Source: Luteibacter mycovicinus (lineage in GTDB: Bacteria; Pseudomonadota; Gammaproteobacteria; Xanthomonadales; Rhodanobacteraceae). Taken from it: DNA of 64,000 nucleotides. A program made the position numbers and the translations under genes. The DNA lies in the NCBI RefSeq assembly GCF_000745235.1, contig NZ_JQNL01000001.1, forward strand, positions 744,001-808,000, read 5' to 3'. Below the pieces are notes generated by a model. It saw only the letters and a program-made list of their open reading frames with translations. It searched no databases and was not told where the DNA came from. This document shows positions 1 through 64,000 of the stretch, piece after piece (position 1 is the stretch's first letter; every line of letters starts with the position of its first letter).

Positions 1-143
1 CGCTGGCGTCGGCGGTGGCGGCGGGGCTGGCTCGGGGCAAATCGCCGCAATCGGCTGTCCGCGAGGCGATTGCATGGGTAAACAAGGCCTTCCAGCGGTC
101 CTGGCGACCGGGCCGGGGCACGGTCCACGTGCTGGGGCACTGA
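1..143 (+). CDS. thiD: C-terminal fragment, probable hydroxymethylpyrimidine/phosphomethylpyrimidine kinase (ThiD)
   Basis: The reading frame enters from the left edge (first full codon at 3) and stops with TGA at 141-143, leaving the last 46 residues. The fragment has a small-residue helix ending in GLARGKSP followed by a helix with AVREAIAWVNKAF. This is the usual ending of ThiD-type ribokinase-fold kinases, which phosphorylate the thiamine pyrimidine precursor twice. No catalytic residue lies in the visible part, so the assignment rests on the tail pattern alone. Another ribokinase-like kinase is the main alternative. Confidence 0.55.
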   Translation, partial: LASAVAAGLARGKSPQSAVREAIAWVNKAFQRSWRPGRGTVHVLGH

Positions 144-219
144 GGGCGGAGTATCCTATGCGCGTTGATACGGGCCGCTCCGGCCGCATGTATCGCTCGT
201 CCTTGTCGAGTCCACGCGC

Positions 220-1167
220 ATGAATTTCCTCGGGCCACGCTTCATCGTCCTGTACCTCCTGATCCTGTTCACGCTGTGCGTGCTGCTGGTGCATCTGCGC
301 GGCCGTTCGCGCCTGCGCTTCGATCGCCAGCTGGTGGATCACTCGGCGATCTTCGCGCCGTACAACCTGCTGATGTACGCCTTCTCGGCCGTGCCGGCGC
401 GACCGATCCTCGATCGTCGCGGCTTTCCGCAGCTCGACCTGCTGCAGAACAACTGGCAGGCGATCCGCGCGGAGGCGATGCATCTGTTCGACGAGGGCTT
501 CATCCGCTCGGCGGAGAAGCACAACGACGCGTCGTTCAACTCGTTCTTCAAGCAGGGCTGGAAGCGTTTCTACCTCAAGTGGTACGGCGAACCGCTGTCC
601 TCGGCCGAGGCGCTCTGCCCCGAGACGGTCAAGCTGCTCAACTCCATCCCGAGCGTCAAGGCCGCGATGTTCGCCCTGCTCCCGCCGGGCAGCAAGCTCA
701 ATGCGCACCGCGACCCATTCGCCGGTTCGCTGCGCTACCACCTCGGCCTGATCACGCCCAACTCCGACGACTGCCGCATCTTCGTCGACGGTGAAATGCA
801 CGCCTGGCGCGACGGGAAAGACGTCGTCTTCGACGAGACTTACGTGCACTGGGCCGAGAACCGCACGGACCAGACCCGCGTGATCCTCTTCGCCGACGTC
901 GAGCGTCCGCTGAAGAGCCGCCTGATGACGGGCATCAACAAGCGCGTCGGCGCTTTCATGGGTTCGATCACCGCCTCGCCCAACAGCGACGACGGCAATG
1001 AGCAAGTCGGCTTCGTCAATCGCATGTTCGCCCTGAACAAGCGTGGCCGCGAGCGCACGCGCAAATTCAAGAAGGCGAACCCGAAGCTGTTCCGCCTGAT
1101 CAAGTACGTCGGCATCGTGCTGATGATCTGGCTGATCTTCCTGGCGCCCTACCCGTTCTACCGCTGA
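220..1167 (+). CDS. lpxO: LpxO-type Fe(II)/2-oxoglutarate lipid A hydroxylase
   Basis: This 315-residue protein belongs to the aspartyl/asparaginyl beta-hydroxylase family and resembles LpxO, which adds a 2-hydroxyl to a secondary acyl chain of lipid A at the inner membrane. A hydrophobic anchor lies at about residues 7-25 and a second at about 293-312, so the catalytic domain is probably held at the cytoplasmic face. Iron and cosubstrate ligands are visible as H163-x-D165 (NAHRDPF), H210 (YVHWAEN) and R220. Length and the two terminal anchors fit LpxO better than soluble AspH proteins. ATG 220 is used. The gene stands alone between thiD and a small hypothetical gene. The LpxO identity is from family resemblance; the exact acyl target is inferred. 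Confidence 0.85.
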   Translation: MNFLGPRFIVLYLLILFTLCVLLVHLRGRSRLRFDRQLVDHSAIFAPYNLLMYAFSAVPARPILDRRGFPQLDLLQNNWQAIRAEAMHLFDEGFIRSAEKHNDASFNSFFKQGWKRFYLKWYGEPLSSAEALCPETVKLLNSIPSVKAAMFALLPPGSKLNAHRDPFAGSLRYHLGLITPNSDDCRIFVDGEMHAWRDGKDVVFDETYVHWAENRTDQTRVILFADVERPLKSRLMTGINKRVGAFMGSITASPNSDDGNEQVGFVNRMFALNKRGRERTRKFKKANPKLFRLIKYVGIVLMIWLIFLAPYPFYR

Positions 1168-1239
1168 TCGGGTCTTAACATCGCGCCGCGCGCGTGGCGC
1201 GATACTCCGGGCGGGGTGAGCCTGAACGGAGTACAGGTT

Positions 1240-1698
1240 ATGAGCCAGCGAGCGTTCTGCCTTGCGTTATTGATGCCCATCGCCGCGGCCGCCTCTGCCG
1301 CGCCACCGCCCGCGCCCGACCTGGCGCCTCTGGTCTCCAGGCTCGTGGACGACACGGCAAGGGATTCGGACAGCGAACGTCGTGCGTTTGATGCGCTGAT
1401 GAATCTCGGCAGCGCGGGCGTGCCGTATATCGTCAGTCACCTGGGCGACGGTCGTCGCCTTCCCGAGCAGTCGATCTGGGTGCGCCGTCAGGGCTCACGC
1501 GATCGGCAAGGGCAGCCGTGGTACGTCCATGACGGGCTCGAGTTCGTGCTGAAGGTGGTGACGGGACGTGCGTTCGGTCCGCAGAACGGGCATCTTTTGC
1601 CGAGTCAGCGTGAGAAGAACACACGCAAGTGGGTGGCGTGGTGTGTCGATCATTATCCGGCGCAGGCTTCGGTTTGCCGGAGTGGCTCACGCGACTAA
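1240..1698 (+). CDS. Small exported hypothetical protein
   Basis: I do not recognise this 152-residue protein. ATG 1240 is chosen over the in-frame GTG at 1216 because GGAG (1228-1231) lies 8 nt upstream and because translation then opens with a clean signal peptide (basic MSQR, hydrophobic core, cleavage near ASAAP). The mature part begins with a helix-rich LAPLVSRLVDD segment and contains a HEAT-like stretch around DALMNLGSAGVPYIVSHLGD. The C-terminal third has several Trp and two Cys residues (WVAWCVDHYP, QASVCRSG) that could form a periplasmic disulfide. No catalytic motif is seen. Confidence 0.6.
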   Translation: MSQRAFCLALLMPIAAAASAAPPPAPDLAPLVSRLVDDTARDSDSERRAFDALMNLGSAGVPYIVSHLGDGRRLPEQSIWVRRQGSRDRQGQPWYVHDGLEFVLKVVTGRAFGPQNGHLLPSQREKNTRKWVAWCVDHYPAQASVCRSGSRD

Positions 1699-1784
1699 CC
1701 GCCGACGTGGCGTGCTCGGATCGAAGCGCCGCGGCCGGGCTCGGCTTTGCCATCGCATCTGATTTGAGGCCTCGCCTCGCGGCA

Positions 1785-1880
1785 AGGGGCGTCGGCGTCT
1801 GCCATTCCTGTCGCTAAGTCCTCCTCCGGCCTTCGCCTCCGTGCGGAATCGCTCCAGGAACGCCAGACGCCGACGCCCCT
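1785..1880. repeat. Short structured repeat, copy S1 (variable arms, conserved core)
   Basis: A perfect 17-bp inverted repeat (1785-1801 with 1864-1880) encloses a 62-nt core. The core reads CCTGTCGCTAAGTCC at its left and GCTCCAGG at its right. A second copy (S2, 2850-2941) lies about 1 kb away in reverse orientation. The 51-nt shared core differs at only 4 positions, yet the arms differ extensively while staying perfectly paired. It has no coding content. Confidence 0.75.
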
Positions 1881-1906
1881 CCGAACGCTGACGCCACTTG
1901 GCTCAT

Positions 1907-1928
1907 GTAGGAGCGAGCCTGCTCGCGA
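1907..1928 (+). repeat. REP-type palindrome
   Basis: A single REP-like unit beginning GTAGGAGCGAGCC and ending GCTCGCGA. It is a diverged member of the GTAGGAGCG family that recurs at 12618, 39110, 39170, 61134/62384 and 62409. Such elements are common in intergenic DNA of pseudomonads and xanthomonads. Confidence 0.75.
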
Positions 1929-1989
1929 CCCCTCAGCGCTCAACATGGCGAACAAAGCGTTGCATCCGCCCGCGCCGGCGGTTCCAACA

Positions 1990-2250
1990 TCAAACCTTGT
2001 CCCACTCCATCTTCGCGTGCGCCCGCGCCGCGCACTGCACACCCATCGTAATCAATGCACCGACACCTCCCAGCGCAAGCAACGTGCGCTGACGCTCGGG
2101 AATTTCGTCTTCCTGCAGCGACTCAACGAGCAAATCGGTCATGCCCCGCGCGTATTGCAACAACTCGGTAGCGTCATTCAACAACGCGTTGACGCTCGCC
2201 TCGGGGTCGATACAAAAACTTCCTTCGCCAACCGTTCCAAACTTTTCCAT
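1990..2250 (-). CDS. Hypothetical protein, DUF3077/DUF6124-like
   Basis: This 86-residue acidic protein resembles the small DUF3077/DUF6124 proteins of pseudomonads: a short N-terminal strand followed by a long helical pair (ASVNALLNDATELLQYAR, then a second helix from RQRTLLALGG to CAARAHAK). Function of the family is unknown. ATG 2250 is chosen because GGAG stands 6 nt upstream; in-frame ATGs at 2256 and 2262 lack as good a site. It is a lone gene between two repeat-rich non-coding stretches, and the assignment is a pattern match without motif support. Confidence 0.5.
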   Translation of the reverse strand: MEKFGTVGEGSFCIDPEASVNALLNDATELLQYARGMTDLLVESLQEDEIPERQRTLLALGGVGALITMGVQCAARAHAKMEWDKV

Positions 2251-2460
2251 AGTCATCTCCATGCGTGCCGCACGTAGCCCCGAGTTGTGGCACGCCAAAA
2301 CGCAAAGGCGTGCCACCATCGCTCGCACGATGAGCCTCATCGGCCTGTCCGTGACCGGACGCCGGGCGGTGTGTTCAAGAAGTGGTTCGCAACGCCAGTC
2401 GCTGTCTTGCGGCCACACGGCAACGCGCCGGATAGCTACGGCAAGAAAAAACTCAACTGA

Positions 2461-2706
2461 CAACGGCCAGCGCCGCGGTTCTTCAACCGTGTCTGCGAGA
2501 TCGGCAGACGGCCCGGTAACCGTTGAGGGAAGTGCCGCCGGGAAGCGGCACGCGTGAGAATGCCTTAGTATTTGGCATAGCCATGGTCAACCTTATCCGT
2601 TGATTAGGGTCAGCGGACCTTGTGGTGCTTCGAACACCCTGGGTCCGCGCTCACCGCTCTGAGCGATGGTTGCCTGCGATGCGTGGATTGCGATCCCGCA
2701 GGCAAC
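2461..2706. other. Non-coding stretch with a dense run of stem-loops (candidate structured RNA)
   Basis: No convincing gene lies in 2251-3068. Within it, CAACGG (2461-2466) pairs with CCGTTG (2520-2525) and encloses two hairpins (2476-2489 and 2491-2509), giving a branched fold. Downstream follow GTGCCGC/GCGGCAC (2532-2551), ATGCC/GGCAT (2560-2578), GCGGACC/GGTCCGC (2613-2648), CGCT/AGCG (2655-2665) and GTTGCCTGC/GCAGGCAAC (2669-2706). I could not match it to tRNA, tmRNA, RNase P RNA, SRP RNA or an integron attC site. High GC makes short stems likely by chance, so this is only a candidate. Confidence 0.3.
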
Positions 2707-2849
2707 GAACACAAGCTAGCAAAAAACGCGACGTCGTGTCATGAGAATCTGCGTCAATTCGCGACCCATTCGCGCGTCACCGCAAGCTTACCCAGACGCC
2801 GCTCCGGCTCTGCTCTCCGCTCTCCACACAACGAACCGCACCGTCCGAA

Positions 2850-2941
2850 GGGAGCCGTCGGCTGCCGTGCCTGGAGCGCTTCCGCACGAAGGCGAAGGCC
2901 GTAGGAGGACCTAGCGACAGGCATGGCAGCCGACGGCTCCC
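2850..2941. repeat. Short structured repeat, copy S2
   Basis: The inverted partner of S1. A perfect 17-bp inverted repeat (2850-2866 with 2925-2941) flanks a 58-nt core whose reverse complement matches the S1 core at 47 of 51 aligned positions. The arms begin GGGAGCCGTCGG here, against AGGGGCGTCGG in S1. It lies about 130 bp beyond the 3' end of the isocitrate dehydrogenase gene. Confidence 0.75.
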
Positions 2942-3068
2942 TCTCTACAGCGCGCAAGAGCAAAAGCGATGGCGCAGCCGAGCCCTCCAACGCGATCACA
3001 AAGAAAAAGACCCCACGATCACTCGCGAGGCCTTTTCCAAAAGCGACAATCAGATCGAACCGTAACGC

Positions 3069-4091
3069 TTACGCCGTAGCGCGAATCCGCTCGACGATCG
3101 CATCGCCGAAGGTATCCGTCGTGCCCGTACCACCGACATCCGGCGTCGTACGATCGCGCGCGTTCATCACGTCGCTGATGGCGGCGCGCAGACGCGTCGC
3201 CTTGGCGACCATGTCGAGGTGATCGAGCATGTCGGCGGCAGCCAGCAGCAGTGCGCACGGGTTGGCCTTCTTCTGACCTGCGATATCCGGCGCCGAACCG
3301 TGGACGGCTTCGAAGATCGCCGCGTCCTTGCCGATGTTCGCACCCGGGGCGAGGCCCAGGCCGCCGACGAGGCCTGCGCACAGGTCGGACAGGATGTCAC
3401 CGAAGAGATTGGTGGTGACGATCACGTCGAACTGGTACGGGTTCATCACCAGCTGCATGCAGGCGTTGTCGACGATCATTTCCTGGAATTCGAGCTCCGG
3501 GTAATCCTTCGCGACTTCACGCGCCACGTCGAGGAACAGGCCCGACGAGGTCTTCATGATGTTGGCCTTGTGCACGGCCGTGACCTTCTTGCGGCCCTTC
3601 TGCTTCGCCATCTCGAAGCCGTAGCGGCAGATCCGCTCCATGCCCGGACGCGTGTTGCGGATGACCGAGACAGCGACCTCGTTCTCGCCGGTGCCTTCGC
3701 GCGTCTGGCCTTCGGCCATGTACGCACCCATGGTGTTTTCACGCACCGTGATGATGTCGATGTTCTCGAAGCGCGCCTTGGTGCCCGGGAAGCTGATCGC
3801 CGGACGCACGTTGGCGTACAGGTCGAACTTGCGACGCAGGGTGACGTTGATCGAGGTGAAGCCACCGCCGATCGGGGTGGTCAGCGGACCCTTCAGAGCG
3901 ACCTTGTGCTTCTCGATCGCATCCAGCGTGGCCTGCGGGAGCAGATCGCCGTGCTTCTCGAGCGCGACCACGCCCGCGTCCACGTAGTCGTAGGACAGAC
4001 CGCAGTCGAGAGCATCGAGGACGCGGATGGTCGCGTCCATGATCTCGGGGCCGATGCCGTCGCCGGGAATCACGGCAATCGTCTTGCTCAT
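3069..4091 (-). CDS. icd: NAD-type isocitrate dehydrogenase (beta-decarboxylating dehydrogenase family)
   Basis: This 340-residue enzyme oxidatively decarboxylates isocitrate to 2-oxoglutarate in the TCA cycle. It carries the isocitrate/isopropylmalate dehydrogenase signature: NLFGDILSD followed by [12 protein letters not shown], an N-terminal [10 protein letters not shown] loop, and a conserved substrate Arg region ([12 protein letters not shown]). Length and the short N-terminus fit the compact NAD-linked IDH found in xanthomonads rather than the longer E. coli NADP enzyme. ATG 4091 is chosen because CAGGAG lies 7 nt upstream; the longer reading frame to 4190 has no start support. Homoisocitrate or isopropylmalate dehydrogenase is the alternative, less likely without leu genes nearby. 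Confidence 0.85.
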
Positions 4092-4223
4092 GGGGTTACT
4101 CCTGAAGGATGCGTCGCATGACACACGCACGAGGGCGCGTGTGGGGAGAAAAATCGCCCAATTATCGGCGATCTCGCCCTCTTCCTTCAAGTTTGGCGCC
4201 CCGGGCGGGGCGCCCTGCCTTCA

Positions 4224-4628
4224 TCAGGCCGCGGGATGGTCCGCGCAGGCCTCCGCCTCGGCCGGGGCCTCGGTCTCGAGCGAGTCGAGGAAATCCACGG
4301 CGCGGCGCAGGTGCGGAATCACGATGGAGCCGCCGACGACGAGGCCGACGCTGAAGACCTCGAAGAACTCGTCGCGATTGACCCCGGCTTCCTTGCACTG
4401 GGCGACGTGGTAGCTGATGCAGTCGTCGCAGCGCAGCACCATCGAGGCGACCAGGCCGAGCATTTCCTTGGTCTTCACATCCAGCGCGCCAGCCCGGTAG
4501 GTCTGGGTGTCCAGCGCGAAAAAGCGACGGACGACCTGGTTGTCCTCGCCGAGGATGCGCTCGTTCATCCGCTTGCGGAACGCGGTGAACTCCTCCACGC
4601 GGTTACCTTCCGTCGGCGTGCCGGACAT
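4224..4628 (-). CDS. Carboxymuconolactone decarboxylase/AhpD-family protein
   Basis: A 134-residue alpha-helical protein of the AhpD/CMD family. The redox signature CDDCISYH (CxxC followed by His) is intact, so a thiol-peroxidase-like or disulfide reductase role is more likely than lactone decarboxylation. The start ATG (4628-4626) overlaps the grxC stop as TGATG, implying translational coupling with glutaredoxin and a shared thiol-redox function. The C-terminus is Ala/Glu-rich. The physiological partner is unknown. Confidence 0.8.
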   Translation of the reverse strand: MSGTPTEGNRVEEFTAFRKRMNERILGEDNQVVRRFFALDTQTYRAGALDVKTKEMLGLVASMVLRCDDCISYHVAQCKEAGVNRDEFFEVFSVGLVVGGSIVIPHLRRAVDFLDSLETEAPAEAEACADHPAA

Positions 4629-4897
4629 CAGTTCGTCGCCCCGAGGATGTCGGCCAGCCGGCCGCTGCGGTCGGCGGCGGCGAGGTCGTCGAAACCACCC
4701 ACGTGGGTGCCGTTGATGAAGATCTGCGGGACCGTGCGGCGACCGCCGCTCTTCTCCAGCATGATGTCGCGCTGCGCCGGATCGGTGTCGATGCGCACCT
4801 CGTCCCACGCCAGGCCCTTGGCCTTGAGCAGGTTCTTGGCGGCGACGCAGTACGGGCAGACGGCGGTCGAGTAGATGGTGATATCGGGGGTGGACAT
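4628..4897 (-). CDS. grxC: Glutaredoxin 3
   Basis: This 89-residue dithiol glutaredoxin reduces disulfides and glutathione-mixed disulfides using GSH. The active site CPYC is at residues 14-17, followed by the usual cis-Pro motif TVPQIFINGTHVGG and the C-terminal GGFDD helix cap. Length matches the GrxC family. It is the upstream gene of a two-gene unit with the AhpD-like protein, sharing a TGATG junction, and is divergent from bepA across about 160 bp that must hold both promoters. Confidence 0.92.
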   Translation of the reverse strand: MSTPDITIYSTAVCPYCVAAKNLLKAKGLAWDEVRIDTDPAQRDIMLEKSGGRRTVPQIFINGTHVGGFDDLAAADRSGRLADILGATN

Positions 4898-5056
4898 GGG
4901 AGGTTGGGCTCCGAACCGGAATGACTACAAAATGGCGATCTGGCGCCCATTTTACAAGGCAATCGAACCCCGCGCGGTCTCCGGGGTCAAACCGGCCCCA
5001 CCGCGCGCGGCGTGGCGGGTCCTTCGTCGTTTGGTGATGGTATCGTCCTCGCACTT

Positions 5057-6709
5057 ATGCGCACCCCATTTCTCCGCCTGTCCCTGATCGCCGCCAGCGC
5101 CCTCGCCACCTTCGCCGTGGGCGCGCAGGACAACGTCCGCCTGCCGGATCTGGGTAGCTCGGCCAACGCCCTGATCAGCCCGCGCGAGGCCGACGAGTAC
5201 GGGGCCATGATGCTGCGCCAGATGCATGCGCTCGACCTCACGGTGGACGACGCCCTGCTGGACCAGTACATCAACGACCTCGGCTACCGCCTGGTGGCGG
5301 CCAGCGACCGGCCGAAGGACCACTTCCAGTTCTTCATCGTGCGCGACACGCAGATCAACGCGTTCGCGGCCCCCGGCGGCTACATCGGCGTCAACGCCGG
5401 CCTGATCAACATCACCGACAACGAGAGCGAACTCGCGGGCGTCATGGCCCACGAGATCGGCCACATCACCCAGAACCACCTGTACCGTGCCTTCGAGGAT
5501 TCGAAGAAGAACGCCCCGCTGATGGCGCTCGTGCTGCTGGGCGCGATCGCCGCCGGTGCCGGTGGCGGCGCGGGCGACGCCGCGCCCGCCGTGCTCATGG
5601 GTGGCCAGGGGCTGCTCATGCAGCGGCAGATCAACTTCACCCGTAAGGACGAGGTCGAAGCCGACCGCGTCGGCATCCAGACCCTGTCGCGGGCCGGTTA
5701 CGACCCCGAGGCGATGGGCGATTTCTTCGGCCGCATGCAGGACACGCTGCGCGTCGGCCAGGGCGAAGAGGCGCTGCCCGCCCTCCTGCAGACCCACCCC
5801 GTGACCCTGGCCCGCATCAGCGAGGCCAAGGCGCGCGCCCGTACGCTCGAGGAGGCCCAGGCCAACAAGCCGCGCCAGCCCACGCTGGACAAAGCCAGCT
5901 GGGAGAAGAGCACGGCGCCGGTGCTCTACGTGAAGGACCCCACCGCGCTGATCACCCCCGCCGGCAAGGTCGCTAAGGACAGCGTCAACGACACCTATGC
6001 GCTGATGCGCGAACGGGTGCGCGTCCTCTCCGGGGATGCCCGTCAGCTGACGTCCTTCTATGCCACGAACCTCAAGCGCAAGGATTTCGACACCGCGGCC
6101 AACCGGTACGGCTACGCGCTGTGCCTGCTGCGCACGGACCACGGTGCCCAGGCGGTCGAGCAACTTCAGCCCCTGCTGGCCAGCCTGCCCTCCAGCGTGG
6201 TGCTGCGCCTGGCCATGGCCGATGCCTACGAGAACGCCGGCCGTCACGGCGACGCCATGGCGATCTACAAGGCCCTGCACGACAACTCGCCGCGCAACCG
6301 CGCCGTGGCTCTGGGCTACGCGCGGGCGCTGGCCAACAGCGGGCGCGTGGAGGACGCCCGGATGGCGTCGACCATGTTGAAGCCGATGCTCGACGACAGC
6401 GACGACCCGGACATCTTCCTCACCTTCGCACGGGCCAGCGAGCGGTCCGGCGACGGGATCCGGGCCGCGGAGGCGTATGCGGACAGCGCCTACCTCGCCG
6501 GCCGGCCGTTCGACGCCATGGAGCAGCTCAAGCGGCTGCTGAAACGGGACGACCTCGATTATTACCAGCGGTCGCGCATCCAGGCCCGGATCGGCGACCT
6601 CACCCCACTGCTGCTGGAACTGCGTAAACGACGCATCACGACCGACGACAATCCGGACGGACGCAGTCAATACGTGCGGTCTCAGTTCGGTCTGAGAACC
6701 GGATTGTGA
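5057..6709 (+). CDS. bepA: Periplasmic M48 metalloprotease with TPR domain (BepA/YfgC-like)
   Basis: A 550-residue exported protease that probably controls outer-membrane protein assembly: BepA degrades misfolded LptD and BamA and chaperones LptD. A signal peptide spans residues 1-23 (cleavage near VGA-QD). The zinc site HEIGH is at 132-136, with the third ligand expected in EVEADRVG. The C-terminal half (about 300-540) is built of TPR-like helical pairs. ATG 5057 is chosen because the 15 extra codons from 5012 would bury the signal peptide. The neighbouring phoB begins 68 bp downstream and has its own likely promoter. Confidence 0.88.
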   Translation: MRTPFLRLSLIAASALATFAVGAQDNVRLPDLGSSANALISPREADEYGAMMLRQMHALDLTVDDALLDQYINDLGYRLVAASDRPKDHFQFFIVRDTQINAFAAPGGYIGVNAGLINITDNESELAGVMAHEIGHITQNHLYRAFEDSKKNAPLMALVLLGAIAAGAGGGAGDAAPAVLMGGQGLLMQRQINFTRKDEVEADRVGIQTLSRAGYDPEAMGDFFGRMQDTLRVGQGEEALPALLQTHPVTLARISEAKARARTLEEAQANKPRQPTLDKASWEKSTAPVLYVKDPTALITPAGKVAKDSVNDTYALMRERVRVLSGDARQLTSFYATNLKRKDFDTAANRYGYALCLLRTDHGAQAVEQLQPLLASLPSSVVLRLAMADAYENAGRHGDAMAIYKALHDNSPRNRAVALGYARALANSGRVEDARMASTMLKPMLDDSDDPDIFLTFARASERSGDGIRAAEAYADSAYLAGRPFDAMEQLKRLLKRDDLDYYQRSRIQARIGDLTPLLLELRKRRITTDDNPDGRSQYVRSQFGLRTGL

Positions 6710-6712
6710 CCG

Positions 6713-6730
6713 TTGTCATTAGCGTGTAAC
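6713..6730 (+). promoter_or_regulatory. Candidate Pho box upstream of phoB
   Basis: TTGTCAT (6713-6719), 4 bp, then GTGTAAC (6724-6730) reproduces the two 7-bp half-sites with 11-bp period of the PhoB box (consensus CTGTCAT, then CTGTCAC). A further half-site-like CCGTCAT lies at 6751-6757. The position, 48 bp before the phoB start, suggests autoregulation by PhoB. The match is partial. Confidence 0.45.
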
Positions 6731-6777
6731 ACAGCATGGCTGCAATATGACCGTCATAGCCAACGAGCGGCCCACGC

Positions 6778-7467
6778 GTGCATAAGCGCATTCTCATCGT
6801 AGAAGACGAAGCATCGATCCGCGACATGGTCGCATTCGCGCTTCGTAAGGCGGGTATGGACGCGGCTCACGCCGCCGACGCCCGCGCCGCACAGATGGCG
6901 ATCTCGGAGCGGGTACCGGACTTGATCCTGCTCGACTGGATGCTCCCGGGCACCAGTGGACTGGAACTGGCCCGTCGCCTCCGCCGGGAAGAACTCTCGC
7001 GCGAGATCCCGATCATCATGCTCACCGCGCGCGGTGAGGAGATGGACCGGGTGAACGGACTCGAGGCCGGCGTCGACGACTACGTCATCAAGCCGTTCTC
7101 CACCCGTGAGCTGATCGCCCGGATCAAGGCGGTGCTCCGCCGCAGTCAGGGCGACGACGGCTCCGGCGTGGTGGAACTCGGCGGCCTGCGCATCGATGGG
7201 CCCGCGCATCGCGTGTTCGCCGGCGAGGAAGCCGTGCCGATCGGCCCGACCGAATACCGCCTGCTGTTCTTCTTCATGACCCACCCTGAGCGCGTCTACT
7301 CGCGCGCCCAGCTGCTGGACCATGTCTGGGGCGGCAGCGTGTACGTGGAGGAGCGCACGGTCGACGTGCATATCCGCCGCCTGCGCAAGACACTGGAGCC
7401 GTGGAAGCTCGACGACATGGTGCAGACCGTGCGCGGCGCGGGCTACCGCTTCTCCGCGAACACCTAG
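6778..7467 (+). CDS. phoB: Phosphate regulon response regulator PhoB
   Basis: A 229-residue OmpR/PhoB-family regulator activating phosphate-starvation genes. The receiver domain (1-118) shows the acidic pair D10/E11, phospho-acceptor D53 (LLDWMLPG), T83 and K105. The winged-helix domain follows (about 130-226) with GPTEYRLL and [12 protein letters not shown] in the recognition helix, a hallmark of PhoB. The start is GTG 6778. It is followed 50 bp later by its kinase phoR and then by polyphosphate genes, which fits a phosphate-response operon. Autoregulation is suggested by the Pho-box-like site upstream. Confidence 0.95.
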
Positions 7468-7517
7468 GCGTGCGCGGGTAGCCGCGCTATGGTCCCTTCC
7501 TGAGACCGACACCGGCC

Positions 7518-8804
7518 GTGCCCGCCATGCCACAACGCTTCCTGACTTCCTGGCGATTGCCTGTCAGCTGCGCCGCCCTGCTTCTGCTGGGTGGCGCTGT
7601 GGGCTGGCTGACGGGCGCGGTATGGCCTTGCGTGACGGTGGTCGCGCTGGGCGAAACCGTCGTGCTGCTGTCGCTGTTCCGTCACAAGTCGGGGCCAATG
7701 TTGCAATCGTCCGCCACGCCCCATCCTGACCATGACCGTCTCATGACTCGCACCCGCCGAATCGCCTCCCGCCTGCGTGACCTGCGCAGCGCGGCGGGAA
7801 CCCTGCCCGACGCCGTGGTCCTGCTGGATCACTCGCACCATGTGCGCTGGTTCAATCACGCGGCGGAGGATCTGCTCGGTCTGAAGCGACCGCGCGATCG
7901 TGGCCGCGTGCTGGCCGATCTGATGCGCAACACCGACCTGTCGGACTGGCTGGCCGAAGGCGCCCGCGAGCCGCTTAACGACGTGACCGCACCGGGCCAC
8001 CCTAACCGCCATGTCACGGCGACGCTGCTGCCGTTCGGCAGCCGCCAGCGCCTGCTGCTGGCCCGCGACACCAGCCACCTCACCCGCCTCGAACAGATCC
8101 GTCGCGATTTCGTGGCCAACGTCTCGCACGAGTTGCGCACGCCGCTGACGGTGATCCACGGCTACCTGGAATTGCTCGATCCGGAAGACGTGCCCGAACT
8201 CGCGCCGGTGCTGGACGAGATGCGCGCGCAGTCCAAGCGCATGGGCCAGATCGTGGAAGACCTGCTGACCCTGTCGCGCCTGGAAACCCAGGAGCATGTG
8301 GCCGACGAGCAGGTGCAGATGGCCCCGCTGCTCGCCAGCCTGCGCAAGGAAGCCGAGGCCCTGAGCCAGGGTCGCCATACCATCTCCCTGGACGTCGCCA
8401 CGGCACACGACCTGCTGGGCTCGCCCAAGGATCTGCACAGCGCGTTCTCCAATCTGGTCAGCAACGCGGTTCGCTATACGCCCACGGGCGGCAAGATCGC
8501 CATCCGCTGGGCCGACACGGAAGACGGCGCGCGTTTCTCGGTACACGATTCCGGCTTCGGTATTCCCGCCGCGCACATCGCACGGCTGACCGAACGCTTC
8601 TACCGCGTATCGTCGAGCCGCTCGCGCGACTCCGGCGGCACCGGCCTGGGCCTGTCGATCGTCAAGCACGTGCTCAACCTGCACCAGGCGCGCCTGGTGA
8701 TCGAGAGTGAGACGGGCAAGGGCTCCGTGTTCGCGTGTGTGTTCGTCAGCGACCGGCTGCTGGACAGCACCCGCGTGCACGAAACGGCCGGCCTGCACGG
8801 CTGA
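7518..8804 (+). CDS. phoR: Phosphate regulon sensor histidine kinase PhoR
   Basis: A 428-residue membrane sensor kinase. Two hydrophobic segments (about 14-34 and 36-54) form a short hairpin, then a linker, a PAS domain (about 94-190), the dimerisation/phospho-transfer box FVANVSHELRTPL with H204, and an HATPase domain with N-box NLVSNAVRYT, DSGFGIP and GGTGLGLSIVK. The lack of a large periplasmic domain is typical of PhoR, which senses through the Pst/PhoU complex. GTG 7518 is used, with ATG 7527 an equal alternative. It partners PhoB directly upstream. Confidence 0.93.
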   Translation: MPAMPQRFLTSWRLPVSCAALLLLGGAVGWLTGAVWPCVTVVALGETVVLLSLFRHKSGPMLQSSATPHPDHDRLMTRTRRIASRLRDLRSAAGTLPDAVVLLDHSHHVRWFNHAAEDLLGLKRPRDRGRVLADLMRNTDLSDWLAEGAREPLNDVTAPGHPNRHVTATLLPFGSRQRLLLARDTSHLTRLEQIRRDFVANVSHELRTPLTVIHGYLELLDPEDVPELAPVLDEMRAQSKRMGQIVEDLLTLSRLETQEHVADEQVQMAPLLASLRKEAEALSQGRHTISLDVATAHDLLGSPKDLHSAFSNLVSNAVRYTPTGGKIAIRWADTEDGARFSVHDSGFGIPAAHIARLTERFYRVSSSRSRDSGGTGLGLSIVKHVLNLHQARLVIESETGKGSVFACVFVSDRLLDSTRVHETAGLHG

Positions 8805-8903
8805 TCGATGGCAGGCAAGCGTAGACGGGTTGCTGCGACGCCGCTTTCCGGCATGATCGTCCATGCGCCACCATCGGACGTCATGAAAGGATTACCGGAA
8901 CGA

Positions 8904-10979
8904 ATGAGCGAGCCCGTCGACCTCGGCAACCCCGACCTCTACATCAACCGCGAGCTGGCGGCGCTGGAGTTCAACTTCCGCGTGCTCGCCCAGGCCCGCG
9001 ACCCGGACGTTCCGGCCCTCGAGCGACTGCGCTACCTGACCATCGTCAGCAACAACCTCGACGAATACTTCGAGGTTCGCGTCGCCGTGCTCAAGCATAA
9101 GCACGCGCTGGGCGCGGCGATGCCGGGCGCCGATGGGCTGTCATCGACCGAGATCCTCGCGCGGATCCGCCAGCGCACGCTCGAGCTGGTCAGCGAGCTC
9201 TACGCCATCTGGCACGAAGAACTGCTGCCATCGCTGGAAGCCGAAGGCATCCGCTTCCTGACCCGCGGCGCCTGGAGCGATCGCCAGCGACGCTGGCTGC
9301 AGGGGTATTTCCAGAACGAGATCATGCCGGTGCTGTCGCCGCTGGGTCTCGACCCCGCGCACCCCTTCCCGCGCATCCTCAACAAGACCCTCAACCTCGC
9401 CGTCGTGCTCGAAGGCCGCGACGCCTTCGGTCGCGAAGGCCACATGGCGCTGGTGCGTGCGCCCCGTTCCCTGCCGCGCATCATCCATATCCCGGGCGAG
9501 GTGGACGGCACCGAGGGCGACTTCGTCTTCCTGGCCGAGGTACTCCAGGCCTTCGCGGACGAGATCTTCCCGGGCTTTCGCGTGTGTGCGGCGTATCAGT
9601 TCCGCGTCACGCGCAACAGCGAGCTGGTGGTCGAGGAAGCGGAGGTCGAGAACCTCGCCCGCGCCCTGAGCGAAGAGCTGGTCGGTCGCGGTTATGCCCG
9701 GCCCGTGCGCCTCGAAGTCGGCGCGGACTGTCCGCGCGCGATCACGGAAATGCTGATCGCGAACTTCCAGCTCGAGGATGCCGACGTGTACCGTTGCGAC
9801 GGTCCGGTCAACATCATCCGCTCGGGCCTGATCTACGATCAGGTCGACCGTCCGGAGCTGAAATTTCCGCGCTTCACACCGCGCCTTTCGCCGGCCTTCG
9901 GCAAGGGCGTCAACGAATTCGACGTCCTCGGTGTGCGCGACGTGCTGCTGCATCACCCGTACGAATCGTTCGCCGCCGTGGTCGAACTGCTTCGCCGCGC
10001 CTCGCAGGATGCGGGCGTGCTGGCGATCAAGCAGACGCTTTACCGGGCCGGCAAGGATTCCCCGCTGGTCGACCTGCTGGTCGAGGCGGCACGCAACGGC
10101 AAGGACGTCACCGTGGTGATCGAGCTACGCGCGCGTTTCGACGAGGAAGCCAACATCGGCCTGGCGACGCGTCTGCAGGAAGCGGGCGTGCAGGTCGTTT
10201 ACGGCGTGGTCGGCTACAAGACGCACGCCAAGATGCTGTTGATCGTGCGGCGCGAAGCCGGCGGCCTGCGCCGTTACGTGCATCTTTCCACCGGTAACTA
10301 CCACCAGGGCAACAGCCGCGGCTACACCGACATCGGCCTGATGACCTCAAACGCGGACATCGGCGAAGACATCCACAAGGTCTTCCAGCAGTTGTCCGGT
10401 CTGGGGCCGATGATCCAGCTGAAGCGTCTGCTGCATTCGCCGTTCACGCTGTACAGCAGCGTCATGGGCAAGATCGAACGCGAGATCGAACACGCGCGCA
10501 ACGGCCGTCCCGCACGCATCGTCGCCAAACTCAACGCGCTCAACGAAGCGCATGTGGTCGAGGCGCTGTATCGCGCATCGATTGCCGGCGTCAGCATCGA
10601 TCTGATCATCCGCGGCGCCTGCACGTTGCGTCCGGGCATCCCGGGCGTGTCGGAGAACATCCGCGTGCGCTCGATCATCGGCCGTTTCCTCGAGCACAGC
10701 CGCGTGTACTGGTTCGGTAACGATGGCGAGCCGGAGCTCTACTGCGCCAGCGCGGACTGGATGGAACGCAACCTCATGCGCCGCATCGAAGTCGCCGTGC
10801 CGATCATGGAACCCGACCTCGCCTCGCGTGTCTATGCCGAGACGCTGGACAATTATCTGCGCGACAACACGCAGGCGTGGCTGCTCGGCACCGATGGCCG
10901 CTACACGCGCAGCCACCCGTCGCAGGGCGAAGCGCCGCATAGCGCGCAGCAGGCGCTGCTCTCGGCGTATTGCGGGTGA
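8904..10979 (+). CDS. ppk1: Polyphosphate kinase 1
   Basis: This 691-residue enzyme polymerises the gamma-phosphate of ATP into polyphosphate at the membrane. The four-domain PPK1 layout is seen: N-terminal YINRELAALEFNFRVL, head domain, and two phospholipase-D-like C-terminal domains with a GYKTHAKMLLIVRR segment holding the expected phospho-His, then EHSRVYWFGNDG. ATG 8904 (MSEPVDL) fits the family start; in-frame starts at 8883 and 8808 would add non-conserved residues. The stop overlaps the next gene as GTGA. Its position right after phoBR suggests polyphosphate synthesis is tied to phosphate supply. Confidence 0.95.
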   Translation: MSEPVDLGNPDLYINRELAALEFNFRVLAQARDPDVPALERLRYLTIVSNNLDEYFEVRVAVLKHKHALGAAMPGADGLSSTEILARIRQRTLELVSELYAIWHEELLPSLEAEGIRFLTRGAWSDRQRRWLQGYFQNEIMPVLSPLGLDPAHPFPRILNKTLNLAVVLEGRDAFGREGHMALVRAPRSLPRIIHIPGEVDGTEGDFVFLAEVLQAFADEIFPGFRVCAAYQFRVTRNSELVVEEAEVENLARALSEELVGRGYARPVRLEVGADCPRAITEMLIANFQLEDADVYRCDGPVNIIRSGLIYDQVDRPELKFPRFTPRLSPAFGKGVNEFDVLGVRDVLLHHPYESFAAVVELLRRASQDAGVLAIKQTLYRAGKDSPLVDLLVEAARNGKDVTVVIELRARFDEEANIGLATRLQEAGVQVVYGVVGYKTHAKMLLIVRREAGGLRRYVHLSTGNYHQGNSRGYTDIGLMTSNADIGEDIHKVFQQLSGLGPMIQLKRLLHSPFTLYSSVMGKIEREIEHARNGRPARIVAKLNALNEAHVVEALYRASIAGVSIDLIIRGACTLRPGIPGVSENIRVRSIIGRFLEHSRVYWFGNDGEPELYCASADWMERNLMRRIEVAVPIMEPDLASRVYAETLDNYLRDNTQAWLLGTDGRYTRSHPSQGEAPHSAQQALLSAYCG

Positions 10980-12121
10980 CACGGCGCGTCCTGCTCCTGT
11001 CGGTATCCGCGGGAGCGGGACACGTGCGCGCCGCGGAGGCGCTCGAAGCCACGGTGGCCGCGTTCGCCGCCGAGGGACACGATGTCGAGGCGAAGCACCT
11101 CGATGTCATGAACTACGTGCCGTCCACGTTCCGGCGGATCTACGCGGACTTCTATCTCAGCCTGATCACCCGCTACCCGCGGCTGTGGGGCATGCTCTAT
11201 CGCATCACCGACGATACGCATCCCGACGCGGTGACCGAGCGCATGCGGCGTACGATCGAGCGCCTGAATACGCGACGGCTGCGTGCGGCCATCGCGGCAT
11301 TCGCGCCCGACGCCATCGTGTGTACGCATTTCCTCCCGGCCGAGATGCTGGCACGACAGATCCGCAAGGGTCGCGTCACCGTGCCCGTCTGGCTGCAGGT
11401 GACCGACTTCGACCTGCACCGGCTCTGGGTCGTGCAGGGTATGGCCGGCTATTTCGCCGCCAGTCCGGAAATCGCGCACCGCATGCGCGCTGTCGGTCTG
11501 CCGGCGTCGCGCGTGCATACGACCGGTATCCCGATCATGCCCGCCTTTGCGCGCGCGCACGACAGACAGGCCCTGAGTGCCACGCTCGGTATCGACCCCG
11601 GCCGGCCGGCCTACCTGGTGATGGGTGGCGGTGCCGGAGTCGGCGATCTGGACCAACTGGCCGACACGCTGCTGTCCACCGGTGGCGACTTCCAGCTGGT
11701 GGTGCTCGCCGGCCGCAACGCCGTGACACTGGAGCGGCTGCGCGGCATCGCGGCATCGAAGCACGCCGGGCGCCTCATTCCGCTGGGTTTCACGCGTCAG
11801 GTCGAGGACGTCATGGCCTGCTGCGATCTCGCGATTACCAAACCCGGGGGACTGACCAGCTCGGAGTGCCTGGCCATGGGCCTGCCGATGATCGTGAATG
11901 CGCCCATCCCCGGTCAGGAAGAACGCAATGCCGATTACCTGCTCGAACAGGGCGCCGCGTGGAAGGCGATCGACGCCGTCGCGCTCGCGTGGCGTGTCCG
12001 CCTGCTGAGTGACGAGCCAGATCGTCTCGCCGCCATGGCGGCTTCCGCACGCGCCATCGGACGCCCGCATGCGGCGCGCGACGTGATCGCCGCCGTGCTC
12101 TCCCATCCGGACGATCCATGA
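10976..12121 (+). CDS. Glycosyltransferase related to monogalactosyldiacylglycerol synthase/MurG
   Basis: A 381-residue GT-B glycosyltransferase. The N-terminal loop SVSAGAGHVRAAEAL matches the MGDG-synthase N-domain, and the C-terminal donor-binding motif KPGGLTSSECLAMGLP with a following PGQEERNADYL is typical of MGDG synthase/MurG-type enzymes. The expected acceptor is diacylglycerol and the product a membrane glycolipid; the sugar is unknown. GTG 10976 gives a 4-bp GTGA overlap with ppk1 (TTG 10970 is possible), and its own stop overlaps the next ATG as ATGA. Lying between ppk1 and ppx behind phoBR, it probably replaces phospholipids by glycolipids when phosphate is scarce. Confidence 0.78.
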   Translation: MTRRVLLLSVSAGAGHVRAAEALEATVAAFAAEGHDVEAKHLDVMNYVPSTFRRIYADFYLSLITRYPRLWGMLYRITDDTHPDAVTERMRRTIERLNTRRLRAAIAAFAPDAIVCTHFLPAEMLARQIRKGRVTVPVWLQVTDFDLHRLWVVQGMAGYFAASPEIAHRMRAVGLPASRVHTTGIPIMPAFARAHDRQALSATLGIDPGRPAYLVMGGGAGVGDLDQLADTLLSTGGDFQLVVLAGRNAVTLERLRGIAASKHAGRLIPLGFTRQVEDVMACCDLAITKPGGLTSSECLAMGLPMIVNAPIPGQEERNADYLLEQGAAWKAIDAVALAWRVRLLSDEPDRLAAMAASARAIGRPHAARDVIAAVLSHPDDP

Positions 12122-12621
12122 GTCATTCGCCCCGCCGTCGCGTCGTCGCCGTGCTGACGACCGCGCTGTTCACCCTTCTGCTCGCCTTTCTGTTCGCCCA
12201 TGTCGAGATCGAAATCGAGGGCTCGCATGGCTGGGCGACCAGCCTGCCCACGTGGCGCATCGAGAACCACTGGTTGCTCGACCTGTTCTGGGGCGGCCGC
12301 GCGATGACGGGTTACCACGCTTACGTGTTTCCGTTCATCGCGCTGTTCTTTCATTTTCCGATGATCTTCCAGGGGTACTGGAGCTGGCGTGCGCAGGTGC
12401 GGACGATCGCCTGCGTGATGCTGTTCTGGGTGGCCGAGGACGGCCTCTGGTTCGTTCTGAACCCCGCGTTCGGTCTGGCGCGCTTCGACCCCGTGGACGT
12501 GCCGTGGCACCGGCACTGGTGGGGCCCCGCGCCAACCGACTACTGGGTGTTCGGTTTTCTCTGCGTCGTGCTGTTCATCCTCTCCGCGCTGCCGAAATCG
12601 CGTGAGGCAAAAACCGCGTAG
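12118..12621 (+). CDS. Small polytopic membrane protein in the polyphosphate operon
   Basis: I do not recognise this 167-residue protein. It has four likely membrane helices (about 9-30, 62-85, 91-113, 138-158) and many aromatic residues. The loops carry conserved-looking Trp/His clusters (FFHFPMIFQGYW, VPWHRHWWGPAP) that could bind a metal or a lipid headgroup. The start overlaps the glycosyltransferase stop as ATGA, so the two are likely co-translated and may act together in the membrane. The stop TAG (12619-12621) is supplied by the GTAGGAG of a REP palindrome. Confidence 0.7.
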   Translation: MSHSPRRRVVAVLTTALFTLLLAFLFAHVEIEIEGSHGWATSLPTWRIENHWLLDLFWGGRAMTGYHAYVFPFIALFFHFPMIFQGYWSWRAQVRTIACVMLFWVAEDGLWFVLNPAFGLARFDPVDVPWHRHWWGPAPTDYWVFGFLCVVLFILSALPKSREAKTA

Positions 12622-12671
12622 GAGCGCGGTCTGCGCGCGATTTCCATGTCTCGCCCAGGGCGCGCTCCTAC
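12618..12671. repeat. REP doublet (two inverted REP units)
   Basis: One REP unit (12618-12640, GTAGGAGCGCGG...GCGCGCGA) faces a second, inverted one (about 12651-12671, ending GCGCGCTCCTAC). The pair fills the short gap between the membrane-protein gene and ppx inside an otherwise tightly packed operon and could reduce or stabilise read-through messenger. Confidence 0.8.
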
Positions 12672-12687
12672 CCTCGCGCGCAGCACC

Positions 12688-14244
12688 ATGCCAGAATCCA
12701 CCGATACGCCACTGCGGAATGCACCTTTGGCCTCTACAGGTAAATCGCAGATCAACGACGGTGAACTGCTTGCCGCCGTCGACCTGGGCTCCAACAGCTT
12801 CCACATGGTGGTAGCGCGGTACGAACACGGTGAGCCCCGCGTGATCGACCGCCTGCGCGATTCCGTGCGCATGGCGATCGGCCTGCGTCCGGACGGCACG
12901 CTCGACGCGGGACACCGCGCCGCCGCGCTCGCCAGCCTGGCGCGCTTCGGTCAGCGCATCGCCGGCATTCCGGCGCTGCATGTGCGCGCGGTCGCCACCA
13001 ACACCGTGCGTCGTCTCGCGTCGCCGCACGCGTTCCTGTCGGCGGCGGAAGCCGCACTCGGGCATCCGGTGGAGATCGTTTCGGGCCGTGAAGAAGGTCG
13101 CCTGATTTTTCTTGGCGCCTCCCACGATCTGCCGGCATCGCGCGACCACCGGCTGGTGATCGATATCGGCGGTGGAAGTACGGAGTTCATCATCGGCCGG
13201 GGCAACGCGCCGCTGCTGACCGAGAGCGTGCAGGTTGGCTGTATCGCGAGCACGCTGCGGTTTTTCCCCGGCGGCAAGATCACCCGCAAGCGCTGGCAGA
13301 AGGCGCGCCGTGAAATCGGCGTCCTCCTTCAGCAGTTTTCCGAGGATTACCGCGAAGCCGGCTGGGCCGACGCCTATGGCTCGTCGGGCACCTCCAAAGC
13401 CATCGGTTCCGTCGTGCGCGCGATGAAACTCTCCGACGACGGCGTCACGCCGGAGGCCCTGGCCGCCGTGCGCGAGGCGATCATCGAGCAAGGCTCCTCG
13501 GCCACGCTCAAGCTGCCCGGCCTGGCCGACGACCGTGCGGAAGTGTTCGCCGGCGGCGTCGCCATCTTCGAAGCCGCCTTCGAGGCCCTGGGTATCGAAC
13601 GCCTGCGCGTATCGGAAAGCTCGATGCGCGAGGGCCTGCTCTGGGACCTGATCGGCCGTTCGGCGGGTACCGATCCCCGCATGGCGAGCATCGATTCGCT
13701 GGCCGCGCGCTATGGTGTCGACAAGGCGCAGTCGCGTCGCGTGGAAACCACCGCGCTGAGCCTGTTCGATCAGCTGGCCAAGGTCTGGAAGCTGGACGAC
13801 GATGCCCGCGAATGGCTGTCGTGGGCGGCCCGTGTGCACGAGCTGGGTCTCGCCATCGCCCATAGCCAGCATCAGCGCCACGGCGCCTACATCCTGCGCC
13901 ATGCCGACCTGGCGGGTTTCTCGCGCCAGGAGCAGCAGTTGCTGGCGGCCATCGTCGAATCGCACCGGCGCAAGCCGGAGAAGTCCGCCATCACGGCGCT
14001 CCCGGTGCGTTACCGGGTTCTCGCGCGGCACATCACCGCCATCCTCCGCCTGGGCGTGCTCTTCCGACGCGCCCGGCGTGCCGAGGCCCTGCCGCGCATT
14101 CGCGCCGTCGCCACGCGCCAGCGCCTTCGTCTCACCCTGCCCGCCGACTGGCTGGACCAGCATCCACTGACCGAGGCCGATCTCGACCAGGAGCGGGAGC
14201 CGCTGGCCGAGCTCGGCCTCGAACTGGAAATCGTGACGGAATGA
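12688..14244 (+). CDS. ppx: Exopolyphosphatase (Ppx/GppA family)
   Basis: A 518-residue enzyme hydrolysing polyphosphate (or pppGpp) from the end. The ASKHA-fold phosphate loops are visible: LAAVDLGSNSFHMVVARY near the N-terminus and LVIDIGGGSTEFIIG in the middle. A C-terminal HD-type helical domain (about 330-518) contains AARVHELGLAI and ILRHADL. ATG 12688 is preferred to 12646, whose extra residues come from REP sequence. It closes the phoBR-ppk1 gene block, so synthesis and breakdown of polyphosphate are co-located. The stop overlaps the downstream cyclophilin start as ATGA. Confidence 0.92.
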   Translation: MPESTDTPLRNAPLASTGKSQINDGELLAAVDLGSNSFHMVVARYEHGEPRVIDRLRDSVRMAIGLRPDGTLDAGHRAAALASLARFGQRIAGIPALHVRAVATNTVRRLASPHAFLSAAEAALGHPVEIVSGREEGRLIFLGASHDLPASRDHRLVIDIGGGSTEFIIGRGNAPLLTESVQVGCIASTLRFFPGGKITRKRWQKARREIGVLLQQFSEDYREAGWADAYGSSGTSKAIGSVVRAMKLSDDGVTPEALAAVREAIIEQGSSATLKLPGLADDRAEVFAGGVAIFEAAFEALGIERLRVSESSMREGLLWDLIGRSAGTDPRMASIDSLAARYGVDKAQSRRVETTALSLFDQLAKVWKLDDDAREWLSWAARVHELGLAIAHSQHQRHGAYILRHADLAGFSRQEQQLLAAIVESHRRKPEKSAITALPVRYRVLARHITAILRLGVLFRRARRAEALPRIRAVATRQRLRLTLPADWLDQHPLTEADLDQEREPLAELGLELEIVTE

Positions 14245-15032
14245 CCAAGGGGCGTATCATGACCAGCCTGTTCCACCGCCACGACCGGTCACCCATGCTC
14301 AAAGCCGTCCTCGCCAGCGTCCTTCTCGCCCTGCCCGTCGCGGCGCTGGCCCAGCAGCCTGCCAAACCGTCGGCTCCGCCCACCGGCTCGGCGGAGCATC
14401 CCAGGGTCGTGATGCACACGACGCAAGGTGACTTCACACTCGAGCTGTACCCGGAAAAGGCGCCCAAGAGCGTCGCCAACTTTCTGCAGTACGTCCGTGA
14501 CGGCTTCTACGACGGCACCGTCTTCCATCGCGTGGTCAACGGCTATCTGGTCCAGGGCGGCCTTTACAGCCGCGACCTGACCCAGCGTCGCACGCGCGCG
14601 GCCATTCCCAGCGAGGCCGACAACGGTCTGTCCAATCTGCGCGGCACCGTCGCGGTCGCCCGCGGTGCGGACGCCAATTCGGGTACGTCGCAGTTCTTCG
14701 TCAACCTGGTCGACAATCGCCGGCTCGACTACGTCAGCAACCAGAGCGGCCTGACCTGGGGCTTCGCCGTGTTCGGCAAGATCGTGAGCGGCATGGACGT
14801 CGTCGACAAGATCGCCGGACTGCCTACCCGCGCGCAGGGCCCCTTCGTCGGCGACGTGCCCAACCCGCTGGTGATCATCGATACGGCCAGCGTGGTGGGC
14901 GAGGAGAAAGCCGCCCCGGCCGCGTCGTCATCGGCTCCCGCCGCGCCGGCAGCCAAGCCTGCCGCCGCTGAGCCGGCCAGGCCCGCGACGAAGAAAACCG
15001 AAAAGAAGTCCGCAACGCCGAAGGCCGCATGA
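14241..15032 (+). CDS. Periplasmic peptidyl-prolyl cis-trans isomerase, cyclophilin type
   Basis: A 263-residue cyclophilin. Residues about 54-220 form the PPIase domain with VVMHTTQGDFTLELYP, FYDGTVFHRVVNGYLVQGG and GTSQFFVNLVDN. The Arg and Phe positions of the active site are present (FHRV, SQFFVN). A secretion signal (core LKAVLASVLLALPVAALA) follows a longer basic N-terminus; ATG 14241 overlaps the ppx stop, while ATG 14295 would give a standard signal peptide. The last 40 residues are an Ala/Pro/Lys-rich tail. The stop overlaps lpxH as ATGA. Confidence 0.88.
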   Translation: MTKGRIMTSLFHRHDRSPMLKAVLASVLLALPVAALAQQPAKPSAPPTGSAEHPRVVMHTTQGDFTLELYPEKAPKSVANFLQYVRDGFYDGTVFHRVVNGYLVQGGLYSRDLTQRRTRAAIPSEADNGLSNLRGTVAVARGADANSGTSQFFVNLVDNRRLDYVSNQSGLTWGFAVFGKIVSGMDVVDKIAGLPTRAQGPFVGDVPNPLVIIDTASVVGEEKAAPAASSSAPAAPAAKPAAAEPARPATKKTEKKSATPKAA

Positions 15033-15757
15033 GCACGCTGTTCATCGCCGACCTGCATCTGGATGATGCACGCCCCGGTATCACCGCCCTCTTCGAACAG
15101 TTTCTGGCGTCGGACGAAGCGCGATCGGCGTCGGCCTTCTACATCCTCGGGGATCTGGTCGAGGCGTGGATCGGCGACGACGACGATGCCGAGCTCCCGG
15201 ACCGCATCGCCAACGCCACCCGCGCGCTGCGCGACGCCGGTGTGCCCGTCTATTTCATGGCGGGCAATCGCGATTTCCTGCTGGGAGAGACCTTCGCCAC
15301 GCGTGCAGGCATGACCCTGCTCGAGGATGGCACCGTTCACGACATCGAAGGTACGCGGACGCTGCTGATGCACGGTGACGTGCTGTGCACCGACGACGTC
15401 GAATACCAGACGGTGCGTGCGCAGGTTCGTACGGAGGCGTGGAAGGCCCAGGTGCTGTCGATGCCGCTTACCGCACGCCGTGCGTTCGCCGCGCAGGCGC
15501 GCAGCGACAGCAAGTCACGCACGGGGCGTATCGACGAGACGATCATGGACGTGAATCAGAACGCCGTCGAAAGCGCGATGCGCGACGCCGCCGTGCGTCG
15601 GCTCGTGCATGGGCATACGCATCGTCCCGCCGTTCACGACTTCACGCTCGACGGCGACGCCGCGCAGCGGATTGTGCTGGGCGACTGGTACGACCATGGG
15701 TCGGTGCTGGCGATCGATGGCGATCGCGTCGAACTCCGCGGCTTGTCGGCGGGTTGA
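15029..15757 (+). CDS. lpxH: UDP-2,3-diacylglucosamine diphosphatase
   Basis: A 242-residue calcineurin-like phosphoesterase that makes lipid X from UDP-2,3-diacylglucosamine in lipid A synthesis, at the inner membrane. All five metal-site motifs appear in order: IADLHL, ILGDLVEAW, AGNRDFLLG, LMHGDVL and VHGHTHRP. Length matches LpxH. ATG 15029 overlaps the cyclophilin stop by 4 bp; the same ppiA-like/lpxH neighbourhood is common in gammaproteobacteria. Confidence 0.94.
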   Translation: MSTLFIADLHLDDARPGITALFEQFLASDEARSASAFYILGDLVEAWIGDDDDAELPDRIANATRALRDAGVPVYFMAGNRDFLLGETFATRAGMTLLEDGTVHDIEGTRTLLMHGDVLCTDDVEYQTVRAQVRTEAWKAQVLSMPLTARRAFAAQARSDSKSRTGRIDETIMDVNQNAVESAMRDAAVRRLVHGHTHRPAVHDFTLDGDAAQRIVLGDWYDHGSVLAIDGDRVELRGLSAG

Positions 15758-15788
15758 ATCGCCAAGGGGGCTGACTGCCGAAAATCGG

Positions 15789-16598
15789 TCAGCCCAGCGT
15801 CGCCAGCCAGACCAGCTCGCTCTCGGAAAACCCCGCCGCTCGCCGCGCATCCAGATTGAACGGCCCGCGCAGTGACCCGTTCATGTAGTCATCGAGTAAC
15901 CGGGCGAACGTCGCCTCCGGCTCGATACCGTCGCGCTCGCAGCACCAGTGAAACCAACGCGTGCCGGCAGCGACGTGCGCCACTTCCTCGCGAAGGATGA
16001 CCTCGAGGATGGCGACGGTGCGTTCGTCCTGCTGCCGACGAAGACGCTCCATCATCCCCGGCGTGACGTCGAGCCCACGCGCCTCGAGCACACGCGGTAC
16101 GAGAGCCATGCGCGCCGTATCGCTGTGGGCGGTCTTCTCCGCCATTTCCCACAAACCGTTGTGCGCGTCGAAATCGCCGTAGGCGTAGCCGAGTTCGGCC
16201 AGACGACCCGACAGCATCGTGAAATGACGTGCCTCGTCGTTGGCGCAGGACGCCCAGTCGCGGTAGTACGCGTCGGGTTTGCCACGAAAGCGATAGACCG
16301 CGTCCCAGGCGAGATCGATCGCATTGAACTCGATGTGCGCGATGGCGTGAACCAGCGCGGCGCGTCCTTCCGCGGAACCCAGGCCACGCTGTGAAAGCTC
16401 GCGCGACGGGACGAGGCGCGGACGCTCGGGACGCCCGGGCAGGCCGATGGGCAGCGGCGGCGGCGATCCCGCATCGGGACGCAGTTCACCGCGATCGAGC
16501 GCGGCGAACGTCTCGAAGCTGAGTCGCAACTTTTCCGCGGGGGCGGCGGCGTCAAGGCAGCGCCGCGCGGCAGCGTGCAGATCGTGGGCGTCGTTCAT
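15789..16598 (-). CDS. DUF455 ferritin-like protein
   Basis: A 269-residue helical protein of the DUF455/ferritin-like family. Di-metal ligands are suggested by AHIEFNAIDLAWD, ANDEARHFTML and REEVAHVAAG, the E...ExxH pattern of ferritin-like diiron carboxylates such as MiaE. The biochemical role of the family is not settled. ATG 16598 is used; ATG 16631 would leave 6 nt to purF and is possible. It follows purF in the same direction and is probably the last gene of that operon. Confidence 0.8.
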   Translation of the reverse strand: MNDAHDLHAAARRCLDAAAPAEKLRLSFETFAALDRGELRPDAGSPPPLPIGLPGRPERPRLVPSRELSQRGLGSAEGRAALVHAIAHIEFNAIDLAWDAVYRFRGKPDAYYRDWASCANDEARHFTMLSGRLAELGYAYGDFDAHNGLWEMAEKTAHSDTARMALVPRVLEARGLDVTPGMMERLRRQQDERTVAILEVILREEVAHVAAGTRWFHWCCERDGIEPEATFARLLDDYMNGSLRGPFNLDARRAAGFSESELVWLATLG

Positions 16599-16637
16599 CG
16601 CGGGACTGGCGGCACGATCCCGTGCCGCCATCAGTCG

Positions 16638-18116
16638 TCAGGCGGTACGGCGTTCGTTCTTGGCCGAGTCCGAGCGCATCGCTTCCTGCTGCTCGAGGAA
16701 GCCCTCGTCCACGCCGGTCACGTACTCGCCCGAGAAGCACGACGTGTCGAACTGCTTGAGGTCTTCGTTGCCGTCGTTGACCGCCCAGACGAGGTCTTCG
16801 AGGTCCTGATAGATCAGCCAGTCGGCACCCAGTGCCTTCTCGACTTCCTCCACCGTACGGCCGGCGGCGACCAGCTCGGAAGCGGCCGGCATGTCGATGC
16901 CATAGATGTTCGGGTAACGCACGGGCGGCGCCGCGGACGCGAAATAGACGTTCTTCGCCCCGGCGTCGCGCGCCATCTGGATGATCTGGCGCGAGGTCGT
17001 ACCGCGGACGATCGAGTCATCCACCAGCAGCACGTTCTTCTTGCGGAATTCGAGCTCGACCGTATTGAGCTTGCGGCGCACGGATTTCACGCGCTCGCCC
17101 TGGCCCGGCATGATGAAGGTGCGGCCGATATAGTGGTTCTTGACCAGGCCTTCGCGCATCGGCACGCCCAGCGCCTGCGCCAGCGAGCTGGCCGCCGTGC
17201 GCGAGGTGTCGGGAATCGGGATGACCGCGTCGATACCGTGATCCGGGCCGCGCTCGCGCAGGATCTTCTCGGCGAGTTTCTCGCCCATGCGCAGGCGCGC
17301 CTTGTAGACCGAGACGTCTTCGATCATCGAGTCCGGACGGGCCAGATAGACGTACTCGAAGATGCACGGGGCATGCACCGCGCCCTCAGCGCAACGCTGG
17401 GCGTGGAGTTCACCGCCCTCGGTGATGATGACGGCTTCGCCCGGCTCGATATCGCGCACGCGCTTGAAACCGAGCACGTCGAGCGCGACCGACTCGGAAG
17501 CGACCGCGTATTCGCGACCTTCCGCCGAGACGCGCTCGCCGAGAACGAGCGGACGGATGCCGTTGGGGTCGCGGAAGGCGATCAGGCCGTAGCCCAGCAC
17601 CAGCGCGATACAGGCATAACCACCGCGCGCACGGGCGTGCACGTTGGTGATCGCCTTGAACACATGCTCCGGCGTGAGCGCGCCGCGGTCGTCGACCTGC
17701 AGCTCGTGGGCGAGGACGTTGAGCAGCACTTCGGAGTCGGAGTCCGTGTCGATGTGACGACGGTCGTCTTCGAACATTTCCTTGCGCAGCGCCTCGGTGT
17801 TGACGAGGTTACCGTTGTGCGCGAAGGCGATGCCGTAAGGCGAATTCACGTAGAAAGGCTGCGCCTCCTCCGTGCCTTCGGAGCCGGCGGTGGGGTAACG
17901 GCAGTGGCCGATCCCGATACGGCCGCGCAGCTTGCTGACGCCGGCGGAGTTGAAGACATCGCGTACCAGGCCATTGCCCTTGTGCAGGCGCAGGCGCGCG
18001 CCGTCCACGGTGGCGATACCGGCGGCATCCTGCCCGCGATGTTGCAGGACGGTCAGGCCGTCATACAGGGCCGATGCCACTTCCGTGGTACCGACGATGC
18101 CGATGATTCCGCACAT
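16638..18116 (-). CDS. purF: Amidophosphoribosyltransferase
   Basis: This 492-residue enzyme catalyses the first step of de novo purine synthesis, PRPP plus glutamine to phosphoribosylamine. It opens MCGIIG, so Cys2 becomes the N-terminal glutaminase nucleophile after Met removal. The PRPP loop [13 protein letters not shown] lies at about residues 360-372. Length fits the E. coli-type enzyme. It starts 11 bp after cvpA, the usual cvpA-purF pairing. Confidence 0.97.
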
Positions 18117-18127
18117 GGTGTTGCCTT

Positions 18128-18763
18128 CTACTGAGTGGCCGTCGTGGTCGCGGCGGCAGGGTGAGCATTATCGTTCTTCGAGGCCTGCCCTGGCATCGTC
18201 AGGTCGCGAAGTTTCATCAGTTCATCCTTGCTCGGCAAGGAGACGTTGGGCATTTTCATGTCCTGCAGCGCCGCTGGCGGATGCAGGTACTGACGGACAT
18301 TGGCCGGCACCTGCTGACCGAGCCATGCGGCAGGCGCGGCGAACTGCGGCAGCAGGGCCGATTCCCGCCAGATGGGTTCGTTCGGCAGCGGCGTGAAACC
18401 GAGCGCGAACACCACCAGGCTGACAATCAGCACGCCGCGCACGGCGCCGAACACCATGCCGAACAGCCGATCCGGTCCACCCACGCCGGTGCTGGCGACC
18501 AGTCGGGAAATCAGGAAGCGAAAGATCCCGCCCACGAGCAGGACCCCCATGAAACACACGCCGTAACCGATGCCGATCCGCGCCATCGGCAGCGAAATGC
18601 TGCTTTCGAGCCGCTGTGCGATAAGCGGCCCGAACGTCCACGCCGCCCAGAACGCGCAAACCCACACCACGAGCGACAACACCTCGGAAATGAGGCCGCG
18701 CACCAGGCCGATCAAGGCCGAGATGAACAGCACACCGATGATGACGTAGTCCACCCAGCTCAC
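18128..18763 (-). CDS. cvpA: CvpA family membrane protein
   Basis: A 211-residue inner-membrane protein with four predicted helices. The N-terminal helix [20 protein letters not shown] with [10 protein letters not shown] is the CvpA hallmark. CvpA is needed for colicin V export in E. coli and for envelope stress resistance, with unknown mechanism. The C-terminal 60 residues are polar and end TTTATQ. It lies 11 bp upstream of purF and downstream of the SPOR-domain gene. Confidence 0.92.
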
Positions 18764-18802
18764 CGGCCGCCCCCTGCTGTCATTGTCATCCGGGAGTGCC
18801 CG

Positions 18803-19876
18803 TTACGGGGCCGGTACGATGACGCCATCGAGGCCGACCTTGGCCTTGATCTGATCTTTGAGACGCGCCGCATCGTCACGCTGCGTCTGCGGGCCAGCGC
18901 GCACGCGCCAGAGCTTCGCACCCGTGCTGGAGGCGACGCTGTCGATGTAGCCGGCGATGCCCGCACCACGCAGCTTGTCGCGCAGTCGCGTGGCTTCCGC
19001 CTCGCTGCTGACCGCTGCAACCTGAACGGCGAAACCGCCGGCTCGTGGCGACGGGGTCGGCACAGCGGCCGGCACGGCGGCGGGTACGGCGGGCGTGGGA
19101 GCGGCGGCAGCCCGCACCGGGGCGGGTGCGTCAGCCGTCTGCGTCTCCGGCCTGGAGGACAGCGACGCGGGAGCGCCCGGTACGGCGGCCGTGATCTTGA
19201 GACGAGCGGCCTCGGCGGCGGCACGCGTCTCGAACGGGCCGGCGGAGACGCGCGTCAGCGCCTTGCCCGCCTGATTGGACGCGGATGTGCTGACCGGGTA
19301 ACCCAGGGCCTTCACCTTCTGGACCAGGGCGTCGGCCTTGGCATGATCGGCGTAGGCACTGAGGTTGATCGTGTAGCTGCCACGCCCGGCCGTACCGGCG
19401 GGCAGGGCCTCGGCGGCAGGCGGCGCGGTCGCGGCCACCGGCTTCGGTGGCCGGGCGGCCGGCGCGGGAGCGGCCGGGGTGTTCGCGGGCTTGCTCGCTG
19501 GCGCGAAGTCTTCGGGCAGTGCATCGGCAGGCTTGCGCGAGGCGATGTCCACCGAAGCCAGCTTGCTTCCGCCACCCGGAGTGACCGCGGCGGGGCTGGG
19601 CGCGGGCGCGGGAGCAGCGACAGCCGACGGCGTGCCCGAGGCCGGGGCGCCGGCGGCGGGCTGCGAGCCGCTGGCGGACGCCGGCGAGCCATTCGGCGCC
19701 ACATCGAGCGTACGGGTCTGCAGCTCGCGATCCGGGGCCGGCGGAATCTCGAGGCTGACCGTCTGGTCGGCGTCGGACTTCGGCGGCGCGCTGGAGAACA
19801 TCATCGGCACGAACAGGACCAGCAACGCGATCAGTACCGCGGCACCCAGCAGGCGTGTTTTCAAGGAAGGCTCCAT
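18803..19876 (-). CDS. Cell-division-type SPOR-domain protein (DedD-like)
   Basis: A 357-residue single-pass membrane protein: short cytoplasmic Lys-rich start, helix at about 10-28, a long Ala/Pro linker, and two tandem SPOR domains (about 166-240, beginning YTINLSAYADHAKAD, and about 280-357, beginning FAVQVAAVSSEAEAT). SPOR domains bind denuded septal glycan, so a septal role like DedD is likely. The folC-dedD-cvpA-purF order supports this. Two SPOR repeats instead of one is a variation on E. coli DedD. Confidence 0.88.
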   Translation of the reverse strand: MEPSLKTRLLGAAVLIALLVLFVPMMFSSAPPKSDADQTVSLEIPPAPDRELQTRTLDVAPNGSPASASGSQPAAGAPASGTPSAVAAPAPAPSPAAVTPGGGSKLASVDIASRKPADALPEDFAPASKPANTPAAPAPAARPPKPVAATAPPAAEALPAGTAGRGSYTINLSAYADHAKADALVQKVKALGYPVSTSASNQAGKALTRVSAGPFETRAAAEAARLKITAAVPGAPASLSSRPETQTADAPAPVRAAAAPTPAVPAAVPAAVPTPSPRAGGFAVQVAAVSSEAEATRLRDKLRGAGIAGYIDSVASSTGAKLWRVRAGPQTQRDDAARLKDQIKAKVGLDGVIVPAP

Positions 19877-19951
19877 ACGACCGGCGCAAAGCGAATCGCG
19901 GCGATTATAACCGGCAAAGGGGTGCCCCCGACGCCCTTCCCCGCGTGGCGT

Positions 19952-21229
19952 TCACCTCGCGGCGGCCAGGGCGACGCTCGCGACGAAGAACGAGCCGAAT
20001 AACAGCACGATGTCGTCTTCACCCGCATCGGCGCGCGCCGCGGCCCAGGCCGCTTCCACGCTGGCGAAACTGGCATGTACCGCCCCCGGCAAGGTCGCGA
20101 CAAGGCTCGCCGCCAGTGCGTCGGCTGTCAGCCCGCGAGGCGTATCGCGATCCAGTCCGGCGATATACCAGCGGTTGACGCGATCCCCCAGCGCCGCGAT
20201 CACCCCATGGGTGTCCTTGTCCGACAGTGCGCCGTAGACGGCGAGCACCCTCACGGGACCCGGCTGCGCGTCGATCCACTCGGCCAGCGCCCTGGCCGCC
20301 TGCGGATTGTGTCCGACGTCGACCAGCGTCGCGGGTCGGTCGGCGATTTTCTGCAAGCGCCCCGGTACCCGCACACTGGCCAGCGCGTGACGCATCGCTC
20401 CGGGGGGGACATCCCGTGTGGGGCCGAGGGCGTGAATGGCCGCGATAGCGGTGGCCGCGTTATCGATCTGGACGGGCGCATCCAGTGCGGGAGGCGGCAG
20501 ATCGAGGACGGTGCCGTCGGCGTGGGTCCAGGTCCAGCCGTGTGTCCCGGCGCCCGGGTGCCGGCTGACCCGGAAGCTGTCGCCGGCTCGCATCACGCGC
20601 GCGCCGAGGCCTGCCAGGGCGGTGAGCAGGCCCTCGGGAGGTGCGTGCTCGCCCACGATCGCCGGGCGCCCGGCGCGGGCGATCCCCGCCTTTTCGCGGC
20701 CGATACTGTCGCGGTCCCCGCCCAGCCAATCCTGGTGATCGAGATCGATCGTCGTGATCACCGCCACATCGGCGTCGATGATGTTCACGGCATCCAGTCG
20801 CCCGCCGAGCCCGACTTCGAGCACCGCGACATCCAGCGACGCGCGGGACATCAGGTCGATCGCCGCCAGCGTGCCGAACTCGAAGTACGTCTGCGGGATG
20901 GTGCCCCGCGCGCGTTCGATCCGCTCGAAAGAGGCCACGATGGCCTCGTCGTCGGCGTCGATGCCATCGATGCGGATGCGCTCGTTGTAGCGGATGAGAT
21001 GCGGCGACGTGTAGCAACCCACGCGATAGCCGGCGGCCCGGAGCATGCCCTCGATGAGAGCGACCGTCGAGCCTTTGCCGTTGGTGCCGCCCACGGTGAT
21101 CACCTTCGGCGCGGGGCGCGGCGAGCCCATCGCGGTCCAGACGGCGCGGACGCGATCGAGTCCCAGTGCGATGTCACGCGGGTGCGTGCTTTCCTGATAG
21201 GTGAGCCAGTCGGCGAGCGAACGAGTCAT
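19952..21229 (-). CDS. folC: Bifunctional dihydrofolate/tetrahydrofolate (folylpolyglutamate) synthase
   Basis: A 425-residue Mur-ligase-fold enzyme that adds glutamate to dihydropteroate and tetrahydrofolate. The P-loop ITVGGTNGKGST is at about 43-54, followed by TSPHLIRYNERIRI and the central GLGGRLDAVNII. The C-terminal domain carries VDVGHNPQAAR. Length fits FolC. The start ATG (21229-21227) overlaps the stop of the GNAT gene by 4 bp. Confidence 0.95.
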   Translation of the reverse strand: MTRSLADWLTYQESTHPRDIALGLDRVRAVWTAMGSPRPAPKVITVGGTNGKGSTVALIEGMLRAAGYRVGCYTSPHLIRYNERIRIDGIDADDEAIVASFERIERARGTIPQTYFEFGTLAAIDLMSRASLDVAVLEVGLGGRLDAVNIIDADVAVITTIDLDHQDWLGGDRDSIGREKAGIARAGRPAIVGEHAPPEGLLTALAGLGARVMRAGDSFRVSRHPGAGTHGWTWTHADGTVLDLPPPALDAPVQIDNAATAIAAIHALGPTRDVPPGAMRHALASVRVPGRLQKIADRPATLVDVGHNPQAARALAEWIDAQPGPVRVLAVYGALSDKDTHGVIAALGDRVNRWYIAGLDRDTPRGLTADALAASLVATLPGAVHASFASVEAAWAAARADAGEDDIVLLFGSFFVASVALAAAR

Positions 21230-21852
21230 TGGGAAACCTTTGCACGATCGAGTTCGCGCATCCAGAAATCGAGAGTGTGCGGTGTCGCGGCGTCATCGCC
21301 CCGCTCCTTCCACGAGAGCGTGCATGACATACCATCGACCGGCGCGTAGCCACGGCCCCGCCAGAACGCATCGTTGACGCGATGGCCGTCCGGCGCACGC
21401 GGATCGGTCGCCTCGCGCCGGACCGAACAGAAGGCCGTCCAACGAAATTCGCCGACGGTGCGGGCATGCGCCTCACGAGCGTCGAAGAATGCGTGCCCGA
21501 TCCCGCGCCCGCGCCACGGCGACAGCAAAACGGACTCACCGAAATAGAAGACGTCCTCGAGCGGAATGCCACGCGCCAGGAAAGCCGAATGAAACGCTTC
21601 GCCATCATCGGCGAGCGGCACCCCGGTTGACGCACCGATCACCCGCCCCGACGCCTCGCGAGCCACGACGCACACACTGCGCGGCGAAGCGGCGTACGAG
21701 GCAAGGTAGCCACGCTCGTAATCGCGGTCGCCTTCGTACAGATAGGGCCAGTCACGAAATACGGCGATACGGAGACCGGCCAGCTCGTCCACGACCGGCA
21801 GGATGCCCTGCCCCACATGGACGTCGAGACGGATACCGGGAATGTCACGCAT
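21226..21852 (-). CDS. GNAT family N-acetyltransferase
   Basis: A 208-residue acetyltransferase. The acetyl-CoA loop is seen as LSPWRGRGIGHAFFDARE at about 110-127, after the beta-bulge strand EDVFYFGESVLL. The substrate is unknown. It overlaps folC by 4 bp (ATGA) and is the first gene of the leftward folC-purF series, divergent from the sterol desaturase-family gene. Confidence 0.82.
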   Translation of the reverse strand: MRDIPGIRLDVHVGQGILPVVDELAGLRIAVFRDWPYLYEGDRDYERGYLASYAASPRSVCVVAREASGRVIGASTGVPLADDGEAFHSAFLARGIPLEDVFYFGESVLLSPWRGRGIGHAFFDAREAHARTVGEFRWTAFCSVRREATDPRAPDGHRVNDAFWRGRGYAPVDGMSCTLSWKERGDDAATPHTLDFWMRELDRAKVSQ

Positions 21853-21936
21853 GCGGAAAGCCCGACGAAAGAGGCGTGAAGCTTAATGGCCCGATCGGCC
21901 GCGTGCACCTCCGCGGCACCGGCGAAGGTAAGCGGC

Positions 21937-22992
21937 ATGTTCGCGCTTTGGTCCTCACTGGTCGACTGGACGAGTCTCCACGCCATCGTCCCGTTCCTGA
22001 CCTTTCTCCATCTGAACGGCCTGGCCGGCGACCCGCGTGAGATCGCCGAGGCCATCCTCATATCCATCCTGCAGGTGGCGATCATCGGCGTTCTGTTCCG
22101 TCCGCTGGAGTCGGTGATTCCGGCCGAGCGCTGGACGGACCGCAGGCTGACACGGGTCGACCGGCAGTACACGCTGATGATGCTGCTCGGCATCTTCCCG
22201 ATGTTCAGCTATCTGGTGCTGACACCGATCGGCAATGCCTTCGGCGGTCCGGACGACGGCCAGGCAGGCGACGACTCACTGCTGGGCATCACGCACTGGA
22301 TCCCGGCACTCGACGGACATCCGCTGGCGCTGTTCCTGGTCTATTACGTCATCTACGACCTGGTCTATTACTGGATGCATCGCCTGCAGCACGCGCTGCC
22401 CTGGTGGTGGGCGCTGCACAGCATGCATCACAGCACCCGACAGATGAGCTGCTGGACCAACGATCGCGGCAGCCTCGTCGACGGTTTTTTGCAGTCGATG
22501 GTACTGGCCGGTGTCGGCCTGGTGATCGGCGTGGCGCCGACCGATTTCGCCTGGCTGATGCTGCTGGGTGAGCTCGTGCAGAACTTTTCGCATGCGAATG
22601 TGCGCGTGCGCTTCGGGCCGGTACTGGACCGACTGTTCGTGTCACCGGTGTTCCATCGCCTGCATCACATGCTGGTGGATCCGGATCGGCCGACGCTGCA
22701 TAACTGCAATTTCGGGCAGGTGTTTTCAGTGTGGGACGTGCTGTTTGGCACGGCCCTGTACGGCGAGCCGATCCGGCCGACCGGCGTGGGCGATCCGATG
22801 GTGGATGCCGATAACGGGAAGGGCCTCGTAGGGCTGCACTGGAACGCCTTCCGGCGGTTCTGGGGCGCGGTGCGCTGCAAGGCCGGATGGACGCTGGGCG
22901 ATGTGGCGTTCGATGAGCGGTATCGGCCGGTGTCGGTGAAGGACATCGATCTGCATGCCCTGGAAGCAGGGCGCCCGGGCGAGCATCCGTAG
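21937..22992 (+). CDS. Sterol desaturase/fatty acid hydroxylase family membrane protein
   Basis: A 351-residue integral membrane diiron protein. The histidine clusters of the family are present: YYWMHRLQHALPW, ALHSMHHST and VFHRLHHMLVDP, giving HxxxH, HxxHH and HxxHH ligand sets. Five or so membrane helices surround them. Members hydroxylate or desaturate lipids or sterols; the substrate here cannot be told. ATG 21937 has AAGGT upstream; the 17 extra codons from 21886 are not supported. A strong terminator lies just behind. Confidence 0.85.
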   Translation: MFALWSSLVDWTSLHAIVPFLTFLHLNGLAGDPREIAEAILISILQVAIIGVLFRPLESVIPAERWTDRRLTRVDRQYTLMMLLGIFPMFSYLVLTPIGNAFGGPDDGQAGDDSLLGITHWIPALDGHPLALFLVYYVIYDLVYYWMHRLQHALPWWWALHSMHHSTRQMSCWTNDRGSLVDGFLQSMVLAGVGLVIGVAPTDFAWLMLLGELVQNFSHANVRVRFGPVLDRLFVSPVFHRLHHMLVDPDRPTLHNCNFGQVFSVWDVLFGTALYGEPIRPTGVGDPMVDADNGKGLVGLHWNAFRRFWGAVRCKAGWTLGDVAFDERYRPVSVKDIDLHALEAGRPGEHP

Positions 22993-23001
22993 CCGTCCAC
23001 G

Positions 23002-23031
23002 AAAAACGCCAGCCTCACGGCTGGCGTTTTT
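23002..23031. terminator. Bidirectional rho-independent terminator
   Basis: AAAAACGCCAGCC pairs with GGCTGGCGTTTTT around a TCAC loop. The stem carries A/T tracts on both sides, so it can end both the sterol desaturase-family transcript and the leftward purA transcript, which converge here. Confidence 0.92.
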
Positions 23032-23053
23032 CGTATCGCATCACTGCATCGGA

Positions 23054-25279
<2,226 letters not shown>

Positions 25280-25283
<4 letters not shown>

Positions 25284-26422
25284 TGGGCGCTCCCCTGCTG
25301 CGGCTGGTTCGGCGTCGGGTTGGCGTCGGTGGTGGCCGACTGCACGACGGTACCGACACCGGGTACGTTGCGAATCGAGCTGTTCGGCGCTTCCACCGGC
25401 AACTGGATGATGTTCTTGCCGTTGCTGCCGTCGACGATCTTGGGATTGCCGGCCATGACCTCTTCGACCGTTTCCAGCCACAGGCGGCGGCGCGTCACTT
25501 CGGGAGCGGCGCGGTATTCCTTGAGCAACAGATTGAAGCGCTCGGCCTCGCCGTTGGCGCGTGCGATGCGCTCCACGCGATCGCCTTCCGCGACGGCCGA
25601 GATACGACCGGCGTCGCCACGGGCCAGTGGCACGACGCGGCTCTCGTAGGCGCGGGCGTTGTTCTCTTCGCTCTGCTTGTCTTCGCGCGCGGCGTTGACG
25701 TCGTCGAAGGCGTCCTTCACTTCCTTGGGCGGCGAAACGTTCTGGAAGCTGACCCCCGTCACCAGGATGCCGGCGTCGTACTTGTCGAGCGTGGCCTGGA
25801 GGATGTCGCGGGTCTGCTGCTGCAGGGTTTCCTTCGCGGCGGGCGCGACACCGGCGGCCGGCGCCTGATCCGGCGCCGGCGTGTCGACGCCCGGCGTGGT
25901 CAGGATGTTATCCATGATGTTGGCGCCGACCACGGAACGCACGGCCGCCTCGGCCGCGTTGTGGATGGTGTTTTCTTCGCGATCCGCGTTCGAATACAGG
26001 AACTTGCGCGCATCGGAGACCTGATACTGCACGTTGAAGTCGATCGCGATGATGTTCTCGTCCCGCGTCAGCATCGACACGTTGTCCGAGACCGAGCGGA
26101 TCTGGGTCGTCTCGACCTTGGTCACCGTCTCGACCGGGCTGGGCGCCTTCAGATGAAAGCCGGGCGGCAGAATGCGCGAGAACTGGCCGAAGCGCAGCAC
26201 CACGCCGACCTGACGCGCATCGATGACGGTATAGCTGCTGACCAGCAGCCAGGCCACGATGAACACCAGCACGATGGCGGTTATGCCGCCGCTGCCGGCG
26301 CCGAACTTGCCAAAGCGTGCCTTCAGGCTCTTCAGCGCACCGTCGAGATCGGGCTTCCGCCCGCTCGACCGGTTGCGGTTCCAGGGATCCTTCTGGCCGT
26401 TACCGGGTTCGTTCCAAGCCAT
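25280..26422 (-). CDS. hflK: HflK, FtsH protease modulator
   Basis: A 380-residue SPFH protein, partner of HflC. The N-terminal cytoplasmic tail is Gly/Asn/Lys-rich (MAWNEPGNGQKDPW), followed by a helix at about 45-65, the SPFH domain (VIDARQVGVVLRFGQFSRIL) and a long helical region. An Ala/Pro insertion (DTPAPDQAPAAGVAPA) sits in the SPFH domain and is unusual. ATG 26422 is preferred to the longer frame because AAGGAG precedes it and the family starts MAWN. It overlaps hflC by 4 bp. Confidence 0.95.
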
Positions 26423-26583
26423 GGGCGACAGTCTCCTTCGGGGACCGAGGGTGGGCGGCTGGCAAGCCATGAGGTGGCCCGGGCGGCGGGGAAGCGGCGC
26501 CGGGCACGCGAAGGCCCGTCGCCATGCCGATCGGGCACGCAAACGACGTGAATTCTATCAGATAGGGTAAGGCGGGTGCTCGC

Positions 26584-27891
26584 TCAGAACGCGGGATGCG
26601 GCGGATCGATCAGCTCGCGGAGCGGCCCGGCATGCACATCGTCGCCCAGCAACGGCGCCAGAACGGATCGCGGCGCGTCGATATCCAGATGCCAGCCATG
26701 CTCGTCGATGGCCTCGCCGGCAATCGCGCCCGCCGCCTTGAGGCGGGCATGCAGCCGGCCCGCCGTGAGCGGAAGCTCAAGACCCGTGCGGATCCGGTCG
26801 CCGCCGAGCAGTTCGCCCAACGCCTCGCGCAGCCCTTCGATACCCTGTCCCGTGGCGGCGGAGAGCCAGACCTGACGCGGCTTGCCGTCGTCCCCGCGAT
26901 CCACCCGTGGCTCGACGTCGATCAGGTCGACCTTGTTCATCACCGAGAGCTGGGGCACATCCCCCGCCCCGATCTCGTCCAGCACCTCGTCGACGACGCG
27001 ACGGAGCAGCTCGCGCTCTTCGTCCGCGGCGTCGCTGAGGTGAATGAGCAGGTCGGCGTCGCGCGCCTCGGCCAGCGTGGCGCGGAAAGCCGCCACGAGG
27101 TCATGCGGGAGCTCGCGGATGAAACCCACCGTGTCGGCGATCACCGCGGGCCCGCACGCGAGGCCGTCGATCTTGCGCACCGTGGGGTCCAGCGTGGCGA
27201 ACAGCTGATCCGCCGCGTAGACGCCCCCGGTGGTCAGCGTGTTGAACAGCGTGGATTTGCCGGCGTTGGTATAGCCCACCAGGGCGACCCGGGGCACCGT
27301 ATTTCGCAGCCGCGAGCGGCGCTGCTGGTCGCGCTGGGTCCCTACTTTCTCGAGCCGCTTGCTCAGCATCTTCACGCGCTCGGCCAGCAGCCGGCGATCG
27401 GTCTCGAGCTGGGTTTCACCCGGGCCGCGGTTGCCGATGGCACCGCCACGCTGGGCGTCAAGATGGGTCCAGCCCCGGACCAGCCGGGTCGCCAGATGCT
27501 TGAGTTGAGCCAGCTCGACCTCGAGCTTGCCTTCGTGGGAGCGGGCACGCTGGGCGAAGATGTCCAGGATCAGGCCGGCGCGGTCGACCACGCGGGTCTG
27601 CAGCTGCTTTTCGAGGTTGCGCTCCTGCACCGGGGTCAGCTCGTGGTCGACGAGGACCACGTCCGCCTCCAGCGCGCGCACGGCTTCGGCGACCTCTTCG
27701 GCCTTACCGGTACCGATATAGAAACGGGGGTTGGGCTTCTCTACGCGGGCGGAGATGGTCGCAAGGACCTCGGCACCGGCGGAAGCCACCAGCTCGGCGA
27801 ATTCCTCGCCGCGACGAATGGCGTCGCCTTCGCCGCGGGAATGCGGCAGCACCAGCACCGCGCGATCGCCTTTCTTTTGCCTGTCGAACAC
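26584..27891 (-). CDS. hflX: Ribosome-associated GTPase HflX
   Basis: A 435-residue GTPase that splits stalled or hibernating 70S ribosomes. The N-terminal nucleotide-binding domain includes RFYIGTGKAEEV and VDHELTPVQERNLE, then a coiled-coil subdomain (GPGETQLETDRR), then the G domain with GYTNAGKST, DTVGFIRELP and NKVDL. Length fits. A terminator between hfq and hflX (27911-27952) implies partial uncoupling of the two genes. Confidence 0.96.
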   Translation of the reverse strand: MFDRQKKGDRAVLVLPHSRGEGDAIRRGEEFAELVASAGAEVLATISARVEKPNPRFYIGTGKAEEVAEAVRALEADVVLVDHELTPVQERNLEKQLQTRVVDRAGLILDIFAQRARSHEGKLEVELAQLKHLATRLVRGWTHLDAQRGGAIGNRGPGETQLETDRRLLAERVKMLSKRLEKVGTQRDQQRRSRLRNTVPRVALVGYTNAGKSTLFNTLTTGGVYAADQLFATLDPTVRKIDGLACGPAVIADTVGFIRELPHDLVAAFRATLAEARDADLLIHLSDAADEERELLRRVVDEVLDEIGAGDVPQLSVMNKVDLIDVEPRVDRGDDGKPRQVWLSAATGQGIEGLREALGELLGGDRIRTGLELPLTAGRLHARLKAAGAIAGEAIDEHGWHLDIDAPRSVLAPLLGDDVHAGPLRELIDPPHPAF

Positions 27892-27910
27892 TTAGGGGGA
27901 TGACCTCATC

Positions 27911-27952
27911 AAAAAAGGAAGGGGTGCGCGTACCCCAAGGATACGCGCACCC
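27911..27952 (-). terminator. Rho-independent terminator after hfq
   Basis: On the minus strand an 11-bp perfect stem (27942-27952 with 27922-27932) is followed by a short spacer and six T residues (complement of 27911-27916). It lies between hfq and hflX and would lower hflX expression relative to hfq. Confidence 0.85.
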
Positions 27953-27986
27953 GCTCTTTTACATATGGGTCGCCGACGGGGGCCCC

Positions 27987-28247
27987 TCAACCCTCGACGT
28001 CGCCCGCACCGGCTTCCGCGTGGTTCTCGTGGCCACCGACCCGCACGTTGCGGCTGGGCACGACCGTAGAGATGGCGTGCTTGTACACCATCTGGCTCAC
28101 CTGATTGCGCAGCAGCACCACGAACTGATCGAACGACTCGATCGTGCCCTGCAGCTTGATGCCGTTCACCAGATAGATGGCGACCGGCACGCGTTCGCGA
28201 CGAAGCGCATTGAGAAACGGATCCTGCAACGATTGCCCTTTGGACAT
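27987..28247 (-). CDS. hfq: RNA chaperone Hfq
   Basis: An 86-residue Sm-like protein forming a hexamer that pairs small RNAs with messengers. The proximal-face and Sm motifs are intact: [27 protein letters not shown], split by the Sm1 fold, then FDQFVVLL and [10 protein letters not shown]. The C-terminal tail is short (about 16 residues, acidic), unlike the long E. coli tail. It sits downstream of miaA in the conserved order and is closed by a strong terminator. Confidence 0.97.
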
Positions 28248-28337
28248 TTCTTCTTCTCCCCTACGCCTTCGTACGGGACCGGGTAAAAAGAACGCCTGAC
28301 GGCGCCCCGGTCCAAGTGATTTGAATCTTAACTGCTT

Positions 28338-29318
28338 TTAAATACCGGCTGGAAGCGCCGTGCGTGAAGCCCGCGGCATCCCCAGGAACTGCTGAAGTGC
28401 CACGTCGGCCCCCGGCAGCGGATCCCCCCGGTCCGGGTCGAACGTGCGTGCGTCGAGCTCGCCGCGCAACCAGGTGATCTGGCGCTTGGCGAGTTGCCGC
28501 GTTGCATAGATACCACGGTCACGGAAGTTCGTGGCGTCTCCCTGACCATCGAGGTACTCCCAGGCCTGGCGGTAACCCACCGCACGGATGGCCGGAAGCT
28601 CGGCATGCAGGTCGCCGCGGGCGCGGAGCCGCTTCACTTCATCGAGAAAACCACCGGCGATCATGGTGTCGAAGCGGGCGGCTATCCGCTCGTGAAGCAG
28701 CTTGCGGTCATCCGGCAGCAACGCCAGCTTGAGCACCCGCCAGGGAAACGGCTCGCGGCTACCGCCCTGCTGGAGCTCGGTGAGTGTCCGGCCGGTCAGC
28801 TCCATGACCTCGAGGGCGCGCTGGACGCGCTGGGCATCGCCCGGCCGGATACGTGCACCGGCCACCGGGTCGCGTTCGGCCATCCGCTCGTGCATGGTGG
28901 CCCAGCCGACCCGCGCCGCCTCGGCGCCGATCCGCTCCCGCACGGCCGGATCGGCCTCGGGGAGATCCGACAGCCCCTGCTGCAGCGCCCGGAAGTAAAG
29001 GCCCGTGCCGCCGACGAGCAGCGGCACCCTGCCCGCCTTTCGCACCCGGTCCATCGCCGCCAGGGCGTCGGAGCGAAAGTCTGCCGCGGAATACGGCTGA
29101 GCCGGATCGCGAATGTCGACGAGCTCGTGCGGGTAACGCGCCAGCGTCGCCGCGTCGGGTTTCGCCGAACCGATATCCAGCCCGCGGTAGACGAGGGCCG
29201 AATCGACGCTGATCAGGCCCATCGGGTAGCGGTCGGCCAGCGAACAGGCAAGCGCCGTCTTGCCCGAGGCGGTCGGGCCCATCAGAAAAACGGCGAGAGG
29301 ACGGTGATCGAGGGTCAT
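28338..29318 (-). CDS. miaA: tRNA dimethylallyltransferase
   Basis: A 326-residue enzyme that prenylates A37 of tRNAs reading UNN codons. The P-loop is FLMGPTASGKT near residue 16, followed by SVDSALVYRGLDIGSAKP, and later the tRNA-contact IYATRQLAKRQITWLR segment. ATG 29318 (MTLDHRPL) is the family-like start; the 29348 extension is not supported. The hfq gene lies 90 bp downstream. mutL, the usual upstream neighbour, is absent here and replaced by a divergent gene. Confidence 0.95.
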   Translation of the reverse strand: MTLDHRPLAVFLMGPTASGKTALACSLADRYPMGLISVDSALVYRGLDIGSAKPDAATLARYPHELVDIRDPAQPYSAADFRSDALAAMDRVRKAGRVPLLVGGTGLYFRALQQGLSDLPEADPAVRERIGAEAARVGWATMHERMAERDPVAGARIRPGDAQRVQRALEVMELTGRTLTELQQGGSREPFPWRVLKLALLPDDRKLLHERIAARFDTMIAGGFLDEVKRLRARGDLHAELPAIRAVGYRQAWEYLDGQGDATNFRDRGIYATRQLAKRQITWLRGELDARTFDPDRGDPLPGADVALQQFLGMPRASRTALPAGI

Positions 29319-29398
29319 GCCAGGGTACGACGAAGCAAACGATCGCAAGGGTACCGCAGCCGGTAAGATCGGCGGGCACTCAAAGGGAGAACGGGAGC

Positions 29399-30361
29399 AT
29401 GTTGCGTGTTGCGCTGGCGCTTGCCGCCATGATGGGGGTTATCACTGCGGCGGATGCCGCGACGGTTGTGCCCACGGTCTACGAGGCAGGACATTTCTTC
29501 GCCACGCCCGCCGACACTGCCGGCCATGCACTGAAGCTCGTCGTGGACACAGGGGGCGGCGGCAGGAGCTGGCTGGTCTACGGCGATGCCGGACGCGCCA
29601 TGGGCCTCGTCGAATCGTCCTGCGAGGGTGACAGGACGTTCGTCACGCCCGCCTTTGCGCCAGGCAAGGCGCTGCCGCGGTCTCCAAGAAACTGCGGCAT
29701 GGCAAGCAACGTCGACTGGCCGCGCAGCTCGGTCGAGAACGGCATGCTCAGCGGCTGGTATCTCTCCGATTTCATCGTGACCTTCGACTATCCGGGCAAG
29801 CGCCTCGTCTTCGAGGACGCCGGCTGGCGCTCGGATGCATCCGCTCATACCGTGCCGCTCGGCTTTCTCGTCAATCGCAAGGGCAAGCTCGGAAGCCCGT
29901 TCCCACGGATCACACTGACCATCGACGGGCAAGCTCTCGATGTACTGCTCGACACCGGTGCCACCGCGCATCCGACGGTCGCAGGCCAGCACGCCATGGC
30001 CACGCCGGTCGTCGAGGGCTACGGCGTCACCAGCTACGTGACCACCAGCGTCATGAACCGATGGCACGAGAAGCATCCCGACTGGAAGCTCGTCGATCAG
30101 GCCGATGATCTGCTCGGTGCGGCGAAGGCGACACGCGCGATCCAGGTACCTGCCGTCGCCGTCGGCGGCTGGTCCGTCGGACCTGTCTGGTTCACCGAGC
30201 GGCCGGACAAGAGTTTCGTCGACACGATGTCTTCTTATATGGATGGGACGGTTTTCGGCGCGGCGGGCGCCAATCTCCTTCGGTCCTTCCGCATGACGAT
30301 CGATTACGCACGGCACAAGGCGTATCTGACCTGCATCGACGCGTGTCGTCCGGTGCGGTGA
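29399..30361 (+). CDS. Exported protein with two aspartic-protease-like DTG motifs
   Basis: This 320-residue protein has a signal peptide (residues 1-20, cleavage near ADA-AT). Two retropepsin-style motifs appear: LVVDTGGGG with D50 and DVLLDTGATA with D185. Each is preceded by a hydrophobic strand, as in the two lobes of pepsin-like enzymes. The second motif DTGAT is canonical; the first, DTGGG, departs from the usual DTG(A/S). Four Cys residues are spaced for possible disulfides. It may be a periplasmic bilobal aspartic peptidase or a non-catalytic relative. I know of no named homologue. It is divergent from miaA and stands alone. Confidence 0.7.
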   Translation: MLRVALALAAMMGVITAADAATVVPTVYEAGHFFATPADTAGHALKLVVDTGGGGRSWLVYGDAGRAMGLVESSCEGDRTFVTPAFAPGKALPRSPRNCGMASNVDWPRSSVENGMLSGWYLSDFIVTFDYPGKRLVFEDAGWRSDASAHTVPLGFLVNRKGKLGSPFPRITLTIDGQALDVLLDTGATAHPTVAGQHAMATPVVEGYGVTSYVTTSVMNRWHEKHPDWKLVDQADDLLGAAKATRAIQVPAVAVGGWSVGPVWFTERPDKSFVDTMSSYMDGTVFGAAGANLLRSFRMTIDYARHKAYLTCIDACRPVR

Positions 30362-30428
30362 CGCGACCGCCGTGGTCACCCGTTGACCAGCTCAACGCAA
30401 GAGCATGATGCGCAAGGGATCTGCAAAC

Positions 30429-30474
30429 TTGTCCACAGGCTTATGCAAACGGTATCCACATGGCCTGTGGATAT
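30429..30474 (+). promoter_or_regulatory. DnaA-box module 1
   Basis: Three DnaA-box-like 9-mers: TTGTCCACA (30429-30437), GTATCCACA (30452-30460) and, inverted, TGTGGATAT (30466-30474). The start-to-start offsets are 23 and 14 bp, identical in modules 2 and 3. A conserved TTATGCA lies between boxes 1 and 2. Confidence 0.55.
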
Positions 30475-30553
30475 CGTGACTCACGCCCGCTCGGCGGTGA
30501 GCAACGATTGACCAGTACAACCCAAGTCGTTGCTATGTAAGCCTGAATCGGAC

Positions 30554-30599
30554 TTGTCCACACGGTTATGCAGTCGGTATCCACACAGGGTGTGGATAA
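30554..30599 (+). promoter_or_regulatory. DnaA-box module 2
   Basis: TTGTCCACA (30554-30562), GTATCCACA (30577-30585) and inverted TGTGGATAA (30591-30599), whose complement is the perfect consensus box TTATCCACA. Offsets are again 23 and 14 bp, with TTATGCA between the first two boxes. Confidence 0.6.
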
Positions 30600-30782
30600 G
30601 ACCGCATTGAGAATCGGGAACAACCGACCTGGCTTTCTTCGCAGGGTCGGCTAGGCTCTTCAACCGGGCATCAGCACCTCAGACGAAAAAGCAGCATGGA
30701 CTCTGGTGGAGCACTGAGCACCGCGCTGATCATTAAGTGATCAGACAAACCGAAGTGTTTGTCGGCAAAGCGATATGCCGAC

Positions 30783-30828
30783 TTATCCACACGGTTATGC
30801 AACCCGTATCCACATACCCTGTGGACAA
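30783..30828 (+). promoter_or_regulatory. DnaA-box module 3
   Basis: TTATCCACA (30783-30791, perfect consensus), GTATCCACA (30806-30814) and inverted TGTGGACAA (30820-30828). The 23/14-bp geometry and the TTATGCA spacer motif are retained. The 30362-30870 gap holds these three modules and no other gene that I can support. Confidence 0.6.
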
Positions 30829-30870
30829 CCCATGCCGCCCCCGTCCCCAAAGAAAGCCGAGACCGGAAGC

Positions 30871-31023
30871 ATGTCACCCGACGAGCTGGAAAAAGTCCGC
30901 GCCGAGATCGGCAAGCTCATGGCCGAGACCGCGAAGATCGACGCTGAGGCAAGGTGGTATCCCTTCGTTACAGCGGCGGGTGTTTTCGCAGCGGCTCTCG
31001 GCCTGCTGAAGCTTCTCGCCTGA
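30871..31023 (+). CDS. Small single-pass membrane protein
   Basis: A 50-residue protein: an N-terminal charged helix (SPDELEKVRAEIGKLMAETA, likely coiled coil) and a C-terminal membrane helix (WYPFVTAAGVFAAALGLLKL). Similar charged-helix-plus-anchor microproteins are common in xanthomonads; their role is unknown. ATG 30871 is used; an in-frame ATG at 30832 would add a Pro/Lys-rich start that begins right after DnaA-box module 3. Confidence 0.6.
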   Translation: MSPDELEKVRAEIGKLMAETAKIDAEARWYPFVTAAGVFAAALGLLKLLA

Positions 31024-31041
31024 AGCGACGAACCGCCGACG

Positions 31042-33204
31042 TCACTTCGCCGGCACGCCCATCTCCTTGAGCAGATTGTCGGCATGGTCCAGGTGATGCA
31101 TTACCCACAGCATGTAGCGCACATCCACCTGGATGGAGCGATTGAGTTTCGGGTTGAACAGCCAGTCGCCACTCACCGACTCCCAGTTACCGTCGAACGC
31201 GAGGCCCACGAGCTGGCCCTTCGCATCCAGTGCCGGTGAACCCGAATTGCCACCGGTGATGTCGAGATCGGCGAGAAAGTCGACTGGCAACGTACCCAGC
31301 TTCTTCGACGCGTAGCCGTCGTAGGCCTTTGCCCTGATCGCGTCGGTCTCAGCCTTGGGCGCATTGAACGGCTCGATACCCGTATCCTTCTGCACGATGC
31401 CCTCGGCGGTGGTGAACGGCGCGTAGCTCACGCCGTCGCGCGGCGCGACGCCCTGCACATTGCCGAAGGTGACGCGAAGCGAGCTGTTGGCATCGGGATA
31501 CACCGGCAGGCCCTGCGATTCCTTCCACGCGATGATCGCCTGCATGTAGCGCGGACGAAGCTTCGCCAGTTCACCGTCGCGGGCATCGTCCTGATCCTGA
31601 TTCGCCTTCAGTTCCGGCAGCAGGGCATGCGCCAGCTTGAGCATGCTGTCGTCGCTGGCGGCGACGGCCTTCGCATCGGCCTTGAACCATTTCATCCGCT
31701 CTGCGGTGTCGCCCAGCTTGCTGCCCTTGTAGAGCGAAGCGACCTTCGCCTGGATGGCCGGTCGCGTGTTCGCGCCAGCGAGCCAGGTGTCGAGACCGGC
31801 GAGATGCTGATCCTTCGGCAGCGCGGCATAACGGACGAGGGCGTTCGTCAGCAGATCCTGATCGGTCTGCGCGTCGTAGCGACGCTCCATCTGCTTCAGC
31901 GCGCCTTCGATACGCACCTCGTCACGCTGCTGGAAGCCGGTCTCACGCTCCATGTCCGGCTTGGCGCGCTCCTCGGCGAGGCGCGCAAGACGCACGCCTG
32001 CGGAAAACAGCTGTGTCCGCTGGATCAGCATCAGGTCGAGATCGCGCTCGCGCGTGGCCTGGTATTCGGCGAGCTTTGCTTTGAGCTGGGCGATGTCTCC
32101 GGCGAGCGCCTGATTTTCCGCGCCGCCCTGCTTTGCGAGCCAGGCGGTGAGATCGGCTTCCTGCTTCTGCTTCACCGCTACCGCGTCCGCACGACGCAGC
32201 CCTTCGAGCTGGCCACCGAAGTTCTTCAGATAGTTGTTGAGGCCTGCGACGAGACTGGCGTACTTCACCGTGACCTCGGGATCGCGCTTGCCGTTGGTGG
32301 CGATCGTGTCGAGCTGCTCCTGATAAAGCTTGATCTGCGTCGGGTAGCTCCAGTCGATGGCACTCTGCACCTCCTGGGCCAGCCGATAACGGTTGGTACG
32401 ACCCGGGTAGCCGACGACCATCACGTAGTCGCCCTCCTCCACACCCTGCGGATTCACCTTGATCACGTGCTTCGGGTGATACGGCACGTTGTCCTTCGAA
32501 TACGTGGCCGACTTACCGTCCTTCGACACATACGCACGCAGGTAGCTGAAGTCGCCGGTGTGGCGCGGCCACATCCAGTTGTCGACGTCACCGCCGAACT
32601 TGCCGATGGACTCGGGCGGGGCATAGACCAGACGTACGTCCTTGATCTCGAGCTGTCGGATCAGCTGATAGCTGTAGCCGCCGTGGAAGGTGTAGACGTC
32701 GCAGCGGTAGCCGTCGGTCTCGCACGCCTTCACCAGCTCCTTCTTCGCGCGGTCGATCGCGTCGTAGCGCTGCTGGCCCGTCATCGTCGCCGTCAGCTTG
32801 CCGGTGACGTCCTTCGTGACATCCCGGATCTCCTCGGTGACGAAGACGCGCATGTCGGGCGAGCCCGGCAGCTCTTCGCCGAAGTTCTTCGCCAGGAAGC
32901 CCTGCTCGATGAGGTTCTTGTCCTTGGTCGAGTTGTACTGGAGCGCGCCGTAACCACAGTGGTGGTTGGTCACGACCAGGCCGTCCGTCGACACGAATGA
33001 CGCCGTGCAGCCGCCGAGACTGACGATGGCGCCCATCGGATAAGCGGTCAGATCCGTCAGCGAGGCCGGATCGAGCTTGAGCCCGTGCTGCTTGAGGGTG
33101 CCTGCGATCTTCGGCAGCTGGGCCGGCTGCCACATGCCTTCGACGGCGTGAGCGGCGGGGACGAGACCGGCCGCGAGGGCGGCAGCAAGGGCGAGACGAC
33201 GCAT
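31042..33204 (-). CDS. dpp7: S46 family dipeptidyl-peptidase, DPP7 type
   Basis: A 720-residue exported serine exopeptidase releasing dipeptides from peptide N-termini. Signal peptide at 1-20. The catalytic triad motifs of S46 are visible: His in VVTNHHCGYG, Asp in GGDVDNWMWPRH, Ser in TGGNSGSP. Eighteen residues after the catalytic Ser stands Gly (GLAFDGNWE), the position known as 673 in P. gingivalis; Gly there marks DPP7, which prefers hydrophobic P1 residues. ATG 33204 is chosen because it starts the signal peptide. It lies behind the DPP11-type paralogue, same strand. Confidence 0.92.
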   Translation of the reverse strand: MRRLALAAALAAGLVPAAHAVEGMWQPAQLPKIAGTLKQHGLKLDPASLTDLTAYPMGAIVSLGGCTASFVSTDGLVVTNHHCGYGALQYNSTKDKNLIEQGFLAKNFGEELPGSPDMRVFVTEEIRDVTKDVTGKLTATMTGQQRYDAIDRAKKELVKACETDGYRCDVYTFHGGYSYQLIRQLEIKDVRLVYAPPESIGKFGGDVDNWMWPRHTGDFSYLRAYVSKDGKSATYSKDNVPYHPKHVIKVNPQGVEEGDYVMVVGYPGRTNRYRLAQEVQSAIDWSYPTQIKLYQEQLDTIATNGKRDPEVTVKYASLVAGLNNYLKNFGGQLEGLRRADAVAVKQKQEADLTAWLAKQGGAENQALAGDIAQLKAKLAEYQATRERDLDLMLIQRTQLFSAGVRLARLAEERAKPDMERETGFQQRDEVRIEGALKQMERRYDAQTDQDLLTNALVRYAALPKDQHLAGLDTWLAGANTRPAIQAKVASLYKGSKLGDTAERMKWFKADAKAVAASDDSMLKLAHALLPELKANQDQDDARDGELAKLRPRYMQAIIAWKESQGLPVYPDANSSLRVTFGNVQGVAPRDGVSYAPFTTAEGIVQKDTGIEPFNAPKAETDAIRAKAYDGYASKKLGTLPVDFLADLDITGGNSGSPALDAKGQLVGLAFDGNWESVSGDWLFNPKLNRSIQVDVRYMLWVMHHLDHADNLLKEMGVPAK

Positions 33205-33250
33205 GAGGTGATGCTCCCTGAAGATGTTATAAAGTAACAATGACCGAGGC

Positions 33251-33277
33251 GACCTCCGGCGGTATGTGCCGGAGGTC
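33251..33277. terminator. Strong hairpin between the two S46 peptidase genes
   Basis: A perfect 10-bp stem GACCTCCGGC/GCCGGAGGTC with a 7-nt loop sits in the 83-bp gap between the DPP11-type stop and the DPP7-type start. There is no clear T-tract, so it may be an RNA-stabilising hairpin instead of a terminator. Confidence 0.4.
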
Positions 33278-33287
33278 ATGGAACGCC

Positions 33288-35441
33288 TTACTTTGCGGGA
33301 ACGCCGAGTTCACGCAGCAGGGCGTGCGACGGATAGACCTTGTCCATCAGCCAGCGCATGTAGCGCATGTCCACATGGATGGCCCGCTTGTAGCGGGGGT
33401 CGTACATCCAGCTGGCGCTGACGGCCTCCCAGTTGCTGTCGAAGTTGAGGCCGACGAGTTCGCCCCTGGCGTTAAGCACCGGCGAGCCCGAGTTACCGCC
33501 GGTCGTATCCAGGTTGCTGAGGAAGTCGACCGGCATCGCGCCGGTCTTCGCATCGGTGTAGCCCGCGAAGTCGCCCTTGTGGATCGCATCGATCAGCGGT
33601 ACGGGCGCGTCGAACGGGAACGCCCCCGTGTTCTTCTCGACGATGCCCTGCACCGTGGTCAGCGGCGCGTAGCTGACCGCGTCGCGTGCGGCCAGTGGCG
33701 TGACCTTGCCGTAGCTGACACGCAGCGTCGAGTTCGCGTCGGGATAGACCGCCTTACCCTGCTTTTCGCGGTAAGCGATCAGCGCCTGCATGTAAGCCGG
33801 GCGCAGGCGAAGGAGATCGCCTTCCCGCGCCTTCTTTTCTTCCTCGATGCGCAGCAGCGCAGGCCGAAGCGTGCGGGCGGCGACCAGCAGGGCGTCGTTG
33901 CTTTTCGCAACGTCGGCAGGCGCGGCGGCGAACAGACGCGTGCGTTCCGCCTCGTCGGCGAACGTCGTCGCGCCGTAGATGCCGTCGAGCGCCCTGGTCA
34001 GCTCGGCCGGTGTACGACCGAACACCTTGTCGACTTCCGGCAGACGCTGCGCGTCCGGCAACTGCTGGTAGCGCGTGAGCACCGAGGTCACCAGCGCTTT
34101 CTCCACGCGCGGGTCGTAGCGGCGCTGAATCTGTTTCAGCTGACTCTGGATCAGTTCCTCGTCACGTTTCTGGTAGCCGGATTCGCGCTCGGCGTCGGCC
34201 TTCAGGCGTTCCACCGACAGACGATCGATCGACAGTGCGCCGCGCATCAGCTGGGTCTGCGACGTCAGGAGGCCCACGAGCAGGTCGCGGTCGCGCACGT
34301 CCTTGCCCTGCGCGATCAGTGCCATGGCCTGATCGATCGACGGTTTGAGCGCAGCGGCGTCGGACTGGGTCGCCAGCCACGCCAGCATTGCCGCCTCGTC
34401 CTCACGGCGAACCGCCACGGCGTCGCTGCGCTTCAGACCTTCCAGCTCACCGCTGAACCGTTTGATGTTGTTTTTGAGCGACTGCAGCTGCGAGGCGTAG
34501 CGGATGCCGGCTTCCTTGTCCGCCTTGCCCTGGGCCTCGATCACATCCTGCAAGCCCTTGAGCACGGCGACCGACGTCGGCAGGCGCCACTCGATCTGGT
34601 CGGCGAACTCCGCCGCCGTGCGATGACGGTAGGTGGTGCCCGGGTAACCGGCCAACATGACGAAGTCGCCCTCGGCCACGCCTTCCGTCGCCAGCTTCAG
34701 ATGCGACGGCGGGTGATAGGGCACGTTGTCCGGCGAGAAGTCGGCCGGCTTGCCGTCCTTGCCGACATAGGCGCGAAGGATGGTGAAGTCACCCGCGTGG
34801 CGCGGCCAGACGAAGTTGTCGATCTCGTCGCCGTAGTTACCGATCGCCCGGGGCGGTGCATACACCAGACGGATGTCGCGCAGTTCCAGCTGACGCACCA
34901 GGTAGAAGTCGCGACCGTAGAACATGTTGGCGACACTGCACCGGATGCCGGGCTCCTTCTCGCACTCCGCGACCAGTGCCTTGCTCGCCGCATCGACGGC
35001 ATCGTAGTAAGCCCTTCCCGTCTTGCCTCTCGCGTCCGCCAGGATGCGGTCGGTGACCTTGTCGAAACCTACGGTCACGCGCAGGCGGTAATCCGGGTTG
35101 GCCGGCAGCTCGCCAGCGCGGTCCGGCGCCACGAAGCCCTCGTTGATGAGATCGCGGTCCGGCCGGGTGTTGTACTGGATGACACCGAAGGCAACGTGGT
35201 GATTGGTCACGACGAGACCATCGGATGACACGAACGAGCCCGTGCCACCGCCAATGCGGACGACCGCATTCAGGGGGGCTTTCGTCAGGTCGGCCAGATC
35301 CTTCGGATCGCCCCGGAAGCCGGCATCCTTGAGATTCTTCGCAATCGAAGGCAGCTGCGACGGCAGCCACATGCCTTCGTCGGCCTTCGCATCCAGCGCC
35401 AGCGCCATGGCGGCTCCCAGCATCATCGATCGGATTCGCAT
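33288..35441 (-). CDS. dpp11: S46 family dipeptidyl-peptidase, DPP11 type
   Basis: A 717-residue exported S46 peptidase, paralogue of the DPP7-type enzyme downstream. Triad motifs: VVTNHHVAFG, YGDEIDNFVWPRH and TGGNSGSP. At the specificity position 18 residues after the catalytic Ser it has Ser (GLNFDSNWE); Arg or Ser there marks DPP11, which removes dipeptides with Asp or Glu in P1. The signal peptide is short (MRIRSMMLGAAMALALDAKA). ATG 35441 is chosen on that basis. Together the pair covers hydrophobic and acidic P1 residues in periplasmic peptide use. Confidence 0.9.
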   Translation of the reverse strand: MRIRSMMLGAAMALALDAKADEGMWLPSQLPSIAKNLKDAGFRGDPKDLADLTKAPLNAVVRIGGGTGSFVSSDGLVVTNHHVAFGVIQYNTRPDRDLINEGFVAPDRAGELPANPDYRLRVTVGFDKVTDRILADARGKTGRAYYDAVDAASKALVAECEKEPGIRCSVANMFYGRDFYLVRQLELRDIRLVYAPPRAIGNYGDEIDNFVWPRHAGDFTILRAYVGKDGKPADFSPDNVPYHPPSHLKLATEGVAEGDFVMLAGYPGTTYRHRTAAEFADQIEWRLPTSVAVLKGLQDVIEAQGKADKEAGIRYASQLQSLKNNIKRFSGELEGLKRSDAVAVRREDEAAMLAWLATQSDAAALKPSIDQAMALIAQGKDVRDRDLLVGLLTSQTQLMRGALSIDRLSVERLKADAERESGYQKRDEELIQSQLKQIQRRYDPRVEKALVTSVLTRYQQLPDAQRLPEVDKVFGRTPAELTRALDGIYGATTFADEAERTRLFAAAPADVAKSNDALLVAARTLRPALLRIEEEKKAREGDLLRLRPAYMQALIAYREKQGKAVYPDANSTLRVSYGKVTPLAARDAVSYAPLTTVQGIVEKNTGAFPFDAPVPLIDAIHKGDFAGYTDAKTGAMPVDFLSNLDTTGGNSGSPVLNARGELVGLNFDSNWEAVSASWMYDPRYKRAIHVDMRYMRWLMDKVYPSHALLRELGVPAK

Positions 35442-35599
35442 TTTCGTTGCCCCTGTCGGTCTTGCAAAGCGGTCCCGACCATAGAGGCCCCGGGCCCTCG
35501 CTGGCAATGCCGCGCCGCATCACGAACGGGGGATGGACGGGCCTATAATGGCGGTTTGGGTCCAGCCCCGGACCTTCCCCGCACGGAACCTTTGAGCCC

Positions 35600-36634
35600 A
35601 TGCAGCAGACGATGAAAGCGCTCGTGAAGCGCAAGCCCGAGCAAGGCATCTGGATGGAAGAAGTGCCGGTGCCGCAGGTCGGCCCGAACGAAGTCCTGAT
35701 CAAGATCGAAAAGACAGCCATCTGCGGAACGGACCTGCACATCTACAAGTGGGACGAGTGGTCCCAGCGCACCATCACGCCTGGCCTCACCATCGGCCAC
35801 GAGTTCGTCGGTCGCATCGCCGAGATCGGCCCGGGCGTCACCGGCTACAACATCGGCGATCGCGTCTCGGCCGAAGGCCACATCGTCTGCGGCCATTGCC
35901 GCAACTGTCGCGCCGGCCGTCAGCACCTGTGCCCGAACACCACGGGCATCGGCGTGAACCGCAACGGTGCCTTCGCCGAATACATGACCATGCCGGCGTC
36001 CAACCTGTGGCCGATCCCGGACCAGATTCCGTCCGAGCTGGCCGCTTTCTTCGACCCGTATGGCAACGCCGCGCACTGCGCACTCGAGTTCGACCTGATC
36101 GGTGAAGATGTCCTGATCACCGGCGCCGGTCCGATCGGCATCATCGCCGCAGGCATCGCCAAGCACGTCGGTGCGCGCAACGTGGTCGTCACCGATGTCA
36201 ACGACTACCGCCTGAAGCTCGCCGCCGACATGGGCGCCACGCGCGTGGTCAACGTGTCCAAGCAGTCGCTCAAGGACACCGTGAAGGACCTGCACATCGA
36301 AGGCTTCGACGTAGGTCTGGAGATGAGCGGCAACCCCCGCGCCTTCGGCGACATGCTCGACTGCATGTACCACGGCGGCAAGATCGCCATGCTCGGCATC
36401 ATGCCGCGTGGCGCCGGGATCGACTGGGACAAGGTCATCTTCAAGGGGCTCACCCTGCAGGGCATCTACGGCCGGAAGATGTACGAGACCTGGTACAAGA
36501 TGACCCAGATGGTGCTCACGGGCTTCCCGTTGCAGAAGGTGCTGACGCATCAGATCGCGATCGACGATTTCCAGAAGGGCTTCGACCTGATGGGCGCCGG
36601 TCACTGCGGCAAGGTGGTCTGCTCATGGACGTGA
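35600..36634 (+). CDS. tdh: L-threonine 3-dehydrogenase
   Basis: A 344-residue zinc MDR dehydrogenase oxidising threonine to 2-amino-3-oxobutyrate with NAD. Catalytic-zinc motif ICGTDLH and GHEFVG, structural zinc cysteines in [15 protein letters not shown], and dinucleotide motif [11 protein letters not shown] are all present. It overlaps kbl by 10 bp, forming the standard tdh-kbl threonine-to-glycine pathway (order reversed relative to E. coli kbl-tdh). Confidence 0.97.
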
Positions 36635-37830
36635 CCTACCCCGGCCAGACCCGTTTCGCCAGCGAGCTCGACGCCATCCGCGAACAGGGTCTGTTCAAGA
36701 AGGAGCGCATCATCGTCTCGCCGCAGTCGGCCGAGATCGAACTGGAAGGTGGCCGCAAGGTCCTCAATTTCTGTGCGAACAACTACCTCGGCCTCGCCGA
36801 TCACCCCGACGTGATCCAGGCGGCCAAGGACGCGCTCGACACGCACGGCTTCGGCATGGCCAGTGTGCGCTTCATCTGCGGCACGCAGGATCTGCACAAG
36901 GAGCTGGAGGCGAAGATCGCCACGTTCTTCGGCAAGGAGGACACGATCCTGTATGCCGCCTGCTTCGACGCCAACGGCGGTCTGTTCGAGCCGCTGCTGG
37001 GCGAGGAAGACGCGGTCATTTCCGACTCGCTTAACCACGCCTCGATCATCGATGGCATCCGCCTGTGCAAGGCAAAGCGTTTCCGCTACGCCAACTGTGA
37101 CATGGCCGATCTCGAAGCCCAGCTGCAGGCCGCCGATGCGGCGGGCGCACGCACCAAGCTGATCACCACCGACGGCGCGTTTTCGATGGACGGCTTCGTC
37201 GCCCCGCTGGCCGAGATCACCGCGCTGGCGAAGAAGTACGACGCGCTGGTCCACATCGACGAGTGCCACTGCACCGGCTTCCTGGGCGATACCGGCCGCG
37301 GCTCGGCCGAACTGCACGGCGTGCTCGACAAGATCGACATCATCACCGGCACGCTGGGCAAGGCACTCGGTGGCGCCCTGGGCGGTTTCACCACCGGCCG
37401 CCGTGAAGTCATCGAACTGCTGCGCCAGCGCTCGCGCCCGTACCTGTTCTCCAACTCGTTGCCACCGCACGTCGTCGCCGCCGGTACCAAGGTCTTCGAC
37501 ATGCTGGATGCCGCCGGCGACCTGCGCGAGAAGGTGAAGGAAAACACCCGCTATTTCCGCGAGAAGATGACCGACGCCGGTTTCGACATCCGTCCGGGTC
37601 AGCATCCGATCGTGCCGGTGATGATTTACGACGCGAAGCAGGCGCAGGCCATGGCTACCGAGTTGCTGGAGGAAGGCATCTACGTCACGGGCTTCTTCTT
37701 CCCCGTCGTACCGCAGGGCAAAGCACGTATCCGCACTCAGATGAGTGCGGCGCATACACGGGAACACCTGGATCACGCGATTGCGGCGTTCACCCGGGTG
37801 GGAAAGAAGCTGGGCGTGTTGAAGGGCTGA
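36625..37830 (+). CDS. kbl: Glycine C-acetyltransferase (2-amino-3-ketobutyrate CoA ligase)
   Basis: A 401-residue PLP alpha-oxoamine synthase splitting 2-amino-3-oxobutyrate with CoA into glycine and acetyl-CoA. The motif [10 protein letters not shown] and the PLP lysine in [12 protein letters not shown] are visible. Length fits Kbl. It starts inside the end of tdh, so the unstable intermediate is probably channelled. The quorum-signal synthase at 53264 is a distant member of the same enzyme family. Confidence 0.97.
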
Positions 37831-37847
37831 GGGTCTTCCTCACACCG

Positions 37848-37885
37848 GTGAGAGCCAGCCCGCTAACGACGGGCACTGGCCTCAC
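37848..37885. terminator. Hairpin between convergent kbl and pseudouridine synthase genes
   Basis: GTGAG, GCCAG and CCCG pair with CGGG, CTGGC and CTCAC in an interrupted stem of about 14 bp. It fills the gap between two convergent stops. No T-tract is seen, so terminator function is uncertain. Confidence 0.4.
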
Positions 37886-37891
37886 CTGGCC

Positions 37892-38659
37892 TCACCGCCT
37901 CCGCAGGCTGGACACCTCAGCCTCACTCAAATGCCGCCACTGCCCCTTGGCCAGTTCGCCAAGGGGCAAGTCACCGATCGCCACCCGCACCAGTCGCTGC
38001 ACCTCGAACCCCAGCGCCGCCATCAACCGGCGGATATGCCGGTTGCGTCCCTCGTCGAGCGTGACCTCGAGCCAGGCCGTCTTCTCGCCCTGCCGCAACA
38101 ACGCCGCCGCACCCGCACGCAGCGGCTCGCCTTCATCGATGACGCCGCCGAGCATCGCCGCGATGGTCGACGCGTCCGGTTGTCCCGCCACCTGCACGTG
38201 ATAGGTCTTCGGCACGTGCGTCGCCGGCTCGGTGATACCAGCCGCCCAGACGGTGTCGTTCGACAGAAGCAGCAAGCCTTCGCTCGCTTTGTCGAGCCGA
38301 CCCACCGGCCCGACCCAGGGCAACCCGGCACCTTCGAGCAGCCCATAGACCGTATCCCGCCCGCGATCGTCGGACGCGGAGACCACCACGCCTCGGGGCT
38401 TGTTCATGACGAGATACACGGGCGCGGCGGCGACCGCCCCCGCACCATCCAGCTCGATCCGCTCGCTCCCCGTGATCCGGAATTCGGGATCGCGCACGAT
38501 CTTTCCATCCACTTTGACCCGCCCCTCGCGCGCGGCCTTTTCCGCCTGGCTACGCGAGCAGACACCGCGTTTGGACAACACGCGCGCGACCCCGAAGGTG
38601 GGCTGAGATGGCCGTCTGGCGCGCAGCGGCGTCGGCGTTCTGACAGGAGGGCGAGGCAT
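37892..38659 (-). CDS. rRNA pseudouridine synthase, RsuA/RluB family
   Basis: A 255-residue enzyme making pseudouridine in ribosomal RNA. The N-terminal S4 RNA-binding domain reads GVARVLSKRGVCSRSQAEKA, followed by NKPRGVVVS and the catalytic VGRLDKASEGLLLL with the essential Asp, and RNRHIRRLMAALGFEV. The first 15 residues are Pro/Arg-rich. ATG 38659 is preferred, as codons upstream run into repeat DNA. The exact uridine (RluB-, RluE- or RsuA-type) cannot be decided here. Confidence 0.9.
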   Translation of the reverse strand: MPRPPVRTPTPLRARRPSQPTFGVARVLSKRGVCSRSQAEKAAREGRVKVDGKIVRDPEFRITGSERIELDGAGAVAAAPVYLVMNKPRGVVVSASDDRGRDTVYGLLEGAGLPWVGPVGRLDKASEGLLLLSNDTVWAAGITEPATHVPKTYHVQVAGQPDASTIAAMLGGVIDEGEPLRAGAAALLRQGEKTAWLEVTLDEGRNRHIRRLMAALGFEVQRLVRVAIGDLPLGELAKGQWRHLSEAEVSSLRRR

Positions 38660-38766
38660 ATGTCTAGGATAGTGGAAGCGGTTCTTCTGGCGGGAGGATG
38701 TCCTTGGGGGGCTCGGCTTGCGCCATCGCACCTTGGCTTTGTCGCGGCGTGTCGTGGCGCGTTGAA

Positions 38767-39002
38767 GAGCCGGCGGGTGCCACCCTCGCGTCCACGCCTG
38801 CGGCGACCCCTCAGGGAAGGGCCGCTCCGCGGCCGTATTTCAATGGCCTTCGGCCGGGTCGGGCTCCGACTGGGGGTTTTCGAGTCGGCTGTCCCTGCCT
38901 CCCCGAAAACGGCCGGTCATCCCTGACCGGCCCCCTGCGGGCCTCTTCCAGTCGGAGCCCTCGCCTGCGGCTACCGGACGCGAGGGTGGCACCCGCCGGC
39001 TC
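38767..39002 (+). repeat. Long structured repeat, copy L1
   Basis: A perfect 27-bp inverted repeat (38767-38793 with 38976-39002) encloses a 182-nt core rich in nested palindromes, for example around ACGGCCGGTCATCCCTGACC. An inverted second copy (L2) lies at 39255-39494. The arms of the two copies differ at several positions but remain paired. Similarity between copies extends about 35-40 nt beyond the arms on each side. It is non-coding: indels between copies break every frame. Confidence 0.8.
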
Positions 39003-39109
39003 TTTGGGGGACTGAGGCAGCGTGGGGTCGAGCCGCGGCTCGCTTCGTGGCTGGGACCGCTCGCCTACCTGTTTCGGATGGCCTCGTTCGCCTTAGCCGG
39101 GGTGAGGGT

Positions 39110-39132
39110 TCGCGAACAGGGTTCGCTCCTAC
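39110..39132 (-). repeat. REP-type palindrome (inverted)
   Basis: Reads TCGCGAAC...GTTCGCTCCTAC on the plus strand. With the unit at 39170-39192 it forms an inverted REP pair at the centre of the L1/L2 palindrome. Confidence 0.7.
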
Positions 39133-39169
39133 CGCACGGCGACCGCAATGGTGGGATACATGGCGGCCT

Positions 39170-39192
39170 GTAGGAGCGCGCCCTGCGCGCGA
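39170..39192 (+). repeat. REP-type palindrome
   Basis: A 23-nt unit beginning GTAGGAGCGCGCC and ending GCGCGCGA, identical to the unit at 62409-62431. It lies between L1 and L2. Confidence 0.85.
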
Positions 39193-39254
39193 AAAGCCAA
39201 CGAAGCGAAGAAGCCGCGCCCCGCTCGACCACCACCCCACCTCAGTGCACGGAA

Positions 39255-39494
39255 GAGACGGCGGGGGTGACCCTCGAGGCCGGTAGCCGCAGGCGAGGGC
39301 TTCGACTGGACAAGGCCGCGCAGGCGGGGCCGGTCAGGGATGACCGGCCGTTTTCGGGGAGGCAGGGACAGCCGACTCGAAAACCCCCAGGCGAAGCCCG
39401 ACCCGGCCGAAGGCCATTGATACACGGCCGCGGTAGCGGCCTTTCCCTGAGGGGTCGCCGAAGGCGTGGCCTCGAGGGTCACCCCCGCCGGCTC
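39255..39494 (-). repeat. Long structured repeat, copy L2
   Basis: The inverted copy of L1. Arms 39255-39281 and 39468-39494 pair at 26 of 27 positions and enclose a 186-nt core whose reverse complement closely matches L1. Together L1, the REP pair and L2 form an imperfect palindrome spanning roughly 38735-39530. The 38660-39570 stretch has no gene I can support. Confidence 0.8.
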
Positions 39495-39570
39495 TCGAAC
39501 GCACACGACACGCCGCGACAAGGCGAAAGCGACGGCGAAGCCGAGCCCGACACCTCCCCAAAAAACGCAA

Positions 39571-39599
39571 AAAAAACGGCATGCCGGAGCATGCCGTTT
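39571..39599 (-). terminator. Rho-independent terminator of the NlpC/P60 gene
   Basis: On the minus strand an 11-bp stem AAACGGCATGC/GCATGCCGTTT with a 4-nt loop is followed by a run of T residues (complement of 39571-39576). It begins about 25 bp after the stop of the NlpC/P60 gene. Confidence 0.9.
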
Positions 39600-39624
39600 C
39601 GGAAAATACGTTGAAGGGTTCCCG

Positions 39625-40341
39625 TCAGATCTTCGCGATACCTTCGGGGCGCTTGGCGCCGGCGAAGTGCTTGGACCAGTAAGCCTCGTTGAGGTTATCC
39701 ACGCGCACCGTCTTGCCTGCCGACGGAGAATGGATGAACTGGCCGTTGTCGATATAGATGCCGACGTGCGAGATGGCCTTGCCGCGGGTGCGGAAGAAGA
39801 CCAGGTCACCCGTCTTCATCTCGTTGCGCTTGACCTTCAGGCCGGCGAGGAACTGGCTGGCCGAGTTGGTCGGGAGGTCGAGGCCGATGCTGTGCGAGAA
39901 GACGTAGCGGACAAAACCGCTGCAGTCGAAGCCGGTGGACGGGGCGCGGCCACCGCGGTGGTAACGGATATCGCGGAGCTTCATGGCGAAGGCCAGGAGG
40001 GCCTCGCGGGCATGACCGTCGACGTGACCGGCCAGCTTGTCGGTGGCGGCGGCGACGAGGCTGTCGTCGTCATCGTCACCCAGTGTGTCGTCGTCGCTGG
40101 CGGCCGGAGCGGCAACCTTGGCGGCGGCAACCGGCGCCTTGGGGGCAACCAGGGAAGCGACGTCAGGGATGGCCGACTGGGCCAGGGCATTCGCTGGGGC
40201 GAAGACCGGAAGATCAGTGAGAAGAAGCGTCGCGGACTGGTCAAGACCCTGTGGAGCGGTGACCGTGTCGGCGATAACGGGTGTGACAACAGCGAAACAG
40301 CAGGAGGCTAACGCGAGAGCGGTCAGTCGCTTTAAATGCAT
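39625..40341 (-). CDS. NlpC/P60 family peptidoglycan endopeptidase
   Basis: A 238-residue exported hydrolase. Signal peptide 1-24, then a low-complexity Ala/Asp linker (DDDTLGDDDDDS), then the C-terminal NlpC/P60 domain with catalytic Cys in FDCSGFVRYVF, His in SHVGIYIDNG and a further His in QFIHSPSAGK. It probably cuts D-Glu-DAP bonds in wall peptides. It is monocistronic with its own terminator. The acidic linker is longer than in typical Spr proteins. Confidence 0.9.
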   Translation of the reverse strand: MHLKRLTALALASCCFAVVTPVIADTVTAPQGLDQSATLLLTDLPVFAPANALAQSAIPDVASLVAPKAPVAAAKVAAPAASDDDTLGDDDDDSLVAAATDKLAGHVDGHAREALLAFAMKLRDIRYHRGGRAPSTGFDCSGFVRYVFSHSIGLDLPTNSASQFLAGLKVKRNEMKTGDLVFFRTRGKAISHVGIYIDNGQFIHSPSAGKTVRVDNLNEAYWSKHFAGAKRPEGIAKI

Positions 40342-40608
40342 GAGCGAGAAGGCCTATTCATCGTGAAGTTAAGCCGCCGTGAAGGTGAGACGACCGTGAA
40401 CGAGTGGTGAAGTTACCAAACCCCCTCGCCCTAGTTGTTGGCATAAAGTTAAAAAACGCCTGTCCTAGGAAACATTCATACAAGTCGCAGGAAAGCGCGG
40501 AAAACAGGCCAGAAACCTGAACCGATATAAGCACTTGGATTCACATATGTGATGGCCCGGACGGCCCCTCGCGGGCGGCGGGGAGCCGAAAACGTGCATC
40601 CGGTCACG

Positions 40609-41331
40609 TCAGGCGTTGTACGCCCTGGCGCCAAACAAGGCGCTGCCTACCCTCACCTCGGTGCTGCCCTCGGCGATGGCCAGGGCGAAGTCACCGCTCA
40701 TGCCCATCGACAGGCGATCGACCGTGTAGCCGGCCTCGCGGGCGGTGTTACGACATTGATACAGGGTCCGGAAGCAGCCGCGGACGATGGCCTCGTCTTC
40801 GGATGCCTCAGCCAGCGTCATCAACCCACGCACCCGCAGCGACGAGAACGCACGGAGCTGATCGAGGAACGCGGGAAGCATGTCCGGGGCGAGCCCGAAC
40901 TTGCTGTCCTCGCGGGAGGTCTTGACCTGGATGAGGACATCGATCGCCCTGCCTTCGGCCTGCAGCGCCTTGTCCAGCGCGACGGCCAGGTCCAGGCGGT
41001 CCAGCGACTGGACCTCGGACGCGAGCCGGGCAACGGGCCTGGCCTTGTTCGTCTGCAGGTGCCCGATGACCACCCAGTCCAGCGCCTCGGCCGCCAGATC
41101 GGCGGCCTTGGCCTGAATCTCCTGCACCTTGTTCTCGCCGAAACGCCGCAGGCCGAGGCCGACGGCCTCACGGACCACGTCACTGCCGAAGGTCTTGCTG
41201 ACCGGTAACAACGTCACTTCGGAGGGATCGCGCCCCTCGCTGACGCAGGCCGCGGCGATCCGACCCCGAACGATCGCGAGGCGACCGGCGAGCGTATCGG
41301 CACCTGCGGTCGTACCGGCACCAGCGGTCAT
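40609..41331 (-). CDS. yggS: PLP homeostasis protein (YggS/PLPBP family)
   Basis: A 240-residue TIM-barrel PLP carrier that keeps free vitamin B6 levels in balance. The PLP lysine is in LLPVSKTFG, followed by FGENKVQEIQAK and the phosphate-site LSMGMSGDFALAIAEGSTEVRVG. The start overlaps the stop of the M20 peptidase gene as ATGA, an unusual neighbour since yggS is often next to pilT or proC. Confidence 0.95.
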   Translation of the reverse strand: MTAGAGTTAGADTLAGRLAIVRGRIAAACVSEGRDPSEVTLLPVSKTFGSDVVREAVGLGLRRFGENKVQEIQAKAADLAAEALDWVVIGHLQTNKARPVARLASEVQSLDRLDLAVALDKALQAEGRAIDVLIQVKTSREDSKFGLAPDMLPAFLDQLRAFSSLRVRGLMTLAEASEDEAIVRGCFRTLYQCRNTAREAGYTVDRLSMGMSGDFALAIAEGSTEVRVGSALFGARAYNA

Positions 41332-42770
41332 GCCTTCGACGCTTCCTGGAAGTGCCGGGCGACGACGTCGGCCACCACCATGCTCACGCGCTTGCCCGTC
41401 GGGATGTGCAGGAACTCGTTCGGGCCGTGCGCGTTGGAATGCGGCCCCAGCACGCCGGTGATGAGGAACTGGGCCTGCGGGAATTTCTCGCCCAGCATGC
41501 CCATGAAAGGAATGCTGCCGCCCTCACCCATGTAGGCGGCCGGGGCACCGAAGTAGTGCTCGGATGCCTTCGCGACGGCCTCTTCCAGCCACGGCGACAG
41601 CGCTGGCGCGTTCCAGCCGCTACCGTCCTTCTCGAGCGCGAAGCTGACTTTCGCGCCGTACGGAGGATCCTTCTCAAGCAGCTCCTTGAGGAACTTGCCG
41701 GCTTCGGCACCCGACAGTGTCGGCGGTACGCGCAGGCTGAGCTTGACCGCGGTCTTCGGGCGCAGCACGTTGCCGGCGCTGTCCAGCGGCGGCATGCCGC
41801 CCACACCGGTCACGGCCAGCTGCGGACGCCAGGTGCGGTTGAGCACGAGCTCGGTCAGATCGCTGGTGGTGGGCTTCATGCCTTCGACAAACGGGAACTT
41901 GTCGTAAATGTCCGTGCCCAGCACGTCGGCCGAGCGACGCGCCTGCTCGATGCGCTGCGCGGGAATCTCGACGTACAGTTCCTTCGGCACGATCTCGCCG
42001 GTCTGCGGGTTCTCCAGACGGCTCAGGATGTCGCGCAAAATACGGAAGCTGGAAGGCACGACGCCCGACGCGTCGCCGGAATGCACACCCTCTTCGAGCA
42101 CCTGCACGGTGAGGTTGCCGCCGGTCATGCCGCGAAGCGACGTGGTCAGCCAGAGCTGGTCGTAGTTGCCGCAACCGGAGTCGAGGCAGACCACGAGGGC
42201 AGGGTTGCCGATGCGGTCGGCCAGGTGGTCCACGTAGTAAGGCAGATCGTAGCTGCCCGACTCTTCGCAGGCCTCGATCATGATCACGCAGCGCGCGTGC
42301 GGCACGCCCTGCTCGCGCAGCGCCAGCAGCGCCGCCAGCGAGCCGAAGATCGCGTAGCCGTCATCCGCGCCGCCACGACCGTAAAGCTTGTCGCCCTTGA
42401 TCACCGGCGTCCACGGACCGAGATCCTCGGCCCAGCCCGTCATCTCCGGCTGCTTGTCGAGGTGGCCGTAGAGCACGACGGTCTCGTCCGTGCCCTTGCC
42501 GGTCACGCCCTGCGCGGGCACGTCGATGTAGATCAGCGGCGTACGGCCCTCGAGGCGGACCACCTCGAGCGTGGCACCCTCGAACGCCGGCAACTTGGAG
42601 CGCGCCCACGTTTCCATCAGCGTCACGGCCTGATCCATGTACCCGTGCTCGCGCCACTGCGCATCGAACATGGGCGACTTGTTCGGAATACGGATGTACT
42701 CGACCAGCTGCGGGACGATTTCCGCGTCCCAGAGGCCGCTGACGAAGGAAGAAATGCGCGAGGTATCCAT
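41328..42770 (-). CDS. M20 family metallodipeptidase
   Basis: A 480-residue zinc peptidase. Metal ligands are visible in LYGHLDKQPE, GRGGADDGYA and EACEESGS (with the general base Glu), and late His in GPHSNAHGPNE. A lid/dimerisation domain occupies about 200-370. Similar proteins are cytosolic carnosinase-like dipeptidases. ATG 42770 is chosen; the upstream extension to 42938 is Arg-rich and non-conserved. No signal peptide is seen. It is co-transcribed with yggS (4-bp overlap). Confidence 0.88.
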   Translation of the reverse strand: MDTSRISSFVSGLWDAEIVPQLVEYIRIPNKSPMFDAQWREHGYMDQAVTLMETWARSKLPAFEGATLEVVRLEGRTPLIYIDVPAQGVTGKGTDETVVLYGHLDKQPEMTGWAEDLGPWTPVIKGDKLYGRGGADDGYAIFGSLAALLALREQGVPHARCVIMIEACEESGSYDLPYYVDHLADRIGNPALVVCLDSGCGNYDQLWLTTSLRGMTGGNLTVQVLEEGVHSGDASGVVPSSFRILRDILSRLENPQTGEIVPKELYVEIPAQRIEQARRSADVLGTDIYDKFPFVEGMKPTTSDLTELVLNRTWRPQLAVTGVGGMPPLDSAGNVLRPKTAVKLSLRVPPTLSGAEAGKFLKELLEKDPPYGAKVSFALEKDGSGWNAPALSPWLEEAVAKASEHYFGAPAAYMGEGGSIPFMGMLGEKFPQAQFLITGVLGPHSNAHGPNEFLHIPTGKRVSMVVADVVARHFQEASKA

Positions 42771-42966
42771 GGCGGGCACGACTCTGTGGGACAAAGGACG
42801 ATTGTAACAGCGCCGACAGGGGTGACCTTCACACCGTGGTCCGGCTCCGTCGCGCCGTGATGCGCGCGACGCACGCTGACAACGCCGCCGCGCCGGTACG
42901 CGACGCCGGCTGCGCAGCGCAGAGTGCCCGGGCGTCATCCGACGCGCTTACCAAGGAGGTTTCACC

Positions 42967-43308
42967 GTGAACTACCGTCTGTTCGCCCTCGCCGGCCTTC
43001 TCACCTGTCTGCCCGCCTTCGCCTCCACCCCCGTCAACGTGAACACGGCCGACGCCCCGACCCTCGCGCAGTCACTCGATGGCGTCGGCCTCGCCAAGGC
43101 TCAGGCGATCGTGGCGTGGCGGGAAGCCAATGGCAGCTTCGAATCCGCCGACCAGCTCGTCGAGGTCAAGGGCATCGGCCAGTCCCTCGTCGACCGCAAC
43201 CGGGACGCCATCCAGGTGGACGGAGGTGCCAAAATCGCAAAGAGCGCCAAGCCGCCCCGCGCCGCCAAAGCGAAGGCCAGGGCGAAGGCGGCCGACGCGG
43301 ACGAGTGA
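42967..43308 (+). CDS. ComEA-like helix-hairpin-helix DNA-binding protein
   Basis: A 113-residue exported protein. Signal peptide 1-19 (LFALAGLLTCLPAFA), then the ComEA HhH motif VNVNTADAPTLAQSLDGVG and LVEVKGIGQSLVDRN, then a basic Ala/Lys tail (AAKAKARAKAADADE). ComEA-type proteins pull DNA into the periplasm in natural transformation; stand-alone short versions are widespread. The start is GTG 42967 with a strong AAGGAGG 7 nt upstream. Confidence 0.88.
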   Translation: MNYRLFALAGLLTCLPAFASTPVNVNTADAPTLAQSLDGVGLAKAQAIVAWREANGSFESADQLVEVKGIGQSLVDRNRDAIQVDGGAKIAKSAKPPRAAKAKARAKAADADE

Positions 43309-43406
43309 CCCCTCCCCCTTTCGCCGCCGGCGGAACGCGCTACACTCGCGCCCCATGCCGGCGGCGCTTCTGCCCTGCCGACGTGACCAGGGGCCAGACG
43401 AAAGCA

Positions 43407-43868
43407 ATGATCCTGCCGCGTTACCGCATCGCCGCTTCCGCCATCCCCGGCGCAGGCAAAGGTCTGTTCGTCGATGAATTCGTCGCCGCGGGCCGTATCG
43501 TCACCGCGCCTGACGCGATCGACCAGACGCACCGCTGGGACGACATCATGGCGTCCCCCGCCCTGTCCGCCGACCTTCACGCCGCCGCGCGCTGGTTCGA
43601 GGACCGCTACACGGTGTCGCCTGACTGGCCGGACGAGTGCTACGTGAATCACAGCTTCGAGCCCACCGGCCTCTGGCACCTGGGCTTCATCTTTGCGGCG
43701 AAGGATCTCGCGCAAGGCACTGAAATCACTGTCGATTACCGACACCTTCTCGCGCCGGGCCAGGAAGAGAGCTTTAATGACGCGGCAAGTGGTGAGAAAA
43801 TAATCGGCTTGCCCTGGCAGGAAAGCCTCGCGCAGTCCACGCGCGCCCTGGCAGCTCTGCTCGGCTGA
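43407..43868 (+). CDS. SET-domain protein (putative protein-lysine methyltransferase)
   Basis: A 153-residue minimal SET domain. It opens with the strand IAASAIPGAGKGLFVDE, has the knot motif CYVNHSFEPTGLW (NHS is the invariant cofactor-binding triplet) and GTEITVDYRHL, matching GEEIT(Y/V)DY. There is no post-SET Cys cluster. Bacterial SET proteins methylate lysines of unknown targets. ATG 43407 is chosen by homology to the SET start; no clear ribosome site is visible. Confidence 0.82.
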   Translation: MILPRYRIAASAIPGAGKGLFVDEFVAAGRIVTAPDAIDQTHRWDDIMASPALSADLHAAARWFEDRYTVSPDWPDECYVNHSFEPTGLWHLGFIFAAKDLAQGTEITVDYRHLLAPGQEESFNDAASGEKIIGLPWQESLAQSTRALAALLG

Positions 43869-43884
43869 ACCCTTGGTCACCTCG

Positions 43885-44427
43885 ATGTCACTATCCGATA
43901 TCCCCGTTCTGGAAACGCCGCGCCTGCGGCTCACCGCTCTTACCGAACATCACTTCGACGACTACGCGAGGATGCTCGCGGACGCGGAGAGCACGCGCTG
44001 GATCGGTGACGGCCAGCCGCTCGACCGCATGAATGCCTGGCGATCCATGGCCATGCTGCTTGGCCACTGGGCGTTACGTGGCTGCGGCATGTGGGCCATG
44101 GAACTGAAGGACACCGGTGAATTCATCGGCCGTGCCGGCCTCATGAAACCGGAAGGCTGGCCCGACCTCGAGCTGGGCTGGATGCTGAAGCCCGAACATC
44201 GCCACCACGGTTATGCCACCGAAGCCGGTGAGGCCATCCTCGCCTTCGCCTGGAAGGAGATGCACGCGCAGCGTGTGATCAGCCTCGTGCGCATCGGCAA
44301 CGAAGCCTCCGACCACGTCGCCGAGCGCCTGGGCGGCGAGCACATCGACAACATCGACTTCCTTGGCGGGGCGACGCATCTGTTCGCCTATTACCCGCCG
44401 CACCGCGAAGTCCGCCGGGCGGGCTGA
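43885..44427 (+). CDS. GNAT acetyltransferase, RimJ/RimL-like
   Basis: A 180-residue acetyltransferase. It has the RimJ/RimL opening LETPRLRLTALTEHHFDDYARM and the acetyl-CoA region LELGWMLKPEHRHHGYATEAGEA, followed by ERLGGEHI. The substrate is unknown; tail-to-tail with the membrane-protein gene. ATG 43885 is preferred to TTG 43873. Confidence 0.85.
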   Translation: MSLSDIPVLETPRLRLTALTEHHFDDYARMLADAESTRWIGDGQPLDRMNAWRSMAMLLGHWALRGCGMWAMELKDTGEFIGRAGLMKPEGWPDLELGWMLKPEHRHHGYATEAGEAILAFAWKEMHAQRVISLVRIGNEASDHVAERLGGEHIDNIDFLGGATHLFAYYPPHREVRRAG

Positions 44428-44437
44428 CTCACAGGGC

Positions 44438-45346
44438 TTACATCGCCGGCGCGAAATCCGAACGGCGCCGGCGCTGCTGTGTCGCGCCGCTGAGACCGGC
44501 GAGCGCCAGCAGCCGTGCGGTGCGCATCCATGCCACGATCGCCACGCCAAGCTGCACGATCAGAAACGCGGCGAACCATTCGCCGCCGACCGCGACCGAA
44601 TGACCGCGCCAGGATGCGATCAACACGGTCAGACCCAGGCCGACCGCCGTAATGACGACATAGGCGAACAGGCTGGCGACGGGTCGACGCACCACCTGCA
44701 CCACGCCGCGTCCGAACGCACGCCATGCCGAGCGCAAGGTGATGTCCGCGATGAACTGTGCACGCGCCGACTCCACGATCGCCTGGGCGACGACGAAGCA
44801 CAGTGCGATCACTACGAGCGACCCATGCTGGTACATGTCGGCGGTCGACGGCAGCAAGGCGGCGTCGACCTTATCGTCGACGAGGGACGAAACACCTTTC
44901 GCGGCAAGGACGACGAGGCCGTAGGGAATCAGCGAGAGCGGGAGCAGGCGCAGCATGCGTCCGTACTCGGTCGCGCCGCCTTGCAACAGCCCGCCAAAGC
45001 TCAGGGCGCGATTCGCCCGGCCGCCGGCAACGGCCATGCCGGAAAGAAACGGCGAGATGGCAAGCGTCAGCACCGCCCCCGCGACGAAGGCCGAACCGAT
45101 CCACGGGCTGGCTTGCAACGCGGACGACACATCGCCCAGGAAAAGACCGTTGAAGTGACGCGCCCATTCCTCCGCGTGCACGGAGTGACCCAAAAGGCCG
45201 TCGAGCACGCGCCAGAGCGGCAACGCCACGACGAGGGTCGGCAGTAACGTGATGAACACCCACAGCAGCATCAGCCGCCATTGCAGGCCTCCGACCATGC
45301 CGAGACCCAGAGCCGAAGCAGCCGAACGTTTGGTGCGCGCGTTCAT
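44438..45346 (-). CDS. Polytopic membrane protein, unknown function
   Basis: I do not recognise this 302-residue protein. It has about six hydrophobic helices (about 22-45, 88-110, 128-150, 172-192, 220-243, 255-275), a basic N-terminus and a basic Arg-rich C-terminal tail (QQRRRRSDF). No catalytic motif is visible. Its start overlaps the M1-family peptidase stop by 4 bp, so the two are one unit and may act together, for instance as membrane partner of the peptidase. Confidence 0.72.
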   Translation of the reverse strand: MNARTKRSAASALGLGMVGGLQWRLMLLWVFITLLPTLVVALPLWRVLDGLLGHSVHAEEWARHFNGLFLGDVSSALQASPWIGSAFVAGAVLTLAISPFLSGMAVAGGRANRALSFGGLLQGGATEYGRMLRLLPLSLIPYGLVVLAAKGVSSLVDDKVDAALLPSTADMYQHGSLVVIALCFVVAQAIVESARAQFIADITLRSAWRAFGRGVVQVVRRPVASLFAYVVITAVGLGLTVLIASWRGHSVAVGGEWFAAFLIVQLGVAIVAWMRTARLLALAGLSGATQQRRRRSDFAPAM

Positions 45347-47574
45347 AGCGTCCCCAGGAAAGCGTAGATACCCTGGATCAGCGCAGCGAAGTCGGCGCCC
45401 CAGCGGTTGGAAGCGGAGTGATTCGACTCGACGGTGCGACTGTCGTTGAGCTTGTTCGCATCGAGATAAATCTTCTGCGCCGGATCGAGTTCGGCGGAAA
45501 CGCCCTTCGCGGGCTTCGTGAAGGCGAAGCGGGCCCAGCGTCGCTGATCGTCCCAGCGCACGTTTTCCGTTGAGCCGTCGGCGAAGCTCACCTTCAGTGT
45601 CTGCGGTACCGACGAACCATCACGCCAGACCGTGACCACGGTCTTCCACGGAAACGGCCCCGTACCTTTCTTCGCATCCGGATGCGCCTTATTCCAGGCC
45701 TCACGTTGCTTGTCGATCGCCGCCTCGTTCTCCTCGCTGCTCTTCTCGACCCGCCTGCCGTCCTTCATGACGGTACCGGCCAGCGGCAGCACTTCGTCAC
45801 TGGTTATGTCGCTGACACGGTCGTCGATACGATCGGTGCCGAAGACGTATTGGTTGAACACCTGCGCGACGACGTCAGGCTTGCCGGACGATTCGGAAAG
45901 CGAGGCCTGAAGGTCGGCAATGGACGGATGACGGAAGTGCCACCGGGCGTAGTAGTCCTTGAAGGCCTTTTCCATCACTTCCTTGCCGAGACGCTCCTCC
46001 AGATCGTGCATCGCCGTCGCGGTACGCGTATAGACCGTCACGTAATCGCCGCTCGACAGGCGATCCCATGCGTTTTGTCCGAGCGGGTCGGATGGACGGG
46101 AAAGCGTGGCGAACATGCGTTCGAGCATGAAGACAGGCATCGCCGGTTGCACGCCAAAGAACTGCCAGACCGGCTGCGTGAGATACAAGGGCTGGCCACG
46201 CTCGCGCAGCATGCGCTCGTCCCAGTACTCGTTGAGGCCCTCGTCCAGCATGGGCTCTTCAAACTCGTTCGAGGCCAGCAGTCCGTAGAAATAACCATGA
46301 CCGAACTCGTGGATCGTGACGAAGTCGAGCATGTACTCGTCCATCGTCTTCGGCTTGACGCTGTCGTATGCCTCGGCCGTGAAGAACGTCGGGTACTCCA
46401 TCCCGCCGGCTTCGGACGCGTTGAACGGCGGCACGACCGCGGTCACCGTCTTATACGGGTACGGACCCAGCGTGTCGGAAAAGTAGCTCAGCGAATCGAG
46501 CGTCGCCTTAAGCACCGGTTTCGCGCTGGCCGCGTATTCGGGCGGATAGATCACCCGCACCCTGACCTTCGGGCTGCCGGGCCCGTTCCAGTCACTGTCC
46601 AGTGTCTTGTAGCCGGGGGCGGCCATCCACGCAAAATCGTGTACGTCGCCCTGGATGAAATGCCAGGTCAGCTCATTTCCTTCCGGAACCGGCTCACCCT
46701 GCTGCTCACCGACCGCGCCGACGACGTAGCCTTTCGGCACGGTCATGCGCACGTCGTACTCGGCGAAGTCGGCATAGAACTCGCTGCTGAAGTGGAACTC
46801 GTGCACGTTCCACCGCGGCTCGGTCGCACCGCGCTCACCCGGAAGCTCGAGCACGCCGATCTTCGGGAACCACTGGGCGACCAGATGGAACTGGCCCACG
46901 TAGCCCGTGCGCTCGATCACGCGCGGTAGCTGGCTGTGAAAATTCATATCCAGGGTCACGTTGCCGCCGGCCGGCACGGGCTGCGCCAGATCCACGCGAA
47001 TCACGGTGTGATCCGTCGCAGGGCCGCCGTCGGGATGGACGTAACTCCACTTCAGGGCGGCGCCGTCCTGCTCGACGTTACCAAGGTCGATGTAGCCCCA
47101 TTCGCCCTTCTTCACCTCGGCGGTGCCGCGTGCGCCACCGGCGGCGGCGAGCAGCGCGCGCTCGGTGAAAAAGGTGCTGCCCTCGCCTTCGAACGCGTTG
47201 AGATACATGTGCAGGAAGACCGCCGACACGGGACGGTCGCTGCGGTTATGCCAGGTCAGCTGCTGCTGGCCGTCCACGGCGTGCTTGTCGGGATCGAGCC
47301 GCGCCTGGATGCGATACGACACCACGCGATCCGAGAGGGTCGCTTCCTGACCGTTACGCGGGCCACCCCAGGCGTCGGGCGCACTGGGTGTGCGTACCGA
47401 GCCGGCATGCGGCGAGGCGAAGGGAATTTCGACAGGGACCGCAGGCGGCGCCACGGTGCTGGCCCCTGCCGGCGCGGGAAGAGCGGGCGCGGCCGCTTGC
47501 CCCCACACACTACCGACGCAAAGCAGCAACCCCGCGGCGACGAAACGAACCATCCTGCCTGCCTCTCGGCGCAT
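45343..47574 (-). CDS. M1 family (aminopeptidase N-like) metallopeptidase, exported
   Basis: A 743-residue zinc peptidase. Signal peptide at about 1-26 and a Pro/Ala linker precede the M1 N-domain. The exopeptidase-type motif is GGMEYP (a GxMEN variant), followed by zinc site TIHEFGHGYFYG with the third ligand in LDEGLNEYWDE. A long C-terminal region (about 540-743) follows. ATG 47574 has a purine-rich GGAGGGGG site; ATG 47553 also possible. It is translationally coupled to the polytopic membrane protein. The GAMEN change to GGMEY suggests altered specificity. Confidence 0.88.
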   Translation of the reverse strand: MRREAGRMVRFVAAGLLLCVGSVWGQAAAPALPAPAGASTVAPPAVPVEIPFASPHAGSVRTPSAPDAWGGPRNGQEATLSDRVVSYRIQARLDPDKHAVDGQQQLTWHNRSDRPVSAVFLHMYLNAFEGEGSTFFTERALLAAAGGARGTAEVKKGEWGYIDLGNVEQDGAALKWSYVHPDGGPATDHTVIRVDLAQPVPAGGNVTLDMNFHSQLPRVIERTGYVGQFHLVAQWFPKIGVLELPGERGATEPRWNVHEFHFSSEFYADFAEYDVRMTVPKGYVVGAVGEQQGEPVPEGNELTWHFIQGDVHDFAWMAAPGYKTLDSDWNGPGSPKVRVRVIYPPEYAASAKPVLKATLDSLSYFSDTLGPYPYKTVTAVVPPFNASEAGGMEYPTFFTAEAYDSVKPKTMDEYMLDFVTIHEFGHGYFYGLLASNEFEEPMLDEGLNEYWDERMLRERGQPLYLTQPVWQFFGVQPAMPVFMLERMFATLSRPSDPLGQNAWDRLSSGDYVTVYTRTATAMHDLEERLGKEVMEKAFKDYYARWHFRHPSIADLQASLSESSGKPDVVAQVFNQYVFGTDRIDDRVSDITSDEVLPLAGTVMKDGRRVEKSSEENEAAIDKQREAWNKAHPDAKKGTGPFPWKTVVTVWRDGSSVPQTLKVSFADGSTENVRWDDQRRWARFAFTKPAKGVSAELDPAQKIYLDANKLNDSRTVESNHSASNRWGADFAALIQGIYAFLGTL

Positions 47575-47663
47575 CGAACCCCCTCCCCCTGTCATCCGGC
47601 GATGATTGCTGGCTCAGACTTCACGCCGATATAGGCCAGAGGTCACGCCCCGCCTGCCATGAC

Positions 47664-48515
47664 TCATCCCACGAAGGATCGCTGGCGCATCCATTTCGTG
47701 ACAATCCACTTCTCACCCTGGGTGACGGGCGCCCCGCCGTGCAGCGAAAGCACGTCCAGCGAGCCGTCGGCGTCGGTGTATTCGAAGTACAGCGCCTGCC
47801 CCTTGCGCGGCACGTAGCTGAAATCGATGCGGGGAAAGATGGTTTCGCCGCCGGCCTCGACATCGGCCAGGTACATGATCAGCGTGGAGACACGCTGACC
47901 GCCCTGGGCCAGATGGGGCTCGCTGCCTTTCTGGTCGGGCGGAAAGTAATCGAAGTGCGGTACGTACTCGCCGCCGACGCCATAGCGCATCACCTGCAGG
48001 CCTTCGCCGTGCTCATGGGGTAACCGCATGATCTCGGCGGCCCGCCGGTCGATGCGTAGTACGAGCGGGTTCTCGCCCCGCTGGAAAAACGCGCCTTCGC
48101 TCGTACGGATACCCATGACGGTATTGGCGCCCGACTCGGGCGACACCACGGCCGAGCGTGCCAGTCGTGATCTGGCCTGCTCGATCATGCCCTCGCACTC
48201 GGCGTCGTCGAGGACACCATCGAGAACGGCGATCGTCGGCCTGGCGATACGCAGAAGAACGCGGACGTCACGGTCGGAGGTCCGCAGTACATGCCCCTCC
48301 GCCAGGCGGGAGCCCGGGGTATGCCAGGCTGGCGCGGCGCGGGTCGCGGGCCCGCCGAACAGCGCATCGGCGATGGCCGTACGCGCGGCGGCCTCGTCGA
48401 AATCGTTTTCCCGCATCGTGGTGAGCAGCTCGGCCGGCGCCGACCCTGCCGCCAGCGCCTCACCGATCCACGTGTGCCATTCGGGGGTGATCCTGGTATG
48501 CCGTCGCGTATCCAT
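47664..48515 (-). CDS. 2-oxoglutarate/Fe(II) oxygenase, prolyl 4-hydroxylase family
   Basis: A 283-residue protein with the P4Hc domain in the C-terminal two thirds. Iron ligands are in YVPHFDYFPP (HxD) and SLHGGAPV, with the cosubstrate Lys in GEKWIVTKW. The N-terminal 90 residues form an added helical region with TPEWHTWIGEALAAGS. Bacterial members hydroxylate proline in proteins such as EF-Tu or act on peptides; the target is unknown. ATG 48515 is chosen as the extension to 48683 looks non-coding. Confidence 0.85.
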   Translation of the reverse strand: MDTRRHTRITPEWHTWIGEALAAGSAPAELLTTMRENDFDEAAARTAIADALFGGPATRAAPAWHTPGSRLAEGHVLRTSDRDVRVLLRIARPTIAVLDGVLDDAECEGMIEQARSRLARSAVVSPESGANTVMGIRTSEGAFFQRGENPLVLRIDRRAAEIMRLPHEHGEGLQVMRYGVGGEYVPHFDYFPPDQKGSEPHLAQGGQRVSTLIMYLADVEAGGETIFPRIDFSYVPRKGQALYFEYTDADGSLDVLSLHGGAPVTQGEKWIVTKWMRQRSFVG

Positions 48516-48604
48516 ATGCGCTAGCCTCGCTCCGGGGCATTGAACCGTACTAATTGACATCCTACACCGACACGGTGAGTCACTGAAACGCCCGGGGAGG
48601 CCGC

Positions 48605-49006
48605 ATGACGCAGCACGCAGATGGCAGTTTCGAAGTAAAGATCGCTCCCGACGGGGCCGTTGACGCGGATGATGGTTCGGCACTCGGCCGGATGAGTCTG
48701 GAGAAGACGTTTTACGGAGGGATGGAGGGTACCTCCAAAGGAACCATGCTCACCGCCGGAAGTACGAGCGTGCAGGGTTCGGCTGCCTATGCGGCCGTGG
48801 AGCGATTCACGGGCTCGGTCAACGGGCGAGCCGGCAGCTTTGCGCTCGTCCACCGAGGGGTGATGTCCGCGGCCGGACAGGAACTGCTCATCACGATCGT
48901 CCCGGATACCGGCAGCCGCGAACTCACGGGCATCACCGGAACCTTTTCGATCACGATCGATAACGCGGGTGGGCACACCTACGACCTGGCGTATACGCTG
49001 CCTTAG
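48605..49006 (+). CDS. DUF3224 domain protein
   Basis: A 133-residue beta-rich protein of the DUF3224 family (allene-oxide-cyclase-like barrel), with [18 protein letters not shown] and [12 protein letters not shown] in family-typical places. Function unknown. A GGGAGG site precedes ATG 48605. Its TAG stop overlaps the TAA stop of the convergent GIY-YIG gene. Confidence 0.82.
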
Positions 49007-49245
49007 GTGGCCAACAACCACGCCAGCTTCTTCGCCTTAGGCAGCCGCTTCACCGCCCACTCGGCCCGCGACGCCTCCGACCGGTCCGCGAATGGCCGTG
49101 AGCCCAGCAACCGTACCGGCGGATTGGCCCGCGTATAGCGCGCACCCTTCCCCGCCACATGAGCCGCATAGCGTGCGTCGAGGTCGTTGGTGATCCCCGC
49201 GTACCAGGCGCCGTTCCGACATTCGATGAGATAGACGCACCACAT
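49003..49245 (-). CDS. GIY-YIG nuclease-domain protein (UPF0213/YhbQ-like)
   Basis: An 80-residue single-domain protein. The signature [16 protein letters not shown] corresponds to GIY...YIG, followed by R25 ([18 protein letters not shown]) and a catalytic Glu in [12 protein letters not shown]. Members are small DNA-binding nucleases linked to damage responses. It converges on the DUF3224 gene with 4 bp overlap. Confidence 0.9.
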
Positions 49246-49289
49246 GGACGTAGCGTAACCCGCCGCCGCGTGACGGGCGACACGCAGGA

Positions 49290-50111
49290 TCAGCCCGCCT
49301 TTGCTGGCGCCGTCAGTTTTTCGAGTGCCTTACCCACGGCGGCGAACGCGAACGCGCCGGTGACGTGCGTGGCCGCACCAAGCCCACCGCCGCAGTCGAG
49401 CTTGAGCGCGTCGCTACCGGGCGGGCGCACGCCACACACGCTGCCGTCCGCCTGCGGGTACTGGACGTTCTGCAACGAGTACACCGCCGAAACGCCGAAG
49501 AAGCGATCGGGGTTGCGGGGAAAACCGTGCTCCTGGCGAAGCTTTTTCCGGATCATGCTGAGCATGGCGTCGTGCTCGGTACGCGACAGGTCGCGCACGC
49601 GGACCTGCGTCGGATCGGTGCGACCGCCGGCCGCGCCTACAGTGACCAGCGGGACCTTTCGCCGACGGCACCAGACGATCGTCTCCAGCTTGACCTTGAG
49701 CGCGTCGCACGCGTCGATCACCACATCGTAGTTGCGGTCGAGCAGTTCATCGAGCGTGGACGGCGTAAGGAAGCGTTCCATGGCCTCGAGCCGGATGGTC
49801 GGACTGATCGCATGAGCCCGCTCGGCGATGACGCCGACCTTGGGTTTGCCGTACTGACCGTCGAGTGCGTGCAGCTGACGATTGGTATTGGACAGGCAGA
49901 CGTCGTCGCCATCGATCAGGGTCAGGCGCCCCACACCGCTGCGCGCCAGGGCTTCCGCCGCCCACGAGCCGACGCCACCGACACCGATGACGCAGACATG
50001 CGCTTGGGCGAGGCGGTCCAGGCTGCCGCGCCCGTACAGGCGCTCGATACCGGCGAAGCGTTCCGCCTGTGCGGTGCTCACATGACTCTCGGAGGAAAGG
50101 ACTGTGCTCAT
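49290..50111 (-). CDS. tcdA: tRNA threonylcarbamoyladenosine dehydratase
   Basis: A 273-residue E1/ThiF-family ATP-dependent enzyme that cyclises t6A37 in tRNA to ct6A. Motifs: nucleotide-binding [34 protein letters not shown], and [13 protein letters not shown]. Length matches TcdA (CsdL). It is divergent from the cytochrome/quorum-sensing genes with about 65 bp between. Confidence 0.93.
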
Positions 50112-50176
50112 TGTCTCATATTGAAAGAATGGGGCCGTCCGCTATGCTGACGGCCGTGCCAAGCCATGGAACACCA

Positions 50177-50566
50177 ATGCGTGCGCTGCTCTTCGTCATC
50201 CTCGGCCTCGCGGTCGGCGCGATGGGCGCGACTTTCGCGCTGTCCGCCCTGCGTCAGGGCACGCCGTTCCATGACGGCGTGATGGCCGTGATGCAGCACC
50301 ACATGGGCGCGCTGCGAGCCAACGTGCGGGCGAAACAGTGCGATGCCAAGGTCTCGGCCGAGCGGCTAACGCGCCTGCGCCTGACGGCCGGCGACATTCG
50401 TGAGGCGTTCCCGGATATGGACGCGGGGTTCGCCAGAGCCGGCGCCACGCTGGATGCCGCACTGGATGCGGCCGTCGCGGCGGCGCCCGCCAGCTGCGAC
50501 GCCCTTGCCGTCGCGCTGAAACCCGTAGGCGATGCCTGCCAGTCCTGCCATCAGCAGTACCGCTGA
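50177..50566 (+). CDS. Small c-type cytochrome, cytochrome c'-like
   Basis: A 129-residue exported or membrane-anchored protein. An N-terminal hydrophobic segment (LLFVILGLAVGAMGATFAL) is followed by a four-helix-like region and a heme-binding CQSCH at 121-125, only four residues from the C-terminus. That placement is typical of class II (c') cytochromes, which bind NO or serve in electron transfer. Two further Cys (C55, C107) may form a disulfide. It starts a rightward gene set; lqsS follows after 3 bp, implying co-transcription. ATG 50177 is chosen because it begins the hydrophobic segment. Confidence 0.8.
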   Translation: MRALLFVILGLAVGAMGATFALSALRQGTPFHDGVMAVMQHHMGALRANVRAKQCDAKVSAERLTRLRLTAGDIREAFPDMDAGFARAGATLDAALDAAVAAAPASCDALAVALKPVGDACQSCHQQYR

Positions 50567-50569
50567 CCC

Positions 50570-51967
50570 ATGAACGACGCCGGCCCCTCTGTCGCCTCGC
50601 CTTCGGACAAGCCCACCGGTCCGCTCGGCTTCCTGCGCATGCGCTGGTGGCTGCTGGTGCGCGCCATGGCGCGCTTTGAAACGACCATGTTCCTGCGTAC
50701 GCGCTACTCGCAGCCGAAGATGGTGGCGATCGGCGTCGTCGGCAGCTTCTGCCTGGCGGTGTATTACCCGGTCTGGGCCTACCTGTTCCCGCAGCCCTAC
50801 GAGAACCTGCCCATGCGGCTGGTCTGTAGCGCGACCTTCATCCCGCTCGCCCTGCTGCCCTGGTGGCCGCGCCGCCTGCGGACGCATCTGCCGACATACT
50901 GGTATTTCGCGATGACGGTCGCGATGCCGTTTTTCGTCGGCTACATGACCTTACGCAACGCCACGCCCGCGTGGCTGATGACCCATCTTGCCTGCGTCAT
51001 GCTGCTGATGATGCTGTTCGACCTGGTCAGCTTCCTGCTGGTGTTCTCGCTGGGCAGCCTGCTCGCGGGTCTGGTGTTCGTGCTTTCCCCGGAAGCCCAC
51101 CTGCATACCCGGACGATGCTGGAGTACATCCCCTTGCTGATGTTCGGCATGGTCGGTGGCGCCACCTGCACGGTGTCGTCGAATATGGCCGAGCAGTCAC
51201 GGATCGACGCCCTGACCGCGGCGTCCAACAACATCGCCCACGAACTGCGCACGCCTCTGGGGTCGCTGCGCATCGCCGCGCGCGCCGTCGCCCGCTTCAT
51301 GCCCGATCTGATCCGCAGTCACCGGCTCGCCGAAAGCGAGGGCCTGGCCGTCCCCGAAATGCGCGCGCAGAACCTGCATGCCCTGGAGCGCAGCATCGGT
51401 GTGATGGAGCGCGAGGTCACCTACGCCAACACGATCATCGACATGCTGCTGCTCTCGGCGCGTCCGATCGGCGAGGTGCCGCTCTCCCTGCTCCAGGCCC
51501 GCGAGTGCGTGGAGCAGGCGCTACGCCGCTTTCCCTATGGCTCGCGCGCCGAACGAGACCGCATCACCCTGTCACCGACCGGCGACTTCTCGCTCATGGG
51601 CGAGGAAAGCCTGGTGGTCCACGTGCTGTTCAATCTTCTGCGCAATGCACTTTTTCATACAGATCGCGCGGGCAAGGGCGAGATCCGGGTCTTCATCGAG
51701 CCCGCCGACGGTGGCAACCGGATCCGGGTCCACGACACCGGTCCGGGCATCCCCGCGGATGTCCTGCCCCGCATTTTCAACCGGTTTTATTCCTATTCCA
51801 GCGACAGCGCCGGCACCGGCACCATCACCGGACTGGGAATAGGACTCGCTTTTTGCCGCGCGGCGATGGAGCATATGGGCGGTGGCATCGCATGCCGTAC
51901 CGACCTGGGTGAATTCACCGAATTCACTCTGACCTTCCCGCATTCGAACACCGGGGGCCGGCAGTGA
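50570..51967 (+). CDS. lqsS: Sensor histidine kinase, LqsS/CqsS-type (alpha-hydroxyketone receptor)
   Basis: A 465-residue kinase. The N-terminal half has six membrane helices and the segment YYPVWAYLFPQPYENLPMRL, which resembles the ligand-binding helix region of CqsS and LqsS. The phospho-acceptor is H224 in NNIAHELRTPLGSL; the HATPase shows NLLRNALFH, DTGPGIP and GLGIGLAFC. There is no receiver domain, as in LqsS, unlike the hybrid CqsS. Its stop overlaps lqsR by 4 bp (GTGA). The synthase for the probable signal lies two genes downstream. Assignment is by recognisable motif and gene context; ligand inferred. Confidence 0.85.
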   Translation: MNDAGPSVASPSDKPTGPLGFLRMRWWLLVRAMARFETTMFLRTRYSQPKMVAIGVVGSFCLAVYYPVWAYLFPQPYENLPMRLVCSATFIPLALLPWWPRRLRTHLPTYWYFAMTVAMPFFVGYMTLRNATPAWLMTHLACVMLLMMLFDLVSFLLVFSLGSLLAGLVFVLSPEAHLHTRTMLEYIPLLMFGMVGGATCTVSSNMAEQSRIDALTAASNNIAHELRTPLGSLRIAARAVARFMPDLIRSHRLAESEGLAVPEMRAQNLHALERSIGVMEREVTYANTIIDMLLLSARPIGEVPLSLLQARECVEQALRRFPYGSRAERDRITLSPTGDFSLMGEESLVVHVLFNLLRNALFHTDRAGKGEIRVFIEPADGGNRIRVHDTGPGIPADVLPRIFNRFYSYSSDSAGTGTITGLGIGLAFCRAAMEHMGGGIACRTDLGEFTEFTLTFPHSNTGGRQ

Positions 51968-53004
51968 CGACGTTGAACGCGCAGGGCGACATCCAGCCTT
52001 TCCATTTCCCGACCACCACGGTGCTGGTCGACGACCACGAGGAATACCTCGACGTCGTCCCGTTGTTGCTCGATCCCATGGTCCGGGTCCGCACCTTCAG
52101 TTCACCGCGCAGCGCGCTGGCCACGCTGGGCAACAACGGCAGCCGTCCGGTGCCGGGCGGCGGCTGGCTCTACCGCTGGAAGGACCGCCCCTCGGAGACT
52201 CAGGAGCTGGTGGCCCTCGATATCGATTCGATCCATCGGGTGGTCTACGACCCGGAGCGCTTCGCGGAGATTTCGGTGGTGGTGGTGGATCAGGCCATGC
52301 CCGAGATGGACGGCATCACGTTCTGCAAGCGCCTGCCGAATCCGCATATCGGCAAGATCCTGCTGACCGGCCGGGCCGATGACGCCACGGCGATCGATGC
52401 CTTCAATTCGGGCGTGATCGACCGCTTCATCCGCAAGAACGACCCGCTGGCCATCGAGAAGCTGCAGACCGCCATCTCCGAGCTGCAGCGCCGGTACTTC
52501 GACCGTGCCAGCGCTTTCGTCGCCGAAACGCTGGCCCTGGGCAACTTCCGCTTCCTGCGCGACCCCGCCTTCCGCGAGGTCCTGCAGAGCGTCACCGCCA
52601 CGTTCCAGCCCGTGGAGTGCTACGTGCACTGCAATCCGACGGGCCTGTTACTGGTCGACGCCTGGGGGATCGGCCGGTTCCTGCTGGTTCAGACGGACGA
52701 GGACCTGCGCACCCACTATGAAATTGCGGCAGATCTGGGGGCCCCCGGCGCCGTCCTGGAGTCCCTGCGGAGCGGCGAAGCCCTGCCCTGGTTCAACTCC
52801 CGTGACGGCTTCTATCACAAAGGCGTGGAGCGGCCTGAAGAACACATGTATGCCGCCACCGCCGTTTCCGGCGAGCAGTGGTACTACTACGCCCTGATCG
52901 ACGACGTTGAGCGCTTCCGGCTTCAGCACGTCAAGTCGTACCGCACCTGGCTCCGGGAGCAGGATCTGAGTCTGGCCGCCGACAGCCGACCACGATTCAT
53001 CTAA
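51964..53004 (+). CDS. lqsR: Response regulator, LqsR-like
   Basis: A 346-residue regulator with an N-terminal receiver domain and no recognisable DNA-binding domain. The acidic pocket is D23/D24 (VLVDDHEEY) and the phospho-acceptor is D109 (VVVDQAMPEMDG), preceded by an unusually long insertion between strands 1 and 3 (about 50-100). LqsR of Legionella has the same late acceptor (D108), similar length and a non-DNA-binding C-terminal half. GTG 51964 is used, overlapping lqsS. The C-terminal part (about 200-346) is a distinct fold with VECYVHCNPTGLLLVDAWG. It should receive phosphate from the LqsS-like kinase. Confidence 0.85.
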   Translation: MTTLNAQGDIQPFHFPTTTVLVDDHEEYLDVVPLLLDPMVRVRTFSSPRSALATLGNNGSRPVPGGGWLYRWKDRPSETQELVALDIDSIHRVVYDPERFAEISVVVVDQAMPEMDGITFCKRLPNPHIGKILLTGRADDATAIDAFNSGVIDRFIRKNDPLAIEKLQTAISELQRRYFDRASAFVAETLALGNFRFLRDPAFREVLQSVTATFQPVECYVHCNPTGLLLVDAWGIGRFLLVQTDEDLRTHYEIAADLGAPGAVLESLRSGEALPWFNSRDGFYHKGVERPEEHMYAATAVSGEQWYYYALIDDVERFRLQHVKSYRTWLREQDLSLAADSRPRFI

Positions 53005-53090
53005 ACGGGTTACTTTCGCCCTTCCGGAAACGCCATCGCGCCCAGCACCCGGCGCGTGGCGTTGTGTTGCCCAAAACATGCGGTGCGCTC

Positions 53091-53195
53091 GCGGGTCTTC
53101 CGACCCGCCGACGCTTCTCTCCAGGTATTGCGTAAGGCCGCAGGGTCGTTCGCGACCCACCCCTGGCCTTTCTCGTTTTCGCGCCCGCCCGGGCG
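53091..53195 (+). promoter_or_regulatory. Structured leader of the autoinducer synthase gene
   Basis: Three perfect hairpins lie between lqsR and the synthase: GCGGGTC/GACCCGC (53091-53108, TTCC loop), GGGTCG/CGACCC (53143-53158, TTCG loop) and CGCCCG/CGGGCG (53182-53195). They could form a post-transcriptional control region. No matching T-tract follows, so termination is unlikely. Confidence 0.45.
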
Positions 53196-53263
53196 AGGTT
53201 GGCGCGCGCGTGCCGTTCGTGGTGAACGGCAACGTGTCCATCGCCCATGCCATCGAGAGAGAG

Positions 53264-54535
53264 ATGTCCATGGAAAACGTTTCCGTTCTGCACCGTGTCG
53301 TTACCGCCCCTGCGCTGCCTGGCTTCGTTGCGACCCGCGTGGATCGATTCCACAACGAACGCGTGGCGATCGACTGGGGTGGCCGTCACATTTTGCGCGG
53401 GCGTCGCCCCGCCGGCGACGACCTGATGCTCCAGAGCAACGATTACCTCGCGATCGCGGGACATCCCGCCATCGTCGAAGCACAGCGTGAGGCACTGGCC
53501 GAAGGCGGCCTTGGCATGATGATGTCGGCGCTGTTTCAGCAGGACGCGGATCAGCCGCTGCATCGTGTGGAGGCCGAGCTGGCGCGCGCGGTAGGGAGTG
53601 AGGACGGCATCCTCGCGCAATCCGGTTTCGCCGCCAACGTCGGCCTCATCCAGTCCATCGCCGGCGATCGCATCCCCGTCTACGTCGACATGCTCGCGCA
53701 CGCGTCGTTATGGGAAGGCATTCGCAGCGCCGGGGCCAGAGCGGTGTCCGTATTGCACAACGACGTGACGCATCTGGAGCGACAGGTACTGCGCAACGGC
53801 CCGGGCGTGATCGTCGTGGATGCGGTCTACAGCACCAACGGCAGCCTCGCTCCCCTCGAGGCCATCGCCAACCTGTCCCGGGAGCACGGCTGCGTCCTCG
53901 TCGTCGACGAGTCGCATTCGCTGGGTACGCACGGCGTGCGCGGGGAAGGACTGGTTGCCAGCCTGGGCCTCAACGACCGCGTGCATTTCATCACGGCGAG
54001 CCTGGCCAAGGCGTATTGCTCGCGCGCGGGGTTCATCGCGTGCACCACACGTTTCAAGGATTATTTCGGTTGCGAAGCTCTGCCCGCCATCTTCAGCTCG
54101 TCCTTGCTGCCACACGAACTCGCGGGCATGTCGGCGGCCCATCGGGTCATCCAGACCGAGGGCTGGAGGCGCCAGCGCCTGCGCCAGGTGACGCGCCGGG
54201 TACGCGCGGAACTGACGGAACTGGGCTATCCGATCGCGGATGGAACCGAGCAGATCATCGCCTTCGAAGCCGGCCAGGAGATCCTCACCGGCAAGGTACG
54301 TGACGTGATGGAACAGCACGGCGTCTTCGGTTCCGTGTTCAGCGCACCTGCCACCACGGTCAACCGCTCGTTGCTGCGCCTGACACTGAACGCGGGCATG
54401 AGCGACGACGACGTGGCACGACTGATCGACGTGTGCCGCGTCGCGCGTGACGCCATGGCGTTGCCGTCATGGAGCGCCATGCGTCGGGCGCGCCGCGACG
54501 GCGAGCGGGAATCGGCGGCCGCCGAAGTGGCGTGA
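53264..54535 (+). CDS. cqsA: Alpha-hydroxyketone autoinducer synthase, CqsA/LqsA-type
   Basis: A 423-residue PLP enzyme of the alpha-oxoamine synthase family. It matches CqsA: LQSNDYLAIAGHP early, LAQSGFAANVGLIQSI, DESHSLGTHGVRG with D215/H218, and the PLP lysine K249 in FITASLAKAYCS. CqsA/LqsA condense an amino acid-derived or SAM substrate with an acyl-CoA to make CAI-1/LAI-1. ATG 53264 is used (GAGAG just upstream), with ATG 53270 possible. About 259 nt separate it from lqsR, and the sensor kinase and regulator directly upstream make a complete sense-and-signal set. Confidence 0.87.
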   Translation: MSMENVSVLHRVVTAPALPGFVATRVDRFHNERVAIDWGGRHILRGRRPAGDDLMLQSNDYLAIAGHPAIVEAQREALAEGGLGMMMSALFQQDADQPLHRVEAELARAVGSEDGILAQSGFAANVGLIQSIAGDRIPVYVDMLAHASLWEGIRSAGARAVSVLHNDVTHLERQVLRNGPGVIVVDAVYSTNGSLAPLEAIANLSREHGCVLVVDESHSLGTHGVRGEGLVASLGLNDRVHFITASLAKAYCSRAGFIACTTRFKDYFGCEALPAIFSSSLLPHELAGMSAAHRVIQTEGWRRQRLRQVTRRVRAELTELGYPIADGTEQIIAFEAGQEILTGKVRDVMEQHGVFGSVFSAPATTVNRSLLRLTLNAGMSDDDVARLIDVCRVARDAMALPSWSAMRRARRDGERESAAAEVA

Positions 54536-54545
54536 GGGCTCCGGC

Positions 54546-55415
54546 TCAGTAGGACGGCAGCGGGATTCGCTCGCTTTCGTCCCCCGGTACGAGTGGGAAA
54601 CGTCCTTCGGCCCACTCGACCTTTGCCGCTTCGATCAGCTCTTTCGAACTGGCGACGAAATTCCACCAGAGGTGGCGCTCCCCATCGAGTGGGGCGCCGC
54701 CGAACAACATGATCAACGACGGTTGCGTGGCCTCGAGCACCGGAGCTTCGCCTTCGTGGGCCACGGCCATGTCCAGCGCCCCCAGCGGAAGGTCGCCGAA
54801 GCGCGCGGCGCCTTCCACCACGTAGGCGCCCCACTCCGCGTGCTGCTCAGGCATCGTCACACGTGCGCCCGCTTCCAGCCGCGCCTCGACGAAAAACATG
54901 GGTGCGAACACGCGTACGGGCGACGACACACCGAAAGCCTCACCGGCGATGACGACCAGTCGCGCACCGTCGCGCTCCACCACGGGCAACGTGCTCGCCG
55001 GATGGTGGTGAAATTCGGGATCGATGCGTTCATGGGTCTTCGGCAACGCCACCCAGACCTGTATGCCGTGGAGATCGTGTCCGCTGTGACGTTCGTCCGG
55101 CGGGGTGCGTTCGGAATGCGCGATACCGCGCCCGGCCGTCATCCAGTTGACGTCACCGGGATGGATATCCACCGCGCTGCCGAGACTGTCGCGATGGCGG
55201 ATCGCCCCCTGAAACAGCCAGGTCACCGTGGCGAGGCCGATGTGCGGATGCGGGCGGACATCCATGCCCTTGTCCTCACCGAAGGAGGCAGGTCCCATCT
55301 GATCGAAGAAGACGAAGGGGCCGACGTGTCGGGCCTTGAGATGCGGCAGCATGCGCCGTACGACGAATCCGTCGCCGAGGTCGCGCTGCTTGCCGTCGAT
55401 GGGCGTGATGGTCAT
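54546..55415 (-). CDS. Pirin family protein
   Basis: A 289-residue bicupin. Metal ligands are in RPHPHIGLATVTWL and GRGIAHSERTP (His/His/His/Glu in the N-terminal cupin), with a second cupin after about residue 160. Pirins may have quercetinase or redox-regulatory activity; actual role unknown. It faces the synthase gene tail-to-tail. Confidence 0.93.
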   Translation of the reverse strand: MTITPIDGKQRDLGDGFVVRRMLPHLKARHVGPFVFFDQMGPASFGEDKGMDVRPHPHIGLATVTWLFQGAIRHRDSLGSAVDIHPGDVNWMTAGRGIAHSERTPPDERHSGHDLHGIQVWVALPKTHERIDPEFHHHPASTLPVVERDGARLVVIAGEAFGVSSPVRVFAPMFFVEARLEAGARVTMPEQHAEWGAYVVEGAARFGDLPLGALDMAVAHEGEAPVLEATQPSLIMLFGGAPLDGERHLWWNFVASSKELIEAAKVEWAEGRFPLVPGDESERIPLPSY

Positions 55416-55425
55416 GGCGCACAGA

Positions 55426-56289
55426 CTAGCGCGCGTGCACCCAATCCGCGATGCGTCCGGCGATTGCGCCGGGCGCTTTCATCCACGCGAAATGATCCGC
55501 GGGCGCCCCGTCGAGGTCGTCAGGCACGACGACCGAGACCTCGCGCGGTGCATCAGGCATCTTGTCCAGCAGGAATGCCAGCGAAGGCGCGGGCCCCAAC
55601 CAGTCGTCCCGTAAACGCTGGGCCAGAACGGGTGCTTTCTGGTGGCGCAGTGCGGCCTCCAGGTCGACGTCCATGCCACGGGCGGCGTAACGCCCGGTAC
55701 GACCGCTGCGCGACCAGTCCGCGATCACGCCACGGGCCTCGTTGCCACCGAAGCCGATCCGGCGACCGGGAAGCCGACCGGCCACAGCCGCGAGTAACGG
55801 AGCCGCCACGTAGGCGAGACCGACCCAGGGACTGAAGCGGCGCCAGTAAGGTGCCCCACTGGCGACCAGCACCAGACCGGAAACCGGCATCGCCGTCGTC
55901 GCCGCGAGCAAGGAGGCGAGTTGTCCGCCGAGACTGTGCCCTCCGATATACAGGGGGGCGTCTGGCGCGGCCTCACGAAGGCGGTGAAGGCTGACCGGGA
56001 GGTCGTCATGCAGGAGTTCGCGATAACCCCAGTTGAGTCGACGCGATGCGCGCCGGTCGCTGGAGCCGATGCCTCGCCATTCATGGATGGCGACGGCGAT
56101 ACCTTGCGCGCTCAGCGCGAGAGCAAGCGATTCATAGTGACGGGCGCCGACGCCCATGGCGGGCAGCCAGAGCAGCGTCGCGGCGATCTCGCCCGCCGGC
56201 AGGTAAAGCAGCAGATCCGACGATGCCCCGTCCGCCATGCGCAGTGGCGCTGCGCTGCGCACGATCGCATCGCGCGTGGGTTCCGTCAT
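55426..56289 (-). CDS. Alpha/beta hydrolase
   Basis: A 287-residue hydrolase of the serine esterase/lipase-like fold. The nucleophile elbow is IGGHSLGGQLAS, an early oxyanion region is LLWLPAMGVG, and the catalytic His is likely in PADHFAWMKAP. The substrate is unknown. ATG 56289 is chosen because the extension to 56328 reads into the cspA terminator. Its coding start lies 28 bp downstream of that terminator, so it probably has its own promoter or relies on read-through. Confidence 0.85.
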   Translation of the reverse strand: MTEPTRDAIVRSAAPLRMADGASSDLLLYLPAGEIAATLLWLPAMGVGARHYESLALALSAQGIAVAIHEWRGIGSSDRRASRRLNWGYRELLHDDLPVSLHRLREAAPDAPLYIGGHSLGGQLASLLAATTAMPVSGLVLVASGAPYWRRFSPWVGLAYVAAPLLAAVAGRLPGRRIGFGGNEARGVIADWSRSGRTGRYAARGMDVDLEAALRHQKAPVLAQRLRDDWLGPAPSLAFLLDKMPDAPREVSVVVPDDLDGAPADHFAWMKAPGAIAGRIADWVHAR

Positions 56290-56311
56290 CGATTCAGCTT
56301 CCCCGAAACGC

Positions 56312-56343
56312 AAAAACCCTCCCGGCACAGGGCGCCGGGAGGG
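56312..56343 (-). terminator. Rho-independent terminator of the first cold-shock gene
   Basis: On the minus strand CCCTCCCGGC (56343-56334) pairs with GCCGGGAGGG (56326-56317) around a 7-nt loop and is followed by five T residues. It lies about 45 bp after the stop of the cold-shock gene at 56387. Confidence 0.93.
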
Positions 56344-56386
56344 CTAAAGTCATGCAAAACGGGCGGCGCGAGCCAGCCCTGGGGCA

Positions 56387-56590
56387 TTACTTCGGAACGA
56401 CGTTGTCAGCCTGCGGACCTTTCTGGCCCTGGGTCACGGTGTATTCCACCTTCTGACCCTCGGCAAGCGACTTGAAGCCGTTGCCCTGGATGGAACGGAA
56501 ATGCACGAACACGTCCGGACCACCCTCATCCTGAGTGATGAAGCCAAAGCCCTTGGCGTCGTTGAACCACTTCACAGTACCAGTTGCCAT
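56387..56590 (-). CDS. Cold-shock protein (CspA family), copy 1
   Basis: A 67-residue nucleic-acid-binding OB-fold protein. RNP1 (GFGFIT) and RNP2 (VFVHF) are present in [15 protein letters not shown] and DVFVHFRSI. It melts RNA secondary structure. ATG 56590 is chosen (MATGTVKW). A terminator-like hairpin lies only about 26 nt before the start codon and a likely −10 site about 145 nt upstream, implying a long, controllable leader. Confidence 0.96.
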
Positions 56591-56615
56591 CACACACACC
56601 TCTATCCAACACACT

Positions 56616-56638
56616 AAAAACCCGGCTCGACGAGCCGG
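56616..56638 (-). terminator. Terminator-like hairpin in the leader of cold-shock gene 1
   Basis: On the minus strand CCGGCTC/GAGCCGG (56638-56632 with 56628-56622, 3-nt loop) is followed by TTTTT. It ends 26 nt upstream of the ATG at 56590, so transcripts of this gene must pass it. It is a candidate attenuator. Confidence 0.6.
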
Positions 56639-56735
56639 CGACTTACTGAGCTTGCAGGACCGGGTGAGGCGATGGAGCGTTAACTTCGCGCTTACATCGG
56701 GTCACTCGCGTGACCGCGCAGACACAGTAGGGTCG

Positions 56736-56741
56736 ATCATA
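56736..56741 (-). promoter_or_regulatory. Candidate −10 element for cold-shock gene 1
   Basis: TATGAT on the minus strand matches the −10 consensus at 5 of 6. A start site about 7 nt downstream would give a leader of about 140 nt, as in cspA genes. The −35 region is weak. Confidence 0.35.
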
Positions 56742-56842
56742 ACCGTATTTTCCGGAAGTTCTGTAGGGGATCCCCTACATCAGCCGTTTTTTTGACACGG
56801 ATCACGCGATTCGGACAGAAAAATCGGAAATGACGAGCAAAA

Positions 56843-56872
56843 AAAAGGCCGGGCGTCGCCGCCCGGCCTTTT
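56843..56872. terminator. Rho-independent terminator of cold-shock gene 2
   Basis: AAAAGGCCGGGCG pairs with CGCCCGGCCTTTT around a TCGC loop. On the minus strand it ends in an A/T-flanked T-tract 23 bp after the stop of the cold-shock gene at 56896. Confidence 0.93.
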
Positions 56873-56895
56873 CGAAGCTCGGTCAGTCCGAAGGC

Positions 56896-57105
56896 TTAGG
56901 CCTTCTGGACTTCCTCAGCCTGCAGGCCCTTCTGGCCGTTCACGACCTTGAAGGAGACCTTCTCGCCTTCGGCGAGCGACTTGAAGCCGTTGCCCTGGAT
57001 GGCGCGGAAGTGCACGAACACGTCCGGGCCATTCTCGCGCGAGATGAAGCCAAAGCCCTTGGCGTCGTTGAACCACTTGACGGTGCCGATTTCACGATCC
57101 GACAT
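56896..57105 (-). CDS. Cold-shock protein (CspA family), copy 2
   Basis: A 69-residue paralogue of copy 1, beginning [20 protein letters not shown], with RNP1/RNP2 intact ([15 protein letters not shown]) and an [10 protein letters not shown] strand in place of copy 1's EGQKVEYTV. It has its own terminator and probably its own promoter. The 57106-57434 gap upstream holds its leader with a weaker hairpin (57143-57159 followed by a short T-rich tract on the minus strand), plus the promoter of the divergent lipoprotein gene; I see nothing else there. Confidence 0.96.
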
Positions 57106-57434
57106 AGAAACACTCCAATACGATTTTTTACGAATAAAACCAGCAACTTAAATAGTTGCCGCCTAACTGGTGTGCAAGGAAACGCGAGGAGCGAAGCGAT
57201 GTTGCGGATACGTGATCAGCTGCATCGGGTCAAACTAACTCTATGACCCCGGCAAACACAGTCCGGCGACTATACAGGCCCGGAAACCAAATTGCGATGG
57301 CGCGATACGCCGCCTCGCCCCGTCGCCACTGACGCCGCGTTCACTCATTCCGCGCACATGCTTGCGCCCCGTCGCAACGTTCATGCGAATTGACCTACCA
57401 TCCGATCCACGCTCAGCCCAAGGGGGACCGCCTC

Positions 57435-57917
57435 ATGAACCGCTCCAGCTTCCGACTCGTTCCGCTTCTCATGGGCGCCCTCGCCCTCGCCGCGTGCGCG
57501 GACCACAACACCAAGCCGCAGCCCAGCACCACCCGGACGACCAGTTCTTCCACGGCGACGGGCAAGAGCGTCGTCAAGCAGCGCACCGCGACCACGACCG
57601 TGACCAATGTTCCCGCGAGCAAGACGGGCAGCCGCGCCGCCGCTGCCGCGGGCCCGCTGCCGGACAGCACCGGCATCGCGGCATGCGATGAATACCTGGC
57701 GAGCTACAAGAGCTGCCACCTCGCGGCGGGTATCTTCGCCCGCGACCAGATCGACAGCCGCTACGACATGATGCGCACCAGTCTGCTCCGCCAGTCGCAG
57801 GATCCGGATATGCGTGGCCAGCTCGGCGCCCGTTGCGCGTCGCTTGCGGGTCAGCTGAAGGATGCGTTGCACGGCAAGTCGTGTGCCGATACCCCGGCAC
57901 CGGCGTCCACGCGCTGA
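57435..57917 (+). CDS. Lipoprotein, hypothetical
   Basis: A 160-residue lipoprotein precursor: signal peptide with lipobox LAAC at about residues 17-20, then a Thr/Ser-rich low-complexity region (STTRTTSSSTATG), then a compact C-terminal domain with four Cys (IAACDEY, YKSCHLAAG, GARCASL, GKSCADT) likely in disulfides. Function unknown. ATG 57435 has AGGGGG upstream. Its stop abuts the convergent ycaQ stop. Confidence 0.78.
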   Translation: MNRSSFRLVPLLMGALALAACADHNTKPQPSTTRTTSSSTATGKSVVKQRTATTTVTNVPASKTGSRAAAAAGPLPDSTGIAACDEYLASYKSCHLAAGIFARDQIDSRYDMMRTSLLRQSQDPDMRGQLGARCASLAGQLKDALHGKSCADTPAPASTR

Positions 57918-59144
57918 TCAATTCGCGAGCGCTTCGCGCAGCAGACCGGCCAGCCCTCGCGGCTGGCCTTTTTCTATGACGATACGCGGCGTGCCATGCC
58001 ACGCCGCACACTCATGCAGGGCCTCCGCCAGGTCCCCGACCAGCGCCGGAGACAGGACGACACCCTCCTCCAGCCAGACGCCCAGTACCTGGAAAAACCC
58101 TTCCTGACGATGAGCCTTGGCGTCGAGTCGGCCGACCAGGCGACCGCGATGCAGGATCGGCAGCGCGTAGTAGCCGTACTTTCGTCGGGGCGCGGGCGTG
58201 TAGCACTCGATGGTGTATTCGAAACCGAACAGTTCCAGCGCGCGTGCCCGATCCCAGACGACGGGATCGAAAGGCGACAGGAGAACCGTACGCGTGGCCC
58301 TCAAACCGTTGCGTGCGGCGTCGGCGAGCGATCCCGCGTGCTCGCGGTGGACGTATGCCCTGTCGCTCCACCCGGTGACGGCAACCTCGATGAGCACTCC
58401 CTCCGCCACCAGCGACGCCAGCTCCTCGTCGGTCACGCGCGGACGCAGGCGGTAGTAGTCGGCGATCCAGCGCGCGCGGGCGATGCCCAGCGCCGCCACG
58501 CTGCGCAGGATGAAATGACGGCGCACCGCCGATTCGTCAAGGGAGTCCGCTGGCGGCGGCTCCGGCCAGCGTGCCGTGACCCGCTCGGCGAGATCGTAGA
58601 CGCGCTGGAAACGATTGCGCCGGGCGATCATCAGGTCGCCGAGGGCAAACCACGCCTCCAGCCAGCGCTTTTCGGGTTTCCAGCCCCACCAGCCCTTCGT
58701 TCCGGTCGATTCACGCTCGAAGTCCGCCGCGCGCAAGGGGCCTTCCTTACGGATGCGGTCGATCAGAGCATCCATGTCGCCACGGGCCTCGGCGTGTACG
58801 CGCAGCGCGTTTTTATGCGCCCAGTGCCCCGCCCGCCCACTGCGGTAGTCGCGGTGGAAGCGATAGTCCTGCGCTGGCACGAAACAGGCCTCGTGCGCCC
58901 AGCATTCGGCGAGCAGGCCGTCGGCGAGCGATTCGTCGAGCCACTCGGTGCGATAGGCACCCAGTCGCGAAAAAAGCACCATGTAAGGGCTTCGCGCGAC
59001 GACGCTGATCGTATCGATCTGCAGCATGCCCATACGTGAGATCGCGGTCAGGACGTCCGCTTTGCGCGCTCGCCGCGTCACACGTTTAGCGAGGCCCTGC
59101 GCGGCCAGATGCAGCAGCTGCGCCGAACGATGAGACAGCTCCAT
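57918..59144 (-). CDS. ycaQ: Winged-helix DNA glycosylase, YcaQ/AlkX family
   Basis: A 408-residue HTH_42-family protein. In E. coli YcaQ (AlkX) unhooks interstrand crosslinks made by bifunctional alkylators. The QxD motif needed for glycosylase activity is present in MLQIDTISVVARS, followed by CWAHEACFVP and later LLSPFDPVVWDR and YGYYALPILHRGRLVGRLD. Length fits. ATG 59144 is chosen as the family start. It converges with the lipoprotein gene with adjacent stops. Confidence 0.85.
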   Translation of the reverse strand: MELSHRSAQLLHLAAQGLAKRVTRRARKADVLTAISRMGMLQIDTISVVARSPYMVLFSRLGAYRTEWLDESLADGLLAECWAHEACFVPAQDYRFHRDYRSGRAGHWAHKNALRVHAEARGDMDALIDRIRKEGPLRAADFERESTGTKGWWGWKPEKRWLEAWFALGDLMIARRNRFQRVYDLAERVTARWPEPPPADSLDESAVRRHFILRSVAALGIARARWIADYYRLRPRVTDEELASLVAEGVLIEVAVTGWSDRAYVHREHAGSLADAARNGLRATRTVLLSPFDPVVWDRARALELFGFEYTIECYTPAPRRKYGYYALPILHRGRLVGRLDAKAHRQEGFFQVLGVWLEEGVVLSPALVGDLAEALHECAAWHGTPRIVIEKGQPRGLAGLLREALAN

Positions 59145-59300
59145 CACGGCGTCCGTGGAGGACCTGTCGGATACGCGTGACGGCACGGTAAAGGCCTTTC
59201 CGCAGTTGGGCCGCCATTAAATCGTGCCTTGCTAGCGTCGGCAACGATGTCGCGAGCCGAGGGCTTGCGACCCCTGCCACCCCCGACCACGGAGGCTTAC

Positions 59301-59801
59301 ATGAAGAAGAACATTCGCGCTGCCGCGCTTGGCGCATCCCTGCTGCTGGCTGGCGCCGCATTCGCCCAGGACGTTCCACCGCCCGCCCGCGTCCCGCCTC
59401 CGCCGCCGGGTGAGGCCACGCCTCCGCCGCCTCCGCCGCCGTCGGACACGGCACCGGGTTCGATGCAGCAGGCGCCGGATCCGGCCATGCCGCCGCCGGC
59501 CGCCGATGCACCGCCTCCGCCCCCGCCGCCGGGTGGCGCACCGGGGATGCCGGGCGCATCGACGCCACCCCCGGGTGGTCAGGTCACGGTCAACAGCGGC
59601 CCGGCCCCGGCCAAGCCGTCCGGTCCCGCACCGGATTTCACGACGCTCGCGGGCGGTAAGAAGTCGATCACGCCAGAACAGGCCTCGGCGTTTCCGCTGC
59701 TGGCGAACGACTTCCAGTACGCCGACTCGAACCGCGATGGCCATATTTCGAAGGCCGAGTACCAGAAGTGGGTGACCAAGTCCGGCGCCAGCGGTCAGTA
59801 A
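59301..59801 (+). CDS. Exported proline-rich protein with one EF-hand
   Basis: A 166-residue secreted protein. Signal peptide 1-22 (cleavage near AFA-QD), then a long Pro/Gly region with runs such as PPPPPPP, then a C-terminal calcium-binding loop DSNRDGHISKAEY matching the EF-hand DxNxDGxIxxxE. It probably binds Ca2+ in the periplasm or outside. The partner helix pair of a second EF-hand is missing. ATG 59301 has GGAGG upstream. It is followed by a strong terminator. Confidence 0.82.
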   Translation: MKKNIRAAALGASLLLAGAAFAQDVPPPARVPPPPPGEATPPPPPPPSDTAPGSMQQAPDPAMPPPAADAPPPPPPPGGAPGMPGASTPPPGGQVTVNSGPAPAKPSGPAPDFTTLAGGKKSITPEQASAFPLLANDFQYADSNRDGHISKAEYQKWVTKSGASGQ

Positions 59802-59823
59802 GGCGTTCGCTCCGATGTCTCTC

Positions 59824-59854
59824 GACGGCCCGCATTCGCGGGCCGTCTTTTTTT
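59824..59854 (+). terminator. Rho-independent terminator of the EF-hand gene
   Basis: GACGGCCCGC pairs with GCGGGCCGTC around an ATTC loop and is followed by seven T residues. Confidence 0.95.
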
Positions 59855-60021
59855 AGCGCGACCTTACCCGGATCCCGGCGTCATGCGCGAACCGCCCCAC
59901 TCCCCGGGGAGGACGACGAGATCGTGCATACGTTCGCAAGTTTCCATGCAGGGTCTTCACATTTGTCACGGATACACTTCGCGACTGCCGGACAGTCGCC
60001 GGCTCAGGGAGTGTCCGTGCC

Positions 60022-61089
60022 ATGAAACGAATCCACGCCGCCGGCGCCTTCGGCGTCTACGCCTGTCTGCATGCGGGCCTCGCGCTCGCGCAGAATCCGA
60101 GCCCGATCGACATCCGTGCCTGCTCGGCGATCGAAACCGACTCGCAGCGACTGCTTTGCTATGACAAGGCCGTCGGTCGCCCGAACATGATGACGGCGGC
60201 GAAGAAAGAAGACCCGAAGGGCAATTCGCTCAGCGTCGACCTGGCGACCCGCAACTCGGCCGACGTGGGGCGTCCGCTGTCGCTGCTCGACAGCCGCTGG
60301 GAGCTCTCGCCCGAGAGCAAACTCGGTACGTTCAATCTGCGCGGTTACAAGCCGACCTACGTATTGCCGTTCTTCGGCACCAACAAACAGAACACGACGC
60401 CGCACACGCCCGCGCCGGACCACACCGTCACGACGCCGCAGGATCTCGACAACGTCGAGGCGAAGTTCCAGATCAGCCTGAAGACCAAGGTCGCCGAGAA
60501 CCTCTTCGGCGACAACGGCGACGTGTGGGTCGGCTATACGCAGTCGTCCCGCTGGCAGGTGTACAACAAGGACAACTCGCGTCCGTTCCGCGAGACCAAC
60601 TACGAGCCGGAAGCGTTGCTGGTGTTCAACACCAACTACAACATCTTCGGCTGGAACGGCCGTCTGGCCAGCATCGGCATCAACCATCAGTCCAATGGAC
60701 GCGCCGATCCCCTGTCGCGCAGCTGGAACCGCGTCGTCGCGGATATCGGCCTGGAACGCGAAGGCTGGACCATCATGCTGCGTCCGTGGTGGCGTATCCC
60801 GGAAGCACGCAAGGACGACGACAATCCGGACATCAAGGACTATATGGGCCGTGGCGAAATCACGGTCGTGCACGAAGTGGGGCGTCAGGAGTTCTCACTG
60901 ACGGGGCGTCATTCGTTCCGTACGGGTGACCGTTCGCATGGCTCGCTGCGTGGCACCTGGAGCTTCCCGGTGGTCAACAACCTGCGTGGCTACGTGGAAG
61001 CGTTCAACGGTTACGGCGAGAGCATGATCGACTACAACCACCGTGCGACGTATCTGGGCATCGGTGTGTCGTTGCTGGATTGGTATTGA
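60022..61089 (+). CDS. pldA: Outer-membrane phospholipase A1
   Basis: A 355-residue OMPLA-type beta-barrel. Signal peptide 1-23, an N-terminal periplasmic extension with two Cys (C34, C46), then the barrel. The catalytic motif INHQSNGRADPLSRSWNR holds the His/Ser pair and the conserved Asn, as in PldA (YxxHxSNG). The last residues are aromatic (LLDWY), typical of Bam-recognised barrels. OMPLA restores outer-membrane lipid asymmetry. The N-terminal extension is longer than in E. coli. Confidence 0.93.
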   Translation: MKRIHAAGAFGVYACLHAGLALAQNPSPIDIRACSAIETDSQRLLCYDKAVGRPNMMTAAKKEDPKGNSLSVDLATRNSADVGRPLSLLDSRWELSPESKLGTFNLRGYKPTYVLPFFGTNKQNTTPHTPAPDHTVTTPQDLDNVEAKFQISLKTKVAENLFGDNGDVWVGYTQSSRWQVYNKDNSRPFRETNYEPEALLVFNTNYNIFGWNGRLASIGINHQSNGRADPLSRSWNRVVADIGLEREGWTIMLRPWWRIPEARKDDDNPDIKDYMGRGEITVVHEVGRQEFSLTGRHSFRTGDRSHGSLRGTWSFPVVNNLRGYVEAFNGYGESMIDYNHRATYLGIGVSLLDWY

Positions 61090-61104
61090 TCTCTTAGGAA
61101 CCTG

Positions 61105-61134
61105 CGCAGCGGCATCACCGCTGCGTTGGCTTTT
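61105..61134 (+). terminator. Probable terminator of pldA
   Basis: CGCAGCGG/CCGCTGCG stem with CATCA loop, followed by TTGGCTTTT. It is just downstream of pldA and directly before the IS element. Confidence 0.55.
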
Positions 61135-61146
61135 CGCGCGCGGGGC
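61134..61146 (-). repeat. Left half of an IS-interrupted REP palindrome
   Basis: TCGCGCGCGGGGC, the distal part of an inverted REP. The remaining part continues after the IS at 62384-62396 (GGCGCGCTCCTAC). Removing the IS and one GGC copy restores a 23-nt REP that differs at one position from the unit at 62409-62431. Confidence 0.85.
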
Positions 61147-61206
61147 TGTAATGGCCGGGTTTTTCAGGACCACCAAGTAGGAGCAAAATCTCCTGCGAGG
61201 TGAATC

Positions 61207-61533
61207 ATGGCTCATAGAAAAATTCCGGCAGCGGTCAAAGCCGAGGCAATACGACTGGTGGTCGAGGTGGGATATACCCCGCCTCAAGCCGCTCAGATGA
61301 TGGGTCTGGGGCCGACGGCCCTGAGGCGATGGGTGGAGGAATGGCGTGAACGGCAAGCGGCGATACCGGACGATCCGGTGGAGCAGCGGCGCCTCATCGC
61401 GCAGCTTCAGGGACAGCTGAAAGCCTCTGAAGACGCTCGTGCGGTGTTGGCACAGGAGCGTGACGTCCTAAAAAAACAGTTGCCCTCTCACCTGGCCGCC
61501 ATCTTGCGAAAGCCGAGATCGTCCAAAAGGTGA
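61207..61533 (+). CDS. IS3-family transposase OrfA
   Basis: A 108-residue DNA-binding protein with a helix-turn-helix (GYTPPQAAQMMGLGPTALRRW) and a leucine-zipper-like region (LIAQLQGQLKASEDARAVLA). Near the end, the codons CTA AAA AAA contain the −1 slippery run A7 (about 61470-61477). A shift there enters the orfB frame with no stop, giving the OrfAB fusion. The unshifted frame ends at TGA 61531-61533. Confidence 0.95.
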   Translation: MAHRKIPAAVKAEAIRLVVEVGYTPPQAAQMMGLGPTALRRWVEEWRERQAAIPDDPVEQRRLIAQLQGQLKASEDARAVLAQERDVLKKQLPSHLAAILRKPRSSKR

Positions 61534-62345
61534 GAGGGGATTTGTCGATACGACAGGTCTACGCGATTCTTGGCTGGCCCCGGAGCCGGCACTACGCCCC
61601 CGTCAAGGCGGCTCCCGCCATCGACGAAGGGCTTGCCCAGACCGCTCTGGCCATTCATCGGGATAGTCGCCGCAGCTATGGCGCACGCCGCCTTGCGCGC
61701 AGCCTGTGCCGGCACGGCTTTCGTGTGGGTCGCGAACGGGCGGCGACACTGATGCGCCGGCTGGACATTCGACTGAGGAAGAAGCGGTTTCATTACGCCA
61801 GACGCAACACGAAACCTGCACCGGCCGAAAATATCGTCAACCGACAGTTCGATCCGGCGCGTCCCAACCAGACCTGGGCCGGCGACATCACCTTCATCCG
61901 AACGGGCCAGGGCTTCCTCTATCTGGCCATCGTGGTCGATCTGTACTCCCGGCGAATCGTCGGCTGGGCCACAAGCCACACGCCCGATTCACGACTGGCC
62001 ATCAAGGCCAACGAACTGGCCATCGGCTTGCGCCAGCCGGCTCCCGGGTTAGTCATCCACACCGACCAGGGCGCCTCGTACACCTCCGATCGCTACACCC
62101 AACATCTGGCCCGGCACGGCATCGTTCAAAGCATGAGCCGAAAGGGGAACTGCTGGGACAACGCCGTCGTCGAACGCGTCTTCCGAAGCCTTAAACAGGA
62201 GTGGTTCGGCGAGGAAACCTTCCCGACCCGAGCTCTGGCATCACAAGACGCGATCGACTATCTGGTTCGCTATTACAACCACGAGCGCCTGCACTCCGCG
62301 CTCGACTACCGCCCGCCAGCCGAGTTTGAGAGGATGGCGGCTTAA
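61530..62345 (+). CDS. IS3-family transposase OrfB (DDE integrase core)
   Basis: A 271-residue rve-type integrase domain (GTG 61530 as independent start). HTH_21-like opening DLSIRQVYAILG, then the DDE triad: Asp in TWAGDITFI, Asp in HTDQGASYTS, and Glu in NAVVERVFRSLKQE, with the C-terminal YNHERLHSAL motif. It is normally made as part of OrfAB through frameshifting. Confidence 0.96.
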   Translation: MRGDLSIRQVYAILGWPRSRHYAPVKAAPAIDEGLAQTALAIHRDSRRSYGARRLARSLCRHGFRVGRERAATLMRRLDIRLRKKRFHYARRNTKPAPAENIVNRQFDPARPNQTWAGDITFIRTGQGFLYLAIVVDLYSRRIVGWATSHTPDSRLAIKANELAIGLRQPAPGLVIHTDQGASYTSDRYTQHLARHGIVQSMSRKGNCWDNAVVERVFRSLKQEWFGEETFPTRALASQDAIDYLVRYYNHERLHSALDYRPPAEFERMAA

Positions 62346-62383
62346 CGCTCCTATGCGTGGTCCTCAAATACCCGGCCACTACA

Positions 62384-62396
62384 GGCGCGCTCCTAC
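62384..62396 (-). repeat. Right half of the IS-interrupted REP
   Basis: GGCGCGCTCCTAC; its first three bases are the duplicated target. It continues the REP fragment at 61134-61146. Confidence 0.85.
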
Positions 62397-62408
62397 CACA
62401 GCGGCGTC

Positions 62409-62431
62409 GTAGGAGCGCGCCCTGCGCGCGA
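62409..62431 (+). repeat. REP-type palindrome
   Basis: Begins GTAGGAGCGCGCC and ends GCGCGCGA. It forms an inverted pair with the IS-interrupted REP and lies just beyond the stop of slyD. Confidence 0.85.
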
Positions 62432-62459
62432 ATAAGGTCACGTCGGCGAAGACGACCGC

Positions 62460-62942
62460 TTAATGGTGATGACCGCCGGCGCCGTGCACGTGACCGTGCG
62501 CCAGCTCTTCTTCGGTGGCGTCACGCACGTCGGTGATCTCGACGGCGAAGTGCAGGGTCTGACCGGCCAGCGGGTGGTTGCCGTCGACGGTGACGTTGTC
62601 GCCTTCGATCTTGCTGACGGTGACGTTGATGCTGCCCTGGTCGTTACGACCCTGGAACTGCATGCCCGGCTGGAGGTCTTCCACGCCCTGGAACGCAGCG
62701 CGCGGCACCACCTGGATCAGTTCTTCGTGACGCGGGCCGTAGCCCTCTTCGGCGGCGACGTCGACCTTGAACTGGTCACCCACCGAGCGGCCTTCGAGCG
62801 CCTTCTCCAGACCCGGGACGATGTGGCCTTCGCCATGGATGTAAGCCAGCGGCTCGCGACCGTCCGAGCTGTCGATGACGTTGCCCTGGTCGTCGGTCAG
62901 CGTGTAATGGAAGGAAACGGCGTGGCGGTTGGCGATCTGCAT
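62460..62942 (-). CDS. slyD: FKBP-type peptidyl-prolyl isomerase SlyD
   Basis: A 160-residue SlyD-type FKBP with the insert-in-flap chaperone domain. Motifs: VSFHYTLTDDQGNVIDSS, YIHGEGHIVPGLEKALEG and HPLAGQTLHFAVEI. The His-rich tail (HGHVHGAGGHHH) binds nickel but is much shorter than in E. coli. It helps folding and metal supply to hydrogenase-type enzymes. ATG 62942 is chosen. Confidence 0.95.
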   Translation of the reverse strand: MQIANRHAVSFHYTLTDDQGNVIDSSDGREPLAYIHGEGHIVPGLEKALEGRSVGDQFKVDVAAEEGYGPRHEELIQVVPRAAFQGVEDLQPGMQFQGRNDQGSINVTVSKIEGDNVTVDGNHPLAGQTLHFAVEITDVRDATEEELAHGHVHGAGGHHH

Positions 62943-63131
62943 GAAATTCTCTCGCTGGGAGGGGGAATGGAAAGACATGAAGGCGCCTTCCCGGACCCAC
63001 AAGGCTAGGCGACACGCCGCCCCGGTGCAAATCGGCGGAACCGGGCATGCTGCGCCGCAACCCTCCGGGTCGTCGCGATCTGCTAGTTTTTCGGGTTTTC
63101 CCCACCCCATCCAGACCCCGCCGGGAGCCGC

Positions 63132-64000
63132 ATGTTCGACTGCATTCTGATCGCCAACCGTGGTGAGATCGCCTGCCGCGTGATCCGGACCTGCCGCCGT
63201 CTGGGCATCCGCACGGTCGCCGTCTACTCCAGCGCGGACGCCGACGCCCAGCACGTACGCCTGGCCGACGAAGCCTGGCCCATCGGCGGCCCGCGCCCGG
63301 CCGAGTCCTATCTGCGTGGCGACGCGATCATCGAAGTGGCCCGGCACAGCGGCGCGCAGGCGATCCACCCGGGTTACGGCTTCCTCTCCGAAAATACGGA
63401 TTTCGCGCGCGCCTGCGCCGCGGCCGGCATCGTCTTCATCGGGCCGCGCCCGGAAAGCATCGACGCGATGGGCTCCAAAGCGGCCGCCAAGGCGCTGATG
63501 GAGCGCCATGCGGTCCCGTTGGTGCCCGGGTATCACGGCGCCGACCAGGATCCCACCCATCTGGCAACCGAAGCCACCCGCACGGGCTTTCCGCTGATGA
63601 TCAAGGCGGCCTCGGGCGGCGGCGGCAAGGGCATGCGTATCGTGCGCGACGCGGGCGCCTTTGCCGAAGCCCTGGCGTCCGCGCAACGGGAGGCCGCGAA
63701 TGCCTTCGGCGATACACGGGTGATCCTCGAGCGTTACGTCGAGCATCCGCGCCATATCGAGTTCCAGGTCTTCGGCGACACCCACGGCAACATCATCCAT
63801 CTGAACGAGCGCGAGTGTTCCGCGCAGCGTCGTTACCAGAAAGTGCTGGAAGAAACGCCCTCCCCCTTCCTCGACGAGGCACGACGCGCACGCATGGGCG
63901 CCGCCGCTGTCGCGGCCGCGCGCGCCGTGGATTACGTCGGTGCGGGCACCGTGGAATTCATCGTCGCCCAGGACGGCGAATTCTTCTTCATGGAGATGAA
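63132..64000 (+). CDS. Biotin carboxylase-containing acyl-CoA carboxylase alpha subunit (partial)
   Basis: The first 289 residues of a biotin-dependent carboxylase; the gene runs off the right edge. Motifs: MFDCILIANRGEIACRVIR, IHPGYGFLSEN, the ATP-grasp loop KAASGGGGKGMRIV, and HIEFQVFGD with LNERECSAQRRYQK. The sequence is closer to methylcrotonoyl-CoA or related acyl-CoA carboxylase alpha chains than to AccC, but the part that would decide (BCCP domain) is outside the window. GGGAG lies 4 nt before ATG 63132. Confidence 0.88.
   Translation, partial: MFDCILIANRGEIACRVIRTCRRLGIRTVAVYSSADADAQHVRLADEAWPIGGPRPAESYLRGDAIIEVARHSGAQAIHPGYGFLSENTDFARACAAAGIVFIGPRPESIDAMGSKAAAKALMERHAVPLVPGYHGADQDPTHLATEATRTGFPLMIKAASGGGGKGMRIVRDAGAFAEALASAQREAANAFGDTRVILERYVEHPRHIEFQVFGDTHGNIIHLNERECSAQRRYQKVLEETPSPFLDEARRARMGAAAVAAARAVDYVGAGTVEFIVAQDGEFFFMEM

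What the first reader, a model, noticed from the sequence alone, without database searches (positions are those of the whole stretch)
50570..54535. Complete Lqs/Cqs-type alpha-hydroxyketone quorum-sensing cluster in a xanthomonad-like chromosome
Sequence: a six-helix sensor kinase with PQPYENLP in its membrane region and H224, a receiver protein with acceptor D109 after a long insertion, and an alpha-oxoamine synthase with DESHSLGTHG and K249 lie consecutively on one strand, the first two overlapping by 4 bp. Family knowledge: these match LqsS, LqsR and LqsA of Legionella (and CqsS/CqsA of Vibrio), which make and sense LAI-1/CAI-1. Inference: this organism has a complete, single-locus alpha-hydroxyketone signalling system. 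Xanthomonads are usually discussed for DSF signalling, so the finding would widen the known range. The gene order (kinase-regulator-synthase) also differs from Legionella (lqsA-lqsR-hdeD-lqsS).
Basis: partly seen in the sequence, partly recalled or inferred. Interest (0 to 1): 0.85.

Follow-up and report, generated by a model that had tools for sequence, protein, structure and literature searches.

The report
Luteibacter hydroxyketone quorum-sensing cluster with RNA leader
A bacterium of the genus Luteibacter carries a complete set of genes for making and sensing a fatty hydroxy-ketone signal like those of Vibrio and Legionella, and its signal-making gene sits behind a conserved folded RNA that looks like an unrecognised control element.

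Summary
The genome is a Luteibacter (Rhodanobacteraceae, Lysobacterales). The synthase passes NCBI's alpha-hydroxyketone synthase model (533.6 bits, cut-off 428), its best solved relative is CqsA, and it groups with CqsA/LqsA away from Kbl/BioF in a tree. The kinase has the CqsS membrane domain; the regulator matches solved chain 6SY9 (recalled as Legionella LqsR) nearly end to end (E 7e-50). The module is in 23 of 23 Luteibacter genomes, order lqsS-lqsR-lqsA, at a conserved chromosomal site. New points: (1) in all 23 the lqsR-lqsA gap holds a covarying RNA structure with a likely pseudoknot (GGGCGA/UCGCCC) and a Shine-Dalgarno facing an upstream complement; one copy per genome, no Rfam match. 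(2) Two related genera (10 of 10 genomes) keep kinase and regulator under purifying selection, lack the synthase, and have replaced the head-group Phe that 57 of 57 receptors with a synthase beside them keep. Signal chemistry and leader function are untested. The system is a new member of a known kind; the leader RNA is the most novel part.

The parts
50177..50566 (+). small class II c-type cytochrome gene, 3 bases before lqsS; a family-wide neighbour, probably not part of the signalling system
   Evidence: Pfam Cytochrom_C_2 E 4.1e-9; CxxCH, M36, H42, C55, C107 invariant in 16 rows; profile hit in 209 of 233 family genomes, with or without lqs
50570..51967 (+). lqsS/cqsS-type membrane sensor histidine kinase without fused receiver; H224; F192, G196, C200 at the positions of V. 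cholerae CqsS F162, F166, C170
   Evidence: HATPase_c E 5e-23; membrane domain homologous to Vibrio CqsS; residue mapping
51964..53004 (+). lqsR-type response regulator, acceptor D109
   Evidence: chain 6SY9 over residues 10-335, E 7e-50; D23 D24 D109 K158 invariant in 77 rows
53114..53272 (+). structured leader of lqsA (model R1): outer pairing of Shine-Dalgarno with an upstream complement, hairpins, pseudoknot
53116..53122 (+). TCTCTCC, 5' strand of the outer helix (complement of the Shine-Dalgarno)
   Evidence: alignment; helix 78.1% paired
53191..53196 (+). GGGCGA hairpin loop, 5' strand of the proposed pseudoknot
   Evidence: 97.1% of cells paired, G-C to A-U in two genomes
53241..53246 (+). 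TCGCCC, 3' strand of the proposed pseudoknot
53255..53264 (+). GAGAGAGAGA, Shine-Dalgarno region of lqsA
   Evidence: conserved before the shared ATG at 53270
53270..54535 (+). lqsA/cqsA-type alpha-hydroxyketone autoinducer synthase (PLP lysine K249 counted from 53264, K247 from 53270)
   Evidence: NF005526 533.6 bits, cut-off 428; CqsA 3hqt E 1.7e-106; tree

Best explanation
A complete alpha-hydroxyketone quorum-sensing module, inherited largely vertically in its family. LqsA (a PLP enzyme) joins an acyl-CoA to SAM or an amino acid to give an aminoketone that the cell converts to an alpha-hydroxyketone signal. The signal builds up with cell density and binds the membrane domain of LqsS, shifting it between kinase and phosphatase. 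LqsS exchanges phosphate through H224 with D109 of LqsR, whose C-terminal domain passes the output on. lqsA sits behind a folded leader RNA that most likely holds translation down until a factor or condition opens it. Shown here: gene content, homology, conserved catalytic residues, conserved locus, conserved covarying leader. Inferred from Vibrio and Legionella work: chemistry, ligand sensing, phosphotransfer. Inferred from sequence only: that the leader controls translation.
For: Synthase: NF005526 533.6 bits against 428, next best bioF 234.5 against 426; CqsA structures E about 1e-106 against 2.4e-39 or weaker for other enzymes; split from Kbl/BioF/Spt-like at SH-aLRT 100; CqsA K236 equivalent invariant in 14 and 6 of 9 CqsA acyl-pocket residues kept (pocket list from PMC3285556). 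Kinase: membrane domain, head-group residue F192 kept. Regulator. Unit: S, R and A in 23 of 23 Luteibacter genomes (in one, MAG G017, the synthase has a premature stop), synteny, dN/dS well under 1 for all three. Leader: 87.6% of 683 cells paired, 12 of 30 pairs with changes on both sides, 0 of 500 shuffles reach the covariation score, slid versions at most 58.4%; mean folding z -3.04 in 23 leaders against means of -1.06 to +0.30 for seven gene sets, 66 control upstream regions in all, of the same genus.
Against: No chemistry, expression data or phenotype. Three of nine acyl-pocket residues differ (V32L, F257C, C346S), so the product may differ from CAI-1/LAI-1. Shine-Dalgarno pairing is only modestly above controls (0.77 against 0.53-0.70) and one single control region folds at z -6.21, below every leader (control starts were set by the nearest in-frame start codon, 40 shuffles each against 60 for leaders). 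The window's own leader is less striking than most (z -2.30, 4 of 200 shuffles as good; -3.09); the weakest leader has z -0.44. The pseudoknot rests on near-invariant pairs with one pair that changes on both sides (16 of 500 shuffles reach its score, 184 of 500 its count). Related sequences can beat shuffles without structure, as the tool warns. Model R1 does not recognise the leaders of Tahibacter, Mizugakiibacter, Oleiagrimonas or Pinirhizobacter, and Pinirhizobacter's folds no better than shuffles (z -0.49). The output of LqsR is unknown.
Confidence: 0.9

Rival explanations
1. The synthase is a housekeeping alpha-oxoamine synthase (Kbl, BioF or Spt type) that happens to lie beside a two-component pair.
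For: Same superfamily; the genome has three other members.
Against: Equivalog score, CqsA as best solved relative, tree placement; the genome's own Kbl-like (window 36625-37827), BioF (beside a BioB-like ORF) and Spt-like genes are separate (these three were named by sequence and neighbours, not by a profile call).
Confidence: 0.02
2. The module is intact but the signal is not a CAI-1/LAI-1-like alpha-hydroxyketone: a related product with another tail or head is made and sensed.
For: Acyl pocket differs at 3 of 9 positions; receptor has C200 where V. harveyi has F175, and G196 where Vibrio has F166; Vibrio work ties these positions to tail and head preference (PMC3285556, PMC5467912, passages).
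Against: Head-group Phe (F192) and W135 kept; catalytic lysine kept.
Confidence: 0.3
3. The lqsR-lqsA leader is not a regulatory RNA but GC-rich spacer, a DNA operator palindrome, or an mRNA-stabilising or decay hairpin.
For: High GC; GA/TC repeats pair easily; SD pairing only modestly above controls; weak covariation in the outer helix and the pseudoknot.
Against: Loop conserved while the stem changes in step (5 of 10 pairs with changes on both sides, 0 of 500 shuffles reach the score); slid pairings at most 58.4% against 87.6%.
Confidence: 0.3
4. The cytochrome gene 3 bases upstream is a functional part (for example a redox or NO input to the kinase).
For: Tight spacing, same strand, same order in Luteibacter, Tahibacter, Mizugakiibacter, Pinirhizobacter, Oleiagrimonas and the Dyella-type genera.
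Against: The cytochrome stays beside tcdA in 19 of 19 fetched loci without lqs there and has a profile hit in 209 of 233 family genomes, so the linkage is the old address; two Luteibacter genomes (G007, G009) had no hit; its mean dN/dS is the highest of the genes compared within Luteibacter and within Tahibacter.
Confidence: 0.08

Closest known systems
Lqs system of Legionella (LqsA, LqsS, LqsR)
   Same: Same three parts, kinase and regulator as separate proteins; LqsR aligns over residues 10-335 with 6SY9.
   Different: Order S-R-A on one strand against a convergent synthase in the Legionella loci seen; kinase and regulator genes overlap by 4 bp; no hdeD between them; leader RNA before lqsA; LqsR 33-37% identical to the Legionella rows.
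CqsA/CqsS of Vibrio
   Same: Synthase 40-45% identical; membrane domain with FPQPYENLP and the head-group Phe.
   Different: Vibrio CqsS carries a fused receiver; here the receiver is a separate LqsR.
Jqs system of Janthinobacterium (PMC3566124, passages and section 22)
   Same: Synthase, kinase and separate regulator side by side in an environmental bacterium.
   Different: In the Massilia and Collimonas (same family) loci seen here the synthase is divergent from kinase-regulator; the Janthinobacterium locus itself was not fetched. JAI-1 structure not identified in that paper.

Membership tests
CqsA/LqsA alpha-hydroxyketone autoinducer synthase (NF005526) | score above the curated equivalog cut-off | tested here: met
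   533.6 bits, cut-off 428
CqsA/LqsA alpha-hydroxyketone autoinducer synthase (NF005526) | PLP lysine (CqsA K236) conserved | tested here: met
   K249 aligned, invariant in 14
CqsA/LqsA alpha-hydroxyketone autoinducer synthase (NF005526) | groups with CqsA/LqsA, not with Kbl/BioF/Spt | tested here: met
   SH-aLRT 100, quick tree of 57 rows, one outgroup sequence per enzyme
CqsA/LqsA alpha-hydroxyketone autoinducer synthase (NF005526) | makes an alpha-hydroxyketone precursor from acyl-CoA and SAM or 2-aminobutyrate | not testable with these tools
   needs enzymology
CqsS/LqsS sensor kinase | CqsS-type membrane sensing domain | tested here: met
   membrane part alone E 3.9e-25 (84 bits) to a Vibrio CqsS; 200 shuffles at most 21.2 bits
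CqsS/LqsS sensor kinase | HisKA histidine and HATPase domain | tested here: met
   H224 invariant in 9; HATPase_c E 5e-23; HisKA 23.4 bits, just under its 26.9 cut-off
CqsS/LqsS sensor kinase | six transmembrane helices | tested here: inconclusive
   hydropathy scan too coarse, 2 segments called
Vibrio CqsS in the strict sense | fused C-terminal receiver | tested here: not met
   absent here, as in the Legionella kinase aligned; so the kinase is filed as LqsS-type
LqsR response regulator | receiver with insertion plus LqsR C-terminal domain | tested here: met
   6SY9 residues 26-355, E 7e-50; C-terminal half alone E 9.9e-12; 6SY9 is listed only as 'Response regulator', its naming as LqsR is recalled
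alpha-hydroxyketone quorum-sensing system | synthase and receptor encoded side by side | tested here: met
alpha-hydroxyketone quorum-sensing system | density-dependent signal made and answered by the cell | not testable with these tools
   no chemistry or expression data
Known Rfam cis-regulatory RNA (leader) | match to a described family | tested here: not met
   no gathering match in the window; of 6 matches at E up to 1 in 12 loci, including this one, none at the leader

The most novel reading that the evidence does not exclude
The lqsR-lqsA spacer of Luteibacter is an undescribed cis-acting RNA: a multi-hairpin leader closed by a pseudoknot that gates translation of the autoinducer synthase, giving a quorum-sensing system an RNA-level control of signal production. 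Leaders with the same broad plan (Shine-Dalgarno paired with an upstream complement around hairpins) but without sequence kinship that our model detects stand before lqsA in Tahibacter, Mizugakiibacter and Oleiagrimonas. In addition, related genera have turned the receptor-regulator pair into a sensor for something other than an alpha-hydroxyketone of their own after losing the synthase.
Probability: 0.5. Interest if true: 0.72.

Novelty: new member of a known kind. Interest (0 to 1): 0.58.

Why it matters
It shows a complete alpha-hydroxyketone circuit in every Luteibacter genome held and an evolutionary series at one locus: full circuit, receptor and regulator without synthase, and site without the module. 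The Phe that is invariant where a synthase lies beside the receptor and replaced in the synthase-less genera makes the question 'what does a signal receptor do after its own signal is lost' directly testable. If the leader RNA is a switch, it would be a new layer of control on autoinducer production.

Tried and rejected
Cytochrome as third partner: looked promising (3-base spacing, conserved order) until loci without lqs showed tcdA beside the cytochrome in 19 of 19 (pirin also near in 16; not found in L258, L263, L264; in L247 some 2.2 kb of other sequence lies before pirin). Rejected as evidence of function.

Leader element elsewhere: weak R1 hits in 10 other family genomes (E 9e-4 to 0.1) and 8 weak hits in this genome. 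I checked 8 of those 10 genomes and 4 of the 8 own hits; each hit overlaps a long ORF and was taken as chance. The hits of G431, G455 and four own hits were not checked for ORFs. Homology of the leader across genera: not found by R1, only a like plan.

Eavesdropping by the synthase-less genera on the same signal: weakened, not excluded, by the loss of the head-group Phe in 10 of 10.

Structure prediction of LqsR (77-row alignment A5): asked in 14 calls, never accepted because the queue was full; so no fold search was made. DSF (rpf) genes of this genome were not tested.
Full report
1. What is there. The window is part of a one-contig 4.63 Mb genome (G000, window = 744001-808000). The best named LqsR matches are Luteibacter (13 loci at 92-96%); NCBI lineage Gammaproteobacteria, Lysobacterales, Rhodanobacteraceae. 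Three genes lie on one strand: kinase 50570-51967, regulator 51964-53004 with a 4-bp overlap, synthase to 54535. The synthase start is best put at 53270: that ATG and a GAGAGAGA-type Shine-Dalgarno are shared by Luteibacter relatives, whereas several relatives have a much shorter open frame than the one reaching back to 53078 here.

2. Synthase. NF005526 (alpha-hydroxyketone-type autoinducer synthase) 533.6 bits against a cut-off of 428; bioF, glycine C-acetyltransferase and serine palmitoyltransferase models stay far below theirs. Best solved relatives are CqsA entries, E 1.7e-106. In a quick maximum-likelihood tree of 57 rows the CqsA/LqsA side parts from the genome's own Kbl-, BioF- and Spt-like enzymes at SH-aLRT 100, and the family's lqs synthases form one group (17 rows, 97); it holds one long-branch second copy from G021, while the second copy of G020 falls outside it. 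Twelve near-duplicate, short or badly called synthases were left out of that tree. The PLP lysine is invariant in 14 aligned synthases. Of nine CqsA acyl-pocket residues listed in PMC3285556 (passages) six are identical and three differ (V32L, F257C, C346S).

3. Kinase. The N-terminal part alone aligns with a Vibrio CqsS membrane domain at E 3.9e-25 (84 bits), against at most 21.2 bits in 200 shuffles, and shares FPQPYENLP. Numbered from its upstream GTG start, V. campbellii CqsS has F at 167, 171 and 175, which fits the published F162 and F166 of V. cholerae with offset 5 and F175 of V. harveyi; this numbering is my assumption. The window has F192, G196 and C200 there. PMC5467912 (passages) assigns F162/F166 to head-group and C170 to tail-length recognition. 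At the C170 position Luteibacter has Cys in 14 of 14 rows (window included), the Tahibacter-type rows have Phe; by analogy Luteibacter should accept longer tails. W104 and S107, also tabulated, were picked from recall.

4. Regulator. Match to 6SY9 (listed as 'Response regulator'; that it is Legionella LqsR is recalled), E 7e-50 over residues 10-335; the C-terminal half alone E 9.9e-12. D23, D24, D109 and K158 are invariant in 77 rows.

5. Distribution and locus. Synthase in 23 of 23 Luteibacter genomes held (in MAG G017 with a premature stop), 34 of 233 family genomes above cut-off (35 at E up to 1e-90) in 5 of 26 genera, and 8 of 369 genomes spread over the class above cut-off (11 at E up to 1e-70). 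LqsR in 49 of 233 family genomes. The orthologous module lies at one address, tcdA - cytochrome - S - R - A - (pirin, hydrolase), in the family loci that had enough flank, with single neighbours not detected in some: cytochrome in G009 and L137, tcdA in L141, pirin in G005, Oleiagrimonas and Pinirhizobacter; L142, L121 and L140 are cut or split by contig ends. Nineteen loci from relatives without the module there were fetched around the cytochrome: 19 have tcdA beside it, none has S, R or A, 16 have pirin near; three of these genomes carry a distant S-R pair elsewhere. Trees of S+R and of flanking genes agree in setting Tahibacter and Mizugakiibacter apart from Luteibacter and in the grouping of the other genera (root support of the family in the S+R tree is only 74, several deep flank branches are weak). 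Simplest reading, an inference: gained before these genera split, then lost repeatedly. Elsewhere the synthase is convergent (Legionella, Alcanivorax, Nitrococcus loci), divergent (Massilia, Collimonas loci), and collinear in G209.

6. Synthase-less relatives. In g292 an M28 peptidase gene follows lqsR. S and R remain under purifying selection: dN/dS for R 0.027-0.070 (g292, 6 pairs) and 0.070-0.132 (g296, 10 pairs of 5 of the 6 genomes), for S 0.078-0.108 and 0.101-0.220; in five Luteibacter and four Tahibacter-type loci with synthase, R 0.006-0.055 and S 0.084-0.174 (pairs share branches). At the F162 position 57 of 57 receptors with a synthase beside them have Phe; g292 has Met (4 of 4) and g296 Leu (6 of 6), while the three distant-pair rows included keep Phe; of 8 further receptors with no synthase in the stretch held, 6 have Phe, 1 Ser, 1 Ala. 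g292 and g296 form one S+R clade (support 100), so this is one or two changes, not ten, and many of the 57 rows are close kin.

7. Leader RNA. The lqsR-lqsA gap is 247-276 bases in 13 Luteibacter loci measured, 112-132 in eight loci of Tahibacter, Mizugakiibacter type and Oleiagrimonas, 277 in one Tahibacter-group MAG and 327 in Pinirhizobacter (L121 gave no start; G007 and G015 are shorter than other Luteibacter). Twenty-three Luteibacter leaders, one per genome, aligned by MAFFT without structure, support an outer helix pairing TCTCTC with the GAGAGA of the Shine-Dalgarno, a ten-pair hairpin with loop GGGCGA, a further hairpin, and a six-pair pseudoknot GGGCGA/TCGCCC that RNAalifold itself picked (it did not pick the outer helix or the ten-pair hairpin). 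Of 683 cells 87.6% pair; 12 of 30 pairs change on both sides; 0 of 500 shuffles reach the covariation score; slid versions pair at most 58.4%. The ten-pair hairpin alone: 86.2%, 0 of 500 on the score, 96 of 500 on further pair types. The pseudoknot alone: 97.1%, 16 of 500 on the score, 184 of 500 on pairs with a double change, one such pair: suggestive, not proof. The outer helix is weakest, 78.1% with one double change. I drew the structure after looking at these sequences. Folding z: mean -3.04 over 23 leaders (-0.44 to -5.18), against means of -1.06 to +0.30 for seven gene sets (66 control regions; lowest single control -6.21); Shine-Dalgarno pairing 0.77 against 0.53-0.70. Other genera, z: Oleiagrimonas -5.14, Mizugakiibacter -3.24, Tahibacter-type -5.18, -4.39, -5.37, -3.78, -4.63, Pinirhizobacter -0.49. 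Model R1 finds one copy in each of 23 of 23 Luteibacter genomes, which trained it; no other hit looked convincing, though not every weak one was examined. No Rfam match at the leader. No terminator-like site in the gap.

8. Literature. Searches of the held library (most gave capped listings, for example 25 of 36 and 8 of 176 papers) listed no paper that by title or abstract treats alpha-hydroxyketone signalling in Luteibacter or its family, or a structured leader of cqsA/lqsA. Papers seen beyond listings: PMC3376566 (abstract, section 12, first part of section 8), PMC3566124 (passages, section 22), PMC3285556 and PMC5467912 (passages). Subscription journals are not held. NCBI's own model would already name this synthase, so the annotation is not new; the locus history, receptor remodelling and leader are what is added here.

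9. Verdict. As a system it is a new member of a known kind. The structured leader and the re-shaped receptors without synthase are the points worth an experiment.

Noticed in passing
L084 7995-9206 (G021) and L085 8765-10042 (G020): Two Luteibacter genomes carry a second CqsA/LqsA-type synthase (54% and 49% identical) without a recognised lqs kinase or regulator in the 17-18 kb fetched.
   Followed up: partly
L118 9310-10410 (MAG, G017): lqsA of one Luteibacter MAG has a premature stop; sequencing error or real truncation not decided.
   Followed up: no
L206, L207, L208, L209: A distant lqsS-lqsR-like pair (35-37% identical) without synthase in the stretch sits elsewhere in four family genomes; the usual site lacked lqs in the three of them that were fetched.
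   Followed up: partly
L169, L176, L186, L191, L192, L193, L195: lqs-like clusters with synthase occur in several Legionella species other than L. pneumophila, whereas the 2012 review PMC3376566 thought the system absent there; other Legionella loci show kinase and regulator with no synthase in the stretch held.
   Followed up: partly
L052, L053, L054, L055: CqsA/LqsA-type synthases on replicons filed as plasmids in Cupriavidus, Vibrio and Tistrella (43-54% identical).
   Followed up: partly
L043 1-330, L057 3823-4182, L060 3885-4173, L062 3694-3982: Below-cut-off matches to the cspA thermoregulator leader near the lqs locus of Tahibacter-type genomes.
   Followed up: no
L197 4977-6107: One IMG/VR viral contig encodes a distant relative of the synthase (30-36%), on a long branch; not clearly CqsA.
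   Followed up: no
window 50121-50148: Weak sigma-70-like match upstream of the cytochrome gene (9 of 12; 0.7 expected by chance).
   Followed up: no
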